DNA of 64,000 nucleotides, from contig NZ_JONK01000029.1 in assembly GCF_000711885.1 (NCBI RefSeq), positions 1 through 64,000 on the forward strand, given 5' to 3'. This DNA is from Chromobacterium haemolyticum DSM 19808. GTDB lineage: Bacteria > Pseudomonadota > Gammaproteobacteria > Burkholderiales > Chromobacteriaceae. The notes under the pieces were generated by a model. The model was not told the origin of the DNA. It was given only the letters and a program-made list of their open reading frames with translations, and did no database searches. Of the stretch, positions 1-64,000 are shown piece after piece. Both the position numbers and the translations under genes were made by a program. How positions within the stretch are numbered: the first letter of the stretch is position 1; each line of letters begins with the position of its first letter.

Positions 1-1
1 T

Positions 2-77
2 TGGTGGGCGTTGACGGAGTCGAACCGCCGACATTCTGCTTGTAAGGCAGACGCTCTACCAACTGAGCTAAACGCCC
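2..77 (-). tRNA. tRNA-Val (anticodon UAC)
   Basis: Read on the minus strand this is a complete 76-nt cloverleaf. The acceptor arm GGGCGTT pairs with AACGCCC. The anticodon stem TCTGC/GCAGA encloses the loop CTTACAA, so the anticodon is TAC (valine). The T loop is TTCGACT and a CCA tail is encoded. Its 3' end lies at the window edge, so any downstream tRNA or terminator is not visible. Confidence 0.95.
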
Positions 78-231
78 TGAATCTTTTTCGCTGCTGCGTT
101 TGCGTTTCAGCGAGGAGGCGAATTAAAACACAGGGTTTAAGCTTGCGCAAGTGGTCTGTCAGCAAATTTTTGCAAGTCACGGCAATTTCGAATAAAAGCT
201 CCAAAATTTAATGTTTTTGTCAGACAGAAAG

Positions 232-261
232 GTGACGCCGACTTTGCCGCTAAGGTATCAT
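232..261 (+). promoter_or_regulatory. candidate sigma70 promoter for accA
   Basis: GTGACG (232-237) is followed after 18 bases by TATCAT (256-261), a 5/6 match to the -10 consensus, placed 35 bases before the chosen accA start. The -35 match is only moderate. The rest of 78-295 is AT-richer intergenic DNA in which I see no gene. Confidence 0.3.
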
Positions 262-295
262 GCCGCCATTAGCTATTTATCGGATGATGTTAAGA

Positions 296-1261
296 ATGAA
301 GCCGACCTTTCTCGATTTTGAGCAGCCTATTGCCGAGCTCGAGAACAAAATAGAAGAACTTCGCTATGTCCAGGACGATTCGGTGCTGGATATCTCCGAG
401 GAGATCGCGCGCTTGCAGAAGAAGAGCCAGGACTTGACCAAGACGCTCTACGCCAAGCTGACGCCGTCTCAAATCGCCATGGTGGCGCGCCATCCGCAGC
501 GCCCTTACGCGCTCGACTATATAGAGAGTATTTTCACCGACTTCGAAGAGCTGCACGGCGACCGCGCGTTTGCCGACGATGCCGCCATCGTGGGCGGTCT
601 GGCGCGTTTCAACGGCCAGTCGGTGATGGTGATCGGCCAGCAGAAGGGCCGGGACACCAAGGAAAAGATCCGCCGCAATTTCGGCATGCCTCACCCGGAG
701 GGCTATCGAAAGGCCCTGCGTCTGATGAAGCTGGCCGAGAAGTTCGGCATCCCGGTAATCACCTTGGTGGACACTACCGGCGCGTGGCCCGGCATTGGCG
801 CGGAAGAGCGCGGCCAATCCGAAGCCATTGGCCGCAACCTCTATGAAATGACCCGCTTGCGCGTGCCCGTCATCGTCACGGTGATAGGCGAGGGCGGTTC
901 GGGCGGCGCTTTGGCCATCGCGGTGGGCGATTGCGTCAATATGCTGCAATACGCTACTTATTCGGTGATTTCGCCTGAAGGCTGCGCTTCCATCTTGTGG
1001 AAGACCGCCGAACGCGCGTCCGACGCCGCGGAGGCTCTGGGCATTACCGCGCCGCGCTTGAAGACCTTGGGTCTGATCGACCGCGTGGTCAACGAGCCCG
1101 TGGGCGGCGCGCATCGCGATCACGCTCAAATGATGGCGACGCTGAAGCGAGTGCTGCAGGAAGAGTTGAAAGACTTGACCAGCAAGCCGATCGACGAGTT
1201 GCTGAAAACCCGTTTCGACAGATTGATGAGTTATGGCCGCTTCAAGGAAGCCGCAGCCTGA
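296..1261 (+). CDS. accA: acetyl-CoA carboxylase carboxyltransferase subunit alpha
   Basis: Alpha subunit of the carboxyltransferase half of acetyl-CoA carboxylase, which with AccD moves the carboxyl group from biotin carrier protein to acetyl-CoA, giving malonyl-CoA for fatty-acid synthesis in the cytoplasm. The 321-residue protein has the family's N-terminal helical region ([18 protein letters not shown]), the crotonase-fold glycine motifs [15 protein letters not shown] and the [12 protein letters not shown] segment, and normal length. An in-frame ATG lies at 260, but family alignment favours the ATG at 296, whose Shine-Dalgarno is weak. The gene overlaps tilS by 29 bases, suggesting translational coupling. 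Confidence 0.96.
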
Positions 1262-2579
1262 CCCGCTCGAATCACTGTTAAGCCATTGGCCGGACGAATT
1301 GTCCGGCCAATGTGCTTTTGAGGTGGGCTTGAGCGGAGGCCTGGATTCGGTGGCGCTGCTGGCCTTGCTCTGCCGCGCGCGCGCGCGCCGTCCCGAGTTG
1401 GAGATCCGCGCGGTGCACGTGCACCATGGTTTGAGTCCAAACGCCGACGCCTGGGCCGAACATTGCCGCGTCTTGTGCGCGACATTGGACGCGCCTTTGC
1501 GGGTGGAGCGGGTGAGCGTGGTCTTGAGCGGCGGCGATAGCCTGGAGGCGGTGGCCCGCGAAGCGCGCTATCAAGCGTACCGGCGCTCCGCCGCCAGCGT
1601 GGTGGTCTTGGCGCATCATCTGGACGACCAGACGGAAACCGTGCTGCTGCAATTGCTGCGCGGCGGCGGCGCGCGCGCCTTGGCGGCGATGCCGGCCTTG
1701 CGCAAGCTGGAAGCGGAGGGCCCCTGGTTGTGGCGGCCCTTGCTGGGCTTGCGCAGGCGGCAGCTGGAGGACTTTGTCCGGGCTCAGGGCTTGAGCTGGG
1801 TTGAGGACGAAAGCAATCTGGACGAGCGCTGGCGGCGTAATTTTCTACGCCAGCGTTTGCTGCCGCAACTGGAGGCGGCGGTTCCGGATTATCGTCGTCA
1901 TCTGACGCGCTCGGCCGGCTTGCTGTCGGACGCCGCCGCTGTGTTGGACGAGGTGGCGGCGCAGGATCTGGCCGTTTGTCGCAATGACGGTGGTCTGGAT
2001 TTGATCCGCTGGCGCGCTTTGTCCGCGGCCAGGCAGCGCCAGACGCTGCTGGCCTGGTTGCGCGGTTTGGGTTGGCCGGCCCCGGAGCCGGATGCGCTGG
2101 CGGAGTTTCAGCGTCAGGCGCTGGAGGCCGGCGCCGGCAGTTGTCCGCGGCTGAGTCTGGCGCGGGGCTTGCTGTACCGTTACCGCGATGGACTGTTCGC
2201 CTTGTCGGCGCTGCCGGCTCCGGGAGCCGTGGCGCTTGGACCGGTGGACCCGACGACGGAGCGCGTGTCGGCGGAGTGGGGCGGGGCGCTGAGTTGGGAT
2301 TGGCGGTCGCGCGGCCTGTCGGCGGACACATTGGCGCGAGGCTTGATTCTGCGGCCGCGCGAGGGCGGAGAGCGCTTGATGTCGGGGGTTGGGCGCAAGC
2401 CTGTGAAGAGCTTTCTGCAGGAGGCCGGCATTGCGCCGCCCTTGCGCGAGCGCTGGCCGCTGCTGTGCGACGCCGCCGGGCATCTGCTGGCGCTGCCCGG
2501 CGTGGCGGTGGATTCTGACTTGGCCACCGAGCCGGGCTGGTGGCCGCAGTGGCGGCCGCTGCCCACGGCGCCGCGCTGA
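1233..2579 (+). CDS. tilS: tRNA(Ile)-lysidine synthetase
   Basis: Modifies the wobble cytidine of tRNA-Ile(CAU) to lysidine using ATP and lysine, so that the tRNA reads AUA. The PP-loop ATP-pyrophosphatase motif SGGLDSV sits at about residues 34-40, followed by [11 protein letters not shown] and [21 protein letters not shown], both typical of TilS. The C-terminal half holds the TilS substrate-recognition domain with [10 protein letters not shown] and KSFLQEAGI. At 448 residues it is close to the E. coli enzyme. The start lies inside accA in another frame, and an accA-tilS pair is common in Neisseriales and other betaproteobacteria. A terminator follows within 5 bases. Confidence 0.94.
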
Positions 2580-2583
2580 TGCG

Positions 2584-2614
2584 AAAAACGCCCGTCGATT
2601 CGGCGGGCGTTTTT
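2584..2614 (+). terminator. intrinsic terminator of accA-tilS
   Basis: AAAAACGCCCG (2584-2594) pairs with CGGGCGTTTTT (2604-2614) across a 9-base loop, giving a GC stem with a T-run on the plus side. It lies directly after the tilS stop codon. The A-rich left arm means it could also work for minus-strand transcripts. Confidence 0.88.
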
Positions 2615-2617
2615 CAT

Positions 2618-2666
2618 TTGCAATGTCTTGTCCCGCGACGCGGGCCAGACTTTGAACAGGCTTTTA
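2618..2666 (-). repeat. end-fragment of stop-codon-linked repeat family (copy A)
   Basis: Read on the minus strand this begins with the TAA stop of lpxH and continues AAGCCTGTTCAAAGTCT, then GCGGGACAAGAC. It aligns with the left end of the full-length copy at 34786-34931, including the internal GACAAGAC block. Only one end is recognisable, so it is probably a decayed copy. Confidence 0.5.
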
Positions 2667-3380
2667 GGCGGCGCTCAGCGGCAGGCTGACGATGCCCTCA
2701 TCGTCCAGCCGCAGATAGCCGCCCTGACCGCCATGCCAATCCTGGATCACCCAGCGCTCGGACTCTCCATGCCGGTGGATTGCAGGGCGGTGGGTGTGGC
2801 CGTGGATCAGCGTTGGCCAGTCGTGCTCGGCCAGCAGCGCTTCGACGGCGTCGGCGGCGACGTCCGAAATCTCTGTCAGCCCGTTTTGCCGTTTGGCCAT
2901 TTCGCTTTGCTGGCGCGCTTGGCGTGCGATCGCGTGGCGCTCGGCCAGCGGCCGAGCCAGCATCGCCTGCTGCCACTGAGGGTTGCGGCTGACGGCCCGA
3001 AATTGCTGGTAGGCAGTGTCGCCGGTGCACAGCGCGTCGCCGTGGCTGAGCAGGCAGCGACGGCCATGGGCTTCAATCAAGGTGGGGTCGTTCAGCAGCC
3101 GCGCGCCGCTGCGTTGACAGAAGCCCTCGCCCAGCAGGAAGTCGCGGTTGCCATGCATCACATACAGCGGCGTGATGGCGGCGAAGGCGCGCATCGCGGC
3201 CAGCGGCGTTTCCAGAAACGGCGAATCGTCGTCGTCGCCCACCCAGTATTCGAACAGATCGCCCAGGATGTAGAGCGCGTCGATCCGGCCTTGCCAGGCT
3301 TGCAGCGTGTCCAAAAACAAGCGGTTCAGCGCCGGTGTGTCGTCCGCCAGGTGCAGGTCGGAAATGAAGTGAATGGCCAT
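2664..3380 (-). CDS. lpxH: UDP-2,3-diacylglucosamine diphosphatase
   Basis: Peripheral inner-membrane metallophosphoesterase of lipid A synthesis. It hydrolyses UDP-2,3-diacylglucosamine to lipid X and UMP. The Mn-binding motifs are present in order: ISDLHL near the N terminus, GDLFEYWVGDD, HGNRDFLLG, LSHGD and IHGHTHRP. Length is 238 residues from the ATG at 3378-3380, about the family size; a longer frame to 3458 would add an unrelated arginine/proline-rich leader and was not used. It follows ppiB on the same strand, separated by two GC hairpins, so the two may share a transcript. Confidence 0.95.
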   Translation of the reverse strand: MAIHFISDLHLADDTPALNRLFLDTLQAWQGRIDALYILGDLFEYWVGDDDDSPFLETPLAAMRAFAAITPLYVMHGNRDFLLGEGFCQRSGARLLNDPTLIEAHGRRCLLSHGDALCTGDTAYQQFRAVSRNPQWQQAMLARPLAERHAIARQARQQSEMAKRQNGLTEISDVAADAVEALLAEHDWPTLIHGHTHRPAIHRHGESERWVIQDWHGGQGGYLRLDDEGIVSLPLSAA

Positions 3381-3400
3381 GTCGCGTGCGGATGAGTTGA

Positions 3401-3446
3401 AGCCCGGCCGGGCGGCCGGGCTGGGAGCGCCGCGCGTTGCGCGGCG
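3401..3446. other. two tandem GC-rich hairpins between ppiB and lpxH
   Basis: AGCCCGGCC/GGCCGGGCT (3401-3422, loop GGGC) and CGCCGCGC/GCGCGGCG (3428-3446, loop GTT) stand side by side in the 74-base gap. Neither has a T-run, so they look like intercistronic stem-loops (mRNA processing or stabilisation) rather than terminators. A similar GGCAGGCC/GGCCTGCC hairpin lies at 3965-3987 between ppiA and ppiB. Confidence 0.5.
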
Positions 3447-3454
3447 TCTGCGAA

Positions 3455-3946
3455 TCAAATGATTTCGGCTTTCTCGATCACCACGGCTTCGGCCGGCACG
3501 TCCTGATGCGGGCCGCTGCGACCGGTGCGCACAGCCTTGATGCTGTCCACCACGTCCTGGCCTTCCACAACCTGGCCAAACACGGCGTAGCCCCAGCCTT
3601 GGGCGCTTTCCGATTTGAAATCCAGGAAGTCGTTGTCGGACACGTTAATGAAGAACTGGGCGGATGCCGAGTGCGGGTCCATGGTGCGGGCCATGGCCAC
3701 GGTGTAGGTCTTGTTGGACAGGCCGTTGTTGGCCTCGTTCTCGATCGGCGCGTTGGTCGGCTTTTGCGACATGTCGGCGGTGAAGCCGCCGCCCTGGATC
3801 ATGAAGCCGTTGATCACGCGGTGGAAGATGGTGCCGTCGTAATGGCCGCTCTTTACGTACTCTTCAAAGTTGGCGGCGGTTTTCGGGGCTTTGTCGGCGA
3901 ACAGTTCCAGTACGATGGCGCCGAAGTTGGTGGTCAGTTTGATCAT
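3455..3946 (-). CDS. ppiB: cytoplasmic cyclophilin-type peptidyl-prolyl cis-trans isomerase
   Basis: Catalyses proline cis-trans isomerisation during protein folding. The 163-residue protein lacks a signal peptide (starts [16 protein letters not shown]) and is a single cyclophilin domain with [16 protein letters not shown], carrying the catalytic Arg and Phe/Met/Gln residues, followed by [16 protein letters not shown] and [14 protein letters not shown] second cyclophilin with a signal peptide (4013-4570) is immediately upstream on the same strand and aligns along its length, indicating tandem duplication with division of labour between cytoplasm and periplasm. Confidence 0.95.
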
Positions 3947-4012
3947 GGTGTTTCCTTGATGACGGGCAGGCCGGTTAGCGGCCTGCCGGTATGAAAGAGG
4001 TTGCGGAAAAGC

Positions 4013-4570
4013 TTAAGGCTTGATGGTGACTTTCTGAATCACAATAGGCTCGAACGGCACGTCGCTCATGCCGTTCATGCTGCCGGTGCGGGTCTTGGCG
4101 ATGCGGTTGACCACGTCCATGCCGCGGGTCACCTTGCCGAACACGGCATAGCCGGCGCCTTGGGGCGTCGGGGATTTGTAGTCGAGAAAGTCGTTGTTGG
4201 CCACGTTGATGAAGAACTGGGCGGTGGCGGAATTCGGGTCCGCGGTGCGGGCCATGGCGATGGTGCCAATGCCGTTCTTCAGGCCGTTGTTGGCCTCGTT
4301 GGCGATGGCGGCGCGGGTGGGTTTTTGATTCAGCTTAGTGTCGAAGCCGCCGCCCTGGATCATGAAGCCGTCAATCACGCGGTGGAACACGGTGCCGTTG
4401 TAGTGGCCGGCCTTGGCGTAGGCGACGAAGTTTTCCACGGTCTTGGGCGCTTTGGCCGAGTCCAGCGCAATCTCGATATTGCCCTTGTTCGTGATCATTT
4501 CCACTGTCGGCGAGGCCAGGGCCACGGCGGGCAGCGCGCTCAACGCCAGCATGCTCAGCATTCGTTTCAT
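4013..4570 (-). CDS. ppiA: periplasmic cyclophilin-type peptidyl-prolyl cis-trans isomerase
   Basis: Periplasmic folding catalyst. The N terminus [19 protein letters not shown] looks like a Sec signal peptide cut before SPTVEM. The cyclophilin domain follows, with [16 protein letters not shown] and [16 protein letters not shown], ending in [17 protein letters not shown]. The ATG at 4568-4570 is preferred because it places the signal peptide at the N terminus; a TTG five codons upstream is possible. Mature length is about 165 residues, standard for PpiA. It is adjacent to and co-directional with ppiB. Confidence 0.93.
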
Positions 4571-4815
4571 GGTTGCTTTATTCAACAGGGTTATGAGGAG
4601 CCGCCAATATTAGCACAGCCTTTTGATTCAGCGCATGGCGCGGTCTGCTTATGCTTTTTGCGTGTTGTGGTCTTCTTGTTTTTTTAAAAAATAGTATTTA
4701 GACTCCACTCCCTAAAAATTGTGTGATCGCTATCTATTTAAATAGCATAACTTCCGCGCGCAAGCGCGGTTTCCATAACAAAGGCGGCAGCCGCCGCCGG
4801 GGTAGATATAAAAAA

Positions 4816-6117
4816 ATGAAAGCATTCGCACCTTCCTCCGTTCGCATTATTCCCGCGCTGGTGGCCGGCCTTCTGGCGGCCGCGCCGCTGGCTCACGCAG
4901 CCGGCTTCCAATTGTCCGAGCAGAGCGTGACAGGCTTGGGCCGCGCCCACGCCGGCGCCGGCATGGTGGGCGACGACTTGTCCGCCGTATTCTACAACCC
5001 GGCCGGCATGACCCTGCTTGAAGGCACACAGGTGCAAGGCGGTTTCACTTACGCTGAAATCGACGCGCCGTTTGAAGGCAAGGGCGGCTTCCCGGCCGCG
5101 CGCCAAGGCAGCGACAACGGCCGCGCCAAGGCCGAGGTGATCCCCAACGCTTATCTGGTGCATCAGTTGAACGACCGCGTCCGCCTGGGCCTGGGCATCA
5201 CCGTGCCCTTCGGTCTTGGCGCCAGCTATGGCGATAACTGGGTGGGCCGCAACCACGGCATTTCCAGTTCCATCATGACCGTGGACTTCAACCCGTCCTT
5301 TGCTTACAAACTGGACGACAAGTGGAGCTTCGGCGCCGGCGTGTCGGCTCAATACGCCAAGGCCGATCTGAAGCAGGGCGCGTTTTTCCAGGGCGCCACC
5401 GGCGAGATCGACGCCGACAGCTGGGCCTACGGTTACAACCTCGGCTTGATGTACGCGTTCAATCAGGACAACCGCGTTGGTCTGTCCTATCGCTCCAAGC
5501 TGAACCACAAGGCGCGCGGCGATTACAAAGCCAGTGGCTTCAACCAAGCCTCGCTGCCGGGTACTTCGATCCCGTTGCCGCAAAAGTTCCACATTGACGG
5601 CACCTACGCAGGCGGCGCCGACGTCACCACGCCGGAATCGCTGCTGCTGTCCGGCTTTAGCCGTCTGAACAGCAAATGGGCCTTGAGCGCCACCGCGCGC
5701 TGGACCAACTGGAGCCGCTTCGACCAACTGGTTATCAAGGGCAACCCGATAGCTGAGACCGTTATCGACAACCACTGGAAAGCCAGCTGGCTGTTCTCGG
5801 TGGGCGCCGACTACACCTTCAACGAGCAACTGACGCTGCGCAGCGGCGTGGGTTATGAAACCAGCCCGGTGCGCGACGCCAGCTATCGCAACCCGCTGAT
5901 TCCGGACACCGACCGCGTCTGGCTGAGCCTGGGCGCCAGCTATAAGGCCAGCAAGCAGCTGACCGTAGACGCCGGCTACACCTATCTGATGGGCGTGGGC
6001 GACCGCGACATCAACCATACCGCCGCGAGCCCGTTGGGCAACGGCGACACGCTGCAAGGCTCTTACAGCTCCATCCGCGGCCACCTGCTGGGCGTGCAGA
6101 TGCAGTACAAGTTCTAA
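4816..6117 (+). CDS. OmpP1/FadL-family outer-membrane transporter
   Basis: Probable outer-membrane channel for long-chain fatty acids or other hydrophobic compounds. A signal peptide ends at LAHAAG, and the mature protein begins GFQLSEQSVTGLGRAHAGAG followed by DDLSAVFYNPAGMTLL, the conserved N-terminal hatch sequence of the FadL family with its NPAG motif. The rest is a beta-barrel pattern ending in the aromatic C terminus QMQYKF. Length is 433 residues. The ATG at 4816 is chosen because the signal peptide starts there. The leader before it is AT-rich and contains a small CCGCGC/GCGCGG hairpin (4754-4769). Substrate cannot be told from sequence. Confidence 0.9.
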   Translation: MKAFAPSSVRIIPALVAGLLAAAPLAHAAGFQLSEQSVTGLGRAHAGAGMVGDDLSAVFYNPAGMTLLEGTQVQGGFTYAEIDAPFEGKGGFPAARQGSDNGRAKAEVIPNAYLVHQLNDRVRLGLGITVPFGLGASYGDNWVGRNHGISSSIMTVDFNPSFAYKLDDKWSFGAGVSAQYAKADLKQGAFFQGATGEIDADSWAYGYNLGLMYAFNQDNRVGLSYRSKLNHKARGDYKASGFNQASLPGTSIPLPQKFHIDGTYAGGADVTTPESLLLSGFSRLNSKWALSATARWTNWSRFDQLVIKGNPIAETVIDNHWKASWLFSVGADYTFNEQLTLRSGVGYETSPVRDASYRNPLIPDTDRVWLSLGASYKASKQLTVDAGYTYLMGVGDRDINHTAASPLGNGDTLQGSYSSIRGHLLGVQMQYKF

Positions 6118-6140
6118 TCCAAGAAAGCATGACTTTCCCG

Positions 6141-6171
6141 CCGCCGCCGGCTTCGCCCGCGGCGGTTTTTT
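6141..6171 (+). terminator. intrinsic terminator of the fadL-type gene
   Basis: CCGCCGC (6141-6147) pairs with GCGGCGG (6159-6165) and is followed by six T residues. It lies 24 bases after the stop codon at 6117. Confidence 0.82.
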
Positions 6172-6243
6172 CATGCACGGGGGTGCGGTTTGCCCAACGG
6201 CAGGCTAGAGTAGGGCGCTGTGCTTCATGGAGCGTCTCTCCTC

Positions 6244-8010
<1,767 letters not shown>

Positions 8011-8013
<3 letters not shown>

Positions 8014-8212
8014 GAATCTGTTTGATGCCTGCCGCGCTTGATGGAAGGCCGCACGGCGAGTACGGAGAACCTATTCAAAGCCTGCTGCGCTTCGTGGAGC
8101 GTTGCACGGTGAGTACAAGCTCACAATGCTCATTCACCCCTCGACCATTCCGCTTTCTCAACGGTTTTCGCCTTGTCTCGCTCTTGCTCTCTGGAGCGTA
8201 AACACGTTCTAA
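8011..8212 (+). repeat. stop-codon-linked repeat, enlarged copy (copy B)
   Basis: The repeat begins in the TGA of the ABC exporter (TGAGAATCTGTTTGA) and ends GGAGCGTAAACACGTTCTA. A second left end, GAGAACCTATTCAAAGCC, starts near 8066, so the first ~55 bases look like a duplicated left end. The core GTGGAGCGTTGCACGGTGAG matches 58720-58868 closely, as does CGGTTTTCGCCTTGTCTCGC. No coding capacity is evident. With 8213-8322 it fills the gap before the next gene. Confidence 0.75.
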
Positions 8213-8322
8213 AACCGCTGATGCGCCCAGATGGCGGAACGTGGCCGAGTTTGCGCTAGCGGGCATCGAGGCGGGCGGTGGTACACTGCCGGCCTCGCAA
8301 CTGAATCAAAAGGATGGCTATT

Positions 8323-8985
8323 GTGTCTGCCCACACTCCGGAAGCCCAAACCGCCCTGAACCCTACGCCGCTGCTGGCGCAAATATTGGCTGCTCACGGC
8401 TTGCCTTGTCAGGAAGCTAAGGGCTGGTTGTTGCCGCACGGCCAGTTGCCGGCTATCGGCGCTCATTGGACGCCGGGGGAGAACAATGGCCGGTTGGATG
8501 TCCACGTGCTGTTGGACAACGATATCCGCATGATGGAAAGCTTCGCGGGTCTGGGCGCTGGACAGGAAGGGCTGAACGACGCCCTGGAAAACTTCAGCGC
8601 CAACGTGCTGCATGTGCTGTTGGCCGGCCTATGGGGCATCGCCGACGAGGCCCAGGTCACTGAACGACGCTGGGAAATCGCCGGCCGAGAATATATGGCC
8701 TACATTGGCAACTTCGGTTTGCGCGGCGCCGCCGAGCGGCTGGAGCAGTCTTTGTTCGAGGCGCTGTTCCGCCAGGCAGCCACCGCGCTGCGAGCGGAAA
8801 CGCTGGGGGGCGACGCGCATTGGTCCCGGCTGTTCTTCTGCAATCTGAACGGCGAGTTCGTCTCCGAGGCGCTGTTGGACAATCAGCGCTGGGAAGCGGG
8901 CCTGAGTCTACTGGACGCGCTGCCGTGGCCGACGGCCCAGGGCTATTACAGTTTGCGCCACTTTATGCTGCTGCGCGCGGTGTGA
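8323..8985 (+). CDS. conserved-looking hypothetical protein
   Basis: A soluble protein of about 220 residues without signal peptide or membrane helix, which I do not recognise with confidence; its style resembles the DUF6348 group. Visible features are a central block DVHVLLDNDIRMMESFAGLG, then DALENFSANVLHVLLAGLWG, a conserved-looking WEIAGREYMAYIGNFG and a C-terminal W-rich segment. The GTG at 8323 is chosen because AGGA lies 8 bases upstream; the ATG at 8314 sits directly against that AGGA and is the alternative. Codon use is like its neighbours. It is isolated between two copies of the stop-codon-linked repeat. Confidence 0.7.
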   Translation: MSAHTPEAQTALNPTPLLAQILAAHGLPCQEAKGWLLPHGQLPAIGAHWTPGENNGRLDVHVLLDNDIRMMESFAGLGAGQEGLNDALENFSANVLHVLLAGLWGIADEAQVTERRWEIAGREYMAYIGNFGLRGAAERLEQSLFEALFRQAATALRAETLGGDAHWSRLFFCNLNGEFVSEALLDNQRWEAGLSLLDALPWPTAQGYYSLRHFMLLRAV

Positions 8986-8993
8986 GGCGGTTG

Positions 8994-9021
8994 TGGAGTG
9001 CAGATCGTGAACACGTTCTCA
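8994..9021 (-). repeat. terminal fragment of stop-codon-linked repeat (copy C)
   Basis: On the minus strand it reads TGA (the stop of the sigma54 activator) then GAACGTGTTCACGATCTGC, the complete left terminal repeat of the family. Nothing of the interior remains; the rest of the 33-base gap is unrelated. Confidence 0.65.
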
Positions 9022-10362
9022 GGCGCGGTAGCCATCCGGGTCTATGCCGTGCTTGGCGAACTTGTTGTACAGCGTCTTGCGCGGAATGCCCAGCAGTTCG
9101 GCCGCCTGCATCACTTGGCCCTGGGTGCGCAGCAGCGCCTGTTCGATCAATTGTTTCTCGTAGGCGTCCACCCTCGCGTCCAGCGCGCTGGGCGCGTAGG
9201 CCGCCGGTTCGCCGCCGTCCGGCGCCACGCCCAGCACATAGCGTTCCGCCGCGTTGCGCAGCTCGCGCACATTGCCCGGCCACGTCTGCGCCTGCAGGCG
9301 TCCCAATAAGGCTGGCGGCGTGTCCGGCGCCGGCCGGTTGAAGCGCGCCGCCGCTTGTTCCACAAACCACTGGAACAGGTCCGGAATGTCCTCGCGCCGC
9401 TCACGCAGCGGCGGCAGCCGCAGCGACACCACGTTGAGCCGGTAGTAAAGGTCTTCGCGGAAGCGCCGTTCCCGGCTGGCCAGGGCCAGATCGTCCTTGG
9501 TGGCGGCCACCACCCGGCAGTCCACCGGGATCAGGCTGTTGGAGCCCAGCCTTTCCACCACACGCTGTTGCAGCACCCGCAAGAGTTTCGCTTGCAGGGC
9601 CAGCGGCATGCCTTCGATTTCGTCGAGGAAGAGGGTGCCGCCGCTGGCGTACTCTATCTTGCCGATGCGGCGCTTGAGCGCGCCGGTGAAGGCCCCGGCC
9701 TCGTGGCCGAAAATCTCGCTCTCGAAAATGGATTCCGGCAGGCCGGCGCAGTTCAGCGGCACGAAATGACGCTCGCGGCGACGGCTCCAGGCGTGCAGCG
9801 CCTGCGCCACCATTTCTTTGCCGGTGCCGGTTTCGCCGTGAATCAGCACATCGGCGTCGGTGTCGGCGATATTGGCCAGCGTTTCGCGCAGCGCCTGCAT
9901 TGCCGGGCTGCGGCCTATCAACACCGGGCCGTTGCTGCGCGCCAGGCTGGCGCGCAGTTCTCGGTTTTCCAGCGTTAGCCGGCGTTTGTCCAGCGCGCGC
10001 TGCACTGTCTCGGTCAAGCGGCCCGGCGCATAGGGCTTCTCGATGAAGTCGTAGGCGCCGGCGCGGGTGGCCGACACCGCCATTGCGATGTCGCCGTGGC
10101 CGGTGACCAGGATGACCGGCAGTTCCCGGTCCAGGCTCAGCGCCTGCTCCATCAGTTCCAGGCCGCTGAGTCCCGGCAGGCGGACATCGCTGAGCAGCAC
10201 CGCGCGCTCGTCCCGCCTTAGCGCGGCCAGCGCGCTTTCGGCATCGGTGAAGGATTGCACCGGCAGGCCGGCCAGCTCCAGCGATTGCAGCGTGGCCATG
10301 CGCACGGCCGGGTCGTCTTCAACATAAATTACGCCCACGGGGGCGCTGAGGGTGGGCGTCAT
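9019..10362 (-). CDS. sigma54-dependent response regulator, DctD-like
   Basis: NtrC-class transcription activator. Residues 10-120 form a receiver domain with the phospho-acceptor in LLSDVRLPG (Asp59) and conserved Lys in FIEKPY. The AAA+ domain follows with Walker A GETGTGKE, the sigma54-contact loop GAFTGA and Walker B GGTLFLDEIEG. A Fis-type helix-turn-helix, AAELLGIPRKTLYNKF, ends the protein. Length of 447 residues and family style match DctD, the dicarboxylate-responsive activator of rhizobia. The ATG at 10360-10362 overlaps the kinase stop as ATGA, supporting this start and coupled translation. A near-consensus sigma54 promoter at 15109-15123 suggests it activates the linked ABC transporter operon. 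Confidence 0.9.
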   Translation of the reverse strand: MTPTLSAPVGVIYVEDDPAVRMATLQSLELAGLPVQSFTDAESALAALRRDERAVLLSDVRLPGLSGLELMEQALSLDRELPVILVTGHGDIAMAVSATRAGAYDFIEKPYAPGRLTETVQRALDKRRLTLENRELRASLARSNGPVLIGRSPAMQALRETLANIADTDADVLIHGETGTGKEMVAQALHAWSRRRERHFVPLNCAGLPESIFESEIFGHEAGAFTGALKRRIGKIEYASGGTLFLDEIEGMPLALQAKLLRVLQQRVVERLGSNSLIPVDCRVVAATKDDLALASRERRFREDLYYRLNVVSLRLPPLRERREDIPDLFQWFVEQAAARFNRPAPDTPPALLGRLQAQTWPGNVRELRNAAERYVLGVAPDGGEPAAYAPSALDARVDAYEKQLIEQALLRTQGQVMQAAELLGIPRKTLYNKFAKHGIDPDGYRA

Positions 10363-12197
10363 GGCGTGGACTCGCAAGGCCAGTTGATGATGAAGCAGGC
10401 GCCGCCTTCCGGATGGTTGCCGGCTTCGATGCGTCCGCCGGACTGCTCGACGATCTCCTGCACGATGGCCAGCCCCAGTCCCAGGCCCTGGCCGCGCGGC
10501 TTGGTGCTGTAGAAAGGCTCGAACAGGTGAGGCAAATCGGCGTCGGCGATGCCGGGGCCGTGGTCGCGCAGACGGAATTCCAGCATGCCCGCTTTATGCA
10601 GCAGGCTGATCTCCAGCCGGCCTTGCGGTTGCGGCCGCATCGCGTCTATGGCGTTGCCCAGCAGATTGGTGAACACCTGTTCCAGGCCGATGGCGTCGCA
10701 GGCGATGTCCGGGCAGCGTGGAGGCAGGTCCAGCTCCAGCGCGACCCGGGCTTCGCGCAGCGCCGGCTGCAGCAGCGTCAGCGTGTCTTGCAGCGCGGAG
10801 AGCGGATTGGTCTGGCCCAGCGGGCCGCGGTGGCGGCGGGCAAAGGTTTTCAGATCCCGGGTGATGTGGGCGATGCGCTCCACGAGTTGGGAAATCTGAC
10901 CCAGATTGTCGCTGGCGGCGTCAGGGCGGCCGCGTTGCAGCAGGGTCACCGCGTTGTCGGCGAAGGCGCGCAGCGCCGCCAGAGGCTGGTTGATCTCATG
11001 CGCCACCCCTGCCGCCATCTGGCCCAGCGCGGCCAGCTTGCTGGCTTCGGCCAGCTGGCCGCGGGTAATGCGCAGGCTGTTTTCGGTCTGGATGCGCTCG
11101 CGGATCTCCGCCGACAACTGAGTGTTGCTCAGCGCCAGGTCGCGGGTTCGCTCCGCCACCTTGCGCTCCAACTGGTCGTGCGCTTGTTGCAGGGCCTGTT
11201 GCGCCGCCAGTTGCTCGCGCAGCCGGCGCAGCCTCAGCCGCCAGTAGTGCCACAGCGTCAGCAGGCCCAGTCCGCTGGCCAGCAGCGTGCTCATGATGGC
11301 CAGCAGGGTGAGGTTGCGGCCGTGCATGTCCACCAGCAGGGTCAGTGTCCAGCCGGTTTGCGGCAAGGTCTGGCGGATTTGAAGGTAGCGGCCCGCCAGC
11401 AGTTTGCGTTCGCTGTCCGGCGCCAGCCAGGCCTGCTGACGCCAGCCTGTGTGGGGCTGCAGCAGCGCGAAGGGGTGCAGTTTGGCGCCCAGGTATTGGC
11501 GGGTGGCGTCAATCTGGCGACGGACTGTCGGCGGCAGCGGTTGCAAGGTGGCGAATTTCCAGTCCGGATTGGCGCTGAGAAAGGCCACGCCGTGCCGGTC
11601 GCTGACCAGCACCGGCTCGGCGCCCTTGCGCCAGGCTTCTTCCAGCGGCGCCAAGCTGACTTTGACCACCGCCACGCCCACGACGCGGCGGCCGGACAAC
11701 ACCGGCCAGGACAGGAAATAACCTGGCTCGCGGCTGGTGCTGCCTATGCCGTAAAAGCTGCCGGACTGGCCGGCCAGCGCTTGTTGGAAATAGGGGCGGA
11801 AGGCGTAGCTGTTGCCGACGAAGCTGTACGGCGACATCCAGTTGCTGGACGCCAGCGCGATGCCGTCCACGTTGACGATGAACAGCGCCGAGGTGCGCGA
11901 CTGCCGGTTCACTTGCTCCAGATAGCGGTTCAGCGCCTCCACCCGCCGCGGGTTGCGCGGGTCCGCCAGCAGGTTGAGGATGTCCTGGTTCAGCGCCAGC
12001 ACATAGGGCAGGTAGCGGTACTGCTCCAGCGTGGCGCCTAGATTGGCTGCGTGCATCTCCGCCCGATGCCGGCCCTCGCGCTCCGCTTCGGTCAACAGCA
12101 TGCGGCTGGCCAAGACCCAACCGCCGCCCAGCGCCAAGGCCAGCAAGACGAGGGAAGGCAGGCTTTTCAGCAGGAAACGCAACGCGCGTGCGAGCAT
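10359..12197 (-). CDS. DctB-like membrane sensor histidine kinase
   Basis: Partner kinase of the adjacent sigma54 activator. A first membrane helix (about residues 10-30) and a second (about 295-318) bracket a periplasmic sensor of about 260 residues. This sensor has the double-PAS style of DctB (SRTSALFIVNVDGIALASSN, REPGYFLSWPV). A coiled linker leads to the dimerisation domain with phospho-acceptor His400 in GVAHEINQPLAALRAF, then ATPase motifs NLLGNAIDAM, DHGPGIAD and GQGLGLGLAIV. Length is 612 residues. DctB proteins usually sense C4-dicarboxylates, but the neighbouring transporter is of the nitrate/sulfonate type, so the ligand is open. Its start is 27 bases after the ATPase gene stop. 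Confidence 0.9.
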   Translation of the reverse strand: MLARALRFLLKSLPSLVLLALALGGGWVLASRMLLTEAEREGRHRAEMHAANLGATLEQYRYLPYVLALNQDILNLLADPRNPRRVEALNRYLEQVNRQSRTSALFIVNVDGIALASSNWMSPYSFVGNSYAFRPYFQQALAGQSGSFYGIGSTSREPGYFLSWPVLSGRRVVGVAVVKVSLAPLEEAWRKGAEPVLVSDRHGVAFLSANPDWKFATLQPLPPTVRRQIDATRQYLGAKLHPFALLQPHTGWRQQAWLAPDSERKLLAGRYLQIRQTLPQTGWTLTLLVDMHGRNLTLLAIMSTLLASGLGLLTLWHYWRLRLRRLREQLAAQQALQQAHDQLERKVAERTRDLALSNTQLSAEIRERIQTENSLRITRGQLAEASKLAALGQMAAGVAHEINQPLAALRAFADNAVTLLQRGRPDAASDNLGQISQLVERIAHITRDLKTFARRHRGPLGQTNPLSALQDTLTLLQPALREARVALELDLPPRCPDIACDAIGLEQVFTNLLGNAIDAMRPQPQGRLEISLLHKAGMLEFRLRDHGPGIADADLPHLFEPFYSTKPRGQGLGLGLAIVQEIVEQSGGRIEAGNHPEGGACFIINWPCESTP

Positions 12198-12224
12198 GGC
12201 GGCGGATCGGGAATCGGCGATGCC

Positions 12225-13016
12225 TCAGTCTACCGCAGCTTGCAGTTCCGCGGCTTCATGGCGTGAATGTTCCTCCATCACCAGCCGGGTCAGCTCCCGC
12301 TTCAGGTCGTTGAAACCCGGCGCGCTGGGGTCGCGCGGGCGCGGCAGCTCCACCCGCACGTCGCGCTTGATGGTGCCGGGGCGGTAGGTCATCACCACCA
12401 CCCGGTCCGCCAGATAGATGGATTCCTCGATGCTGTGGGTGACGAAGATGATGGTCTTGCCGCTCTCCTGCCAGATGCGCAGCAACTCGTCCTGCAAGGA
12501 GCGCCGTGTCAGCGCGTCCAGCGCGCCGAAGGGTTCGTCCATCAGCATCACCGGCGAATCCAGCGCCAACACCCGCGCGATGGCCACCCGCTGGCGCATG
12601 CCGCCGGACAGGTCCTTGGGGAAACGGTGACGGAAATCGCGCAGGTGCAGCTTGTCCAGCAGCGGCTCCACGGCGGCGCGAATCTCGGCCGGACCGCGCT
12701 TCTGGATTTCCAGGCCAAAGCCGATGTTCTGTTCCACCGTCATCCACGGGAACAGCGCGTATTCCTGGAATACCATGCCGCGGTCCGGTCCCGGCGCGGC
12801 GACGCGTTGGCCGGCCACCAGGATCTCGCCGCCGCTGGGCGGCGCGAAGCCGGCGATGGCATTGAGCAAGGTGGATTTGCCGCAGCCGGAGGGGCCCAGC
12901 AGGCAGACGAACTCGCCGGGCTGGATGTCCAGCTGGATGTCCCGCAGGGCGATCACGTCGCCGCCCGGCGTCTTGAATACTTTTTGCACCTGTTGCACTT
13001 CGATCTGGGCGCTCAT
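12225..13016 (-). CDS. ABC transporter ATPase, nitrate/sulfonate/taurine type (SsuB/TauB-like)
   Basis: Energises the importer encoded by the two genes upstream. The 263-residue protein has Walker A GPSGCGKST, Q-loop VFQEYALFPW, signature LSGGMRQRVAIARV, Walker B VMLMDEPFGALDALTR and switch His in IFVTHSIEES, all typical of the NrtD/SsuB/TauB group. The ATG at 13014-13016 is used because the protein then begins MSAQIEVQQVQKVF, as family members do; an upstream extension would run into the repeat at 13061-13166. It is separated from its permease gene by 153 bases of non-coding palindromic DNA, unusual inside an operon. Confidence 0.9.
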   Translation of the reverse strand: MSAQIEVQQVQKVFKTPGGDVIALRDIQLDIQPGEFVCLLGPSGCGKSTLLNAIAGFAPPSGGEILVAGQRVAAPGPDRGMVFQEYALFPWMTVEQNIGFGLEIQKRGPAEIRAAVEPLLDKLHLRDFRHRFPKDLSGGMRQRVAIARVLALDSPVMLMDEPFGALDALTRRSLQDELLRIWQESGKTIIFVTHSIEESIYLADRVVVMTYRPGTIKRDVRVELPRPRDPSAPGFNDLKRELTRLVMEEHSRHEAAELQAAVD

Positions 13017-13060
13017 GCCTTCATCCTTCCATGCCGCGCAGCGCGGCGGTGTGTTTAGCG

Positions 13061-13166
13061 CCGCTAACAAAACCGAGCAGCGTACCTGGGCCAAGGCGCG
13101 CCGACGCAGGTCGTACCAGTGGTACGACAAGGAGGCGCAACGCAGGGTCAGGGGTGTTGTTAGCGG
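13061..13166. repeat. palindromic intra-operon element (second repeat type)
   Basis: Terminal inverted repeats CCGCTAACAA (13061-13070) and TTGTTAGCGG (13157-13166) match over 10 bases. At the centre GTCGTACCA-G-TGGTACGAC (13110-13128) is a perfect palindrome around one base. The element lies between the permease and ATPase genes, just downstream of the permease TAA. No protein-coding potential is seen. Size, ends and position are those of a miniature inverted-repeat element, but there is no second copy in the window to confirm mobility. Confidence 0.6.
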
Positions 13167-13169
13167 TTC

Positions 13170-14000
13170 TTATTGGTCTATGCCGCGATGCCACTTGAGC
13201 AAGCGGTTGTTCAAGCCCTGCATCAGCATGTCGATCAACAGCCCGAGAATGCCAATCGTGACCATGCCGGCGATGACCTTGTCGGTCCAGAAATACTCGC
13301 GCGCTTCCATGATGCGGTAGCCGACGCCGCTGTTCACGGCGATCATCTCCGCCACGATCACCACGATGAAGGCGGTGCCCATGCCCACGCGCGCGCCGGT
13401 GAAGATGAAGGGCGTGGCCGCAGGCAGGATCACCCGGCGGAACAGGGTTGCGCGGCTGGCGCCCAGGTTGCGCGCGGCGCGGATATAGATGCCGTCCACA
13501 TTGCGCACGCCGGAGATGGTGTTCATCAGGATGGGGAAGAAAGCCCCGATAGTGATGAGGAACACCGCCGGCGGGTTGCCCAGGCCAAACCACAGGATGG
13601 AGAGCGGGGTCCAGGCGATGGGCGGAATCGGCCGCAGGAACTGGATCAAGGGATTGAACGCCCGGTACACCGGGTCGCTGACGCCCATGAACAGCCCCAG
13701 CAGCAAGCCCAGGCCGCCACCCAGCGCGAAACCGAGCACCACACGCCACAGGCTGGCCGCCACGTCGTGGATCAGTTCGCCGGACAGCAGCCAGGACAAG
13801 TAGGCGCCGGACGAGGGGTCGTAGGCTTCCAGCGGCTGCCAGTAAGCCAGCCACTTCTGCAACACCGCCAGCGGCGAAGGCAGGATTTGCGGGTTGATCC
13901 AACCCAGGCTGGAACTGGCCTGCCAGATCAATACGATGGCGATGGGCACCGCCAGGCTGGACCAGGCTTGGCCCAGCCGGGAAAACACAGTCTGCTGCAT
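13170..14000 (-). CDS. ABC transporter permease, nitrate/sulfonate/taurine type
   Basis: Inner-membrane channel subunit of the importer, 276 residues with about six hydrophobic segments. The EAA-type cytoplasmic loop lies near IYIRAARNLGASRATLFRRV, followed by ILPAATPFIFTGARVGMGTA, as in SsuC/TauC. The ATG at 13998-14000 has GGGAG 7 bases upstream and gives a 17-base gap after the binding-protein stop; a TTG at 14021 would overlap it. It is co-directional with the binding-protein gene before it and the ATPase after it. Confidence 0.9.
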   Translation of the reverse strand: MQQTVFSRLGQAWSSLAVPIAIVLIWQASSSLGWINPQILPSPLAVLQKWLAYWQPLEAYDPSSGAYLSWLLSGELIHDVAASLWRVVLGFALGGGLGLLLGLFMGVSDPVYRAFNPLIQFLRPIPPIAWTPLSILWFGLGNPPAVFLITIGAFFPILMNTISGVRNVDGIYIRAARNLGASRATLFRRVILPAATPFIFTGARVGMGTAFIVVIVAEMIAVNSGVGYRIMEAREYFWTDKVIAGMVTIGILGLLIDMLMQGLNNRLLKWHRGIDQ

Positions 14001-14017
14001 GATTGCTCCCGCCGCCG

Positions 14018-14992
14018 TCAATTAACCTTGAGATCCTGCTTGGCCTTGCTCAGCAAGTCCAGCTTCACCCAGTCCGCCGCTTTGGGCGGCTTGGACATCT
14101 TGCCGATGCCGTACTGCTGCATCATGTCGGTGGTGGTCTGGATGTGGGCCACGCTCAGATCGTAGCTGTACGGGGAGTTGGAAATGGCGTCCTGGAAGTC
14201 GTCGGCGCTGATCTGGTTCTTGAACATGTTCTCACGCACGTATTTTTCCGCCAGCTTGGGATTTTTGATGAAGGTGTTGGTGGCCTCCACGAAACATTTG
14301 ATCAGGCGCTCCGCCACGCCGCGGCGTTCCTTGTACATCTTCTCCGTCATCACCAGGGTGCGAATGGGTTCGCCCAGCGGGGTGTCATAGGGCTTCAGCA
14401 CTTCCACGCCGAAGCCCTTGTTGATGGCTTGGGACGATTGCGGTTCGGATTGGCTCATCGCGTCGATCTGCTTGCCCATCAAAGCCTGGTTCAGGTCGGC
14501 GAAAGGCATGTAAATCACCTGCACATCCTTGCCCGGCTTGTCGGACCAGCTGAGCTTGTACTTGGCCAGCTCCGCCGCCAGCAGCAACTCCTGCGCGCCG
14601 CCGCGCGCCACGCCCACCTTCTTGCCCTTCAGGTCCTTGACGCTCTTGATGCCGCTGTCTTTGGCCGCCACGATGCGCGCGCCGCCCTTGGCGAAGCCGG
14701 CCACCGCGAAGATAGGCGCGCCGCCGGCGCGGCCGGCCACCGCCGCGTCCGCCGCGCTGGCGGCGACGTCCACCTCGCCGGCCACGATGGCGGGCATGAT
14801 GTCGATGCCTTTGGCGAACATGCGTTCTTCAATCTTCAGGTCGTATTTGGGCGCGATTTCCTTCATGTAGCTGATGGCGCCGTAATGGGCGAACTTGAGG
14901 TTGCCCAATCTCACCACGTCGGCGGCGAGGGCGGGCAGCGAGAGGCCGCCGCCCAGAGCGGCGAGACAGAGCCAGGTTCGGATGCGTTGCAT
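14018..14992 (-). CDS. periplasmic substrate-binding protein, nitrate/sulfonate/bicarbonate family
   Basis: Captures the substrate in the periplasm for the adjacent permease-ATPase pair. A Sec signal peptide (MQRIRTWLCLAALGG to LPALAAD) precedes an NMT1/SsuA-like fold. Visible segments are VRLGNLKFAHYGAISYMKE, MPAIVAGEVDVAASAADAAV, and the hinge region KDLKGKKVGVARGGAQELLL. Members bind nitrate, sulfonates, taurine, pyrimidine precursors or aromatic acids; I cannot choose. It is first in a five-gene minus-strand run ending with the two-component system, and has a sigma54-type promoter about 105 bases upstream. Confidence 0.88.
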   Translation of the reverse strand: MQRIRTWLCLAALGGGLSLPALAADVVRLGNLKFAHYGAISYMKEIAPKYDLKIEERMFAKGIDIMPAIVAGEVDVAASAADAAVAGRAGGAPIFAVAGFAKGGARIVAAKDSGIKSVKDLKGKKVGVARGGAQELLLAAELAKYKLSWSDKPGKDVQVIYMPFADLNQALMGKQIDAMSQSEPQSSQAINKGFGVEVLKPYDTPLGEPIRTLVMTEKMYKERRGVAERLIKCFVEATNTFIKNPKLAEKYVRENMFKNQISADDFQDAISNSPYSYDLSVAHIQTTTDMMQQYGIGKMSKPPKAADWVKLDLLSKAKQDLKVN

Positions 14993-15108
14993 GGTGTTTC
15001 TCCTTTGTGGATAGGGGCCGGGCGGAGCGCGGCGACCTTTTATTTATACGACGTTTGCATTTTTTGGCGCGGCGATGCGGTTCGCTGCTTTGTAGTGGTT
15101 CTTATTAG

Positions 15109-15123
15109 GCAAAGCGCGTGCCA
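15109..15123 (-). promoter_or_regulatory. near-consensus sigma54 (-24/-12) promoter of the ABC-two-component operon
   Basis: The minus strand reads TGGCACG-CGCT-TTGC, matching TGGCACG-N4-TTGC exactly with the invariant GG and GC dinucleotides 10 bases apart. Transcription would run leftward from about 15097 into the binding-protein gene. An inverted repeat GGCCG-N4-CGGCC at 15176-15189 upstream could be part of an activator site. The operon encodes a sigma54 activator, so autoregulation is likely. Confidence 0.75.
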
Positions 15124-15247
15124 GGATGTTTTTTGCTCAAGTTGTTGATTTTTATGGAGTGGGTTGGCGGGGCGTGGCCGGATTCGGCCTGTGCCGGCCT
15201 TGCTTGTGCCAAAACCGGCTCAGGGCTTGCCGGAGAAAACAATGCAG

Positions 15248-15664
15248 TTATTCAATATCTGTCGGCTGTTTTCTCATCGGCCGGCGCAATGTTTCCTCCC
15301 TAAGCTGGATGCGGTCGATGTAGCCGAAGATATCGATAGGGAAGATCAGCACCTGTTCGATCAGGGCGAAGAAACCGGCCCAGTAGCCCTGCTCAGGGCC
15401 TTCCGCGGAGAAGTCGACATCGCCGGCGATGCGCGCCAGCAGCGTGTGTTTCGGGACATCGGGATTGTCCTGCACGTATTGGATGAAGTGGCCGGCGTAT
15501 TCGCGCCCCAGCAGATAGGCCTGGCGATAGTCGTCGGCTGGCGGCACTTGCCAGCAGTGCACGCGCGGACTGCCTGGCATGCGCGCGGCGAACGGCAGCT
15601 CCTGATAGGGAACCGGCTGGAGGTTGGGACGGTAATGGCGACGGCTTGGGTATTTGACGGACAT
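15248..15664 (-). CDS. hypothetical protein (138 aa)
   Basis: I do not recognise this protein. It has no signal peptide or obvious membrane helix; the N-terminal third is rich in proline, arginine and tyrosine (SVKYPSRRHYRPNLQPVPYQ). A middle block, YRQAYLLGREYAGHFIQYVQ followed by DNPDVPKHTLLARIAGDVDF, and a hydrophobic IEQVLIFPIDIFGYI follow. It has a clear AGGAG ribosome-binding site 8 bases before the ATG and host-like codon use, so it is probably a real gene. It is co-directional with the transporter operon but separated from it by the sigma54 promoter, so it is likely a separate unit. Confidence 0.6.
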   Translation of the reverse strand: MSVKYPSRRHYRPNLQPVPYQELPFAARMPGSPRVHCWQVPPADDYRQAYLLGREYAGHFIQYVQDNPDVPKHTLLARIAGDVDFSAEGPEQGYWAGFFALIEQVLIFPIDIFGYIDRIQLREETLRRPMRKQPTDIE

Positions 15665-15999
15665 GCGTGCGCTCCTGTTGATTCAAGGCTGCCGGCGAGG
15701 CGGCAGGCTTATGGCAGGCGCATGGCAGGATTGGAGTTCCGGCGCCACGGACCGGCGGGTGCGAACACCCTCCCACCATGGCCTGCCCGTAGTTGGCATG
15801 ACGGATGGTGCAAGGGCACGGACCGGGCGTTTGCGGCGCGGGGTCCGAGGCGGCGGGGCCAGACTCCAATCTGGGCGCAGCCGGTTGGGGCTGCGCGTTT
15901 GCGATTGTGCCTAGCGGGGATGAGGGGGTCAAGGCGACATCGGCCGCCAACGGCGCAAGGTCGCATCCCCCGGTCAGGTCCGGGCGGTGATCCGGCGCT
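15665..15999. other. 335-bp non-coding gap with nested inverted repeats
   Basis: No convincing gene. GATTGGAGT (from about 15729) and ACTCCAATC (ending about 15879) could close a ~150-base structure. Inside are the hairpins GGGTG-CGAA-CACCC and CGGACC/GGTCCG. A further GCGCAGCC/GGCTGCGC hairpin follows near 15880-15900. None is followed by a T-run. It may be a structured leader or an unrecognised RNA; I could match it to no known riboswitch or RNA family. Confidence 0.35.
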
Positions 16000-17043
16000 C
16001 TAGGCGTAAAACCTCGATTGTCCTTGCCAGGCGCTGGCGACGAAGTCTTGCACATGGTCCAGGAACTTGTCGTGGCGGCCCAGGCGGCTGTCGTCGGCCT
16101 GGCGGTTTGCCGGCAGCAGGTAAAGCTGGCCGACGTGACGCACGGGCAGCAGGCCGTCCAACGCCGGCACTGGATCGCCCTGAACGCAGTAATGACGGAT
16201 ATGGGCAGAGGCCGCGCGCGCTTGCTCCAGATCGTTGCCGTGGCGCGTCAGCAGTTCGTTTTGCAGGCCGCGGCCGAACTGGGCGCTGCTGAAGCATTCC
16301 GCGTGGACCGGGCGCTGCGGAGTGGACAATTTCATCGCCGCATAGGCGGCCATGCCGCCGCCCAGCGAATGACCGCCGGTGCTGACGATATAGCCGGGTT
16401 CGCCGCTGCGCATCAGCGGCAGCCCGGCGGCCAGCGTTTGCAACTTGGCGGTGAGTTGGGCGGCTTGGGCGTAGCAAGCGGGGCGGCCGCCGAAAGCGGC
16501 GTTGTCGATATTGGCGCGCCATTGCCGCGCTACGCTGGCCAGGTTTTTCAGGTTGCGTTGAGCCAAGCCGCCCACATCGCGGCCGCTGGTGGTGCCGCCG
16601 AACACCAGGCGGATTTCCCCCGCCGCCTTGTTGCGGAACACATAGGCCACCAAGCCGCTTTCCGGGTCCATCAAGCGCGCCTGCTGCGGTTGAAACTCCA
16701 GCTTGCCGCCCTTGGCCAGCAGGCGCGCCAGTTCTGCGTCCGGGCTCCACTGGGTGGCGCGCAGGCTGTCCAGGTCCCGGCTGTAGGGGAAGTTGGCGAG
16801 CAGCGCGCTGTCCTTGAGCCTTTGACGGGCCGCTTCGGGGTTGAGGTTTTCCAGCGGCTGCTGCACGCAGAGGCCGTCCAGAGGATTGGCGCGCGGCGCG
16901 GCGCGCGAGGAGGCCGGGGCGTCCGCGCGGTTTTCTGTTTGTTTGAGCCGTGTCGACATCGCGTTTGGCGCGACACTGGAGCGGACGGGCTCGTCTATCG
17001 CGATCGCTTGAGGCGCGGCGGCGCGGGAAGCTTGAATGAGCAT
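16000..17043 (-). CDS. class-3-lipase-like protein, candidate secreted effector
   Basis: Predicted serine hydrolase. The nucleophile elbow GGHSLGGG (Ser226) sits in STGGHSLGGGMAAYAAMKL, preceded by a lipase-3 type strand IRLVFGGTTSGRD that would supply the oxyanion hole. The first ~55 residues are disordered, rich in Ala, Ser and Arg, with no Sec signal peptide. That N terminus resembles those of type III secreted effectors, which often carry phospholipase domains. No secretion genes or chaperone are adjacent, so export is inference. It is a single gene with a 334-base non-coding gap downstream. Start is the first ATG; an ATG at codon 29 is possible. A cytoplasmic lipase is the alternative. 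Confidence 0.65.
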   Translation of the reverse strand: MLIQASRAAAPQAIAIDEPVRSSVAPNAMSTRLKQTENRADAPASSRAAPRANPLDGLCVQQPLENLNPEAARQRLKDSALLANFPYSRDLDSLRATQWSPDAELARLLAKGGKLEFQPQQARLMDPESGLVAYVFRNKAAGEIRLVFGGTTSGRDVGGLAQRNLKNLASVARQWRANIDNAAFGGRPACYAQAAQLTAKLQTLAAGLPLMRSGEPGYIVSTGGHSLGGGMAAYAAMKLSTPQRPVHAECFSSAQFGRGLQNELLTRHGNDLEQARAASAHIRHYCVQGDPVPALDGLLPVRHVGQLYLLPANRQADDSRLGRHDKFLDHVQDFVASAWQGQSRFYA

Positions 17044-17188
17044 GGTGGGCGGACGCGGGTGAAGGTTGATCGCCGGATGCTAATGGGAGGCGGACGGCTT
17101 GCCTTGCAGATTTTACTCAGCCGGCGGTTACGATTCCGTGATAATGGCGGGTTCGGGACGAGTCCGCGGTGAGTGGGAAGGGGAAACG

Positions 17189-17746
17189 ATGGATATGGAG
17201 ACGGAGCGTTTATTGCTGCGCCAATGGAGGGACGAGGATCTGGCGCCCTTCGCCGCCATGGGGAGGGATCCGGAAGTGATGCGTTATTTCCCGGCGTTGT
17301 TGAGCGAGGAAGAGAGCGCGGACAGCATGGAGCGCCAACGCGGGTTGATAGCGGAGCGGGGCTGGGGGCTATGGGCGCTGGAGGAGAAAGCGTCCGGCGA
17401 CTTCGTCGGTTTCGTAGGGTTGGCGGTGCCGCGAGCGGAGTTGCCGTGCATGCCCTGCGTGGAGACGGGCTGGCGCCTGCGGCGAGCATCCTGGGGCCGG
17501 GGCTACGCCACCGAGGCTGCGCGCCGGGCGCTGGCTTTTGGTTTCGAGATCTTGGGGCTGGACGAAATCGTGTCCTTCACCGCCTTGCCCAATCTGCCGT
17601 CGCAAGGCGTGATGCGGAGGCTGGGCATGCGCGATAGCGGCCGGGACTTCGATCATCCCGCCTTGGAGGCCGGGCATCCGCTGCGGCGACACTGTCTGTA
17701 TCTGTTGTCGGAAGCGGAGTGGCGCGCCGCGGCGACCGAGGTTTGA
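17189..17746 (+). CDS. GNAT-family N-acetyltransferase (RimJ/RimL-like)
   Basis: Transfers acetyl from acetyl-CoA to an amine, possibly a protein N terminus or small molecule. The 185-residue protein begins METERLLLRQWRDEDL, the classical RimJ/RimL opening. It continues with FVGFVGLAVP and the acetyl-CoA pyrophosphate loop region RRASWGRGYATEAARRAL, then FTALPNLPSQGVMRRLGM. The ATG at 17189 has a GGAAGGGG ribosome-binding site. Substrate is unknown. It is followed after 18 bases by a terminator and is probably monocistronic. Confidence 0.88.
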   Translation: MDMETERLLLRQWRDEDLAPFAAMGRDPEVMRYFPALLSEEESADSMERQRGLIAERGWGLWALEEKASGDFVGFVGLAVPRAELPCMPCVETGWRLRRASWGRGYATEAARRALAFGFEILGLDEIVSFTALPNLPSQGVMRRLGMRDSGRDFDHPALEAGHPLRRHCLYLLSEAEWRAAATEV

Positions 17747-17764
17747 GGTTGAGGGAGAAGCGAT

Positions 17765-17788
17765 AGCCGCCGCGAGGCGGCTTTTTTA
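17765..17788 (+). terminator. intrinsic terminator of the acetyltransferase gene
   Basis: AGCCGCC (17765-17771), tetraloop GCGA, GGCGGCT (17776-17782) and a run of T. Confidence 0.88.
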
Positions 17789-17857
17789 TTGCCTTCGGCA
17801 TGAGGTGAGGGCTGGCTTTATGCTTAATGAGCGATTTTTGCAATTCAATGGGGAACC

Positions 17858-17885
17858 TTGAGCTTAGGCTCTAATCTATTAGAAT
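17858..17885 (+). promoter_or_regulatory. candidate sigma70 promoter for the exported-protein pair
   Basis: TTGAGC (17858-17863), 16-base spacer, TAGAAT (17880-17885) in a distinctly AT-rich stretch (17800-17910). The gene start at 18093 would give a leader of about 200 bases. The remaining gap to 18092 holds no gene I can support. Confidence 0.45.
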
Positions 17886-18092
17886 TTCATTGTTCTCTTA
17901 TTTTTTGCGGACGGGTGGCAGCCCGGCCCGCGCCTGATGTTTCCGCCCCTGCAACAGCGTGGCTCGGATACGCGACACGCGTATTTTCGATGCGGTTTTC
18001 ACGGCCGTATCGCCGAGGCGCGGCAGCGCGTAAACCGGCTCTGAAAGAACGACATGTATCCCTCCTGTTTCTAACCCTCATTGGAGTCCGTG

Positions 18093-19235
18093 ATGACCCA
18101 AACCTCAGTTCGGCGTTCGCGCTGGCTATGCGGCCTGGCAGCCGCCGGCTTGCTGCTGACGCCGCCGGCGATGGCCGAAACCTTCGTGCCCGACACCCTG
18201 TTGAAGTCGGTGCTGTACCACAAGACCAAGAACCATGGCCAAGCCGATCTCAGCGGCGACAAGATTGCCGGGGCGTTTCTGAAAACGCCGGGCTCGGTTT
18301 ATTCCGAACTCAACCCCCAGCCGCCCATCATCAATTCCATAGAGTGGAATAACGCGCTCAGCGATTTCAATCGCTACCACCGCGTCAATCTGACGCTGGA
18401 CGATTCGGTGAAACTGTTCGCCAGCGAGATGGGCCTGAACAAAGCCTTGCCGGGCACGGACGTGGACCTCAATCGTCGTCGCGCCGGCTACCGCCAGGAC
18501 GAGGACAGGCTGGTGCTGGCCAATGCCTTCAAGGCCGGGGTGGACGGAGACATCTTCTACAAGAGCCTGGATGTGTTCGGCTACGCTTACAGCACCATCG
18601 CCGCCAAGTTCGCGGTGGCGGCGCAGTTGCTGCGCGACGCGACGCAGAAAGTGCCGGCTGCCAAACAATTGCAGAACGGCATTCGCAAGGAGGTGCTGGA
18701 CCGCTACCTGAGCAGCGCCACCACCGGCGTGAACAGCCTGTCCGAATACGACAAGCATTACTTGATGAACTTGCTGCACAACGAGGTGCGGCGCACCCGC
18801 TTCAACTCCGCCGGTTTCAAAAGCGGTCAGTTTCAGCCAGCCGCCCAGTTCCGCGTGGCGCGGCTGGCGGCGGCCTACCAGGACCGCAAGGGCTATCTGT
18901 TCGACTTCCCCTGCGCCAAGGACGGCAAGAATCTCTACCCGGAGAGCAGCGGCAAGCTGTGCTACGCCAATATGACCGACCAGAAGCTGAGCGGCTGGTA
19001 TCGCCAGCTTTATCAGCAGCAAATGAAGCCGCATCCGCCGTCCGAGCAGGAGAGCAGCGGCTTCCAACGCCTGGCCAAACTGCTGTTGCCGATTGCCCTG
19101 CTGATGGAAGGCATGGCGGCGGCGGAGTTTTTCTCCACCTTGGAAGCGTCCGAGCTGGGGGCCGAGGCCGCCTTGACCGAAGAAGAAGTGGCGGCGACCG
19201 AGTCCGGTTACCTCAGCCGCTTCTGCCGGATTTGA
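18093..19235 (+). CDS. exported protein of unknown function, upstream partner of deaminase-like gene
   Basis: A 380-residue protein with a Sec signal peptide (RRSRWLCGLAAAGLLL to MAETFV). I do not recognise the mature domain. It is largely helical, with two cysteines about 18 residues apart (FPCAKDG, KLCYANM) that could form a disulfide. Near the C terminus is a hydrophobic helix LAKLLLPIALLMEGMAAAEF with an acidic region after it. The ATG at 18093 has GGAG at 18083-18086. The gene ends 36 bases before a second exported protein with deaminase-like motifs. The two are likely co-transcribed, and the first may be a carrier, delivery partner or inhibitor; this is inference. Confidence 0.7.
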   Translation: MTQTSVRRSRWLCGLAAAGLLLTPPAMAETFVPDTLLKSVLYHKTKNHGQADLSGDKIAGAFLKTPGSVYSELNPQPPIINSIEWNNALSDFNRYHRVNLTLDDSVKLFASEMGLNKALPGTDVDLNRRRAGYRQDEDRLVLANAFKAGVDGDIFYKSLDVFGYAYSTIAAKFAVAAQLLRDATQKVPAAKQLQNGIRKEVLDRYLSSATTGVNSLSEYDKHYLMNLLHNEVRRTRFNSAGFKSGQFQPAAQFRVARLAAAYQDRKGYLFDFPCAKDGKNLYPESSGKLCYANMTDQKLSGWYRQLYQQQMKPHPPSEQESSGFQRLAKLLLPIALLMEGMAAAEFFSTLEASELGAEAALTEEEVAATESGYLSRFCRI

Positions 19236-19271
19236 GCATGATGTTCGAACAATGCGAACAGGAATGAAGAC

Positions 19272-20069
19272 ATGACTATGCGTATATTCAAGCAAGCGCG
19301 CGCGGCGGCCTGGACGGTTCTGGCGTTGGCGCTGTCCCAGGCGGCGCTGGCCGGCGCGACGGTGGACATCAGCAAGGTGACTGACAAGAACAGCCTGGTG
19401 CCGGGCGAACTGGTCAACGCGATGGAGTACCACGTCAACGGCGTCAGCGGCGCGGCCAAGGCCAACCCGCCGTCCTCGTCCAAGTTGAAGAACCTGGCGG
19501 CCAAATGGCGCGGGGCCACGGTAGCCCGTTTCGAGTACAGCTACAACGGCGGCACTCGCGTCTATAACGCGATGTCCGGCCAGGACACGGCGGATTTGCT
19601 TTACGAGGCCAATTCTGCCGGCCATCGGGCCTATCCCGGCTTCCTGCGGCAGAGCAGCGTGGAGAAAGCGGCCACCAATGTGAACGTGCCCAATGGCAAG
19701 CTGTCCGCCACCATAGGCCAGCAGGCGACGGATGCGGAGCTCAAGGCGCTGAAAACCTTTGAGAAGGACATTCTGGATGGCGCGGTGCCGCGCGGCGGGC
19801 GCATGGTGGGTTATATCTCGCAGGCGCCGTGCGCGTCTTGCGACAATGTGATCCGCCAGCAGCTGGCCAATCAGACCGATTACGTGTCCGACATCAAGAT
19901 ATCCTATCTGCCCAAGGCGGCGGAGGAGGCGGAGGGCAGCGCGGCGCGCGAGCTGGCGCACGAGTTCAACGGCCGCCGCTTGCAGTCCTTGAAGGACAAT
20001 GTGATGTCCTTGCGCGGCAATGTGGCGGCCAGGCTGAACGTGGGCGGCGGCACCGCCGGCTGCTTGTAG
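19272..20069 (+). CDS. exported protein with toxin-deaminase-like zinc motifs
   Basis: A 265-residue protein with a Sec signal peptide (AWTVLALALSQAALAG). Residues 151-200 show the pattern of bacterial toxin-type deaminases. QATDAELKALKTF carries the candidate catalytic Glu156 in a DxE rather than HxE context. QAPCASCDNVIRQQ carries the PCxxC zinc pair Cys187/Cys190. The spacing (~30 residues) and the CASC..VI sequence resemble polymorphic-toxin deaminase domains such as the BURPS668_1122 group. That family acts on nucleic acids or nucleotides; activity here is unproven and the first zinc ligand is not a clear His. A strong terminator follows. A stand-alone, Sec-exported form is unusual. Confidence 0.65.
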   Translation: MTMRIFKQARAAAWTVLALALSQAALAGATVDISKVTDKNSLVPGELVNAMEYHVNGVSGAAKANPPSSSKLKNLAAKWRGATVARFEYSYNGGTRVYNAMSGQDTADLLYEANSAGHRAYPGFLRQSSVEKAATNVNVPNGKLSATIGQQATDAELKALKTFEKDILDGAVPRGGRMVGYISQAPCASCDNVIRQQLANQTDYVSDIKISYLPKAAEEAEGSAARELAHEFNGRRLQSLKDNVMSLRGNVAARLNVGGGTAGCL

Positions 20070-20086
20070 ACAAGATCAGGGCCCAG

Positions 20087-20125
20087 GCCCGGCTCGTTTC
20101 CCGCGGGAGACGGCCGGGCTTTTTC
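20087..20125 (+). terminator. intrinsic terminator after the deaminase-like gene
   Basis: GCCCGGC (20087-20093) pairs with GCCGGGC (20113-20119); the loop contains its own TCCCGCGGGA hairpin. A run of six T follows. Confidence 0.8.
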
Positions 20126-20139
20126 GCGTCCGCCGCCGC

Positions 20140-20865
20140 TCATTGCGGCCAGTGGTTGTAAATCGTTTGCAGTTTTCCGTTTTGCTGCAGCCGGGCCAGC
20201 GCGGCGTTGAATTGAGCGGCGCGGCTGTCGCCCTTGGCGAAGGCGACGAAGCGCGGCATTTCCACCAGCGGTTTGGACAGGACGCGCACATGCGGCAGCG
20301 CGCGCAGCTGGCGGGCGTAGTAGAGCAGTTGACCGCGATCGCCGACGATCAGGTCGATGCGGCCGGCCAGCAGCATCAGCAGCAGTTGTTCGGGGTTGCT
20401 GGCGCTGGTGTCGCGCTTGAGCGGCGCTTTATCAAAGGTGGATTCGTAGGCATAGCCGTGAACCTGTCCTATGGTCAGCGGCGCCAGGTCTGCCAGGGTG
20501 CTCCAGCTTTGCAGGCTGTTTTGTTTCAATACCATGAAGATGGTGCGGCCAGTGCGTATCGGACCGGCAAGTTCGTACTGGGCGCGCCGCTCGGCGGTGC
20601 CTGCGAACTGGAAAGCCATGTCCACATCCCCGTTGCCCAGCATTTGCTTGACGCGCTCCCAGGGGTAGAGGTGCAGTTGGTAGGGAATTCTGGCCTCGGC
20701 CATGACCGCCTGGACAATCTCCACGTCCAGCCCCTGAGGTTTGGCGCTGGCTTCGTTCTGGTAGCTGTAGGGCGCGAATTGAATGTCGCCGACAATGCGC
20801 CAAGCCTCTGGCTGGGCCGCCCAGGCCGTCCCGCAAAACAGCAGCATGCTCAACACACGCCTCAT
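20140..20865 (-). CDS. periplasmic solute-binding protein, family 3 (amino-acid type)
   Basis: A 241-residue protein with a short signal peptide (MRRVLSMLLFCGTAWAAQ). The family 3 fold is visible in FAPYSYQNEASAKPQGLDVEIVQAVMAEA, in NGDVDMAFQFAGTAERR and in GRIDLIVGDRGQLLYY. Members bind polar amino acids or sense small ligands. No permease or ATPase is nearby, so it may be an orphan binding protein. A paralogue of the same general family is at 56703-57488. It is convergent with the deaminase-like gene. Confidence 0.8.
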   Translation of the reverse strand: MRRVLSMLLFCGTAWAAQPEAWRIVGDIQFAPYSYQNEASAKPQGLDVEIVQAVMAEARIPYQLHLYPWERVKQMLGNGDVDMAFQFAGTAERRAQYELAGPIRTGRTIFMVLKQNSLQSWSTLADLAPLTIGQVHGYAYESTFDKAPLKRDTSASNPEQLLLMLLAGRIDLIVGDRGQLLYYARQLRALPHVRVLSKPLVEMPRFVAFAKGDSRAAQFNAALARLQQNGKLQTIYNHWPQ

Positions 20866-21128
20866 GGTTTCCCCCGCGTAGCGCCTTTCGTCGGTATAGC
20901 CAGAGCGGGGCGGGGCGGCAAGCCGGGCGGTTTTGGCAAGCGTCCCGTCGCGGCCATGCCGATGGCGGAGCCGGGGGACGAACTACGCATTGATCAGGCG
21001 TTCGAGCGCGCCTCGGCCTCGGTGTAGAGGGCTTTGGCCGGGTTGGCGCGTCCGCAGTCGGGGGCGTCTCTGTGCTGGTTCGTGATTCGCGTTGCATTGG
21101 CGCAACGCCATTGAAACCCGAATTGCAA
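20866..21128. other. intergenic stretch, possible gene remnant
   Basis: No intact gene beyond a 42-codon minus-strand reading frame (20983-21111) ending ALERLINA. An adjacent minus-strand frame reads NPAKALYTEAEAR over the same bases. Together they suggest a short coding segment broken by a frameshift, but this is weak. The start-proximal part presumably holds the promoter of the binding-protein gene. Confidence 0.25.
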
Positions 21129-21158
21129 AGCCCCTCCCGGCGATGACCGGGAGGGGCT
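21129..21158 (-). terminator. intrinsic terminator of the fructose operon
   Basis: A perfect 12-bp stem, AGCCCCTCCCGG (21129-21140) with CCGGGAGGGGCT (21147-21158), loop 6 bases. On the minus strand it is followed by TTGCAATT. It lies 26 bases after the fruA stop. Confidence 0.82.
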
Positions 21159-21184
21159 CTTGTTTGCTAGATAGCGGGAGAGGC

Positions 21185-22864
21185 TCAGGCCGCGGCGGCC
21201 TGGGCGGGTTTCTTCAAGGCGCGCAGCGCAACCGCGGTGACGGCGGTGCCGGCCAGCAGCGCCAGCAGGTAGAGGCCCAGATGGCTGACGGCGTTGGGAA
21301 TGGGCAGCACGAAGACGCCGCCGTGCGGCACTTTCAGCTCAACTCCGGCCAGCATGGAGATGGCGCCGGCCACGGCGGAGCCCAGCATCAGCGCCGGGAT
21401 GACTCGCAGCGGATCGCGCGCGGCGAAGGGAATGGCGCCTTCGCTGATGAAGGCCAGGCCCAGCACGCCGGCGGCCTTGCCGGCCTCGCGTTCGTCTGCG
21501 CTGAAGCGGTCGGCGAACAGCTTGGTGGCCAGCGCGATGCCCAGCGGCGGCGTCATGCCGGCGGCCATGGCCGCGGCCATCGGCGTATACACCTGGCTGG
21601 CGATCAAGCCGGTGGAAAAGGCGTAGGCGGCTTTGTTGACCGGGCCGCCCATGTCGAAGGCCATCATCGAACCGATGATGGCGCCCAGCAGCAGCGCGCT
21701 GCTGCCTTGCAGGCTTTTCAGCGCCTCGGTCAGCATGCCCAACAAGGCGGCCACCGGGCCGCCGATCACGTAGATCATCAGCAGGCCCACCAGCAGCGAA
21801 CCCAATACCGGCAGGATCAGCACTGGTTTAAGACCGTCCAGATTGCGGCCCAGCCGGATTTTTCGGTTCAGCCAGTCTGTGGCGTAGCCGGCGATGAAGC
21901 CGGCGATGATGCCGCCGAGGAAGCCCGAGCCCAGGCTGGCGGCCAGCATGCCGCCCACCATGCCGGGCGCGATGCCGGGACGGTTGGCGATGGAGTAAGC
22001 GATGTAGCCGGCGAGGATGGGCACCATCAGCGCGAAGGCGGATTTGGCGCCGATCTGGAACAGCGCCCAGGCCAGCGTGCCCTTGTGGGCGTCGTCGAAG
22101 GCGTAGATGCCGCCCAGAGCGAAGGCCAGCGCGATCATGATGCCGCCGGCGGTGACGAAGGGCAGCATGAAGGAGACGCCGGTCATCAGGTGCTTGTACG
22201 GACCGTTGCGCTCGCTGGCCGGTTTTTCCGGCGCGGCGTCGGCGGTGCCCGGCTGGTGGGGGGCGGCTTCGGCGATGGCGCGGCGCAGCAGCGCCTGGCC
22301 GTCGTTGATGGCGGCCTTGGTTCCGCTTTGGAACAGGCGTTTGCCCTTGAAGCGGCTGAGCTCCACCTGGGTGTCGGCAGCGATCAGCACCAGGTCGGCC
22401 TCGGCGATCTCGCCGGCGCTGAGCGCGCTTTGCGCGCCCACCGAACCCTGGGTTTCCACGCGGATGACGTGGCCCAGCGCCTGAGCCGCCTGGCTCAGGC
22501 CTTCCGCCGCCATGAAGGTGTGGGCGATGCCGGTGGGGCAGGAGGTGACGGCGACGATGCGCAAGGCGTCGGTTTGGGGCGCGTTCAGCGCCGCGGCTCG
22601 GCGGACGGCCTCGGCCGGATCGGCCAAGGCCTGGTCCAGGCTCAGGCGGAGCGCGGGCAGGCTGTCCAGGCGCGGATCGGCGGCGGCGCCGATCAAGAGC
22701 GCGGCCTGGGCCGCGGCGAGTTCGATTGAGGTCAGCGGCGGCGCGCCGTCCAGTTCCAGCTTAAGGGCATGTCCGTGCCGCTGGGCGGCCTGGCGCAGCG
22801 CTTCCGCGGCCAGCCGGCCCTGGGTGCTGCGCTCGCCGGCGTCGATGATGGCAATTAGGTTCAT
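21185..22864 (-). CDS. fruA: PTS fructose transporter EIIB'BC
   Basis: Inner-membrane permease that imports fructose as fructose-1-phosphate, taking phosphate from FruB. Domains: EIIB-prime (about 1-95), EIIB (about 100-200) with phospho-cysteine Cys109 in [18 protein letters not shown], and EIIC (about 225-550) with about eight to nine hydrophobic helices and [24 protein letters not shown]. The 559-residue length matches E. coli FruA. Last gene of fruB-fruK-fruA, 103 bases after fruK, followed by a strong terminator. Regulation is probably by FruR, encoded divergently. Confidence 0.95.
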
Positions 22865-22967
22865 GGCGTTGTTTCCCTTGTGTTATTGGTTTGGAGCCGC
22901 GAGCAAGCCTGTGATGCCGCGTCGCCTCGGCTCATCCGCCGATGCGCGGCGGATCGTAAGCGGCCTC

Positions 22968-23911
22968 TTAATCCAGGCTTTGCAGCCGGACTTGAGCCGC
23001 CAATGCGCGCACCTGTTCCGGTGGCGGCAGGTGGGGGCCGACGCGCGCCAGTTTGGCGGCGGCGAAGGCAACCGCCAGCCGGGCTTCCGCCTCAAGCTCC
23101 AGCCCATCCAGCCGCGCCGCGGCCAGGCCGGCCACCAAGGCGTCGCCGGCTCCCACGGTGCTCAGCGGCTGTTGCGCCGGCAAGGAGGCCAGCAGCGAGC
23201 GGTCGCGGCTGGCGAACAGCGCGCCGTCCGCGCCCAGCGATACCACCACTTGTTCCACGCCGCGTTGCAGTAGCCCGCGCGCGCAGGCCAGCACCGCGGC
23301 GGTGTCGGGCAGGGCGCGGCCGGCCCAGAGCTCCAGTTCGTGACGATTGGGTTTGACGCAGTGAGGCGGAGCGTCCCCATCCAGAGCCTGGCTCAGCGCT
23401 TCTCCGCTGCTGTCCAGCAGCAGCCGCGCGCCCAGAGGCCGCAGCAACCGGCACAGCCGCAGATAGCTGTTGGCGGGCAGGCCGGGCGGCAAGCTGCCGC
23501 ACAGCGCCACGATGTCGCCGGGGTTCAGCCGGGCGGCCAGCTCGGCGCCCACTTGCTCCAGCTGCGCTTCGCCGGCGGCGATGCCGGGCAGGTTGATGTC
23601 GGTGGTGTCGCCGCTGGAGAGGTCGGCCAGCTTGATGTTGACCCGGGTGTCGCCGGGCAGGCGCAGCATGTGGTCGGCGATGCGCTTGTCCAGGAACAAT
23701 TGTTCGAAGGCTTCGCTGTTGTTGCGGCCCAGCAGGCCGAAAACGCTAACCGGCGCTCCCCAGTCAGCCAGGCAACTGGCCACGTTGACGCCCTTGCCGC
23801 CGGCGTTGCCGCTGGCGCTTTGCGCCAGGTTGACCGCGCCGGGGGTCAGCCGGGCCAGGGCGATGGTTTGGTCCAGCGCCGGATTAAGGGTGACGGTGTG
23901 GACGCGGGCGC

Positions 23912-23915
<4 letters not shown>
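22968..23915 (-). CDS. fruK: 1-phosphofructokinase
   Basis: Phosphorylates fructose-1-phosphate from FruA to fructose-1,6-bisphosphate with ATP. PfkB-family signatures are present: TLNPALDQTI at the N terminus, NAGGKGVNVASCLADWG, and the C-terminal ATP/anion-hole motif STVGAGDALVAGL with the catalytic Asp. Length of 315 residues is normal. The ATG overlaps the fruB stop as ATGA, so translation is coupled. Confidence 0.95.
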
Positions 23916-26431
<2,516 letters not shown>

Positions 26432-26597
26432 GTCGGTCTCTTCTGTCGGTTCAGGTGGCTGCGGGGTGTTTGTAACCTCTTCAAGTTCCGCCGCGCGGCC
26501 GGGGGCCGGCGCGGAGTCGAACAGGCTCTGTATAGCGGATCGGCTCGCGCCCGCCAGCTGTCTTTGCGGAGGGGGTGGCCGTTCGTGTGTTGAGTGA

Positions 26598-26626
26598 ATT
26601 GAAAACGATTACATTTTTACTGTCAA
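26598..26626 (-). promoter_or_regulatory. fruB promoter with overlapping FruR-type operator
   Basis: On the minus strand, TTGACA (26626-26621), a 17-base spacer and TTCAAT (26603-26598) form a good sigma70 promoter. TTGAAAACGATTACA (26599-26613 on plus) covers the -10 and part of the spacer and resembles LacI/Cra-type FruR sites (TGAAAcGaTT). Repressor binding here would block fruBKA. The rest of 26432-26748 holds no gene. Confidence 0.75.
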
Positions 26627-26733
26627 CATGCTCGTAGCACTGGCGCTACATCTTTGTGCTGTCTCAAGCGACAGTGTTGTAAAATTACGCTTTGGGGGTA
26701 TGCTTGCGTAAACGTAATTCCGATTATGGCGAG

Positions 26734-26748
26734 AGAAAACGATTTCAT
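26734..26748 (+). promoter_or_regulatory. FruR-type operator abutting the fruR start codon
   Basis: AGAAAACGATTTCAT, near-palindromic and sharing GAAAACGATT with the site over the fruB promoter. It ends one base before the fruR ATG, pointing to autorepression. It also sits where the ribosome-binding site should be. Confidence 0.65.
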
Positions 26749-27729
26749 ATGACGGTCAGCATCAAAGATGTGGCGCAGGCGGCCGGCGTGTCGGTGGCCA
26801 CCGTGTCGCGGGCTCTGGCCAAGGGCCCGGTCAGCGCGGCGTTGAAGGCCAAGGTGGAGGCGGCTATCGCCGCCACCGGTTATCGCCCCAATCTGTCGGC
26901 GCGGCGCTTGCGCTCGCGGCACAGCGACACCATCGGCCTGATCGTGTCCGATATCCGCAATCCCTTCTTCACCGCGGTCAGCCGCGCGGTGGAGGATGTG
27001 GCCTACCAGGCCGGCATGCGGGTGATTCTGTGCAACACCGACGAAAACCCGGACAAGGAGGCGATGTACCTCAGGTTGATGCAGGAGGAGCGCGTCACCG
27101 GAGTGATCTTCGCGGCCACCCGCGCCACGGCTGAGACGCTGGACGCCGAGGCGCTGGGTTTTCCCGTGGTGTTGATCGACCGGGCCGCGCCCGGCGGCGC
27201 GGCCGATGCGGTGGTGCTGGATAACGCCGCCGCCGCCGGCCTGTTGGTCAGCCATTTGCGCGAGCAGGGCCATAGCCGCATCGGCGGGTTGTTCGGCAAT
27301 ACCAGCAGTACCGGAGCGGAACGACACGCGGGCTTCGCCGCCGCGTTGGCGGAGGCCGGGCTGGCCGCGCCGGCGCGTTTCGTCGCGCCCACGGCCGAGG
27401 CGGCGCAGCAGGCGGTGTCTGCCTGGCTGGCCGAGGCCGAGGCGCCACGGGCGCTGGTGATCAGCAACGGCCTGCTGCTGCTGGGCGCGATGCGCGCGGT
27501 GCGCGCGCTGGGCCTGGAACTGCCGCGGCAGCTGGCGCTGGCCGGTTTCGACAACGACAGTTGGACGGAGCTGGCCGGACCGGGGCTGACGGTGATAGAG
27601 CAGCCGGTGGACGAGATCGGCCGCGCGGCGATGGCGATGTTGCTGGAGCGCCTGGAGCAGCCGCAGCGCTCAACGCGCAAAGTGGTGCTGACCGGCCGGC
27701 TAGTGGTCCGGGGCTCCAGCTTGGCCTAG
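26749..27729 (+). CDS. fruR: LacI-family fructose operon repressor
   Basis: Represses the divergent fruBKA operon and probably itself; fructose-1-phosphate is the usual inducer in this family. The N-terminal helix-turn-helix reads SIKDVAQAAGVSVATVSRAL, with the hinge NLSARRLRSRHSDTIGLIV. A periplasmic-binding-like ligand domain follows, ending GFDNDSWTELAGPGLTVIEQPVDEIG. Length is 326 residues. The ATG at 26749 is chosen because the DNA-binding domain starts there. Operator-like sequences lie at its start and over the fruB promoter. Confidence 0.92.
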   Translation: MTVSIKDVAQAAGVSVATVSRALAKGPVSAALKAKVEAAIAATGYRPNLSARRLRSRHSDTIGLIVSDIRNPFFTAVSRAVEDVAYQAGMRVILCNTDENPDKEAMYLRLMQEERVTGVIFAATRATAETLDAEALGFPVVLIDRAAPGGAADAVVLDNAAAAGLLVSHLREQGHSRIGGLFGNTSSTGAERHAGFAAALAEAGLAAPARFVAPTAEAAQQAVSAWLAEAEAPRALVISNGLLLLGAMRAVRALGLELPRQLALAGFDNDSWTELAGPGLTVIEQPVDEIGRAAMAMLLERLEQPQRSTRKVVLTGRLVVRGSSLA

Positions 27730-27803
27730 CGCTGGCTTCAGCCGCTGTGGCGGAGGCGAGACAGGGGCGCGCCCGGCCCGGCCGGGGTCCGCGGGTTTGA
27801 TTT

Positions 27804-27815
27804 TTAATGTATTAA
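27804..27815. promoter_or_regulatory. AT-rich near-palindrome upstream of the first AraC-family gene
   Basis: TTAATGTATTAA stands alone in very GC-rich surroundings, 75 bases before the AraC-family start at 27891. It resembles, but is not identical to, the TTAACATGTTAA-type sites at 43644, 45842 and 52584, so it may be a promoter element or a related operator. Confidence 0.3.
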
Positions 27816-27890
27816 ATGTTGTGCCATGATTTGCCGATGCCGTTTCAGCCATCGCCGCCCAGCCGGGCGGCCGCTAGGAGGAGGCCTGTC

Positions 27891-28868
27891 ATGGATACGC
27901 GTTTCACCGGCGACATTCACCTTTCCACCCGCCAGGCGGCGGACGGCGACAAGCTGGATTTTTGGCTGAGCGAGGTGGACCGCTTACTGGTCCGGGTGGA
28001 GTGCGACCGCCGCCCGGAAGAGCGGCTGGAGGCTTCGCTGGACTGGCAGGACTTCGGCTTGCTGCGCATGGCCACGATACGCGCCAACCAGCACGCGGTG
28101 ACGCGCAGCGGGCATAGCCTGAGCCGGGACGGCCGGGACTCCATCTTTGCCTGCCTGATGCTGCAGGGCGAGGGCTTCAGCCATCAGGGCGTGGAGTGCG
28201 CCCGCCACGGCCCGGGCGACGTGGTGTTGTACGATACCGCGCGCCCTTACGGCCACGGCTTTCCGGCCGATATGGCGATGGCGGTGCTGGACATTCCGCG
28301 GCCCTTGTTCCAGGAGCAGGTGGGCGTGTGGAACGAGCGCGGTCTGGTGCGCATTGAACGCGCCGCAGGCATGGACGCCTTGGCGGCCCACCGCTTGCTG
28401 AGCGGCGGCGCGGCCGCGCGGCGGCATTTGGCCAGCCAGTTGCTGGAGTGGCTGCACTCCTTGTGGAGCGCGCGTCAGGGTTTGCCTGCTTCCCGATCCA
28501 CCTTGTGCAGTCTGTGGCGGGCAAAGGCCTATATCGAACGGCATCTGGCCGAGGACGATCTGGACTGCGAACGCATCAGCCGCGCGGTGGGGGTGTCCGC
28601 GCGCCAATTGGCCCGCATCTTCGAACAGGAAGGCGAATCGGTGACGCGCCATCTGTGGGGCCGTCGGCTGGAACGTTGCCGGGTCGACCTGGCCGATCCG
28701 GCCTTGCGCCACCTATCGGTCAGCGAACTGGCTTTCCGTTGGGGCTTCAACCACATTGCCCATTTCTGTCGAAGCTATAAACGCCGCTACGGTGAAACGC
28801 CGAGCCAGACCCGGGCCGAAGCCTTGGCCGCGCGCGTCCTTTCCAGACAACAAGACTGTCCTCATTAG
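27891..28868 (+). CDS. AraC-family transcriptional regulator
   Basis: Likely activator of the MFS-porin genes downstream. The 325-residue protein has an N-terminal cupin-like AraC-binding domain (GEGFSHQGVECARHGPGDVV, DTARPYGHGFP). The C terminus has two helix-turn-helices: DLDCERISRAVGVSARQLARIF and SVSELAFRWGFNHIAHFCRSY, ending RYGETPSQTRA. The ATG at 27891 has an excellent AGGAGGAGG ribosome-binding site. Inducer unknown; the aromatic setting suggests a phenolic compound. Confidence 0.85.
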   Translation: MDTRFTGDIHLSTRQAADGDKLDFWLSEVDRLLVRVECDRRPEERLEASLDWQDFGLLRMATIRANQHAVTRSGHSLSRDGRDSIFACLMLQGEGFSHQGVECARHGPGDVVLYDTARPYGHGFPADMAMAVLDIPRPLFQEQVGVWNERGLVRIERAAGMDALAAHRLLSGGAAARRHLASQLLEWLHSLWSARQGLPASRSTLCSLWRAKAYIERHLAEDDLDCERISRAVGVSARQLARIFEQEGESVTRHLWGRRLERCRVDLADPALRHLSVSELAFRWGFNHIAHFCRSYKRRYGETPSQTRAEALAARVLSRQQDCPH

Positions 28869-28961
28869 GCAAATTTCACGCTCTCCCCATCGTTAGAGTG
28901 GACGGGTCCGCCGCGCTTCCGGGCATGGCTGACGCCCACCTAATAAAGAGGAGACATCATC

Positions 28962-29048
28962 ATGCACACACGAATGGGCGGTTCGCCGCCGGGCGGCCGC
29001 ACGCGCGCCGCTGGCGAAAGAGAGGCCCGCCATGCGCCTCTCCTATGA
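28962..29048 (+). CDS. 28-codon leader-peptide-like ORF overlapping the MFS start
   Basis: ATG at 28962 follows a strong AAAGAGGAGA ribosome-binding site and encodes MHTRMGGSPPGGRTRAAGER then EARHAPLL. Its TGA lies inside the MFS gene, which starts at 29032 in another frame, so translation of the two could be coupled. The peptide is Gly/Arg/Pro-rich without recognisable domain. It may be a leader peptide, or only an artefact of a strong upstream ribosome site. Confidence 0.4.
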   Translation: MHTRMGGSPPGGRTRAAGEREARHAPLL

Positions 29049-30255
29049 AAACAAATTGCTGGCCATCCTGGCGCTAAGCTTCGGTTTCGTGTTTTTCGAT
29101 CGGCTGGCGCTGTCCTTTCTCTTTCCCTTCATGGCGGCCGAACTGCGCTTGACTCCCGCGCATCTGGGCATGCTGGCGTCGGCCTTGGCGCTGACCTGGT
29201 CCTTGTCCGGCCTGGGTCTGGGGGCATGGTCGGACCGGCGCGGCGTGAAAAAGCCGATGCTGGTGGCGGCGGTGCTGGCGTTCTCGTTGTTTTCCGCCGC
29301 TTCCGGCCTGGTGGCCGGTTTCCTGTCCTTGCTGCTGTTCCGCGCGTTGATGGGGGTGGCGGAAGGGCCGGTGCTACCCATTTCCCAATCGCTGCTGGCG
29401 GCGGCGTCCACGCCGGCGAGGCGCGGTTTCAATATGGGCATCGTCAACGGCTCGGCGCCGGGCCTGCTGGGCGCTGTGCTGGGCCCGCCGCTGCTGGTGG
29501 CGCTGGCCGAGACCCACGGCTGGCGCGCCGCCTTCTACCTGTCGTGTCTGCCCGGGCTGCTGATCGCCTGGCTGGTTTGGCGGCATGTGCGCGAGCCGGC
29601 GCCCGCGCCGATGCCGGCAGGCCGGGGCGGCGGCTTCGTCTCGTTGCTGGGCGAGCGCAACATTCTGCTGTGCGTGCTGATCGCCTGCAGCTACATCACC
29701 TGGTTCATCATCCTGATCTCCTTCACGCCCACCTTTCTGATTCAGGTCAAGGGCATGAGCCCGCAGGCGATGGGAGCGGTGATGAGCAGCCTGGGCTTCG
29801 CCTGGGTGGCGTGGGGCGCGCTGGTGCCGGCGATTTCCGACCGCATCGGCCGCAAGCCGGCGATGGTGGGGTTTTCCTTGATCGCCGCCTGCTGCCCCTT
29901 GGTGTTGCTCAACGTGGACCGCATGGCCTGGCTGCTGCCGCTGGTGTTTCTCAGCTACACCGGCTTGGGCTGCTTCACCCTGTTCATGGCCACGATTCCG
30001 GCGGAAACGGTGTCGCCGCGGCGCATCGCCACCGCGCTGGGCATGATCATGGGAGTGGGCGAACTGGCCGGAGGCTTTGTCGCGCCCACGGTGGCCGGCT
30101 TCGCCGCGGACCGCTACGGCCTGTCCATCGTGATGTGGATCGCCATGGCGGGCGCCCTGTTGCCGGCGTTGCTGTCCTTGGGCCTGCGCGAAACCGCGCC
30201 GCTGCGGCTGAAGCCGAGCGGAGCCGTGCCGGAAGCCGACCGGGCGCCGACCTGA
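29032..30255 (+). CDS. MFS transporter (anion:cation symporter-like)
   Basis: Inner-membrane transporter of 407 residues with about 12 hydrophobic segments. MFS motif A is present as GAWSDRRGVKKP and its second-half counterpart SDRIGRKPAM; GVAEGPVLPISQSLL resembles organic-anion or aromatic-acid symporters. The ribosome site AGAGAGG lies 6 bases upstream. It sits between an AraC regulator and an outer-membrane channel-like gene, a common arrangement for uptake of aromatic compounds. Substrate not determinable. Confidence 0.85.
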   Translation: MRLSYENKLLAILALSFGFVFFDRLALSFLFPFMAAELRLTPAHLGMLASALALTWSLSGLGLGAWSDRRGVKKPMLVAAVLAFSLFSAASGLVAGFLSLLLFRALMGVAEGPVLPISQSLLAAASTPARRGFNMGIVNGSAPGLLGAVLGPPLLVALAETHGWRAAFYLSCLPGLLIAWLVWRHVREPAPAPMPAGRGGGFVSLLGERNILLCVLIACSYITWFIILISFTPTFLIQVKGMSPQAMGAVMSSLGFAWVAWGALVPAISDRIGRKPAMVGFSLIAACCPLVLLNVDRMAWLLPLVFLSYTGLGCFTLFMATIPAETVSPRRIATALGMIMGVGELAGGFVAPTVAGFAADRYGLSIVMWIAMAGALLPALLSLGLRETAPLRLKPSGAVPEADRAPT

Positions 30256-30316
30256 GCGCCATTCTCATTGCGCGTCCCGCTGCGCCGGGACGCCGCACTC
30301 CCTGACGGAGAACATC

Positions 30317-31210
30317 ATGCACAAGACTTTGATCAATACGCTGGCCGGGCTGTCGGCGGCGTTGGCCTGTGTAACGGCTCAGGCCACCCAGTCCGGCGCG
30401 GACACCATCGGCGCCGGCGCCGAGGGCTTTCTTGCCGGCGCGCTGCCGCCGGCCGGTTGGTACGGCGTGTTCTATTACACCCATTATCAGGCTAAGCGTT
30501 TCAACGACGATGCCGGCAACGCTTCCGTGCCGGGCTTCAAACTGCAGGCCGACGTGTTGGTGCCGCGGCTGCTGTATATGTCCGACCGGACCTTGTGGGG
30601 CGGGCGGTTGGGCGGTTTCGCGCTGGCGCCGCTGCCCAGCTTGAGCCTGGACGCGGGCGGTGGGCATGAGCGCCGCAGCGGTCTGGGCGACGCGGTGCTG
30701 GGGCCGGTGCTGGCCTGGGGCGATGCCGGGCCGCTGCATACGGTCTTGGCGGCCGACATCGTGCTGCCCACCGGCAGTTATGATCGCGATCGGATGTTGA
30801 ACCTGGGGGCCAATCATTACTCGCTGCGGCCGGTGTTCGCCTTTTCCTATCTGCCGGCGTCCGGCTGGGAGCTCTCGTCCAAGATCAGCTACACCTTCAA
30901 CGGCAAGAACCGGGACATCGATTACCAGTCCGGCCAGCAGTTCCATTTCGACTACTCGCTGAGCTACGCGGCCGGCCCGGCCTGGCGGCTGGGGCTGAAC
31001 GGCTATTTCATCAAGCAGACCACGGATGATACCCAGCATGGTCAGGCGGTGGCGGGCAACGGCTTTCGCGGCCAGGCTTTCGCCATCGGTCCGGCGCTGC
31101 GCTATCAGTTCGACAAGGCCGGCTTGGAGCTGAGGTGGCTGAAGGAGTTCGAAGTGCGAAACCGGCCGGAGGGCGATGCCTTGTGGCTCAAGCTGGTGTT
31201 GCCTTTGTAG
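30317..31210 (+). CDS. outer-membrane channel-like protein, phenol MetA-degradation family
   Basis: A 297-residue protein with a signal peptide (NTLAGLSAALACVTAQA) and a beta-barrel pattern of alternating residues, ending in the hydrophobic motif LWLKLVLPL. The segments HFDYSLSYAAGPAWRLGLNG and AFAIGPALRYQFDKAGLELR look like the SphA/MetA-pathway outer-membrane proteins found with aromatic degradation genes. It probably admits the substrate of the MFS transporter 62 bases upstream; a GCGTCCC/GGGACGC hairpin (30272-30293) lies in that gap. Confidence 0.75.
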   Translation: MHKTLINTLAGLSAALACVTAQATQSGADTIGAGAEGFLAGALPPAGWYGVFYYTHYQAKRFNDDAGNASVPGFKLQADVLVPRLLYMSDRTLWGGRLGGFALAPLPSLSLDAGGGHERRSGLGDAVLGPVLAWGDAGPLHTVLAADIVLPTGSYDRDRMLNLGANHYSLRPVFAFSYLPASGWELSSKISYTFNGKNRDIDYQSGQQFHFDYSLSYAAGPAWRLGLNGYFIKQTTDDTQHGQAVAGNGFRGQAFAIGPALRYQFDKAGLELRWLKEFEVRNRPEGDALWLKLVLPL

Positions 31211-31232
31211 CGGAAGGGATTGATGCGGGAGG

Positions 31233-31265
31233 AAGTGCCGGGCGCGTGCGCCCGGCACTTTTTAT
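31233..31265 (+). terminator. intrinsic terminator shared by convergent genes
   Basis: AAGTGCCGGGCG (31233-31244) pairs with CGCCCGGCACTT (31249-31260) across a CGTG loop, followed by TTTATTT. The stop codon of the convergent cytochrome b561 gene (31262-31264) lies in the T-run. Confidence 0.88.
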
Positions 31266-31816
31266 TTGGAGACGCGCAGTGGCCCGATTAGCCGGGTCAG
31301 AGTGTTGTCCTTGACGATGAAGTGGTGCCATAACGCCGCGGCCGCATGCAGGATGGCCAGCCACATGAGAGCGTTGCCCAGCCATTCGTGAGCTTCCTTG
31401 AGATCGTGCGAGATATCCGGCATGGGGGGGAGCAGCAAGGGCAGAGGAAAACCAAAGAAGTCTATATTTTTGCCGGCGGCTTGGATAAAGGCGATGCCCA
31501 GCAGCGGCAATGCCAGCATCAGCGCGTAGAGCGACCAGTGGCCTGCCTTGGCGGCCAAAGCCGCCAGCCGGCCCGGCTGGGGGGTGATGGCGGGCGACGG
31601 ATTGCCCGCACGCCAGATCAGGCGAGGAAACAGCAATAACAAGACGAGTAGTCCGGCCTGAACATGGGCGTATTTGACGCTGTCGCGCAGCGGCGTGCCC
31701 TTGGGGAAAATCCCTTTGGCTTCAATGAAAATCAGCGCGGCAATGACGCCTAAAGCGCCTAGCCAGTGCAGCGCGCGGGAAACCGCGCCATAGCGTTGAG
31801 AAGTATTGCGCAGCAT
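31262..31816 (-). CDS. cytochrome b561
   Basis: Inner-membrane di-heme electron carrier of the YodB/CybB type, 184 residues with four hydrophobic helices. Candidate heme ligands are His in SRALHWLGALG, KYAHVQAG, and KEAHEWLGNALMWLAILHAAAALWHH near the C terminus. Such proteins shuttle electrons between quinol and oxidants such as superoxide. The ATG at 31814-31816 begins MLRNTSQRYGAVSRALHW, typical of the family. It is flanked by an outer-membrane gene and a miniature repeat and is probably monocistronic. Confidence 0.88.
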   Translation of the reverse strand: MLRNTSQRYGAVSRALHWLGALGVIAALIFIEAKGIFPKGTPLRDSVKYAHVQAGLLVLLLLFPRLIWRAGNPSPAITPQPGRLAALAAKAGHWSLYALMLALPLLGIAFIQAAGKNIDFFGFPLPLLLPPMPDISHDLKEAHEWLGNALMWLAILHAAAALWHHFIVKDNTLTRLIGPLRVSK

Positions 31817-31878
31817 GAGGAATGTCCTTGCATGGGGTAATGCGTGCAGCATGGAATGCAAAGCTTATGCGAAGCTTA

Positions 31879-31954
31879 AGAACCTGTTTACGCTCTCTCG
31901 AGCCAAGGCGAAAACAGGTTCTGAGAAATCAGAATAGATCATGAACAAGTTCTA
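31879..31954. repeat. miniature copy of stop-codon-linked repeat with both ends (copy D)
   Basis: AGAACCTGTTTACGCTCT at the left and AGATCATGAACAAGTTCT at the right are inverted repeats matching in about 14 of 18 positions. The interior is shortened to about 40 bases but retains AGCCAAGGCGAAAAC from the family core. It is the only copy not next to a stop codon. The remainder of 31955-32078 holds nothing I can identify. Confidence 0.65.
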
Positions 31955-32078
31955 ATGATTTTTTGGCAAGGTCTGGGAGGCGAAGCCACGGCTCAATCTA
32001 GCCGGCGCAGCACGGTTTGTGTCGGAGGCGGCTTTGCTGCCGGCCGCCCCCGTCGGAACAGGGGCTTACGGTGGCGGC

Positions 32079-33662
32079 TTACTGGCCGGAGAGCATGAAT
32101 TCCGCGCAGCGCTCGGCGATCATCACCACCGGCGCATTGGTGTTGCCGGAGACGATGGAGGGCATCACCGAGGCGTCGCAAACCCGCAGACCGGTCACGC
32201 CCTTGACGCGCAGCCGCGGGTCCACCACCGCGTCGTCGTCGCCGCCCATGCGGCAGGTGCCGACCGGGTGATAGACGGTTTTGGCGAATTGGCGGATGTG
32301 CTGCTCCAGCCTCGCGTCGTCGGCGTGCTCCGCCGGCGAGGGCAGCAGTTCTTCGGAGATCAGCCGGCGCATCGACGGCGTCCGCAGAATGCGACGCGCC
32401 AGTTTGACGCCGCGAAGCAGGCAGGTGATATCCTCCGCCTCGCGCAGCGCGCCGCTGTCGAAGCGCAGCGGCGCGGCCGGGTCGGCGCCGGCCAGCGCGA
32501 CGCTGCCGCGCGACTTGGGGCGCAGCAGGCAGGGGTTGATGGAAATGCCGTGGCCGGGCAGCGGCTCGCGATCCACGTCGCCCACCAAGGTGGGCAGCAC
32601 ATGAAACTGAATGTCCGGCCGGCCGCCGCCGCCGGTGTCGACGAAACCGCCGGATTCCACCACGTTGGAGCTCAGCAAACCGGTGCGGAACAACTGCCAT
32701 TGCAGGCCGTGGCGCAGCGCGGTCAGGCCGCGGTCCTGGCCCAACAGGCTGATGGGCGCTCGGGCGCGGCCGTAGACCGACACTTCCAGATGGTCCTGGT
32801 AGTTGGCGCCCACTTCCGGCGCGTCGCGCAGCACGGCGACGCCGTGTTCGCGCAACTGCGCGGCGGGGCCGATGCCGGACAGCATCAGCAGTTTGGGGCT
32901 GGACAGCGCGCCGGCGCACAGCACGATCTCCGCCGTGGCGCGCGCGCGCTGGAGGCCGCCGGCGTCGCGCCATTCCACCTGACAGGCTCGGCGGCCGTCG
33001 AACCCGATTTTTTGCACATAGCAACCGGTGCGCAGGTCCAGTTCGGACCGTTGCCGGACCGCTGCCAGATAGGTGGCGGCGGTGCTGCCGCGCTGTCCGT
33101 CGAAAGTGGTGGTGTGGTAGAAGCCGACGCCGGCCTGTTCGCGGCCGTTGAAGTCGTCGTTGTAGGCCAGGCCGATTTCCTGAGCGCCCTGGACGAAGGC
33201 CAGGCTCAGCGGATGACGGTAGCGGGTGTCGCTGACTTTCAGCGGCCCGTCCACGCCGTGGTAGGGCTCGGACAAGCGCATATGGCTTTCCGCCTTCTTG
33301 AAGGCGGGCAGCACCCGCGCCCAGTCCCAACCCTCGCAGCCCTGAGCGGCCCAGTCGTCGTAGTCGGCGGCCTGGCCGCGGATGTAGACCATGGCGTTGA
33401 CCGAACTGCCGCCGCCCAGAGTGCGTCCCTGAGGCACGAAGATGCGCCTGCCGGCGGCTTCCGGCTGTGGCTCGCTGCGGTAGGTGACGGTGCGTTCGCT
33501 GCCCAGCACCTTGATGAAGGCCGCCGGCATGTGGATGTAGGGACTGTTGTCCGGCGGGCCGTCTTCCAGCAGCAGCACGCGTTTGCCGGCTTCGATCAGC
33601 CTATGGGTCAGCACGCAGCCGGCGGAGCCGGCTCCGATGAGGATGTAGTCGTAGTCGCGCAT
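32079..33662 (-). CDS. GMC-family FAD-dependent oxidoreductase (choline/alcohol dehydrogenase-like)
   Basis: Oxidises a primary alcohol with FAD; the native substrate is unknown. The 527-residue protein has the dinucleotide-binding motif YILIGAGSAGCVLTHRL at the N terminus, the GMC signature QGRTLGGGSSVNAMVYIRG at about 78-96, a second signature LCAGALSSPKLLMLSGIGP, and the C-terminal active-site region KTVYHPVGTCRMG with a second catalytic pair in SGNTNAPVVMIAERC. It lies 136 bases downstream of the hydroxylase reductase gene on the same strand. It could oxidise an arylethanol to the aldehyde feeding the HPA pathway; this is inference. Confidence 0.88.
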   Translation of the reverse strand: MRDYDYILIGAGSAGCVLTHRLIEAGKRVLLLEDGPPDNSPYIHMPAAFIKVLGSERTVTYRSEPQPEAAGRRIFVPQGRTLGGGSSVNAMVYIRGQAADYDDWAAQGCEGWDWARVLPAFKKAESHMRLSEPYHGVDGPLKVSDTRYRHPLSLAFVQGAQEIGLAYNDDFNGREQAGVGFYHTTTFDGQRGSTAATYLAAVRQRSELDLRTGCYVQKIGFDGRRACQVEWRDAGGLQRARATAEIVLCAGALSSPKLLMLSGIGPAAQLREHGVAVLRDAPEVGANYQDHLEVSVYGRARAPISLLGQDRGLTALRHGLQWQLFRTGLLSSNVVESGGFVDTGGGGRPDIQFHVLPTLVGDVDREPLPGHGISINPCLLRPKSRGSVALAGADPAAPLRFDSGALREAEDITCLLRGVKLARRILRTPSMRRLISEELLPSPAEHADDARLEQHIRQFAKTVYHPVGTCRMGGDDDAVVDPRLRVKGVTGLRVCDASVMPSIVSGNTNAPVVMIAERCAEFMLSGQ

Positions 33663-33798
33663 GAAGTCTCCCTTGTTGTGGCGCCGGCCTTCTTCTTTTG
33701 AGGATGGGCGGCTGCTCCAGCATAGGGCGGCCGCGCGCGGCGGCCTTGACCGGGCGCGCCCGCGGTCTTGACCGCCGCGGACGCGCCGGCCGGGAGAT

Positions 33799-34719
33799 TC
33801 AGCCTTGGCGGATCAGCGCGCGCAGCACGCGCTTGCAGGCGGCCAGATCCTGTTCGCCCAGCCCAGCCAGGATCTCCCGCTGTTGCTGCCCGGCGATGCG
33901 CCACAGCGTGGCGGCTTGTTCGCGGCCGGCCTCGCTGAGGCGATAGCCGGCGGCGTCGCGGGTCAGCAATCCCTTGCGGCGCAACTCGGCCTCGGCCAGT
34001 TCTATCGCCTCCGGCGGCATTGCCGCCTCGCGCTGCAGCGCGCAGCCATCCAGCCCCGCTTGCTGTTCCAGCACCAGCAGCAGCCGCGCTTCGCCGCCGC
34101 TCAGGCCGGTGGCGAGTTGGCGCGGCCGGTAACTGGCCTGGTAGGCTTGCAGCGCCTGGGTCAGCAGATAGAGCAGGTTGTCGCCCAGCCAGCCGGGCTG
34201 GGGTTCCGCGGCCGCGGCCGGCCGAGCGCGCGGGAGCGCGGCGGCGTACATGCCCTGGTGGTAGAGCAGCGGCGCGGCGCCGCAGTCGTCGAAGGCCTCG
34301 ACCAAACCCAGCAGAATCCAGTGGTCGCCGCCGTCCAGCCGCTGATGCAGCCGGCAATGGAAGCGGGCGGCGCAGCCGTCCAGCAGCGGTGCGCCGCCTA
34401 GGCCGGTTTCCGGTTCCAGGCCGGCGAATTTGTCCGAGGCGGCGCGGGCGAAGCGGTTGGACAGCTCAATCTGGTCGGCGGCCAGCACGTGAACGGCGAA
34501 GTGGCCTGCCTGGTTGAACACCGCGTTGCTGGCGGAGCGCTTGTCCAGGCTCCACAGCACCAGCGGCGGGTCCAGCGAGACGGAGTTGAAGCTGTTGGCG
34601 GTGACGCCGGCGCGTTCGCCGTCCGGCGTGGAGGCGGTGACGACGGTGACGCCGGTGGCGAAGTTGCCGAGCGCGCGGCGCAGCGCGCGCGCGTCGTGGG
34701 CAGGGGCAGGTGCGTTCAT
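33799..34719 (-). CDS. HPA 3-hydroxylase reductase component, flavin reductase fused to MarR-like domain (C1 type)
   Basis: NADH:FMN reductase that supplies reduced flavin to the oxygenase encoded next door. Residues about 10-165 form a flavin-reductase domain (RRALGNFATGVTVVTA, GVTANSFNSVSLDPPLVLWS, HFAVHVLAADQ). Residues about 180-306 form a MarR-like winged helix (SGGEARLLLVLEQQ, AEAELRRKGLLTRDAAGYRLS). This fusion and the 306-residue length match the Acinetobacter baumannii C1 reductase, whose C-terminal domain mediates stimulation by the substrate. The smaller HpaC of E. coli lacks it. A repeat copy separates it from the C2 gene. Confidence 0.88.
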   Translation of the reverse strand: MNAPAPAHDARALRRALGNFATGVTVVTASTPDGERAGVTANSFNSVSLDPPLVLWSLDKRSASNAVFNQAGHFAVHVLAADQIELSNRFARAASDKFAGLEPETGLGGAPLLDGCAARFHCRLHQRLDGGDHWILLGLVEAFDDCGAAPLLYHQGMYAAALPRARPAAAAEPQPGWLGDNLLYLLTQALQAYQASYRPRQLATGLSGGEARLLLVLEQQAGLDGCALQREAAMPPEAIELAEAELRRKGLLTRDAAGYRLSEAGREQAATLWRIAGQQQREILAGLGEQDLAACKRVLRALIRQG

Positions 34720-34785
34720 GGCGTATCCTCAAGGCCGCCCGGTGCGGGGCCGGAACGGCGCGGGTGGGAGAGGCTAGAGGGACGG

Positions 34786-34931
34786 TAGAACCTGTTCAAG
34801 GTCTTGCGAGCTAGAGCGAGACAAGACGAAAGCGGTTGAGAAAGCGGAATGCACAAGTGGTACATGAGCCTTTCGAAGCCGTTTTTAACGCCGTATCGCG
34901 CGAAGCGCAGCAGACTTTAAACAAGCTCTTA
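34786..34931 (-). repeat. full-length stop-codon-linked repeat (copy E)
   Basis: About 146 bp occupying nearly the whole gap between the C2 and C1 genes. Its right end contains the C2 gene stop (TTA at 34929-34931) and its left end reads AGAACCTGTTCAAGGTCT. The core GAGCGAGACAAGACGAAAGC and the A/G-rich centre align with copy F. Being between two subunits of one enzyme, it must be transcribed with them. Confidence 0.75.
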
Positions 34932-36098
34932 GACCATGGAGGGGTCCGGCTCCAGCCCCAGCAGCGAACGTCCCAGGATCTGGGCGCAGACGTCGTAGTC
35001 GGTATAGGCGTGGGCGCCAGTCATATGGGCGTCGCGGAACAGCCGCTGCGCTTCGTTTTCCAGCCGCCAACAGTTGCCGCCCATGGATTCGAACAAACGG
35101 TCCACCGCCTGGATGCACATCTTCACCGCATAGGCTTGGTTGGTGCGCCAGAAGGCCAGCGTTTCCGCCGTGGGGTAGCGCTGGGCCGCGCCGTGCTCGG
35201 CGTGATCGCGCCAGCTGGCTTCCAGCAAGGCGCGCGCGGCCAGCACTTGGTGAGTGGATTCGGCCAGCCTCATATAGGCTGGCAGCGCGGCGCCCACTTG
35301 GGCGCCGGTGTAGGCGCGGATGCGGTTGTGGCTGCGTTCCTTGAAGACTTGCAGCATGCGCTCGGCCACGCCCAGGCTGATGGCGGCGAAGCCGCTGGCG
35401 AAGTAGGGCCGGTAGGGCGCGTAGAAAATCTTGCTGTCCGGGTACAGGCCGAAGCCGGCGGAGCGGCCTTCCATCATGTCCTTGGCGGCTTCTATCCGGT
35501 GTTCCGGCACGAAGACCTTGTCCACCAGCAGCGTCTTGGTGCCGCTGCCTTGCATGCCGGCGGCGTGCCAGTCGTCGCGTATCTGGTAATCGGCGCGCGG
35601 CACCACGCCAAAGCAGTATTGCGGTTCGCCGTCCGGGCCGGGGCGGCGAAAGCCCAGTATCGCCCACTCAGCGTGGTCGCAGCCGCTGCTCCAGCCCATT
35701 TCACCGCTGAGCAGCACGCCGCCGTCCACGGCTTCGGCCCGGCCCAGCGGCGCGATGCTGCTACTGGCGGTGGCGTCGCGGTCCTTGCCCCAGACCTCCT
35801 CTTGCAGCCGGGCGGAGAACAGCGCGATCTGGTGACTGTGGGTGGCCAGCAGGCTGGCCGCCCAAGCGGTGCTGGCGCAGGCGCCGGCCAGCGCCGCCAC
35901 GCAGTCCGCGAATTCCGGCAGGCTGATTTCCTTGCCGCCGTAAGGCTTGGGCTGGAAGGCGCGGTGAAAGCCTATGCTTTTCAACAGCGCGATGTTTTCC
36001 GCCGGCACGGTGCGTTCGCGTTCCGCCTGCTCCGCATTGGCGGCGATGGCGGGCAGAATGGGGAGCAGGGTTTCCAGCAAGGGATTGGGGTGGCGCAT
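34929..36098 (-). CDS. 4-hydroxyphenylacetate 3-hydroxylase, oxygenase component (C2 type, acyl-CoA dehydrogenase fold)
   Basis: Uses reduced flavin from the C1-type partner and O2 to convert 4-hydroxyphenylacetate to 3,4-dihydroxyphenylacetate. The 389-residue protein closely follows the A. baumannii C2 oxygenase as I remember it: SIGFHRAFQPKPYGG, GACASTAWAASLLATHSHQ, ATASSSIAPLG, GWSSGCDHAEWAILGF, AKDMMEGRSAGFGLYPDSK and the C-terminal DAHMTGAHAYTDYDVCAQIL. Its N terminus is about 30 residues shorter. This is not homologous to the FAD-type HpaB of E. coli. It lies downstream of the MHS transporter gene and ahead of its reductase. Confidence 0.9.
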   Translation of the reverse strand: MRHPNPLLETLLPILPAIAANAEQAERERTVPAENIALLKSIGFHRAFQPKPYGGKEISLPEFADCVAALAGACASTAWAASLLATHSHQIALFSARLQEEVWGKDRDATASSSIAPLGRAEAVDGGVLLSGEMGWSSGCDHAEWAILGFRRPGPDGEPQYCFGVVPRADYQIRDDWHAAGMQGSGTKTLLVDKVFVPEHRIEAAKDMMEGRSAGFGLYPDSKIFYAPYRPYFASGFAAISLGVAERMLQVFKERSHNRIRAYTGAQVGAALPAYMRLAESTHQVLAARALLEASWRDHAEHGAAQRYPTAETLAFWRTNQAYAVKMCIQAVDRLFESMGGNCWRLENEAQRLFRDAHMTGAHAYTDYDVCAQILGRSLLGLEPDPSMV

Positions 36099-36204
36099 GG
36101 CGGTCTCCTGGGTGCGTGGTGGCGCTGGACAATAATGAATACCTTCATCGAATTTGCATTATGGATAGCGATACCACGCACTGGAATGCACCTTCCAAGC
36201 TGTC

Positions 36205-37599
36205 TTAGGTACTTTTCATAGAATTTGCGCGCATGGCTGAGGGGGCGGATCCACGCCAGCATATCGGGGAGGCGGCCTGTTCGGCTTCGTGCTCCGGTCC
36301 CAGCGGGATGTCGCGACGGTCGCGCAGCAGCAGCGTGGCGGCGAGGCCGATCAGCGTCATGCCGCTCAGATAGGCGGTCACCGCGGCGGTGGAGCCGGTC
36401 TGGGCTATCAGAGCCTTGGCTATCATCGGCGCGAAGGCGCCGCCGAGAATGGCGCCCAGCGCGTAGGAGATGGATACGCCGGAAAAGCGCACCGAGGCGG
36501 GGAACAGCTCCGCGTAGAAGGCCGATTGCGCGCCGTAGGTCAGGCCGGTGCCCACGGACAACAGGCACAGCGCCAGCAGCACCGCCGGCAAGCCGGCGCT
36601 GTTGACCAGCGGGAACAGCATCAGCACGCCGGCCAGCTGCACGCCGAAGCCTATGATGTAGATGCGGCGGCGGCCGATGCGGTCCGACCAGACGCCGGCC
36701 AGCCAGGTGAAGGCCATCCAGCAGGCGGAAGCGAAGGCGACGGCCAGCAGCACCGGGGTGCGCTCCATGCGCAGCGCGCCGGCGGGGTCAGTGGTGTAGT
36801 TTTGGATGAAGCCGCCTGTGGTCATGTAACCGACGGCGCTGTTGCCGGCGAACACCAGCGCGGCCAGCAGCACCAGCGACGCGTGGCGGCGGAACAGGTC
36901 CAGCACCGGAGTGCGCGAACCGGCTTTGCGCGCCTTGATCTCTTCGAAGACAGGGCTTTCCTCCACCGAGCGGCGCACCCATTGGCCGATGAACAGCAAC
37001 ACGACGCTGAACAGGAAGGGCATGCGCCAGCCCCATTCCAGGAAGGCGTCGCCGGGGGAGATCACCCCGCTCATCAGGGCGAACACGCCGGAAGCCAGCA
37101 GCAAGCCCAGCGGCACGCCAATCTGCGGGAAGGCGCCGTAGCGACCGCGCTGACCGCGCGGCGCGTGTTCCACCGCCATCAACACCGCGCCGCCCCATTC
37201 GCCGCCGGCGGAGATGCCTTGCAGGATGCGCAGCAGGATCAGCGCGAGCGGCGCCAGCAGGCCGGCGGATTCATAGGTGGGCAGCAGGCCGATCAGCGCG
37301 GTGGAGGCGCCCATCAGCACCAGGGTCAGCACCAGCATCGCGCGCCGGCCAAGCCGGTCGCCGTAGTGACCGGCGAGAAAGGCGCCCAGCGGCCGGAACA
37401 GGAAGCTGACGCCGACCGAGGCGAAGGCGATCAGCGTGGCGGAGCGTTCGCCGGCCGGAGCGAAGAACAGCTTATTGAACACCAGGCCGGCGGCGCTGGC
37501 GTAGATGAAGAAGTCGTACCATTCGATGGCGGTGCCGATCACGGTGGCGTAGGCGACTTTGCGCGCGGTCGCGCTTGAGCGAGCGGGGGTGTGACTCAT
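36205..37599 (-). CDS. MFS transporter, metabolite:H+ symporter (MHS) family
   Basis: Predicted inner-membrane importer, probably for 4-hydroxyphenylacetate given its place in the operon. It has 464 residues and about 12 hydrophobic helices. The MHS hallmarks are TVIGTAIEWYDFFIYASAAG at the N terminus, AGHYGDRLGRRAMLV (motif A), and RILQGISAGGEWGGAVLMAVEHAP. In E. coli the HPA importer is HpaX, from a different MFS branch, so this would be an analogue. It starts 102 bases after hpaI, with a GC hairpin between. Confidence 0.88.
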   Translation of the reverse strand: MSHTPARSSATARKVAYATVIGTAIEWYDFFIYASAAGLVFNKLFFAPAGERSATLIAFASVGVSFLFRPLGAFLAGHYGDRLGRRAMLVLTLVLMGASTALIGLLPTYESAGLLAPLALILLRILQGISAGGEWGGAVLMAVEHAPRGQRGRYGAFPQIGVPLGLLLASGVFALMSGVISPGDAFLEWGWRMPFLFSVVLLFIGQWVRRSVEESPVFEEIKARKAGSRTPVLDLFRRHASLVLLAALVFAGNSAVGYMTTGGFIQNYTTDPAGALRMERTPVLLAVAFASACWMAFTWLAGVWSDRIGRRRIYIIGFGVQLAGVLMLFPLVNSAGLPAVLLALCLLSVGTGLTYGAQSAFYAELFPASVRFSGVSISYALGAILGGAFAPMIAKALIAQTGSTAAVTAYLSGMTLIGLAATLLLRDRRDIPLGPEHEAEQAASPICWRGSAPSAMRANSMKST

Positions 37600-37676
37600 C
37601 TTTGTTCTCCTCGGGGGCGGAGCCGGAGCCGACTCCGGGCGGCGCTTTGTTCTTGTGTGGTCGCCGCTTTGGGTGT

Positions 37677-37696
37677 GGCGGGCCGTGCGGCCCGCC
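37677..37696. other. intercistronic hairpin between hpaI and the MHS transporter gene
   Basis: GGCGGGCC-GTGC-GGCCCGCC, a perfect 8-bp stem five bases after the hpaI stop. No T-run on either strand, so more likely an mRNA-stabilising or processing structure than a terminator. Confidence 0.5.
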
Positions 37697-37701
37697 GTGG
37701 G

Positions 37702-38505
37702 TCAGTAGGCGGATGGGGATGCCGGCAGGTCGGGCGTTTGGCTGCGGAAGGCCGCGGCCAGCGCTTCGGCGCGGCGCGCCAGCAAGGTGGTGTCGACGCC
37801 GACGGCGACGAAACGGGCTCCCAGTTCCAGCAGACGGCGCGCTTCGGCTTCGTCGGCCATCAGGATGCCGGCGGCCTTGCCTTGGGCGCGGATGCGGCGG
37901 ATGGCGTCGTCCATCGCCGCGCGCACGTCCGGGTGGTCCGGCCGGCCCGGATGCCCCATGTCGGCGGCCAGGTCGGCGGGGCCGATGAAGACACCGTCCA
38001 CGCCGTCGGTGGCGGCAATGCCTTCCAGCGCGGCCAGAGCCTGCCGGGTTTCCACCTGAACCAGCACGCAGATTTCGCTGTCGGCCCGCGTCAGGTAATC
38101 CGGAACGCGGTTCCAGCGCGAGGCGCGCGCCAGCGCGCTGCCCACGCCGCGAATGCCGCGCGGCGGGTAGCGGGTGGCCGCCACCGCCCGCGCCGCTTCG
38201 TCGGCGTTTTGCACCATGGGCAGCATCAGCGTTTGCGCGCCGATGTCCAGCAAGCGCTTGATGCGCACCGGGTCGTTGCTGGCGGCGCGCACAATGGGGT
38301 GGCAGGGGTAGGGGGCGATGGCCTGCAGTTGCAGCAGCACGTCGTTCAGTTCATTGGGCGCGTGTTCGCCGTCTATCAACAACCAGTCGAAACCGGCGCC
38401 GGCCAGCAGTTCGGCGCTATAGGGGCTGGCCAGGCCCAGCCACAGGCCGATCTGGCTGCGGCCGTCCCGCAGCGCGGCTTTGAATGGGTTGGCGGGGAGT
38501 TGCAT
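37702..38505 (-). CDS. hpaI: 4-hydroxy-2-oxoheptanedioate aldolase
   Basis: Last step of homoprotocatechuate breakdown: cleaves 4-hydroxy-2-oxoheptanedioate to pyruvate and succinic semialdehyde. The class II HpcH/HpaI aldolase fold is shown by [71 protein letters not shown] and [15 protein letters not shown], with the metal-binding Glu and Asp in the last two. Length of 267 residues is standard. No succinic semialdehyde dehydrogenase gene is evident in the cluster. Confidence 0.94.
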
Positions 38506-38525
38506 GGCGGTTCCTCTTGAGGGGG

Positions 38526-39329
38526 TCAGACGAAGCGGCAGCTGATCGCGCCCAGCGGGCCGTAGTCGACATGGAAGGTGTCGCCGGCGCGCGCCGGCAC
38601 AGGCCGGGTGAAGGAGCCTGCCAGAATCACCTGGCCGGCCTTGAGCTCGACGTCGAACGGCGCCAGTTTGTTGGCCAGCCAGGCCACGCCGTTGGCCGGG
38701 TGATTGAGCACCGCGGCGGCGACGCCGGATTCCTCGATCACGCCGTTGCGGTACATCAGCGCCGCCACCCAGCGCAGGTCCAGCTCGCGCGGGCGGATGG
38801 GCCGGCCGCCCAGCACCACGCCGGCGTTGGCGGCGTTGTCGGCGATGGTGTCGAACACCTTGCGCGGGCGCTGGCTGTCCGGGTCTATGGACTGGCTGCG
38901 CGCGTCGATGATTTCCAGCGCCGGAATCACGTACTCGGCCGCGTCGTAGACGTCGAACAGCGTGGCGCCGGGGCCGGACAGCGGCCGGCCCAGGATGAAG
39001 GCCAGCTCCACTTCCACCCGCGGCACGATGAAGCGGGTCACCGGAATATCGGCGCCGTCATTGAAGAACATATCGTCCAGCAGCGCGCCGTAGTCGGGCT
39101 CGTCTATCTGAGAGGACATCTGCATGGCGCGGGAAGTCAGGCCTATCTTGTGGCCCTTGAGCTTGCGGCCTTCCGCCAGCTTCATTTCCACCCAGCAGCG
39201 TTGTATGGCGTAGGCGTCCTCTATGGTGATCTCGGGGTGTTCCAGCGAGAGCTGGCGGATCTGCCTGCGTTCGCGCTCGGCGTCGTGCAAGCGGCGCGCG
39301 GCGGCGCGGATCTGGTCTTGGCTCAGCAT
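38526..39329 (-). CDS. hpaH: 2-oxo-hept-4-ene-1,7-dioate hydratase
   Basis: Adds water to 2-oxo-hept-4-ene-1,7-dioate, producing the HpaI substrate. A member of the FAH/hydratase family: [32 protein letters not shown] and [15 protein letters not shown] with the metal-binding Glu pair, then ALEIIDAR. Length is 267 residues, as in E. coli HpaH. It lies 9 bases after hpaF and 20 bases before hpaI, clearly one transcription unit. Confidence 0.94.
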
Positions 39330-39338
39330 GCGGGCTCC

Positions 39339-39728
39339 TCAGGAGGGCTGGCGGAAACGTTGGTGCACATTGTTGTGCTTGAAGTTGAGCGTGGCGGACA
39401 GTTCGGTCAGCTCGAAGCTGAGCGCCAGGTAGCGCTGGTCGAACAGCGGTTCGAAGTGGCGTTGGATCAGCGCGAATACCTGCTCGGCGGTGGCGCTGCG
39501 CTGCGCCTCGGTGCGCCCGCTGCCTATCTGCAAGGTGCAGTGGACGAAGGCGTAGTCGGCTTCCCCGTCGGCCATGCGCCAGGTGTCCAGCCAATGGGCG
39601 CGGCTGCGGATGCCAGCGAGGGGAAACAGGCCGCTGGCGGCCAGGCAGTCGTGCACCTGGCGGAAGAGCTCCGGCAGGTTGGCCTGCTCGCGAATATTGT
39701 CGGTGCATTCAGCGATGAAGTGCGGCAT
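39339..39728 (-). CDS. hpaF: 5-carboxymethyl-2-hydroxymuconate delta-isomerase
   Basis: Tautomerises 5-carboxymethyl-2-hydroxymuconate before decarboxylation. It belongs to the CHMI branch of the tautomerase superfamily, and Pro2 directly after the start methionine (MPHFIAECTDNIREQA) is the catalytic base. The 129-residue length fits CHMI. Its start overlaps the end of hpaD by 20 bases, suggesting coupled translation. Confidence 0.93.
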   Translation of the reverse strand: MPHFIAECTDNIREQANLPELFRQVHDCLAASGLFPLAGIRSRAHWLDTWRMADGEADYAFVHCTLQIGSGRTEAQRSATAEQVFALIQRHFEPLFDQRYLALSFELTELSATLNFKHNNVHQRFRQPS

Positions 39729-40593
39729 GGCGCTCTCCCTGAGGTTCCACCGGCAGCACCGCGTTGATCTGGCCGGTGCCGGAGCTGCCGAAGTAGGGGG
39801 TGATGATTTCCGCGCGGCCTCGGTAGTTGTCCCAGCCCAGCGCGCCCAGCAGCATGGCGGTGTCGTGCATGAAGCCCTCGCCGTGGCACTTTTCGGCGTA
39901 CTCCGGCAGCATGTCGCAGAAGGTTTTCCAATCGCCGTCCAGCCACATGGAGATGACTTCTTGGTCCATGCTTTCCAGGAAGGGGCTCCAGGCTTTGTGC
40001 AGGTATTGCTCCGCGGTGCCGTTCTGGGCGAAGCGGTGCGACAGCGAGCCGCTGGCGAAGAAGGCCACGCGGCCGTCGTAATCGCGCTCCACCGCCTCGC
40101 GCATCGCCGCGCCCAGTCGCGCGCTGTCGGCCAGATCGTGCACCGTACACAGCGCGGCCACGGATACCACCTTGAAGTGCTGGTCGGCGTTCATATAGCG
40201 CATCGGCACCAGGGTGCCGTACTCCAGCGGCAGCGTGGTGGCGTCGTGGGCGCGGGTATGTACCCCGGCGGCGGTGGCGGCTTCGGCCAGCAGCTTGCCC
40301 AGAACGGGATTGCCCGGGTAGGCGTAGGGCATGTTCTTGATGAAGTGCGGCAGCTCATTGCTGGTGTACACGCCTTCGAAGGCCGGCGCGCAGTTGACGT
40401 GGTAGCCGGAGTTGACCAGCCAGTGGGTGTCGAACACCACTATGGTGTCCACGCCCAGTTCGCGGCAGCGGCGGCTGATCTCCTTGTGGCCGTCTATGGC
40501 CGCCTGGCGGCAACCTTGATGCGGGCCGGGCAGTTCCGACAGATACATGGACGGCACGTGCGTGATCTTGGCCGCCAGGGCTAGGGTTCCCAT
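39709..40593 (-). CDS. hpaD: 3,4-dihydroxyphenylacetate 2,3-dioxygenase
   Basis: Ring-cleaving extradiol dioxygenase opening homoprotocatechuate to 5-carboxymethyl-2-hydroxymuconate semialdehyde. This is the LigB-type enzyme: THVPSMYLSELPGPHQGCR near the N terminus and VFDTHW supply metal-ligand histidines, with ASGSLSHRFAQNG and a HGEGFMHDTAMLLGALGWDN block near the end. Length is 294 residues. It is preceded by a GC hairpin in the gap after hpaE. Confidence 0.94.
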   Translation of the reverse strand: MGTLALAAKITHVPSMYLSELPGPHQGCRQAAIDGHKEISRRCRELGVDTIVVFDTHWLVNSGYHVNCAPAFEGVYTSNELPHFIKNMPYAYPGNPVLGKLLAEAATAAGVHTRAHDATTLPLEYGTLVPMRYMNADQHFKVVSVAALCTVHDLADSARLGAAMREAVERDYDGRVAFFASGSLSHRFAQNGTAEQYLHKAWSPFLESMDQEVISMWLDGDWKTFCDMLPEYAEKCHGEGFMHDTAMLLGALGWDNYRGRAEIITPYFGSSGTGQINAVLPVEPQGERHAALHR

Positions 40594-40611
40594 TGCGTTC
40601 TCCTTTGTGCT

Positions 40612-40632
40612 GCGCGGGCGCTGCGCCCGCGC
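40612..40632. other. intercistronic hairpin between hpaE and hpaD
   Basis: GCGCGGGC (40612-40619) pairs with GCCCGCGC (40625-40632) just upstream of the hpaD ribosome-binding region. No T-run. Possibly an mRNA-processing structure setting the ratio of the two enzymes. Confidence 0.45.
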
Positions 40633-40680
40633 GTCGTTCCGTTTGCGGAAGCGGCCGTCTGGGCGGCCTTGGCTTGCGTG

Positions 40681-42150
40681 TCAGCGGGTTTCCACGCCCC
40701 AGCGCGGGATGAAGTGGCTGCCCATGGAGACGCAGACGTTTTTCACCTCGGCGAAGGCTTCGAAGCTGTATTCGCCGCCCTCGCGCCCAACGCCGGACGC
40801 CTTGACGCCGCCGAAGGGCTGGCGCAGGTCTCGCACGTTCTGGCTATTGACGAAGACCATGCCGGCCTCGATGCCGCGCGCCAGACGGTGAGCCTTGCCG
40901 ATGTCCTGCGTCCAGATGTAGGAAGCCAGGCCGTAGTCGACGTCGTTGGCCAGCCGCAGCGCCTCGGCTTCGTCGCTAAAGCGCAGCAGGCAAGCCACCG
41001 GGCCGAAGATTTCCTCCTGGGCGATGCGCATGCGGTTATCGACATCGGCGAATACGGTGGGGCGGATGAAGTGACCGGCGGCCAGCGCTTCGGGCAAGCC
41101 GGCCGGACGCTCCAGGCCGCCGGCCGTCAGCCGAGCGCCTTCCTCCAGGCCGATGCGGATATAGCCGGTGACTTTGTCGTAATGCTGGCGGGTGATCATC
41201 GAACCCACCTGGGTGTTGGGGTCCTGCGGGTCGCCGACGATCAAGCGTTGAGCGCGGGCGGAGAATTCGGCGACGAAGCGATCGTAGATGCCGTTCTGGA
41301 CGAAGATGCGGCTGCCGGCGGTGCAGCGTTCGCCGTTGAGAGAGAAGATGGTGAACAGCGCGGCGTCCAGCGCGCGATCGAAGTCGGCGTCGTCGAAGAC
41401 CAGCACCGGCGATTTGCCGCCCAGCTCCATCGAGTACTTCTTCAGCCCGGCGTTTTGCATGATGCGGCGTCCGGTGGCGGTGCCGCCGGTGAAGGACACC
41501 GCGCGCACGTCCGGATGGCTGACCAGGGCTTCGCCGGCGCTGGCGCCGTAGCCCTGCACCACATTGAACACGCCGGGCGGGATGCCGGCCTCCAGCGCCA
41601 GCCGGCCCAGCTCGTTGGCGGTCAGCGGCGACAGTTCGGACATCTTCAGCACCGCGGTGTTGCCCAGCGCCAGGCAGGGCGCGGTCTTCCAGGTGGCGGT
41701 CATGAAGGGCACGTTCCACGGCGATACCAGCGCGCACACGCCCACCGGCTGGTACAGCGTGTAGTTGAGCATCTGCTCGTCCACGGGATAGCTGTGGCCG
41801 TTCATGCGGGTGCAGACTTCAGCGAAAAAGTCGAAGTTGTGCGAGGCGCGGGGGATCAGCACATTGCGGGTCTGGTGGATGGGCAGGCCGGTGTCCAGGG
41901 TTTCCAATTCCGCCAGCCGCGGGACTTCGCGCTGAATCAGCTCGCCCAGCTTGCGCATCAGCCGCGCGCGCTCCTTGGCCGGCGTGGCCGCCCACTTGGG
42001 AAAGGCCGCCTTGGCGGCGGCCACCGCCAGGTTGATTTCCTCGGCGCCGCCCGCAGCCACTTCGCCCAGCGCTTCGCCGGTGGCCGGGTTGTAGTTGACG
42101 AAGCTGTCTTGGCTGGCCACTTCGCGGCCGTTTATCCAGTGTTTGATCAT
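40681..42150 (-). CDS. hpaE: 5-carboxymethyl-2-hydroxymuconate semialdehyde dehydrogenase
   Basis: NAD-dependent oxidation of the ring-cleavage aldehyde to the dicarboxylic acid. It is an aldehyde dehydrogenase of 489 residues beginning MIKHWINGREVASQDSF, with the substrate/NAD region SPWNVPFMTATWKTAPCLA, catalytic Glu in SMELGGKSPVLV and catalytic Cys in NGERCTAGSRIFV. The ATG at 42148-42150 overlaps the hpaG2 stop (ATGA); the open frame extends further upstream, but those residues belong to hpaG2 DNA in another frame. Confidence 0.94.
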   Translation of the reverse strand: MIKHWINGREVASQDSFVNYNPATGEALGEVAAGGAEEINLAVAAAKAAFPKWAATPAKERARLMRKLGELIQREVPRLAELETLDTGLPIHQTRNVLIPRASHNFDFFAEVCTRMNGHSYPVDEQMLNYTLYQPVGVCALVSPWNVPFMTATWKTAPCLALGNTAVLKMSELSPLTANELGRLALEAGIPPGVFNVVQGYGASAGEALVSHPDVRAVSFTGGTATGRRIMQNAGLKKYSMELGGKSPVLVFDDADFDRALDAALFTIFSLNGERCTAGSRIFVQNGIYDRFVAEFSARAQRLIVGDPQDPNTQVGSMITRQHYDKVTGYIRIGLEEGARLTAGGLERPAGLPEALAAGHFIRPTVFADVDNRMRIAQEEIFGPVACLLRFSDEAEALRLANDVDYGLASYIWTQDIGKAHRLARGIEAGMVFVNSQNVRDLRQPFGGVKASGVGREGGEYSFEAFAEVKNVCVSMGSHFIPRWGVETR

Positions 42151-42929
42151 GGGGTTTCCTTTTCCGCGTTCCGGCGCGCAAGCCAGTCCGTTTCGCTGAT
42201 GATGTGATTGAGCAGCCGGCCGACGCCCGCGATTTCCACGACGACTTCGTCGCCGGGGCGCACGTCGGACAGGCCTTGAGGCGTGCCGGTGGCGATCATG
42301 TCGCCCGGCTGCAGCGTCATGAAGGCGGACAGGTATTCGATCAGGAAGGGGATGTCGAACACCATGTCGCGGGTATTGCCGCTTTGGACGCGGAGGCCGT
42401 TGACATAGGTGGCCAGCTCCAGGCAATGCGGGTCGGGCACGTCGTCGCGGTCCGCCATCCATGGGCCGATGGGGGTGAGGCCGTCGCGGTTTTTCACCCG
42501 CAGATTAGGCCGGTAGTAGTTTTCCAGATAGTCGCGCACCGCGTAGTCGTTGCATACGGTGTAGCCGGCGACATAGTCCATCGCCCGCGCGCGCTTCACC
42601 TTGCGCGCGGTCTTGCCTATCACCGCCACCAGTTCGCACTCGTAGTGCATATATTCAACATTGTCCGGCCGCATTGATTGTTGGCGGTGGCCGGTCAGAG
42701 TGGCGGGCGTCTTGAGGAACACCAGCGGTTCGCTGGGCGGTTTGAAGTCCAGTTCGGCGGCGTGGTCGGCGTAGTTGAGGCCCAGCGCGAACAGCGTGCC
42801 TTGGCACGGCGGCAGCCATTCCACCTCGGTTTCGCCCAGGCGGCGGCCGTCCGGCAGCACGATGGCGCCGTCGGCGTCGGCCTGCGCGCGCCAGGTTTGG
42901 CCCTGGTAACGGATGCGGGCGTGTCTCAT
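42147..42929 (-). CDS. HPA degradation isomerase/decarboxylase, second subunit (HpaG2 type)
   Basis: With the next gene it forms the decarboxylase/isomerase step converting the tricarboxylic intermediate to 2-oxo-hept-3-ene-1,7-dioate. FAH-family fold: LFALGLNYADHAAELDFKPP, YECELVAVIGKTARKVK (metal ligands), VAGYTVCNDYAVRDYLENYY and LQPGDMIATGTPQGL. Length is 260 residues. In E. coli the two halves are fused as one ~430-residue HpaG; here they are separate genes overlapping by four bases. Confidence 0.9.
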   Translation of the reverse strand: MRHARIRYQGQTWRAQADADGAIVLPDGRRLGETEVEWLPPCQGTLFALGLNYADHAAELDFKPPSEPLVFLKTPATLTGHRQQSMRPDNVEYMHYECELVAVIGKTARKVKRARAMDYVAGYTVCNDYAVRDYLENYYRPNLRVKNRDGLTPIGPWMADRDDVPDPHCLELATYVNGLRVQSGNTRDMVFDIPFLIEYLSAFMTLQPGDMIATGTPQGLSDVRPGDEVVVEIAGVGRLLNHIISETDWLARRNAEKETP

Positions 42930-43597
42930 TGGATATCCTCCTCGGCCGCGACGATGTTTTCCAGGCGGCCGATGCCGTCTATTTCCACCGCCACGGTGTC
43001 GCCCGGACGCAGCCGGGCGCTGCGCGGCGGGGTGGCCACGATCAGCAGGTCGCCGGCGTACAAGGTGAGGAACTGGCTGACGTCGGCGATCAACTGGGCG
43101 ACGCCGCGCAGCCAGTCGGCGCTGTCGTTGGTTTCGGCCAGCGCGCCGTTGACGTAGGTGCGCACCTGCACCCGTTGCGGATTGATGGCGTCAGGGCCGG
43201 CCTCGGGGCCGATGGGGCAGAATCCGTCGCGGCATTTGGCCTGGATCGCCGGCCGGTAGAAACTGGTTTCGGCCAGGCTGACCTCGTTGACCACCGCGTA
43301 ACCGCCGACGTGGGACAGGGCGTCGGCCGCGCTCACGCGGCAGGCGTCGCGGGCGATGCGCACGCCCAGCGCGCCGCCGGCGTAGACGGCGTCGGCATCG
43401 GCGGGAAAGGGAATGGGCGCGCCGGAGGCGCTGACGGTGTTGCGCGGCTTGACGAACAGCACCGGCGCTTGCGGCGGACGCTGGTAGGGGGCCTGTTCGA
43501 ACTCCGCCGCCAGCGCCGCCTGCAGACGGCGGTGGTTGAGCGCCGCGCCGTAGATGGCCGCCGGCCGCTCTGTTGCGGCGTCTAGGACAAGGCTCAT
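42926..43597 (-). CDS. HPA degradation isomerase/decarboxylase, first subunit (HpaG1 type)
   Basis: Corresponds to the N-terminal half of fused HpaG. The 223-residue protein is a shorter FAH-family domain: IYGAALNHRRLQAALAAEFE, PVLFVKPRNTVSASGAPIPF, VGGYAVVNEVSLAETSFYRP and LTLYAGDLLIVATPP. First gene of the minus-strand hpaG1-G2-E-D-F-H-I run. Its upstream region carries two AT-rich palindromes (43635-43656), and hpaA is divergent. Confidence 0.9.
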   Translation of the reverse strand: MSLVLDAATERPAAIYGAALNHRRLQAALAAEFEQAPYQRPPQAPVLFVKPRNTVSASGAPIPFPADADAVYAGGALGVRIARDACRVSAADALSHVGGYAVVNEVSLAETSFYRPAIQAKCRDGFCPIGPEAGPDAINPQRVQVRTYVNGALAETNDSADWLRGVAQLIADVSQFLTLYAGDLLIVATPPRSARLRPGDTVAVEIDGIGRLENIVAAEEDIQ

Positions 43598-43634
43598 GCT
43601 TAACTCCTTGTTATTGAATGGGTTGCCGTTGTTC

Positions 43635-43656
43635 GAATATTCATTAACATGTTAAA
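43635..43656. promoter_or_regulatory. candidate HpaR operator at the hpaG1/hpaA divergent promoter
   Basis: Two adjoining perfect palindromes, GAATATTC (43635-43642) and TTAACATGTTAA (43644-43655), 40-60 bases upstream of hpaG1. The hpaR promoter region has GAATATATTAACAT in the same order, and 45842-45853 has TTAATATGTTAT. AT-rich palindromes are typical MarR-family targets. Confidence 0.6.
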
Positions 43657-43851
43657 GTTTATAACGATAACGGCGGGCTGCTGTCAATGTTTATCCATGT
43701 TGCATTGCGGGGAAAGCCGCGGAAAACCGCGCTTGGGCGGCGGCGGCCTTGTTTGCCGATTTGGCGCTGAGGCCAGAGCGGCGGTCTTTTGCAGAGAACA
43801 TGCGGCAAGTGCGGCCGACTATGGCGAAAATGTCACAAGAGAGGGATGGCG

Positions 43852-44754
43852 ATGAGCAGAAACCCGCGCGGCCTGGGCGCGCGCATACCGAATATCGACA
43901 TCGGCAAGGCTTACGACAGCCCTTACGAGTCCGTCGACATCCATTGCGAATCCTTCGGACGGCTGGCGGCCTTTTTCGGCCGCAATATGCCGGTGCACAG
44001 GCACGACCGTTTTTTGCAATTGCACTACCTAGCCAGCGGCGATATCCGACTGCAGCTGGAGGAGGATCACTACCAAGCGCGCGCGCCGCTTTTGTTTCTG
44101 ACCCCGCCCACGGTGCCGCATGCCTTCATCACCGGGCCGGAGGCCGACGGCCATGTGCTGACCTTGCGTCAGGAGCTGGCGCGCGGCTGGCTGGAGGAAG
44201 CGGGGCCGGATGCCTTGAGCGCGCCGTTCTGCGTGGAGCTGGGCGAGGTGCCGGCGGAATGGGCCGATATGGCGCGGTGGCTGCCCGAGAGGCTGGCGCA
44301 GCTGCAGCGGGAGAGCGAGGCCCCGGAGCCGGGCGCGGATCTGGCGCGGCAAGCCTTGGCCCAACTGGTATTGGTGGACGTGTTGCGGCTATCCGGCCTG
44401 CCGGGGCCGCGGCGGGGGCCACGTCGCGACGAGTGGCGGCTCTACCATCGCTTCAACGGCTTGATCGAGGCGCATTACCGTGAACACTGGAGCCTGGACC
44501 GCTACGCGGCCGAACTGGGCGTCAGCGAGGCGCGGCTCAACGACGTGTGCCGCCGGTTGGCGGACTTGCCGTCCAAGCGGCTGGCGCACGACAGGCTGTT
44601 GCAGGAGGCGAAGCGTCTGTTGATCTATTCCCCCGCCTCGGTGCATGCCATCGCCTATGAATTGGGCTTCAAGGACCCCGCTTACTTTTCCCGCTTCTTT
44701 CAGCGCCTGGCGGGCTGCCCGCCCAGCGACTACCGCGCGCGCCGCCAGGCCTGA
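43852..44754 (+). CDS. hpaA: AraC-family activator of the HPA hydroxylase/degradation genes
   Basis: Probable HPA-responsive activator. The 300-residue protein has an N-terminal cupin sensor (MPVHRHDRFLQLHYLASGDI, LLFLTPPTVPHAFI) and a C-terminal AraC domain with helix-turn-helices SLDRYAAELGVSEARLNDVC and AIAYELGFKDPAYFSRFFQR. The style matches HpaA of E. coli W. The ATG at 43852 has GAGAGGG 6-8 bases upstream; an ATG six bases earlier lies too close to it. It is divergent from hpaG1 and convergent with the next AraC gene. Confidence 0.85.
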   Translation: MSRNPRGLGARIPNIDIGKAYDSPYESVDIHCESFGRLAAFFGRNMPVHRHDRFLQLHYLASGDIRLQLEEDHYQARAPLLFLTPPTVPHAFITGPEADGHVLTLRQELARGWLEEAGPDALSAPFCVELGEVPAEWADMARWLPERLAQLQRESEAPEPGADLARQALAQLVLVDVLRLSGLPGPRRGPRRDEWRLYHRFNGLIEAHYREHWSLDRYAAELGVSEARLNDVCRRLADLPSKRLAHDRLLQEAKRLLIYSPASVHAIAYELGFKDPAYFSRFFQRLAGCPPSDYRARRQA

Positions 44755-44765
44755 ATCCGCGCGGC

Positions 44766-45773
44766 CTAGTGCGTCGCGTCGTGGACCGATTCCAGACCGC
44801 GCGCGCTGGGAGGCGCGCCCAGGTGGGCCAGGGCGCGGGCACGGGTGTGGGACGGGGCTTCGCCGAACAGCTTGCGGTAATCGCCGGCGAAATGCCCCAA
44901 GTGGTAAAAGCCCCAGGCCCCGGCGGCGTCTCGCACGCCGTGGCCGGCTTGCGTGGGGTTCAGCAGCATGCGGCGCACCGCGTTCAGGCGGATGGAGCGC
45001 AGATAATCAACCGGGGTGGTATCCGCCACCAGCTGAAAGCTGTTTTGCAGCGTGCGGCGGCTGACGCGCAGACGGCTGCACAGCTCCAGCACGGTCACCG
45101 GCTCGTCCGGCTTGGCCAGCGCCAGCGCCTGGCTGCGCCTGACGATGTCGCAATGAGTGGCGAAGGTCAGGTTGCCGAGGCGCTCGCCCAGCGCGAGGTC
45201 CGCCAGCGCGTCTTGCAGCAGGTCCAGCAACTGGTGCTGAATCACTTTCTGGTTGCCGGCGTAGGACAGCAGGGCCGGGTCCAGCAAGGCCTGTTCGAAC
45301 ACGCCGTTCAGCAGCGCGCGCAGCGCCGCCAGCGCGGCCGGGCGGGCGGGGAACACCGGGGTCTTGCCTCGCGCCTCGCGCAGCGGGCGGCACAGCGCCG
45401 GCGTCAATTCGGCCAAATCCTCGTAGGGCACCGACACCTGAACCGAATCCGCGCCCGGCGGCAAGTGAAACACGAAGTCCTCGCCGCCGCGCAGCGCCAT
45501 CAGGGCGTTGTCGGGCACGGCGACGCCTTGCAGGCTCAGCGGCGACGGCGCGCGGATGGGCAGCGCGAAATGGATCATGCCGCCGGGCGCGCGCCCTTGC
45601 TGCACCACGCGCTGGTTGAAGCTCTCGCGGAAGATGTCCAGGCGCGAGGTGCGCACTCGGCTCAGGGTGCTGCGGAAACGCCCGCCGCTGATCTGGCTGT
45701 ATAGCTGCTCCCAGCCGGGCAGGGCCTCGGCGTGCAGGTGGGCGTCGTCAAAACAACGGGCTGCGGCAATCAT
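44766..45773 (-). CDS. AraC-family regulator, probably of the aldehyde dehydrogenase-aminotransferase genes
   Basis: 335 residues with a sensor domain of the type seen in amine/ethanolamine-catabolism regulators (GWEQLYSQISGGRFRSTLSRV at the N terminus). The C-terminal AraC domain includes TVLELCSRLRVSRRTLQNSF and AAGAWGFYHLGHFAGDYRKLF. The ATG at 45771-45773 has a GGAGAAAG ribosome site. It is divergent from the aldehyde dehydrogenase gene at 46059 and shares a 285-base control region with it. An inducer such as an aromatic amine or its aldehyde is plausible but inferred. Confidence 0.82.
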   Translation of the reverse strand: MIAAARCFDDAHLHAEALPGWEQLYSQISGGRFRSTLSRVRTSRLDIFRESFNQRVVQQGRAPGGMIHFALPIRAPSPLSLQGVAVPDNALMALRGGEDFVFHLPPGADSVQVSVPYEDLAELTPALCRPLREARGKTPVFPARPAALAALRALLNGVFEQALLDPALLSYAGNQKVIQHQLLDLLQDALADLALGERLGNLTFATHCDIVRRSQALALAKPDEPVTVLELCSRLRVSRRTLQNSFQLVADTTPVDYLRSIRLNAVRRMLLNPTQAGHGVRDAAGAWGFYHLGHFAGDYRKLFGEAPSHTRARALAHLGAPPSARGLESVHDATH

Positions 45774-45841
45774 CTGCTTTCTCCGGTGGGTGGGGGTGGA
45801 GTCCGCCTGTTTTCGGTCCCATGTTCTGGGCCGCAAAATGA

Positions 45842-45853
45842 TTAATATGTTAT
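45842..45853. promoter_or_regulatory. candidate HpaR-type operator between the AraC and aldehyde dehydrogenase genes
   Basis: TTAATATGTTAT matches TTAACATGTTAA at the hpaG1 promoter in 10 of 12 positions. It lies in an AT-rich stretch of a GC-rich shared promoter region. The rest of 45774-46058 contains no gene I can support. Confidence 0.4.
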
Positions 45854-46058
45854 TCAAATCGAAATGTCCAGCCTTCCGTGGGATGGTTAGCCGTTGTTTT
45901 TACTGAATGTTTCCATCTGGCGACATGCTGCGCCGCAACGCGAAGGGCCGGTCCGCGCTTTGCCGATTTGGGATAAGCCGCGGCGGCGACGCTGGGTATA
46001 TTGAGCCATCGCCGGCCGCGCTCACGCGGCGGCAAGCTTGATTGAAAAGGAGACGCGG

Positions 46059-47558
46059 ATGGATCAAAACCTGGTGCCGGTGCTGGAGTCGGTGCGGGCC
46101 TTTCTAGAGCGGGAACATGGGCTGTGGATAGACGGCAAGCCGCGGGCGGCGCTGTCCGGGCGGCGCAATGAGGTGCGCAATCCGGCCAGCGGCGGGGTGA
46201 TCGCCAGCGTGGCGGACGGCGAGGCCGCCGATGTGGACGCGGCGGTGGCCAGTGCGCGGCGCGCCTTTGAGTCGGGCGTCTGGTCCGGCTTGCGGCCGGC
46301 CGAGCGCGAGCGCGTGTTGCTGAGGCTGGCGGATTTGCTGGAGGCGCATGCCGAGGAGCTGGCGCAGCTGGAAACGCTGAACCAAGGCAAATCCATCCAC
46401 CTGGCCCGAGCCATCGAGGTGGGCGGCTCCATCGAATACGTGCGCTATATGGCGGGCTGGGCCACCAAGATCACCGGCGAAACCCTGGACGTGTCGATTC
46501 CGGCGCCACCGGGCGCGCGCTTCACCGCCTTCACCCGGCGCGAGCCGGTGGGTGTGGCCGCCGGCATCGCGCCGTGGAATTTCCCATTGATGATTGCCTT
46601 GTGGAAAACGGTGCCGGCCTTGGCGGCCGGTTGCACCGCGGTGTTGAAACCGGCCAGCGAGACGCCGCTGAGCGCGCTGCGTCTGGCGGAGCTGGCGCTG
46701 GAGGCCGGCGTGCCGCCGGGCGTGTTCAACGTGGTGACCGGGCGCGGCGAAGTGGCGGGCCGCGCGCTGGCCGGGCACCCGCTGATCGGCAAGGTCAGCT
46801 TTACCGGCTCCACCGAGGTGGGCAAGGCCGTCGGCCACGCCGCGCTGGACAATATGACCCGGTTGGCTTTGGAGCTGGGCGGCAAGAATCCGATGCTGGT
46901 GCTGGGCGACGCCGACATCGACCAGGCGGTGAAGGGCGCTTTGCTGGGCGGTTTTCTCAATCAGGGCCAGGTCTGCGCCGCCGCCTCGCGGCTGTACGTG
47001 CATCGTAGCAAATTCAATATGTTCGCGGAGGCGCTGTCCGCCGCCGTGGCCGGCATGCGCTTGGGGCCAGGCATGGATCTGGATGCTCAGGTCAACCCGC
47101 TGGTGTCGCATCGGCGACAGCAGGCGGTGTGCCGGCTGATAGAGCGCGGCCGCGCCGCCGGCGCCCGAGTGTTGACGGGCGGCGCCGCCGCCGATCTGCC
47201 AGGCTATTTTGTGCAGCCGACGGTGATGACGGACCTGGCGCCGGACAACCCGGTGGCGCGGGAGGAGGTTTTCGGTCCGGTGCTGGCGCTGATCCCTTTC
47301 GACGAGGTGGACGAAGCGGTGACGCTGGCCAACGACACGCGCTACGGTCTGGCCGCCAGCGTGTGGACCAATGATTTGTCGGCGGCGCTGGACATTGTGC
47401 CGCGGCTGCAGGCCGGCACGGTCTGGGTCAATAGCCATATTCCGCTGGACCCGGGTATGCCCTTCGGCGGTTACAAGGAATCCGGCCTTGGCCGCGAATT
47501 CGGCAAAGGCGCGGTGGAGAGTTTCACCGAGATCAAATCGGTCTGCATCGCCCATTGA
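46059..47558 (+). CDS. aldehyde dehydrogenase (phenylacetaldehyde dehydrogenase-like)
   Basis: NAD-dependent oxidation of an aldehyde to its acid, likely an arylacetaldehyde to an arylacetate. The 499-residue protein has [20 protein letters not shown], catalytic Glu272 in [10 protein letters not shown] and catalytic Cys306 in [24 protein letters not shown] and overall style resemble FeaB/PadA. The ATG at 46059 follows AAAAGGAGACGCGG. It is followed 40 bases later by an aminotransferase that would produce such an aldehyde from an amine. Confidence 0.85.
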
Positions 47559-47598
47559 GCGCGGACGCGTTTCCACTTTAGAGATTCAGGAGAAAAAC

Positions 47599-48930
47599 AT
47601 GTCTTACGACACTGCCCGTTTCTGGCACCCGATGCTGCATCCCAACGCAATGAAAGAGCGGACGCCCATCCGCATCGTGCGCGGCGACGGCTGCCACGTG
47701 TTCGACGACCAAGGCCGCAAGCTGGTGGACGGCGTAGCCGGCTTGTGGAACGTCAACGTCGGCCACAACCGCGCCGAGATCAAGCAGGCGATCGCCCGGC
47801 AATTGGACGAACTGGAGTATTTCCAACTGTTCGACGGCATCTCCCATCCGCGGGCGGAGGAACTGTCCGCGTTGCTGATCGACATGTTGCGGCAGGAGGA
47901 CATGGCGCGGGTGGTGTTCAGCTCCGGCGGTTCGGACGCGGTGGAAACCGCGCTCAAGCTGGCGCGCCAGTATTGGCGGCTCAAGGGCCAGCCGGACCGC
48001 GTCAAGTTCATTTCGTTGAAGCAGGGTTACCACGGTACTCACTTCGGCGGCGGTTCGGTCAACGGCAACACGGTGTTCCGCCGCAATTACGAGCCGCTGC
48101 TGCCCGGCTGCTTCCATGTGGAGACCCCGTGGCCTTACCGCAACCCGTTCACCGAGGACCCGGAGGAACTGGCCGAGATTTGCGCGCGGATGCTGGAGCG
48201 CGAAATCCTGTTCCAGAGCCCGGACACGGTGGCGGCCTTTATCGCCGAGCCCATCCAGGGCGCCGGCGGCGTCATCGTGCCGCCGGCCAGCTATTGGCCA
48301 AGGGTACGCGAGGTGTGCGACCGCCACGGCGTGTTGTTGATCGCCGACGAGGTGGTCACCGGCTTCGGCCGCTCCGGCTCCATGTTCGGCAGCCGGCTGT
48401 GGGGAGTGAAGCCGGACATGATGTGCCTGGCCAAGGGCATCTCCTCCGGTTATCTGCCGCTGGGGGCCACCGTGGTCAATCAGCGCGTGGCGGACGCCTT
48501 CGCCGCCAACGGCGATTTCGGCGGCGTCATCATGCACGGCTACACCTACGCCGGCCACCCGGTGGCCTGCGCCGCCGCTCTTGCCAATCTGCGCATCGTG
48601 CAAGAGGAAGACCTCCCGGCCAAGGCGGCGGAAACCGGCGCCTACCTGCTGGAGCGGCTGCGGCCGCTGGCCGAGCGTTATCCGGCGGTGGGCGAGGTGC
48701 GCGGCAAGGGACTGATGCTGGCTCTGGACCTGGTCAAGGACAAGTCCAGCCGGGAACCCATCGATCCGCAAAGCGGTTACGCCGACAAGGTGGCGGAAAT
48801 CGCCCGCCGGGCCGGCGCGCTGGTGCGGCCGGTGGGCAGCAAGATCATTCTGTCGCCGCCGCTGGTGTTGCAGCGCGAGCACGCAGACGTGATTGCGACG
48901 GCCTTGGAGGCCGGACTGGCCGAGGCCTGA
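47599..48930 (+). CDS. class III (omega) aminotransferase
   Basis: PLP enzyme predicted to move an amino group from an amine or omega-amino acid to pyruvate. Fold type I class III signatures: [51 protein letters not shown], and the PLP lysine Lys279 in [15 protein letters not shown]. Length is 443 residues. It resembles the amine:pyruvate transaminases for which Chromobacterium is known, but differs from the well-studied CV2025 enzyme as I recall it. The neighbouring aldehyde dehydrogenase suggests an arylethylamine as substrate. Its stop codon is part of a repeat copy. Confidence 0.88.
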
Positions 48931-49074
48931 GGAACGTGTTCATGATCTCGCGTGCAAGGGCGAGACAAGGCGAAAACGGCTGAAAAAGCGCAGTGAGCAC
49001 ATGATACAGGAGCGCTTTGAAGACGTTTGCAAGGCTGTATCGCAGCCGCATAGCAGATCGTGAACAGGTTCTGA
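48928..49074 (-). repeat. full-length stop-codon-linked repeat (copy F)
   Basis: Begins with the aminotransferase TGA followed by GGAACGTGTTCATGATCTCG and ends AGATCGTGAACAGGTTCT. The ends are inverted repeats matching over about 15 of 18 bases. The core GGCGAGACAAGGCGAAAAC then GGCTGAAAAAGCG is the best preserved in the window. Its reverse complement aligns end to end with 58720-58868. Confidence 0.78.
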
Positions 49075-49147
49075 GGCGTTTCATTGGCTGCCTATATGCG
49101 TCGGCCTGCCTGCGGCTGGGCTGACGCCAAATTCATAAGGAGGCGCT

Positions 49148-49909
49148 ATGTCATCCTGTTTTTCATCACGCCCCGCGAGTGTGAGCGGGCGCTTGCTCCA
49201 ACTGATGGCCTGCATGGCATTCGTCGGCGCGTCTGGTTTCGCCGGCGCGGAGGCCGCTCCGTATCTGGCCGCGGGCGAATTGCGGCTCACCGACTATCTG
49301 GCATCGCCGCCGGCCGACGCCGCGACGCAAGCCGAGGATAGACGCGCGGTTCTGGACGCCCAGCGCCGGCGCACACCGGAGCAGGAGGCCAGAGCGCGTC
49401 GCGACGATGTCTGGCGGGATGCGGTATTTTCATTCGGCCAAGGCATCTTGCCCGATGGTTTCGAGGCCGGGCGGCTGCCGCTGACACAGCGCTTTTTCAG
49501 CCGGGCGCAGGATGATCTGGTCCAGACGCTGTTGCCGGCCAAGAAGCAATACGGCCGCCCCAGACCTTACGAGCAGGACACCTCGCTCCGGCCGCTGCTG
49601 CCGCCGCCGGTAGGGGATGCTTATCCCAGCGGCCATGCGATGTTCGGCTATCTGGCCGCCACCTTGCTGGGCATGGCCGTGCCGGAGAGACGCGACGCGC
49701 TGTTTGCCCGAGCGCGGGAACATGCGGCCAGCCGGGTGATTGCCGGCGTGCATTACCCCAGCGACCTGGCCGCCGGACAAGTGGCCGCGGCCGCGCTGGC
49801 GGCCCGGTTGATGGCGACTCCCGCCGCCGTGGCCGGATTCGCCGCGATGAAGGCCGAACTGCGCGTCAACGGCTTGGCCGGCGCAAATAACGAAGAGGAG
49901 CAGCCATGA
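49148..49909 (+). CDS. exported class A acid phosphatase (PAP2 superfamily)
   Basis: Periplasmic or secreted phosphomonoesterase. A signal peptide (LLQLMACMAFVGASGFAGAE) precedes the three PAP2 motifs: KKQYGRPRP (KX6RP), YPSGHAMFGY and SRVIAGVHYPSD, with the catalytic His in the last. The 253-residue length and VLDAQRRRTPEQEARARRD segment fit bacterial class A non-specific acid phosphatases such as PhoN. It overlaps the following permease gene as ATGA, an unusual pairing that could release phosphate from a phosphorylated amine before uptake; that link is speculative. Confidence 0.88.
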   Translation: MSSCFSSRPASVSGRLLQLMACMAFVGASGFAGAEAAPYLAAGELRLTDYLASPPADAATQAEDRRAVLDAQRRRTPEQEARARRDDVWRDAVFSFGQGILPDGFEAGRLPLTQRFFSRAQDDLVQTLLPAKKQYGRPRPYEQDTSLRPLLPPPVGDAYPSGHAMFGYLAATLLGMAVPERRDALFARAREHAASRVIAGVHYPSDLAAGQVAAAALAARLMATPAAVAGFAAMKAELRVNGLAGANNEEEQP

Positions 49910-51408
49910 CGCTAAACGAACGGCTGGCCCGCAGCCTGAACCGCGGCGTGGTGGGCTTTCCGGTGGCGTTGGCCAGTTCGGTGGGCGTAGTGATGGCCAG
50001 CCCGGTGATACTGACCGCCACCAGTGGCTTTGGCATGGCCGGCGGCACTTTCGCCTTGGCGATGCTGATCGCCTATCTGATGATGCAGGCGCAGGCCACC
50101 ACTTTCGCCGAAGCGGCGGCGATGCTGCCGACCTCCGGCGCGGTTTACGATTACATCAGCGCCGGCCTGGGCCGGGGGCTGGCCATCGCCGGCACCCTGT
50201 CGGCCTATCTCTTGGTGCACGTGTTCGCCGGCACCGCCGAGACCATTCTGTCCGGCATCATGGCGCTGGTGAATTTTGATCATCTCAACACCATGCTGGA
50301 GAAAAGCGGCAGCGCCTGGATGGTGGGCGTGGGCCTGGTCATTGTTTTCGGCGCGCTCAACGCGCTGGGAGTGACGCTGTTCGGTAAGGCCGAGGTGGCG
50401 CTGACCTTCGGCATGTGGGCGACGCTGACGGTGTTTGGCGTGGCCGGCCTGCTGCGCGCGCCGGCGGTGGATTTGGGCGGCTGGTTCGGCGCGCCGCTGC
50501 GCTTGGACGATCCAGGCTTGCTGCTTAGCCTGGTGGGCATGGCGATGTTCATGTTCGTCGGCGCGGAGCTGGTGACGCCGCTGGCGCCGGAGCTGCGCGA
50601 CTCCGGGCGCGCCATTCCGCGGGCCTTGAAGATAGGGCTTAGTGGCGTGGCCGTCACCATGCTGTTGTACGGCGCTGCCATGGTGCGGCAGGTGGCCAAT
50701 ACGCCGCTGGATCCGGCCCATCCGGACGGACCGAGGCTGCTGGACACGCCGATGGCGCTGCCGGCCTTCGCCGAGCGGGTGATGGGGCCGTTCGGCAAAA
50801 TCTGGCTGGGCGTCGGCCTGCTGCTGGCCGGCGCGGCGACGATCAACACCCTGATGGCGGCGTTGCCGCGCATTCTGTACGGCATGGCTCAGGACGGCGC
50901 TTTGCCGCGCTGTTTCGCCTATCTGCATCCGCGTTTCAATACCCCGTGGTGCGGCATCGCGGCCGCGGTGCTGATTCCCTGTATCCATGCCTGGCTGATT
51001 CAGGGCGATCTGGACCGCATCATGCCCTTGGTGCTGGCCGCGGTCTGTTCCTGGGGCGTGGCCTATCTGCTGGTGACGCTGTCCGTGGTGCGGCTGAGAC
51101 TGACGCGGCCGGATTTTCCGCGCGCTTACCGCTCGCCGTGGTTTCCGCTGCCGCAGATCGGTTCCGCGCTGGGCATCGTGCTGGCGATCTGTTTCATCAC
51201 CCCGCCGGGCATGCAGGCCCGCGACATCTACGTGCCCTTTGGCTGGATGCTGGGGTTGACCCTGGTGTACGCGCTGCTGTGGACCTTGCTGGTGCAGAAG
51301 GTCAACCCTTTCCGGCCGGTGCCGCTGGAGCAGATTTTGAACGCGCAGCCTTTGGACGAGGACGACGCTTTGCGGCGGGAGCTGGAACGTGTGGCCGCGG
51401 CTGGCTGA
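49906..51408 (+). CDS. APC-superfamily amino-acid/amine permease
   Basis: Inner-membrane transporter of 500 residues with about 12 hydrophobic segments. FPVALASSVGVVMASPVILTA near the N terminus is a typical APC opening, and FVGAELVTPLAPELRDSGRAIPRALKIG matches the conserved loop after helix 6. Substrate is likely an amino acid or amine, given the flanking aminotransferase and amine-related genes. The start overlaps the acid phosphatase gene by four bases, and the end overlaps the next small gene. Confidence 0.87.
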   Translation: MTLNERLARSLNRGVVGFPVALASSVGVVMASPVILTATSGFGMAGGTFALAMLIAYLMMQAQATTFAEAAAMLPTSGAVYDYISAGLGRGLAIAGTLSAYLLVHVFAGTAETILSGIMALVNFDHLNTMLEKSGSAWMVGVGLVIVFGALNALGVTLFGKAEVALTFGMWATLTVFGVAGLLRAPAVDLGGWFGAPLRLDDPGLLLSLVGMAMFMFVGAELVTPLAPELRDSGRAIPRALKIGLSGVAVTMLLYGAAMVRQVANTPLDPAHPDGPRLLDTPMALPAFAERVMGPFGKIWLGVGLLLAGAATINTLMAALPRILYGMAQDGALPRCFAYLHPRFNTPWCGIAAAVLIPCIHAWLIQGDLDRIMPLVLAAVCSWGVAYLLVTLSVVRLRLTRPDFPRAYRSPWFPLPQIGSALGIVLAICFITPPGMQARDIYVPFGWMLGLTLVYALLWTLLVQKVNPFRPVPLEQILNAQPLDEDDALRRELERVAAAG

Positions 51409-51979
51409 GGCTTGGCGCAGGCCGGGCGGCTATTGTCCGGGCGCGATGCTGACGCGGCTTAGCCTGGACTGGCCGGAGCTGGACAGTCAGGCCGCGGAGG
51501 AGGAAGGGGAGCGGTGTTTTCGGTTTCCGCATGGAGACTGGAGTTTTTCCGCGCGTGAGCGGGTGGAGGCGGGCTGGCTGGCGCATTTGGTGGCCTGCGA
51601 GTTCCGGTTGACGGTGCCCGGCGCGCCGGGCCGCGCGCGCATTCGCCTGCGCCACGGCGGCTTCTGGCGCCGCAGCGGCATTGTCGTTGATTTGCTGGAC
51701 GGCGACGCCGCGGCGCTGGCACCCCTGCTGGAGCGCTTGCGCGCGGACGCGGATTTGCGCGTTGCCCTGTCGCCGCTGGACTTCAAGCGTTGCGAGCTGC
51801 ATGGCGGTCAGGACGGCTGGCAGGTGCGTCTGGAGCCTTATGGCGCCAGCGAGGTGGCCTGCCGCCTGCCGCCGTTGCGGCGATACATCGGCCTGCGCGG
51901 GGTGCAGGGCCTGGCGTTGTTGGCCAGCCTGGCCGCTTGCCGCCGCGCCCTGCTGGCCGAGGAGGCGGGGCGGAGCTAG
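51389..51979 (+). CDS. small protein of unknown function linked to the permease (DUF3156-like?)
   Basis: A 196-residue protein that I do not recognise firmly; its size and place after an APC permease recall the DUF3156 group. It has LAEAWRRPGGYCPGAMLTRL at the N terminus, many Arg and Leu, no signal peptide, and a C-terminal helix GLALLASLAACRRALLAEEA. The GTG at 51389 inside the permease gene has GGAG 8-9 bases upstream and is preferred; the ATG at 51446 is the alternative. The overlap implies co-expression with the permease. Confidence 0.55.
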   Translation: MWPRLAEAWRRPGGYCPGAMLTRLSLDWPELDSQAAEEEGERCFRFPHGDWSFSARERVEAGWLAHLVACEFRLTVPGAPGRARIRLRHGGFWRRSGIVVDLLDGDAAALAPLLERLRADADLRVALSPLDFKRCELHGGQDGWQVRLEPYGASEVACRLPPLRRYIGLRGVQGLALLASLAACRRALLAEEAGRS

Positions 51980-52060
51980 ACATCAGCGAGCGTCGCTGCG
52001 TTTCATCCTCTCTATCCATGGTGACTCGCGGAGGGGCGGACCCTCGTCCGTCGCGGAAAC

Positions 52061-52084
52061 AGGATCGTGAACAGCTTCTCATTA
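52061..52084 (-). repeat. terminal fragment of stop-codon-linked repeat (copy G)
   Basis: On the minus strand: TAA (stop of hpaR), TG, then AGAAGCTGTTCACGATCCT, which is the family terminal repeat. No interior remains. The gap 51980-52081 otherwise holds nothing identifiable. Confidence 0.55.
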
Positions 52085-52519
52085 CGGCGCGGGCAGGTTT
52101 TCCAACTCGTCCAGCAATACCAGCAAGGTCTGCAGCTTGGCAGGGGAGAAATGCGTCTCGATCCGTCGGTAGCAGTCATTGGAGAGTGGGATGACGCGTT
52201 GGGTCAGCGTCTTGGCGTGCGGTGTGGGCGTGACGATCAAGCGGCGGTTGTCGCTTCGGGCGCGGTGGCGGTACACCAGATCATCCCGTTCCATGCGCGT
52301 CAGGATGCCGCTGAGGCTGGGCGGGTGGATGCCGGCGCGCTGGGCGATCTCGCCGGCTTCCATTTCACCGCGCTCCGCCAGCAGGCGCAATACGCGCCAT
52401 TGTTGTTCTGACAGCCCGTGCCGGCTCAACACCGGTCGAAAGTAGGACATCACCGCTTCGCGGGCGCGCAGCAAGCGTTGCGGCAGTTGATATTGATAGG
52501 GGCGTTGCGTGGGATCCAT
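52082..52519 (-). CDS. hpaR: MarR-family repressor of homoprotocatechuate degradation
   Basis: Probable repressor of the hpa genes, released by HPA or homoprotocatechuate. The 145-residue protein follows HpaR closely: LLRAREAVMSYFRPVLSRHG, LSEQQWRVLRLLAERGEMEA, a winged helix AGIHPPSLSGILTRMERDDL and the wing RARSDNRRLIVTPTPHA. In E. coli hpaR adjoins the operon; here it lies 8.5 kb away, inside the amine gene group. Its own upstream region carries a candidate operator (52577-52594). Confidence 0.87.
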   Translation of the reverse strand: MDPTQRPYQYQLPQRLLRAREAVMSYFRPVLSRHGLSEQQWRVLRLLAERGEMEAGEIAQRAGIHPPSLSGILTRMERDDLVYRHRARSDNRRLIVTPTPHAKTLTQRVIPLSNDCYRRIETHFSPAKLQTLLVLLDELENLPAP

Positions 52520-52576
52520 GGCGGCTCCTTCGATTCAAGTCTCGTGAAAAGGGCGGGGATGGCCGGACGATTAAAT

Positions 52577-52594
52577 GAATATATTAACATAATG
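52577..52594. promoter_or_regulatory. candidate HpaR operator in the hpaR/SDR divergent promoter
   Basis: GAATATATTAACATAATG, sharing GAATAT and ATTAACAT in the same order with the hpaG1 promoter site. It lies 58 bases upstream of hpaR and 54 bases before the SDR gene, so could control both. Confidence 0.5.
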
Positions 52595-52647
52595 CCGGCG
52601 AGCCCCTCCGACGAGCTTGACGGCAAACTAGGCCAAAGGAGGCTGCG

Positions 52648-53442
52648 ATGTCCTTGCGAGATAAAACCATTGTGATCACCGGCGCGGGTTCCGGCATCGG
52701 CGCGGCCTGCGCGCGGCGTTTCGCCGCCGAAGGCGCGTGCGTGGCCCTTGTGGGGCGGCGGGCGGGGCCTCTGTTGGCGCTGGCGGAGGAAACCGGGGGC
52801 CTGGCCTTGGCGGGCGACGCCGCCGACTCCGCGCTTTGGGAGGATTTTCTCTCGCGCATCCACGCGCGGTGGGGGCGGGTGGACGGTCTGGCGGCTTGCG
52901 CCGGCGGTCTGGGCATGGGCGCGGCGCTGGAGACCGACGACGAGGCCTGGCGCGCCGCCATGCGCGCTAATCTGGACACCGCCTTCGTCAGCGCTCGTGC
53001 CTGCCTGCCGGACCTGATGCGACAGGGCGGCGGGATGGTGCTGATGTCCTCCATCGCCGGCCTGGCGGCCGGACCGCAAGCATGCGGCTATGTCGTGGCC
53101 AAGCACGCCTTGCTGGGGCTGGCCCGGTCGCTGGCGCGCGACTACGGACCGGCGGTGCGGGTGAACGCGCTGTGTCCGGGTTGGGTGCGCACGCCGATGG
53201 CGGACGAGGAAATGCGGCCGCTGATGGCGGCCCATGGCGAAGATCTGGAGGCCGCCTACCGGCGGGTGACCGCCGACGTGCCTTTGCGGCGGCCGGCTAC
53301 GCCGGAGGAGATCGCCGCGATCTGCCGCTTTCTATTGTCCGACGAGGCCGCGATGGTCAGCGGCGCTTGCCTGACGGCCGACGGGGGCGCGACGCCGGTG
53401 GATGTGCCGACGCTGGCGTATGCGCGGCTAGAAAGGGAATGA
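52648..53442 (+). CDS. short-chain dehydrogenase/reductase
   Basis: NAD(P)-dependent oxidoreductase of the classical SDR type, 264 residues. Cofactor motif TGAGSGIGAACARRF at about 11-25, catalytic Ser in VLMSSIAGLA, and YVVAK providing Tyr and Lys. The C terminus reads CRFLLSDEAAMVSGACLTADGG, typical of the family. Ribosome site AAAGGAGG is strong. It is divergent from hpaR and next to amine-related genes, so a role with an aromatic alcohol or aldehyde intermediate is possible; substrate unknown. Confidence 0.85.
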   Translation: MSLRDKTIVITGAGSGIGAACARRFAAEGACVALVGRRAGPLLALAEETGGLALAGDAADSALWEDFLSRIHARWGRVDGLAACAGGLGMGAALETDDEAWRAAMRANLDTAFVSARACLPDLMRQGGGMVLMSSIAGLAAGPQACGYVVAKHALLGLARSLARDYGPAVRVNALCPGWVRTPMADEEMRPLMAAHGEDLEAAYRRVTADVPLRRPATPEEIAAICRFLLSDEAAMVSGACLTADGGATPVDVPTLAYARLERE

Positions 53443-53458
53443 AGACCGGCGCGGGCCT

Positions 53459-54283
53459 TTAACCGCGAGTGTGGTTGACGACGCTGGCCCGCGCGCCCAC
53501 CCGGAAGTTGCGGGTGGCGCCGAAATCCCCGTCCTGATAGCCGAAGATCTTGCCGTCGGTGCGCATTTGCTCCAGGTCGATCAAGATCACGCCCAGAGTG
53601 GGAATGATTTTTTCGCGCCAGACGAATAAATACAGCCGCTCCGCCACCTGATAGTAGTGGCAGCGGTCGACGTCGGCCAGGCCGCGCTCCACGCCCTCCA
53701 GACAGTGCCAGGCGTAGAGGCCGTCATTCAGGTAAATGTGCTCGTAGCACTCGGTGGGGCTGTAGCGGTAGCGGTTGCGCATGCCGATCAGTTCGCGGCT
53801 GGGCGCGTGCGGCGGGACCGCGGTGGCGGGCTGGTTAACGGCGCCGTGGAGGAATTCGACTTCCACCCCGGTCAGTTCCAGCTGGCGCTCCACTCGGTCG
53901 AATGCGCAAATCCGCGTCGCGGCGGCGTCGGGCAGCCGGCCCCGGACCAAGGTGAAGCGGCCGCGCGCCAAGTCCAGGATCAGGCTAAGCGACTGCGCGG
54001 CCGGGCCTTGGTGGAGGAAGTCGACGAAATAGACGCCTGGCCGCAAGGAACTGGCGTGGAAGCCGTTCATGTCCGTCAGCGACGAGGCCAGCCCCGGCTG
54101 GACAATGGCGACGCTAGCGTCGCCGTCGGACTCAAGCCGACAATCCGCTACGCTGTCGTCGTCGAAGCACAGCCGCAGGCTTTGGCCGTCGAGTTCGGCG
54201 CAGCGGGGCAGGGCCAGGCTGTCGGGCGCGAAGCCGTCGGCCAATGCGCCGACCTGGATGAATTCGGGGGTGACGTTGGACAT
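53459..54283 (-). CDS. MoaF-like protein of the monoamine regulon type
   Basis: A 274-residue soluble protein with no signal peptide. PTECYEHIYLNDGLYAWHCL and the repeated barrel-like strands (SLRLCFDDDSVADCRLE; FGYQDGDFGATRNFRVGARA) match my recollection of MoaF, a lipocalin-like two-domain protein. Despite its name MoaF belongs with monoamine oxidase genes in Klebsiella rather than molybdopterin synthesis; its biochemical activity is unknown. It is third in a minus-strand run: MFS transporter, HDAC-like amidohydrolase, MoaF. Confidence 0.7.
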   Translation of the reverse strand: MSNVTPEFIQVGALADGFAPDSLALPRCAELDGQSLRLCFDDDSVADCRLESDGDASVAIVQPGLASSLTDMNGFHASSLRPGVYFVDFLHQGPAAQSLSLILDLARGRFTLVRGRLPDAAATRICAFDRVERQLELTGVEVEFLHGAVNQPATAVPPHAPSRELIGMRNRYRYSPTECYEHIYLNDGLYAWHCLEGVERGLADVDRCHYYQVAERLYLFVWREKIIPTLGVILIDLEQMRTDGKIFGYQDGDFGATRNFRVGARASVVNHTRG

Positions 54284-54311
54284 ATCGCTTCTCCTTGATG
54301 ATTGAGCGCGT

Positions 54312-55424
54312 TCAAAACCCGCGTTGCTCGGCTTGCGCCTCCAGCAGGCGAGCCTGCAGTTCGCGCATCGGCGCGCCCGGCTGTTGAGCGACGATCAGTT
54401 CCAGCAGCGGATCTTCCACCTCGGTGCGGACGCCGGACAGCGCTTCCAGCGCGGCCAGGCCGCAAAAGGGCACATAGGCTTCGGAATAACCGCCTTCGTG
54501 CAGCAGGACCAACCGTCCGTTCGCCTCGGCGTCGGCGTAGTCGGCCAGCTGCCGCGTCATGGAGCGGAAGGTATCGCTGTGCGCTTGCATCCTGGCCAGC
54601 GGGTCGACGGCGTTGGCGTCGTAGCCGCAGGCCACGATGATCAGCTCGGGCCGGAAACGCCGCAGCGCCGGCAGGACCAGCAAGCGCATCGCGTCCAGAT
54701 AGGCCTGGTGGCCGCCGCCGGGCAGCAGCGGAATATTCAGATTGGCGTCCAGGCCGTCACCCTCGCCGCGATCCTCGGCTCCGCCGGAACCGGGCGGATA
54801 GCAGCCATCCTGATGCAGGGAGAGGGTCAACACGTCGCCGCGTTGGTAAAAAATCGACTGAGTGCCGTTGCCGTGGTGCACGTCCCAGTCGACGATGGCG
54901 ACGCGGCTCAGGCCGTGGCGGGCGATGGCCAGCTCCGCGGCTAGAGCGGCGTTGGCCAGAAAGCAGAAGCCCATCGCGCCGTCAGCCGAACAATGGTGGC
55001 CGGGCGGACGCGACAAGGCATAGGCCTTGTCCGCCTCTCCGGCAAGCACGGCGTTCACAGCGGCCCAGGCCAGGCCGGCGGACAACTTGGCGATTTCATA
55101 GCTGCCGGGGCCGATTGGCGCTTGCGGTCCCAACTCGCCGCCGCCGGCGTCGCTGAGCGCCTTGAAGCGTTGCAGATAGGCGGCCGAGTGCACGCGCAGC
55201 AGGTCGTCTTCGCCCAGCGGCGGCGCGCTGCGCACTTGCAGCCGGGCGCTGAGGCCGGACACGTCCATCAGGTTTTTCAGGCGGCGTTTGCTGTCCGGGG
55301 ATTCCGCGTGGCCGCTGCCGGATGGCGGTTGCACCCAGCCGCCCACCGGCAGAATCTGCGCGTGAGGGCCGACGCTGTGCCACAGACAGAGCTCGTCGAA
55401 GAAAAACGCGGTGCGGGAGGTCAT
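54312..55424 (-). CDS. HDAC-family amidohydrolase (class II histone deacetylase-like)
   Basis: Zn-dependent deacylase of the acetylpolyamine amidohydrolase/histone deacetylase superfamily, 370 residues. Signatures: ALSRPPGHHCSADGAMGFC with the charge-relay His pair (143-144), VDWDVHHGNGTQ with zinc ligands Asp181 and His183, ACGYDANAVDPLARM with the third ligand, and HEGGYSEAYVPFCG with the catalytic Tyr. It resembles bacterial HDAH of Bordetella/Alcaligenes. The ATG at 55422-55424 overlaps the MFS stop (ATGA). Context suggests deacylation of an N-acylated amine imported by that transporter; this is inference. Confidence 0.85.
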   Translation of the reverse strand: MTSRTAFFFDELCLWHSVGPHAQILPVGGWVQPPSGSGHAESPDSKRRLKNLMDVSGLSARLQVRSAPPLGEDDLLRVHSAAYLQRFKALSDAGGGELGPQAPIGPGSYEIAKLSAGLAWAAVNAVLAGEADKAYALSRPPGHHCSADGAMGFCFLANAALAAELAIARHGLSRVAIVDWDVHHGNGTQSIFYQRGDVLTLSLHQDGCYPPGSGGAEDRGEGDGLDANLNIPLLPGGGHQAYLDAMRLLVLPALRRFRPELIIVACGYDANAVDPLARMQAHSDTFRSMTRQLADYADAEANGRLVLLHEGGYSEAYVPFCGLAALEALSGVRTEVEDPLLELIVAQQPGAPMRELQARLLEAQAEQRGF

Positions 55425-56584
55425 TGCGGGCTCCTTGCCGTTGCGGGCCGCAGCGTCAGCAACAGGGCCAGCGACAAGGCGGCGAGCCCAATGGAGACGA
55501 GCAGCAGGGTTTGCGGGTTTTGGCCGTGGGCGGCCATTAATTCGCCGGCCAGCGACGGCCCCAGCGCCAGGCCGCCGCCGATGGCCAGGTTGACGGTGTT
55601 CATCAGCCGGCCGCTGTGATCCAGTGCGGCCAGCGTGGCCAGAATAAAGGGCAAGATGAAGGTCCACGCGTATTTGAAGACGAGCGCCGCCGCCGCGAAG
55701 CGCCCGACGCGAGGCGCGCCCAGTAGCAGCGCCAGCGCCAGCAGCATCAGCCCGTAACCGGCGATCAGCAGACGGCGGCGTTGACCGCGCCCGCCAATCG
55801 CCGCGGCGCAGACGGAACCGGCGATGCCCATCAAGGTGGCGAGGGCCAGCCAGTCGCCGCTTTGTTCGGGCGTCAGCCCCGCTTGGCCGGCGATGCTGCC
55901 GATGAAGGTCCAGGTACCGCTCAGGCTGATGTAAAAGCATAAGGTGGCGGCCGCGCCGATCACCACCGGGCGCCAGGGCGGCGCTTTCGCGCCGGCTGGC
56001 CCGCCTGGCTTGGCCGCAGAGGGCGGAAACCAGCGGGCCAGGGGCAGGCACAAAGCCATCAGCGCCGCCAGGCTCAGATAACAGGCGGCGATGCCGTAGC
56101 GGGCGAACCAAGCCGGAAACAGAACCAGCCCCAAAGCGCCCAGTGCCAACTGGCCGGAGACCCACAGGCCGTAGGCGCGGTCCGGATTGGGGCTGGCCGC
56201 GGCGGTGGACAGGCATAGAATCATCAAGGAGCCGCCGGCCAGCGCGCTGAGCAGCCGCAACGGCAAAAGCTCGGCGTAAGTGGAGGCGAAACAGGAGGCG
56301 AGATTGGCGGCGATGAACAGCCCGCCGGCGCAGGCGGCGGCGCGGCGCCAGTCCACGCGTGGCAGCCATAGATAGGCCGGCAGCGTCGCCAGGCTCATCG
56401 CGCCCAGCTCCACGGAGAAAAGGCGGCCGATTCGTTCGGGCCCCAGGCCAAACTGGGTGGCCAATTGGCTGGCCAGCGCCGGGGCGGTCATTAGCACTAG
56501 CGGCGCGACGGCGGCGAAGGCGATCAGGGCGATCAGGCCGCCGCGGACGGGCTCGGCGGTATGGACGGGCAGGCGAGCGGTCAT
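55421..56584 (-). CDS. MFS transporter
   Basis: Inner-membrane transporter of 387 residues with 11-12 hydrophobic segments. There is no strong motif A; the loop between helices 2 and 3 reads LPRVDWRRAAACAGG. Substrate unknown. It is translationally coupled to the HDAC-like amidohydrolase gene, suggesting it imports the acylated compound that enzyme attacks or exports the product. First gene of the minus-strand run ending with the MoaF-like gene. Confidence 0.8.
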   Translation of the reverse strand: MTARLPVHTAEPVRGGLIALIAFAAVAPLVLMTAPALASQLATQFGLGPERIGRLFSVELGAMSLATLPAYLWLPRVDWRRAAACAGGLFIAANLASCFASTYAELLPLRLLSALAGGSLMILCLSTAAASPNPDRAYGLWVSGQLALGALGLVLFPAWFARYGIAACYLSLAALMALCLPLARWFPPSAAKPGGPAGAKAPPWRPVVIGAAATLCFYISLSGTWTFIGSIAGQAGLTPEQSGDWLALATLMGIAGSVCAAAIGGRGQRRRLLIAGYGLMLLALALLLGAPRVGRFAAAALVFKYAWTFILPFILATLAALDHSGRLMNTVNLAIGGGLALGPSLAGELMAAHGQNPQTLLLVSIGLAALSLALLLTLRPATARSPQ

Positions 56585-56702
56585 GTTTCCCCCGGCGGCG
56601 TGAGTCGTAAACCAGGCTTACGCTCGCAAGAATCGCGCGGAGGTGCAAGCGGGCGGGCGGCGCTTTGCCGATTTGGGATAGCGGAGACGCAACACGGCGG
56701 CG

Positions 56703-57488
56703 TCAGCGGTTGAGTTGGCGCAGCGCGTCTTGCAGGGCTTTGTGGTATTCGGGGGATTCCCGCGTGTGGGCGATGGCTTCCCAGAATTGGCGGGTCAGCT
56801 TGGGGTGGCTGTCCGCGAAGTTGTGGGAAAAAATCAGGTAGTAAGGCTTGGCGACCAGATCCGGCCCCACTTTTTCTACTCTGTCCCTATAGACAGGGTT
56901 GCTCGCCAACAGGTTGTCGCCGGTCAAGGTGGGCAGGGCCAGGGCGCCGATGCGGTGCGCCAGCAGCTTGTTCAGATTCTGCTCCGGGTTGCGCGAGCTG
57001 TCGTCAACCGGCGCGCCCAGCGCCTGAAGCTGGGCGATTACCGAGAAGCCGGTCTGCGCGCCGACGGCGCCGTCGAGATGACTGAGGCTCTGGCCGTCCC
57101 ATTCCAGTTTAGAGCCTTTCAGCCTGTACAGGCTGTAACCGTCCAGATGCATGCGCAAGCTTGGGTCTGGCGCGTCGCCCTTCATCGGATAGACGCCGAT
57201 GCGCAGCCGCTCCGGCTTGAAGCTGATCTCGAACACGCCGTCGATCTGATTGTTCTGCACCTCGTTCAGGCAGCGTACCCAGGCCATTTCCCGGATTTCC
57301 AGCTTGATATTGGTTTTTTGGGCGGAAGTCTTCAGCATTTGCAGGCTCAGGCTGGGGCCGTTCTGGCTGCGCCATGGCGGGGAGTCCATGTCTTCGGTGC
57401 ACAGCCGCAGGCTGGCGGGGCGCTGTTCGGCCGCGGCGCTGAGCGCGAATAAGGACAGCAACAGGAAGATCAGGCGGGCACGAGGCAT
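56703..57488 (-). CDS. periplasmic solute-binding protein, family 3
   Basis: A 261-residue protein with a signal peptide (RLIFLLLSLFALSAAAEQ). CTEDMDSPPWRSQNGPSLSL, NEVQNNQIDGVFEISFKPER and LAHRIGALALPTLTGDNLL indicate a family 3 fold. Like the protein at 20140-20865 it has no permease or ATPase nearby and may be an orphan sensor-type or amino-acid binding protein. The gene is flanked upstream by the tRNA-Ala terminator. Confidence 0.78.
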   Translation of the reverse strand: MPRARLIFLLLSLFALSAAAEQRPASLRLCTEDMDSPPWRSQNGPSLSLQMLKTSAQKTNIKLEIREMAWVRCLNEVQNNQIDGVFEISFKPERLRIGVYPMKGDAPDPSLRMHLDGYSLYRLKGSKLEWDGQSLSHLDGAVGAQTGFSVIAQLQALGAPVDDSSRNPEQNLNKLLAHRIGALALPTLTGDNLLASNPVYRDRVEKVGPDLVAKPYYLIFSHNFADSHPKLTRQFWEAIAHTRESPEYHKALQDALRQLNR

Positions 57489-57582
57489 GCGGGGCTCCGC
57501 GACGGGAGGCGGGGTGAACGTGCTTTAGTTATTTGCGCCGCAACAAAAAAAGGCAAGCGGGAAAATAGCGGGAGAGAAATGC

Positions 57583-57610
57583 AAAAAGCCGATTCATCAG
57601 AATCGGCTTT
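57583..57610 (-). terminator. terminator of tRNA-Ala
   Basis: On the minus strand GAAAGCCGATT-CTGATG-AATCGGCTTTTT forms a 10-bp stem (57585-57594 with 57601-57610) followed by a T-run. It lies 47 bases downstream of the tRNA. Confidence 0.82.
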
Positions 57611-57657
57611 CGCTATGCGTGTCGCTGTATGCGATACGTCTTGCTGTGAGGCAGTTT

Positions 57658-57733
<76 letters not shown>

Positions 57734-57761
57734 GCACCGGCTGCGTTTCACAGTGCTGCGC

Positions 57762-57790
57762 AGTATATGGCAGGGTCCCGTGCTTGTAAA
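57762..57790 (-). promoter_or_regulatory. sigma70 promoter of tRNA-Ala
   Basis: On the minus strand TTTACA (57790-57785), a 17-base spacer and TATACT (57767-57762); transcription would begin near 57755, about 22 bases before the tRNA. Confidence 0.8.
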
Positions 57791-57867
57791 TAGCTATCCC
57801 CATTTTTTTTGGATATTTTTACGAGGGGCGCGCGACCGGCGGCATAGGAGGGGCCGGGGCGCTCGGT

Positions 57868-57873
57868 TATAAT
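57868..57873 (+). promoter_or_regulatory. candidate -10 box for hpnC
   Basis: A perfect TATAAT stands 36 bases before the hpnC start in GC-rich DNA. The expected -35 position has no good match, so this is a partial promoter call. Confidence 0.35.
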
Positions 57874-57909
57874 CCCGGATTCGCCAGCCATACAACAGGA
57901 AGCAAGCCA

Positions 57910-58722
57910 ATGTCGGTGGGGCATTACGAGAATTTCCCGGTGGGCTCCATTCTGCTGCCGCGCAGGATGCGCCGCGCCGTGCATGCGATCTACCATTTCG
58001 CGCGCTACGCCGACGATGTGGCGGACGAGGGCGACGACGCACCCGAACTGAGGCTGGCCGAACTGGACCGCCTGGGCGCGGAGCTGGAGCGCATCGGCGC
58101 CGGGCACACGCCGGCCACCGCCATGATGCGCAATCTGGCGGTGGCCATCGCCGAGCACGGCCTGGACTTGCAGCCGTTTCACGACCTGTTGGCGGCTTTC
58201 CGTCAGGATGTGGAAAAAACCCGCTACCGCGATTACGCGGAACTGGCGGATTACTGCCGCCGTTCCGCCAATCCGGTGGGGAGGCTGATGCTGGCCCTCT
58301 ACGGCGAGAACGACAGGCGCTCGCTGGCGATGTCGGACGGCATCTGCACCGCGCTGCAACTGATCAATTTTCTACAGGATGTGGAGCTGGACTGGCGCAA
58401 GGGCCGGGTTTATCTGCCGCAGGAGGATTTGCAGCGCTTCCGGGTGACCGAGGAGCAGATCGCCGCGCGCGACGCCGGCGGCCTGTGGCAGCCGATGATG
58501 CGCGCCCAGATCGAACGCGCGCGCAAGATGTTGCAGGCCGGCGCGCCGCTGGGCAAAGTGCTGAAGGGCAGGATGGGGCTGGAACTGAGGCTGATCATTC
58601 TGGGCGGCGAGCGCATCCTGAAAAAACTGCACGACTCCGGCGGCGACGTATTCCGCAGCCGCCCGGTGCTGAACTGGCGCGACTGGCTCTATATGTTGTG
58701 GCGCGCGGCGCGCGCCAAATAA
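57910..58722 (+). CDS. hpnC: squalene synthase-like protein HpnC
   Basis: In hopanoid-making bacteria HpnC, HpnD and HpnE together make squalene from farnesyl diphosphate; HpnC acts on the presqualene/hydroxysqualene intermediates. The 270-residue protein begins VGHYENFPVGSILLP, characteristic of HpnC. First aspartate-rich motif is FARYADDVADEGDD; the second region is LINFLQDVELDWRKGRVYLP. No squalene-hopene cyclase gene is in the window. The stop codon is the first base-triplet of a repeat copy that separates it from hpnD. Confidence 0.92.
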   Translation: MSVGHYENFPVGSILLPRRMRRAVHAIYHFARYADDVADEGDDAPELRLAELDRLGAELERIGAGHTPATAMMRNLAVAIAEHGLDLQPFHDLLAAFRQDVEKTRYRDYAELADYCRRSANPVGRLMLALYGENDRRSLAMSDGICTALQLINFLQDVELDWRKGRVYLPQEDLQRFRVTEEQIAARDAGGLWQPMMRAQIERARKMLQAGAPLGKVLKGRMGLELRLIILGGERILKKLHDSGGDVFRSRPVLNWRDWLYMLWRAARAK

Positions 58723-58868
58723 GAACCTGTTTACGATCTACTACGCATCGTGGAGCGTTACACGGTGAGTACGGCTTCAAAATGCTCATGTACCGTGTGT
58801 ACACTCGGCTTTTTCAGCCGTTTTCGCCTTGTCTCGCCCTAGCTCGCGAGATCGTAAACACATTCGTA
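58720..58868 (+). repeat. full-length stop-codon-linked repeat (copy H)
   Basis: Begins with the hpnC TAA: TAAGAACCTGTTTACGATCT, and ends AGATCGTAAACACATTCGTA, an inverted repeat of the start over about 16 of 18 bases. The core CCGTTTTCGCCTTGTCTCGCCC is shared with all long copies. It lies inside the hpnC-D-E run, so is probably transcribed. The remaining bases to 58944 include the hpnD ribosome site and nothing else identifiable. Confidence 0.78.
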
Positions 58869-58944
58869 AGAACCGCGGCGCGATGACGATGAATATTATG
58901 AGAACGGCGGCCCTCCGCGGCCGCCGCTTGAACAGGAGTGGCGC

Positions 58945-59790
58945 GTGACGCCTGATCAGTATTGCGAAGACAAGGCTGCCGCCAGCGGCTCCAGCTTCTA
59001 TTACAGCTTCCGTTTCTTGCCGGAGCCGCGCCGCCGCGCGATTACCGCGCTGTACGCTTTCTGCCGAGAGGTGGACGACGTGGTGGACGAATGCCACGAC
59101 CCCAACGTGGCCAGCGCCAAGCTGGCCTGGTGGCGCGGCGAGGTCGCCAAGCTCTATCAGGGCACGCCGGAACATCCTGTGATGCAGGCGCTGCAGCCGC
59201 ACGCTCGGGCCTTCGGCCTGCCGCAGAGCGAGCTGGAGGAAATCATAGACGGCATGGCGATGGACCTGAGCATGGTGCGCTATCAACGCTTCCAGGACCT
59301 GTTGCTGTACTGCCATCGCGTGGCCGGCGTGGTGGGGCAACTGGCGGCGCGCATCTTCGGCTACAGCGACGAGAAGACGCTGGAGTACGCGCACGAGCTG
59401 GGCATCGCTTTCCAACTGACCAACATCATCCGCGACGTGGGCGAGGATGCGCGCCGAGACCGCATCTATCTGCCGATGGAGGAGCTGCAGCGCTTCAACT
59501 GCCCGGCGATGGACATCCTGCACTATGAGGAAAGCGCGGCTTTCAAGGCCTTGATGGAATTCCAGATAGAGCGCGCGCAGCAGTACTACCGGCAGGCCTG
59601 GGACATGCTGCCCGCCGCGGACCGCAAGGCGCAGCGCCCCGGCTTGCTGATGGCGGCGATTTATCGCGCCACATTGGAGGAAATCAAGCTGGACGGTCCG
59701 GCCAAGGTGCTCAATCAGCGGCTGTCGCTGACGCCCATCCGCAAACTGTGGCTGGCATGGAAAACCTGGACCTTCGGCTACCGGGCGTGA
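58945..59790 (+). CDS. hpnD: presqualene diphosphate synthase HpnD
   Basis: Condenses two farnesyl diphosphates to presqualene diphosphate. The 281-residue protein shows both aspartate-rich motifs of the squalene/phytoene synthase family: AFCREVDDVVDECHD near residue 45 and QLTNIIRDVGEDARRDRIYLP near 165, with GMAMDLSMVRYQ between. Translation starts at GTG 58945, with AACAGGAG 8 bases upstream. It ends 7 bases before hpnE. Confidence 0.93.
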   Translation: MTPDQYCEDKAAASGSSFYYSFRFLPEPRRRAITALYAFCREVDDVVDECHDPNVASAKLAWWRGEVAKLYQGTPEHPVMQALQPHARAFGLPQSELEEIIDGMAMDLSMVRYQRFQDLLLYCHRVAGVVGQLAARIFGYSDEKTLEYAHELGIAFQLTNIIRDVGEDARRDRIYLPMEELQRFNCPAMDILHYEESAAFKALMEFQIERAQQYYRQAWDMLPAADRKAQRPGLLMAAIYRATLEEIKLDGPAKVLNQRLSLTPIRKLWLAWKTWTFGYRA

Positions 59791-59797
59791 GCCGACG

Positions 59798-61066
59798 ATG
59801 AGCAAGCCGCGCGTTGCCGTGATCGGCGCCGGTTGGGCCGGGCTTGCCGCCGCGGTGGAGCTGGCCGGCCGGGCGGAGCTGACCGTGTTCGAAGCCGGGC
59901 GCGAGCCGGGAGGCCGCGCGCGCCGCATCGGCGTGCGGGGCAGCCGGCTGGACAATGGCCAGCACATTCTGATTGGCGCGTACCGGGAATGCCTGCGGCT
60001 GATGGCCGCGGTGGGCGTGGACGAGAGCCGGGCCTTGCTGCGCCTGCCGATGAACTGGCGATGCCAGGGCGGCATCAGCCTGAGCTGCCCGCGTCTGCCG
60101 GCGCCCTTGCACCTGGCGGCGGGCCTGCTGACGGCGCGCGGCATAAGCTGGCGCGACAAGGCGAGGCTGGCGCTGGCCTTGCAGCGTTTGAAAGGACAGG
60201 GTTGGCGGGTGGCGCCGGATTGCGCGGTGGCGCAATGGCTGACGCAGCAAGGGCAGTCCGAAACGCTGATCCGAGAATTCTGGCGGCCGCTGGTGCTCTC
60301 CGGCCTCAACACGCCGCCGGAACAGGCGTCGATGCGGGTGCTGGCCGCGGTGCTGCGCGACAGCCTGGGCGCGGACCGCGCCGCCAGTGATCTTTTGCTG
60401 CCCAGAGTGGATTTGTCCGCCTTGTTCCCTGAGCCCGCCTGGCGGTGGCTGGCCGAGCGCGGCGCAGATCTGCGCGCCGGCTGGCGCGTGCGCGGCGTGG
60501 CGGCGGATTCAACGGGGGTGAGCGTGGACGGCGAGCGTTTCGACGCCGCCGTGCTGGCGGTGGCTCCGTATCACGCGGCGGAGCTGACGGCGGATCCAAC
60601 GCTGCGCCAGTTGACCAATGCTTATCGTTATTGGCCCATCTACACCGTCTATCTGCAGTTTGAGGGCGCGGTCCGCTTGCCGGCGCCGATGTGCGCCTGC
60701 AGCGGCGGCGTCAGCGACTGGCTGTTCGACCGCGGCGCGCTGATGGGCGAAACCGGCTGGGTGGCCGCGGTGATGAGCGCGCCGGAGCATCTGGACGCGC
60801 TTTCGCAAGAGGAACTGGCTGCTCTGGTGGAGGCCGACGTGCGCCGGCTTGATCCGCGCGCCGGCCGGCGGCTTGATTTCCGGGTGCTGGCGGAGCGGCG
60901 GGCCACTTTTGCCAGTTTGGTCGATATGAGGCGACCGGCGCAGCCAAGCCCGGTACAATCGCTTTATTTGGCGGGAGATTGGACGCATGCTGATTATCCT
61001 GCCACTTTGGAGGGGGCCGTCCGAAGCGGCGTCGCAGCCGCCCGCGCGGTGATTGGAAAACTGTGA
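59798..61066 (+). CDS. hpnE: hydroxysqualene dehydroxylase HpnE
   Basis: FAD-dependent amine-oxidase-fold enzyme that reduces hydroxysqualene to squalene. The 422-residue protein has the nucleotide-binding motif VAVIGAGWAGLAAAVELA at the N terminus, EAGREPGGRARRI, DNGQHILIGAY (typical HpnE) and the C-terminal FAD-contact region SLYLAGDWTHADYPATLEGAVRSG. It is 7 bases after hpnD and completes squalene synthesis. Confidence 0.93.
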   Translation: MSKPRVAVIGAGWAGLAAAVELAGRAELTVFEAGREPGGRARRIGVRGSRLDNGQHILIGAYRECLRLMAAVGVDESRALLRLPMNWRCQGGISLSCPRLPAPLHLAAGLLTARGISWRDKARLALALQRLKGQGWRVAPDCAVAQWLTQQGQSETLIREFWRPLVLSGLNTPPEQASMRVLAAVLRDSLGADRAASDLLLPRVDLSALFPEPAWRWLAERGADLRAGWRVRGVAADSTGVSVDGERFDAAVLAVAPYHAAELTADPTLRQLTNAYRYWPIYTVYLQFEGAVRLPAPMCACSGGVSDWLFDRGALMGETGWVAAVMSAPEHLDALSQEELAALVEADVRRLDPRAGRRLDFRVLAERRATFASLVDMRRPAQPSPVQSLYLAGDWTHADYPATLEGAVRSGVAAARAVIGKL

Positions 61067-61126
61067 GCCATCCAGCGGCCGCAGAGGCGCGCCGCTGATG
61101 GCCCTGATTACAAGATAGCGAAAAAA

Positions 61127-61882
61127 ATGACGACAGATATCGCCTCTAACGCATTCAAGGACCGCGTGGTGCTGGTCACCGGCGCCACCCAGGGCATAGG
61201 CCGCGAGGCCGCGCTCACTTTGGCGCGGCACGGCGCCACCGTGGTGTTGCTGGCTCGCAGCGTCAAAGGCCTGGAGAAGGTCTACGATGAAATAGCGGCC
61301 GCGGGAGGGCCGGACCCGGCGGCGGTGCCGCTGGACCTGCTGAAAGCGGCGGAGGGCGATTTCAACAATCTGGCGATGATGATCAAGCGCGAGTTGGGCC
61401 GCCTGGACGGCATCTTGCATTGCGCTTCCCATTTTTACGCGCTGTCGCCGCTGTCCAATCAGACCGTGGAAGAGTGGATGGACCAGTACCGGATCAATAC
61501 CGTGGCGCCGTTCGCGCTGACCCGCGCTTGTCTGCCGTTGTTGAAGGATTCTCCGGACGCGGCGGTGCTGTTCGTGGGCGAAACCCACGCGCTGCACCCT
61601 GCGCCGTACTGGGGCGGTTTCGGCGCGTCCAAGGCCGGCCTCAACTATCTGACTCAGGTGGCGGCCAATGAATGGGACGTTTACCCGCAATTGCGCGTCA
61701 ACCAGCTGATTCCGGGGCCGGTGAATTCGCCTCAGCGCAACCGCACCCATCCGGGCGAGGACAAGTCCGAACGCGGCAATCTGTCCGAACTGATGCCGCA
61801 TTTGCTGTACTGGCTGGGGCCCGCCAGCCAGGGCCGAAGCGGTGAGATCGTGGAACTGGATTTGCGCGCCCGGCGCGCTTGA
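61127..61882 (+). CDS. SDR-family protein, YciK-like, with atypical active site
   Basis: A 251-residue Rossmann-fold protein. The NAD(P) motif is intact (VLVTGATQGIGREAAL) and IKRELGRLDGILHCAS is as in YciK. At the active site, however, the expected YxxxK reads FGASK (Phe165, Lys169), and the usual catalytic Ser region reads FVGETHA. Both catalytic Tyr and Ser therefore appear to be replaced. It may bind cofactor without classical SDR catalysis, or a neighbouring Tyr161 may substitute. It precedes a lipoprotein gene by 16 bases. Function unknown. Confidence 0.85.
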   Translation: MTTDIASNAFKDRVVLVTGATQGIGREAALTLARHGATVVLLARSVKGLEKVYDEIAAAGGPDPAAVPLDLLKAAEGDFNNLAMMIKRELGRLDGILHCASHFYALSPLSNQTVEEWMDQYRINTVAPFALTRACLPLLKDSPDAAVLFVGETHALHPAPYWGGFGASKAGLNYLTQVAANEWDVYPQLRVNQLIPGPVNSPQRNRTHPGEDKSERGNLSELMPHLLYWLGPASQGRSGEIVELDLRARRA

Positions 61883-61898
61883 GGGGAAGGGGCGAGGC

Positions 61899-62465
61899 AT
61901 GAGCATAGGGCGATGGCTATGGTTGCCGCTGCTGCTGCTGGCGTTGACCGGCTGCAACTGGGTGGGCAACGTCACCGGCTTGACCAAGGACGCCAATAAG
62001 GCGATAGGCGCTGCCTGCCGTCAGACCGGCCGTTCGCTGGAAGAGTGCTATTTGCGCAATCCCGAAGCCGACAAGGCGGCGATCTACGCCGGCTGGCGCG
62101 AGATGAACGAGTACATGGCCAAAAACAAGCTGGACACCATGGAACCGCCCAAGGAAGCGTCCACCCCCGCCGGCATGCCGGCGCCCACCGCCAGCAGCCA
62201 CGGCGCCGCGTCCGCGCCGGTGGAGAAATCCAGCGCCAATATCTCGCCCTCCGGCCCCAGGCCGCTGAGCAACGAAGAGGCCGAACGCGCAGCGCGCACC
62301 GATCCGCAAGTGGAAGCGGTGCTGGCGGCCATTCGCAACAAGCCCGCCGGCGAAGGCGGGGAAAAATCCAAGGCGGCCTCCGGCGGGGAGCCGGAGCAGA
62401 AACGCCTGCTCAACATCATCAATGAACTCAATAAGAACAGCCCTGCGCCTGGTTCGCACGGCTGA
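61899..62465 (+). CDS. putative lipoprotein of unknown function
   Basis: 188 residues with a lipoprotein signal peptide: WLWLPLLLLALTGCNW places the lipobox cysteine at about residue 19. A short conserved-looking part follows (TKDANKAIGAACRQTGRSLE, ECYLRNPEADKAAIYAGWRE, MNEYMAKNKLDTMEPP). After it the protein is low-complexity, rich in Pro, Ala, Ser, Glu and Lys. The ATG at 61899 has GGGGCGAGG upstream; an in-frame start at 61842 would hide the signal peptide. It lies between the SDR and radA on the same strand. Confidence 0.78.
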   Translation: MSIGRWLWLPLLLLALTGCNWVGNVTGLTKDANKAIGAACRQTGRSLEECYLRNPEADKAAIYAGWREMNEYMAKNKLDTMEPPKEASTPAGMPAPTASSHGAASAPVEKSSANISPSGPRPLSNEEAERAARTDPQVEAVLAAIRNKPAGEGGEKSKAASGGEPEQKRLLNIINELNKNSPAPGSHG

Positions 62466-62492
62466 GCCCGTCCACTTCTTTCCGTTGTCCTG

Positions 62493-63854
62493 ATGGCAAA
62501 AATCAAAACTGTTTTCAGTTGCGCCGAGTGCGGCGGTCAAACGCCCAAATGGCAGGGCCAGTGCCCGCATTGCAACGCCTGGAACACCTTGACCGAGGCG
62601 GTGCAGGCCGCGCCGGCGGCCAACGCCCGTTTCCAGTCCTGGAGCGACAGCGCCACCCAAGTGCAGAAGCTGTCCGATGTGCAAACCGAGGAAGTGCCGC
62701 GGGACCCGTCCGGCATCGACGAGCTGGACCGGGTGCTGGGCGGCGGCGTGGTGCGCGGCGCGGTGATTCTGATCGGCGGCGATCCCGGCATCGGCAAATC
62801 CACGCTGTTGTTGCAGGCGCTGTCCGAGATTGGCGCGCGCCGCAAGGTGCTCTACGTGTCCGGCGAGGAATCGCCGCAGCAGATCGCGCTGCGCGCGACC
62901 CGGCTGGCGGTGGCCACCGAGCGCGTTAACCTGCTGGCGGAAATCCGGCTGGAAACCATCCTGGAAACGCTGAAGCGCGAGCGGCCGGAAGTGGCGGTGA
63001 TCGACTCCATCCAGACCCTGTACACCGACCAAGTGACGTCGGCGCCGGGCTCGGTGTCCCAGGTGCGCGAGTGCGCGGCGCAACTGACGCGGATGGCCAA
63101 GCAGACCGGCATCACCATTTTGCTGGTGGGACACGTCACCAAGGAAGGTTCGCTGGCCGGCCCGCGCGTGCTGGAGCATATGGTGGACACCGTGCTGTAT
63201 TTCGAGGGCGATTCCCACTCCAATTACCGGATGATACGCGCGATCAAAAACCGTTTCGGCGCGGTCAACGAGTTGGGCGTGTTCGTGATGACGGACCGCG
63301 GCCTCAAGGGCGTGTCCAACCCCTCCGCCATCTTTCTGTCTTCCTACCGGGACGACGTGGCCGGATCCTGCGTGCTGGTCACCCAGGAGGGCAGCCGCCC
63401 GTTGCTAGTGGAGATCCAGGCGCTGGTGGACGATTGTCACGGCTTCCAGCCCAAGCGCCTGACCGTGGGTCTGGAACAGAACCGCCTGGCCATGCTGTTG
63501 GCGGTGCTGCACCGCCACGGCGGCGTCGCCTGCTTCGACCAGGATGTGTTCCTCAACGCGGTGGGCGGGGTCAAGATCAACGAGCCGGCGGCCGACTTGG
63601 CCATCATCCTGGCCATGGTGTCCTCCTTGCGCAACCGGGCGTTGCCGGAAAAGCTGGTGGTGTTCGGCGAAGTGGGCCTGGCGGGCGAGGTGCGCCCGGT
63701 GGCGCGCGGCCAGGAGCGCTTGAAGGAAGCGGCCAAGCTCGGATTCACCCGCGCCATCGTGCCGCAGGCCAACCGCCCGCGCCAGCCGATTGAGGGGTTG
63801 CAGGTGATTGCGGTGGAGCGGCTGGATCAGGCGGTGGAGTTCTGCCGCGAGTGA
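62493..63854 (+). CDS. radA: DNA repair protein RadA (Sms)
   Basis: RecA-related ATPase that promotes branch migration in recombinational repair. The 453-residue protein has an N-terminal zinc finger (CAECGGQTPKWQGQCPHCNAW), Walker A GGDPGIGKST, Walker B region VAVIDSIQTLY, the RadA-specific KNRFGAVNELGVF and a C-terminal Lon-protease-like domain (LNAVGGVKINEPAADLAIIL, EVGLAGEVRPV). Standard length. Start ATG lies 28 bases after the lipoprotein gene. Confidence 0.96.
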   Translation: MAKIKTVFSCAECGGQTPKWQGQCPHCNAWNTLTEAVQAAPAANARFQSWSDSATQVQKLSDVQTEEVPRDPSGIDELDRVLGGGVVRGAVILIGGDPGIGKSTLLLQALSEIGARRKVLYVSGEESPQQIALRATRLAVATERVNLLAEIRLETILETLKRERPEVAVIDSIQTLYTDQVTSAPGSVSQVRECAAQLTRMAKQTGITILLVGHVTKEGSLAGPRVLEHMVDTVLYFEGDSHSNYRMIRAIKNRFGAVNELGVFVMTDRGLKGVSNPSAIFLSSYRDDVAGSCVLVTQEGSRPLLVEIQALVDDCHGFQPKRLTVGLEQNRLAMLLAVLHRHGGVACFDQDVFLNAVGGVKINEPAADLAIILAMVSSLRNRALPEKLVVFGEVGLAGEVRPVARGQERLKEAAKLGFTRAIVPQANRPRQPIEGLQVIAVERLDQAVEFCRE

Positions 63855-63876
63855 GCGGCAAGAAAGCGAATGGCGA

Positions 63877-64000
63877 ATGATAGAAGACCGAGACATAGAA
63901 GCGGAGCGGCCCTACCTGTTCCGCTACGCGCTGGCGCAATTGCGCGAAAAAGACGCCGCGGACGAGGCGGTGCAGGAAACGCTGCTGGCGGCGCTGGAAT
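63877..64000 (+). CDS. ECF-type RNA polymerase sigma factor, N-terminal part (cut by window end)
   Basis: ATG at 63877 opens a frame running off the window. The 41 visible residues (IEAERPYLFRYALAQLREKD, then AADEAVQETLLAALE) match the start of sigma70 region 2 in ECF sigma factors, where the D-A-x-x-x-V-Q-E-T-L-L-A pattern is typical. It begins 22 bases after radA. The regulon and anti-sigma factor cannot be seen. Confidence 0.65.
   Translation, partial: MIEDRDIEAERPYLFRYALAQLREKDAADEAVQETLLAALE

Follow-up and report, generated by a model that had tools for sequence, protein, structure and literature searches.

The window, a 64,000-nucleotide stretch of Chromobacterium haemolyticum DSM 19808, carries hpnC, identified by its match to TIGR03464. 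This gene closes with the stop codon TAA, directly followed at distance 0 by GAACCTGTTTACGATCT; positions 58717-58742 read ...GCCAAATAAGAACCTGTTTACGATCT, in which the final hpnC codons lead through the stop TAA into a repeat. This repeat is near-palindromic, a miniature inverted-repeat element (MITE), and the window contains the following copies, remnants and associated features, listed by position:

2647-2663, minus strand: degenerate element end adjoining the lpxH stop (gene 2664-3380, minus strand), distance 0; recognised by eye
8014-8064, plus strand: weak fragment starting from the ABC exporter stop (gene 6244-8013), distance 0; E 0.34
8067-8209, plus strand: full-length MITE with no stop codon adjoining; profile hit
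9000-9018, minus strand: fragment of an element end next to the sigma-54 activator stop (gene 9019-10362, minus strand), distance 0; E 5.8
17975-18041, minus strand: partial MITE copy away from called stops; profile hit
22936-22967, minus strand: degenerate element end directly beside a pfkB-type stop (gene 22968-23915, minus strand); E 0.79, 5 of 17 bases changed
31880-31952, no strand assigned: composite of element ends away from called stops; profile hit
34788-34928, minus strand: full-length MITE whose outer end abuts the oxygenase stop (gene 34929-36098, minus strand), distance 0; profile hit, site empty in G013 and filled in G018, G004 and G001
48932-49071, minus strand: full-length MITE 1 bp past the aminotransferase stop (gene 47599-48930); profile hit, four relatives without the element here
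52062-52078, minus strand: element end alone, 3 bp from the hpaR stop (gene 52082-52519, minus strand); TAA, then TGA, then GAAG
58720-58722, plus strand: hpnC stop TAA, which also forms the left of the two target duplicates; read from the sequence, relatives with an empty site having TGA at the same codon
58723-58865, plus strand: full-length MITE, the hpnC copy; profile hit of 159 bits
58867-58869, plus strand: TAA to the right of the hpnC MITE, probably the duplication's right copy, separated from the element by one base (G); read from the sequence

The other six genes named in the first-pass annotation could be verified too: lpxH, an MsbA-like ABC exporter, a sigma-54 response regulator, the oxygenase component of p-hydroxyphenylacetate hydroxylase, a class-III aminotransferase and HpaR. 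The repeat ends at lpxH and at the ABC exporter are degenerate: AGACTTTGAACAGGCTT adjoins the lpxH stop, while the exporter stop TGA is followed by GAATCTGTTTG, part of the weakly scoring fragment. The first-pass annotation had placed the repeat 0-2 bases from the stop in seven genes; this holds for six of them (distances 0, 0, 0, 0 and 1, and 0 at hpnC), and hpaR, at 3 bp, falls outside the range.

The element was followed through 1.664 Mb of sampled DNA, 1.264 Mb from the window's genome and 0.4 Mb from the relative G004. A profile built from 21 copies and rebuilt from 107 clean-ended ones gave 203 hits; excluding those that stop more than 4 positions before a model end leaves 139 full-length copies, 109 in the window's genome and 30 in G004. 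The element is thus short, multicopy and bounded by terminal inverted repeats, with a core running from GAACCTGTTTACGATCT to AGATCGTAAACASGYTC that mostly measures 140 bp (47 copies) or 143 bp (44 copies) and a 17-bp terminal inverted repeat that is common to the MITE and a co-resident insertion sequence (IS). Genome-wide, the end pattern with at most three mismatches was matched 504 times, against 2 matches for the reversed control. Folding of the consensus RNA predicts a single long hairpin (-65.8 kcal/mol, z -8.4), and the hpnC copy is predicted to form a hairpin in both directions. An Rfam 15 scan of the whole window at the gathering score returned two tRNAs only, the MITE matching no RNA family, and positions 58500-59100, around the sole copy scanned for this purpose, contain neither an intrinsic terminator (a G+C-rich hairpin with a T run) nor a promoter-like site. 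The repeat that hugs the stop codons is a hairpin-shaped mobile element present in hundreds of copies.

In this sample from the two related genomes, 69 of the 139 full copies exactly abut a called stop codon and 70 lie away from stops. Measured to the nearest facing called stop, 59 copies are found at distance 0, 10 at -1 and 2 at +1, and no other offset between -30 and +60 holds more than three. The -1 class mostly involves TAG (8 of 10); at C4:317952, for instance, the duplicated triplet is TTA and the first G of the element remakes TAG. The first-pass annotation had argued that random intergenic insertion would not give such a pattern, and the comparison with shuffled positions bears this out: 2,000 rounds of random noncoding placement put a mean of 0.60 and a maximum of 5 of the 139 copies at stops. 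Stops make up 7.1% of noncoding TNA sites and 22.6% of CTNAG sites. Chance placement was discarded under the uniform noncoding shuffle as well as under the TNA, YTNAR and CTNAG nulls, all of which the observed 69/139 exceeds. Gene ends came from a home-made, hexamer-based caller and not from an annotation; genes that it overlooked would enlarge the noncoding space and overstate how far the nulls are exceeded, but would not produce so narrow a peak at 0 and -1. None of the 139 copies has an end 3 bp or less from a called gene start. Called genes hold 38,571 of the 53,251 free TNA sites, and none of the 139 full copies lies inside a called gene, a weak figure because an insertion that splits a gene would leave two separately called parts and could escape the count.

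The target of the element is equally well defined. TNA stands directly outside at least one end in 137 of the 139 copies and outside both ends in 91, the triplet being identical on the two sides in 73. Relatives carry some of the corresponding sites empty, and comparison with G004 leaves exactly 3 bp common to both flanks (as at C4:71436 and G4:182987). The wider surroundings of the target follow a CTNAG consensus in 42 copies, a consensus seen again in the 69 copies examined that are not at stops. The suggestion in the first-pass annotation that insertion targets TRA sites was therefore essentially right, the target being TNA, best within CTNAG, with 3 bp duplicated. Scored for these preferences, sites at stops reach mean odds of 3.63, those just downstream 1.47 and other noncoding sites 0.96. 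Head-to-tail elements with one common TNA occur at G000 C17:321-534, C4:280861-281145 and C4:176279-176636, and the parent IS, described below, also adjoins other element copies; existing elements therefore seem to act as targets themselves.

The likely source of the MITE is a co-resident IS of the IS5 family, IS1031 type, with the same terminal repeat. Nine contig ends break within an IS whose transposase C terminus enters this repeat, and four other contig ends carry its left end, identical to the MITE in 17 of 17 bases; the right ends are likewise common to the MITE and this autonomous IS. All 13 single IS ends (9 right, 4 left) abut TAA or TTA, and 3 of the 13 lie at a called stop (2/4 left, 1/9 right); these ends were read singly, unpaired and from copies never read whole, and the right ends in L151-L153 share a near-identical flank and are non-independent. 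The 3-bp TNA duplication is thus seen as such for the MITE, and for the IS as a TNA beside each single end. The parent transposase is of the IS5-type DDE class (PF01609, above cut-off). With NF033580, a related IS in L021 scores 150.9 bits (cut-off 110) and the 108-aa parent fragment 91.2 bits, below the cut-off. This second IS lies at L021:1477-2328, measures 850-852 bp with two overlapping ORFs, a pair that some members of the IS1031 group join by frameshift, has the ends AGARCCTGTTCAAAGTCT and adjoins a MITE copy; the CAAAGTCT type of end is present on many old element ends. G004 gave no match to the parent transposase at E 1e-10 despite its many MITE copies (305 first-look candidates, of which 20 were scored). 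We infer that the parent transposase probably moves the MITE; the missing match in G004 counts against this.

The same habit is found in other genomes. Among the loci listed, stop-located copies number 42 of 76 in three named Chromobacterium species, 1 of 1 in Pseudogulbenkiania (43/77 with Chromobacterium) and 11 of 18 in Pseudomonas, counts that draw on the 80 loci listed from a scan of 112 stretches and on the 95 full copies in them. Three further genomes add 11 of 19, from 20 loci in the best rows of the relatives' scan, 19 of them with a full copy. All sets pooled, 134 of 253 copies lie at stops, not all of them independent events because the sets overlap in part and the named Chromobacterium species may share insertions with the other genomes. 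Of 18 relatives within the genus, seven lack any match at E 0.001. Five genomes, the window's included, have 299 to 446 first-look candidates; the family has therefore probably expanded in one branch of the genus. Used as synteny outgroups for a 20-kb query, G015, G008 and G014 all gave partial alignments, and in G015 and G014 the query splits onto two distant places. Hosts among the matches listed are C. haemolyticum, C. aquaticum, C. alkanivorans, Pseudogulbenkiania ferrooxidans and several Pseudomonas, a range that suggests transfer of the MITE between beta- and gammaproteobacteria. Within Pseudomonas, the same MITE was seen in several species among the matches listed (L159, L161, L176, L183 and other loci).

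We consider it the best explanation, with a probability of roughly three in four, that the stop-codon habit results from TNA/CTNAG targeting with a 3-bp duplication, together with the loss of insertions that break genes. The transposase of the IS1031-type IS would insert the MITE at TNA, with a preference for the palindromic CTNAG, duplicating 3 bp in the process. Insertions within genes would mostly be lost, presumably by purifying selection. Stop codons would be ideal sites because TAA and TGA are themselves TNA and the duplicate restores the stop: the copy beside the gene would simply be the unchanged old stop codon, and at a TTAG site the leading G of the element would remake TAG, such that the gene would keep its exact full-length protein. 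The element and its ends, the TNA duplications, the empty sites, the stop-codon peak and the preserved C termini are direct observations.

The C termini bear on a different reading, also raised in the first-pass annotation, in which the element truncates genes and supplies them with a new stop codon. Of the 69 stop-located copies, 20 have an element-free orthologue of at least 70% identity, and in 18 of these 20 tested cases the protein ends at the same C-terminal residue in the orthologue; one of the tested genes, ending TPYMRVTP, was counted twice, from two genomes. The two remaining C termini differ by 2 and 4 residues, which could be taken for truncation, as could the bases that stop and element end share in the TAG cases (8 of the 139 copies). 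One of these two exceptions, G4:182987, is an empty site in the window's genome and has its stop in the same place. Within the window, the hpnC site is empty in G018, G013, G004 and G001, all with the same C terminus and TGA at the same codon; the four relatives that lack the element at the aminotransferase stop have the same TGA; and G013, empty at the oxygenase site, has its stop at the same codon. On these comparisons truncation is rejected and retains next to no probability, though exceptions could be among the other 49 stop-located genes.

Targeting and loss leave some features of the stop-located copies over. Compared with equally scored downstream sites, stops are used at 1.77 times the rate (68 copies where 38 are expected, p 0.0046), a residue that may be modelling error since the site score assumes independent positions; restricted to CTNAG sites, stops against downstream sites give an odds ratio of 1.9 (p 0.09). 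The left element end faces the gene in 98 of the 134 stop-located copies (98:36; by set 40:14, 10:5, 32:11, 9:2 and 7:4), again not all independent events, and this orientation bias counts against our preferred explanation because a symmetric target gives none. In convergent pairs of G000 and G004, the left end faces the gene in 19 of 24 cases. TAA is over-used at distance 0, with 42 TAA to 17 TGA against 224 TGA, 104 TAA and 41 TAG among called stops overall in 464 kb, and the A/T preference of the middle base does not account for the whole surplus (p 0.004). Four of the 20 tested pairs combine TAA at the filled site with TGA in the empty relative, and the reverse was seen in 0 of 20; the four sites are 34928 and 58722 in the window and C4:126548 and C1:396672 in G000. 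The Pseudomonas stops that were hit, among the loci listed, are mostly TGA (9 of 11).

The residual excess and the orientation bias could be accommodated if the transposase were steered to gene 3' ends by something beyond TNA, for example DNA structure or the termination of transcription or translation, and inserted in a preferred orientation. In favour stands the orientation bias: it is stronger in high-scoring and probably younger copies (32/38 vs 18/31, p 0.03), and copies 1-60 bp beyond a stop lack it (10:18). The 50 sense copies, furthermore, have a downstream 20 bp richer in A+T than the coding side (GC 0.567 vs 0.677), which the 19 anti copies do not, and the residual excess at stops would find its place as well. 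Against steering stand the parent IS ends, most of which are not at called stops and often lie beside other elements, the independent-position score from which the residue derives, and the GC asymmetry of non-stop copies, which is only weak (p 0.07 at 20 bp). Asymmetry of target GC was tried as a cause of the orientation and set aside on account of this weak trend. We therefore regard such steering as rather improbable; the wider proposition that the stop codon itself is the normal landing place of the element, reached in a preferred orientation through steering by transposase or host beyond TNA, is unlikely too, if a little less so. Were steering real, it would give the element a harmless niche tolerated by all three stop codons, with its first G completing TAG. 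The residual excess and the orientation bias would also fit a third reading, in which selection retains the copies at stops for the sake of their hairpin, which would serve the mRNA 3' end in termination, stability or the insulation of convergent genes. The strong predicted hairpin, formed by the hpnC copy in both directions, is in keeping with this, as is the share of convergent pairs, which hold 24 of the 69 stop-located copies and are 189 of 1,387 gene pairs. If copies were retained for such a function, those that are older or shared should more often be at stops; the stop fraction is no higher in them, being 11/21 in copies absent from the relative and 8/13 in shared ones (p 0.73), and 38/70 in high-scoring and 31/69 in low-scoring copies, similarities that argue against retention within the limits of small numbers. 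The same holds for the lack of a terminator-like site around the one copy scanned, for the copies just past stops, which have no preferred orientation, and for the half of all copies found elsewhere. Most of the peak can thus be explained without selection as a 3'-end element, as put forward in the first-pass annotation, for which the residue and the orientation bias still speak; we think such selection improbable, somewhat more so than steering.

Altogether, targeting of TNA with loss of gene-breaking insertions would illustrate how a mobile element can multiply into the hundreds while doing genes little harm, as its target triplet doubles as a stop codon that the duplication restores. In many genes of Chromobacteriaceae and Pseudomonas, insertion also sets a strong hairpin precisely at the 3' end, and the filled and empty sites form a natural series on which the effect of a hairpin at the stop upon mRNA can be followed. 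For annotation, these copies are a warning that a repeat at a stop codon need not be a regulatory element.

The target rule itself is already known from the IS1031 group; for the stop-codon habit of a MITE we found no report in open papers. Our search of the open literature returned no account of the present MITE or its placement at stop codons, and no open paper naming both 'Chromobacterium' and 'miniature inverted-repeat'. Elements of the IS1031 group prefer TNA and generate a 3-bp repeat, and one of them, ISLrh, is 857 bp long with a 17-bp repeat, GAACCTGTCTAGTATCT, and two overlapping ORFs, according to the part of the source available to us (PMC12016507). The MITE shares the 3-bp TNA duplication, the ISLrh end, compared by eye, agrees with its own at 14 of 17 positions, and the related IS of L021 likewise has two overlapping ORFs; unlike here, the available part of that account mentions neither a stop-codon habit nor a MITE (PMC12016507). 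The nemis/Correia, RUP and MITEAba12 elements resemble the present one in that they are short and non-coding, with inverted ends, a target duplication and a co-resident IS with the same ends, and differ by duplicating TA or 9 bp instead of 3 bp, as far as the sections available describe them (PMC2229807, PMC6382973); for MITEAba12 one gene truncated by the element is described there, in contrast to most of the genes tested here. The YPAL or RU-2 repeat of Yersinia is likewise palindromic and mobile, and is described, in the portion of the source at hand, as co-expressed with upstream genes, whose RNA stability it may influence (PMC2229807). By the same partial account, it departs from the Chromobacterium element in its duplications of 3 to 26 bp, its internal inverted repeats and its targets at or beside dyads (PMC2229807).
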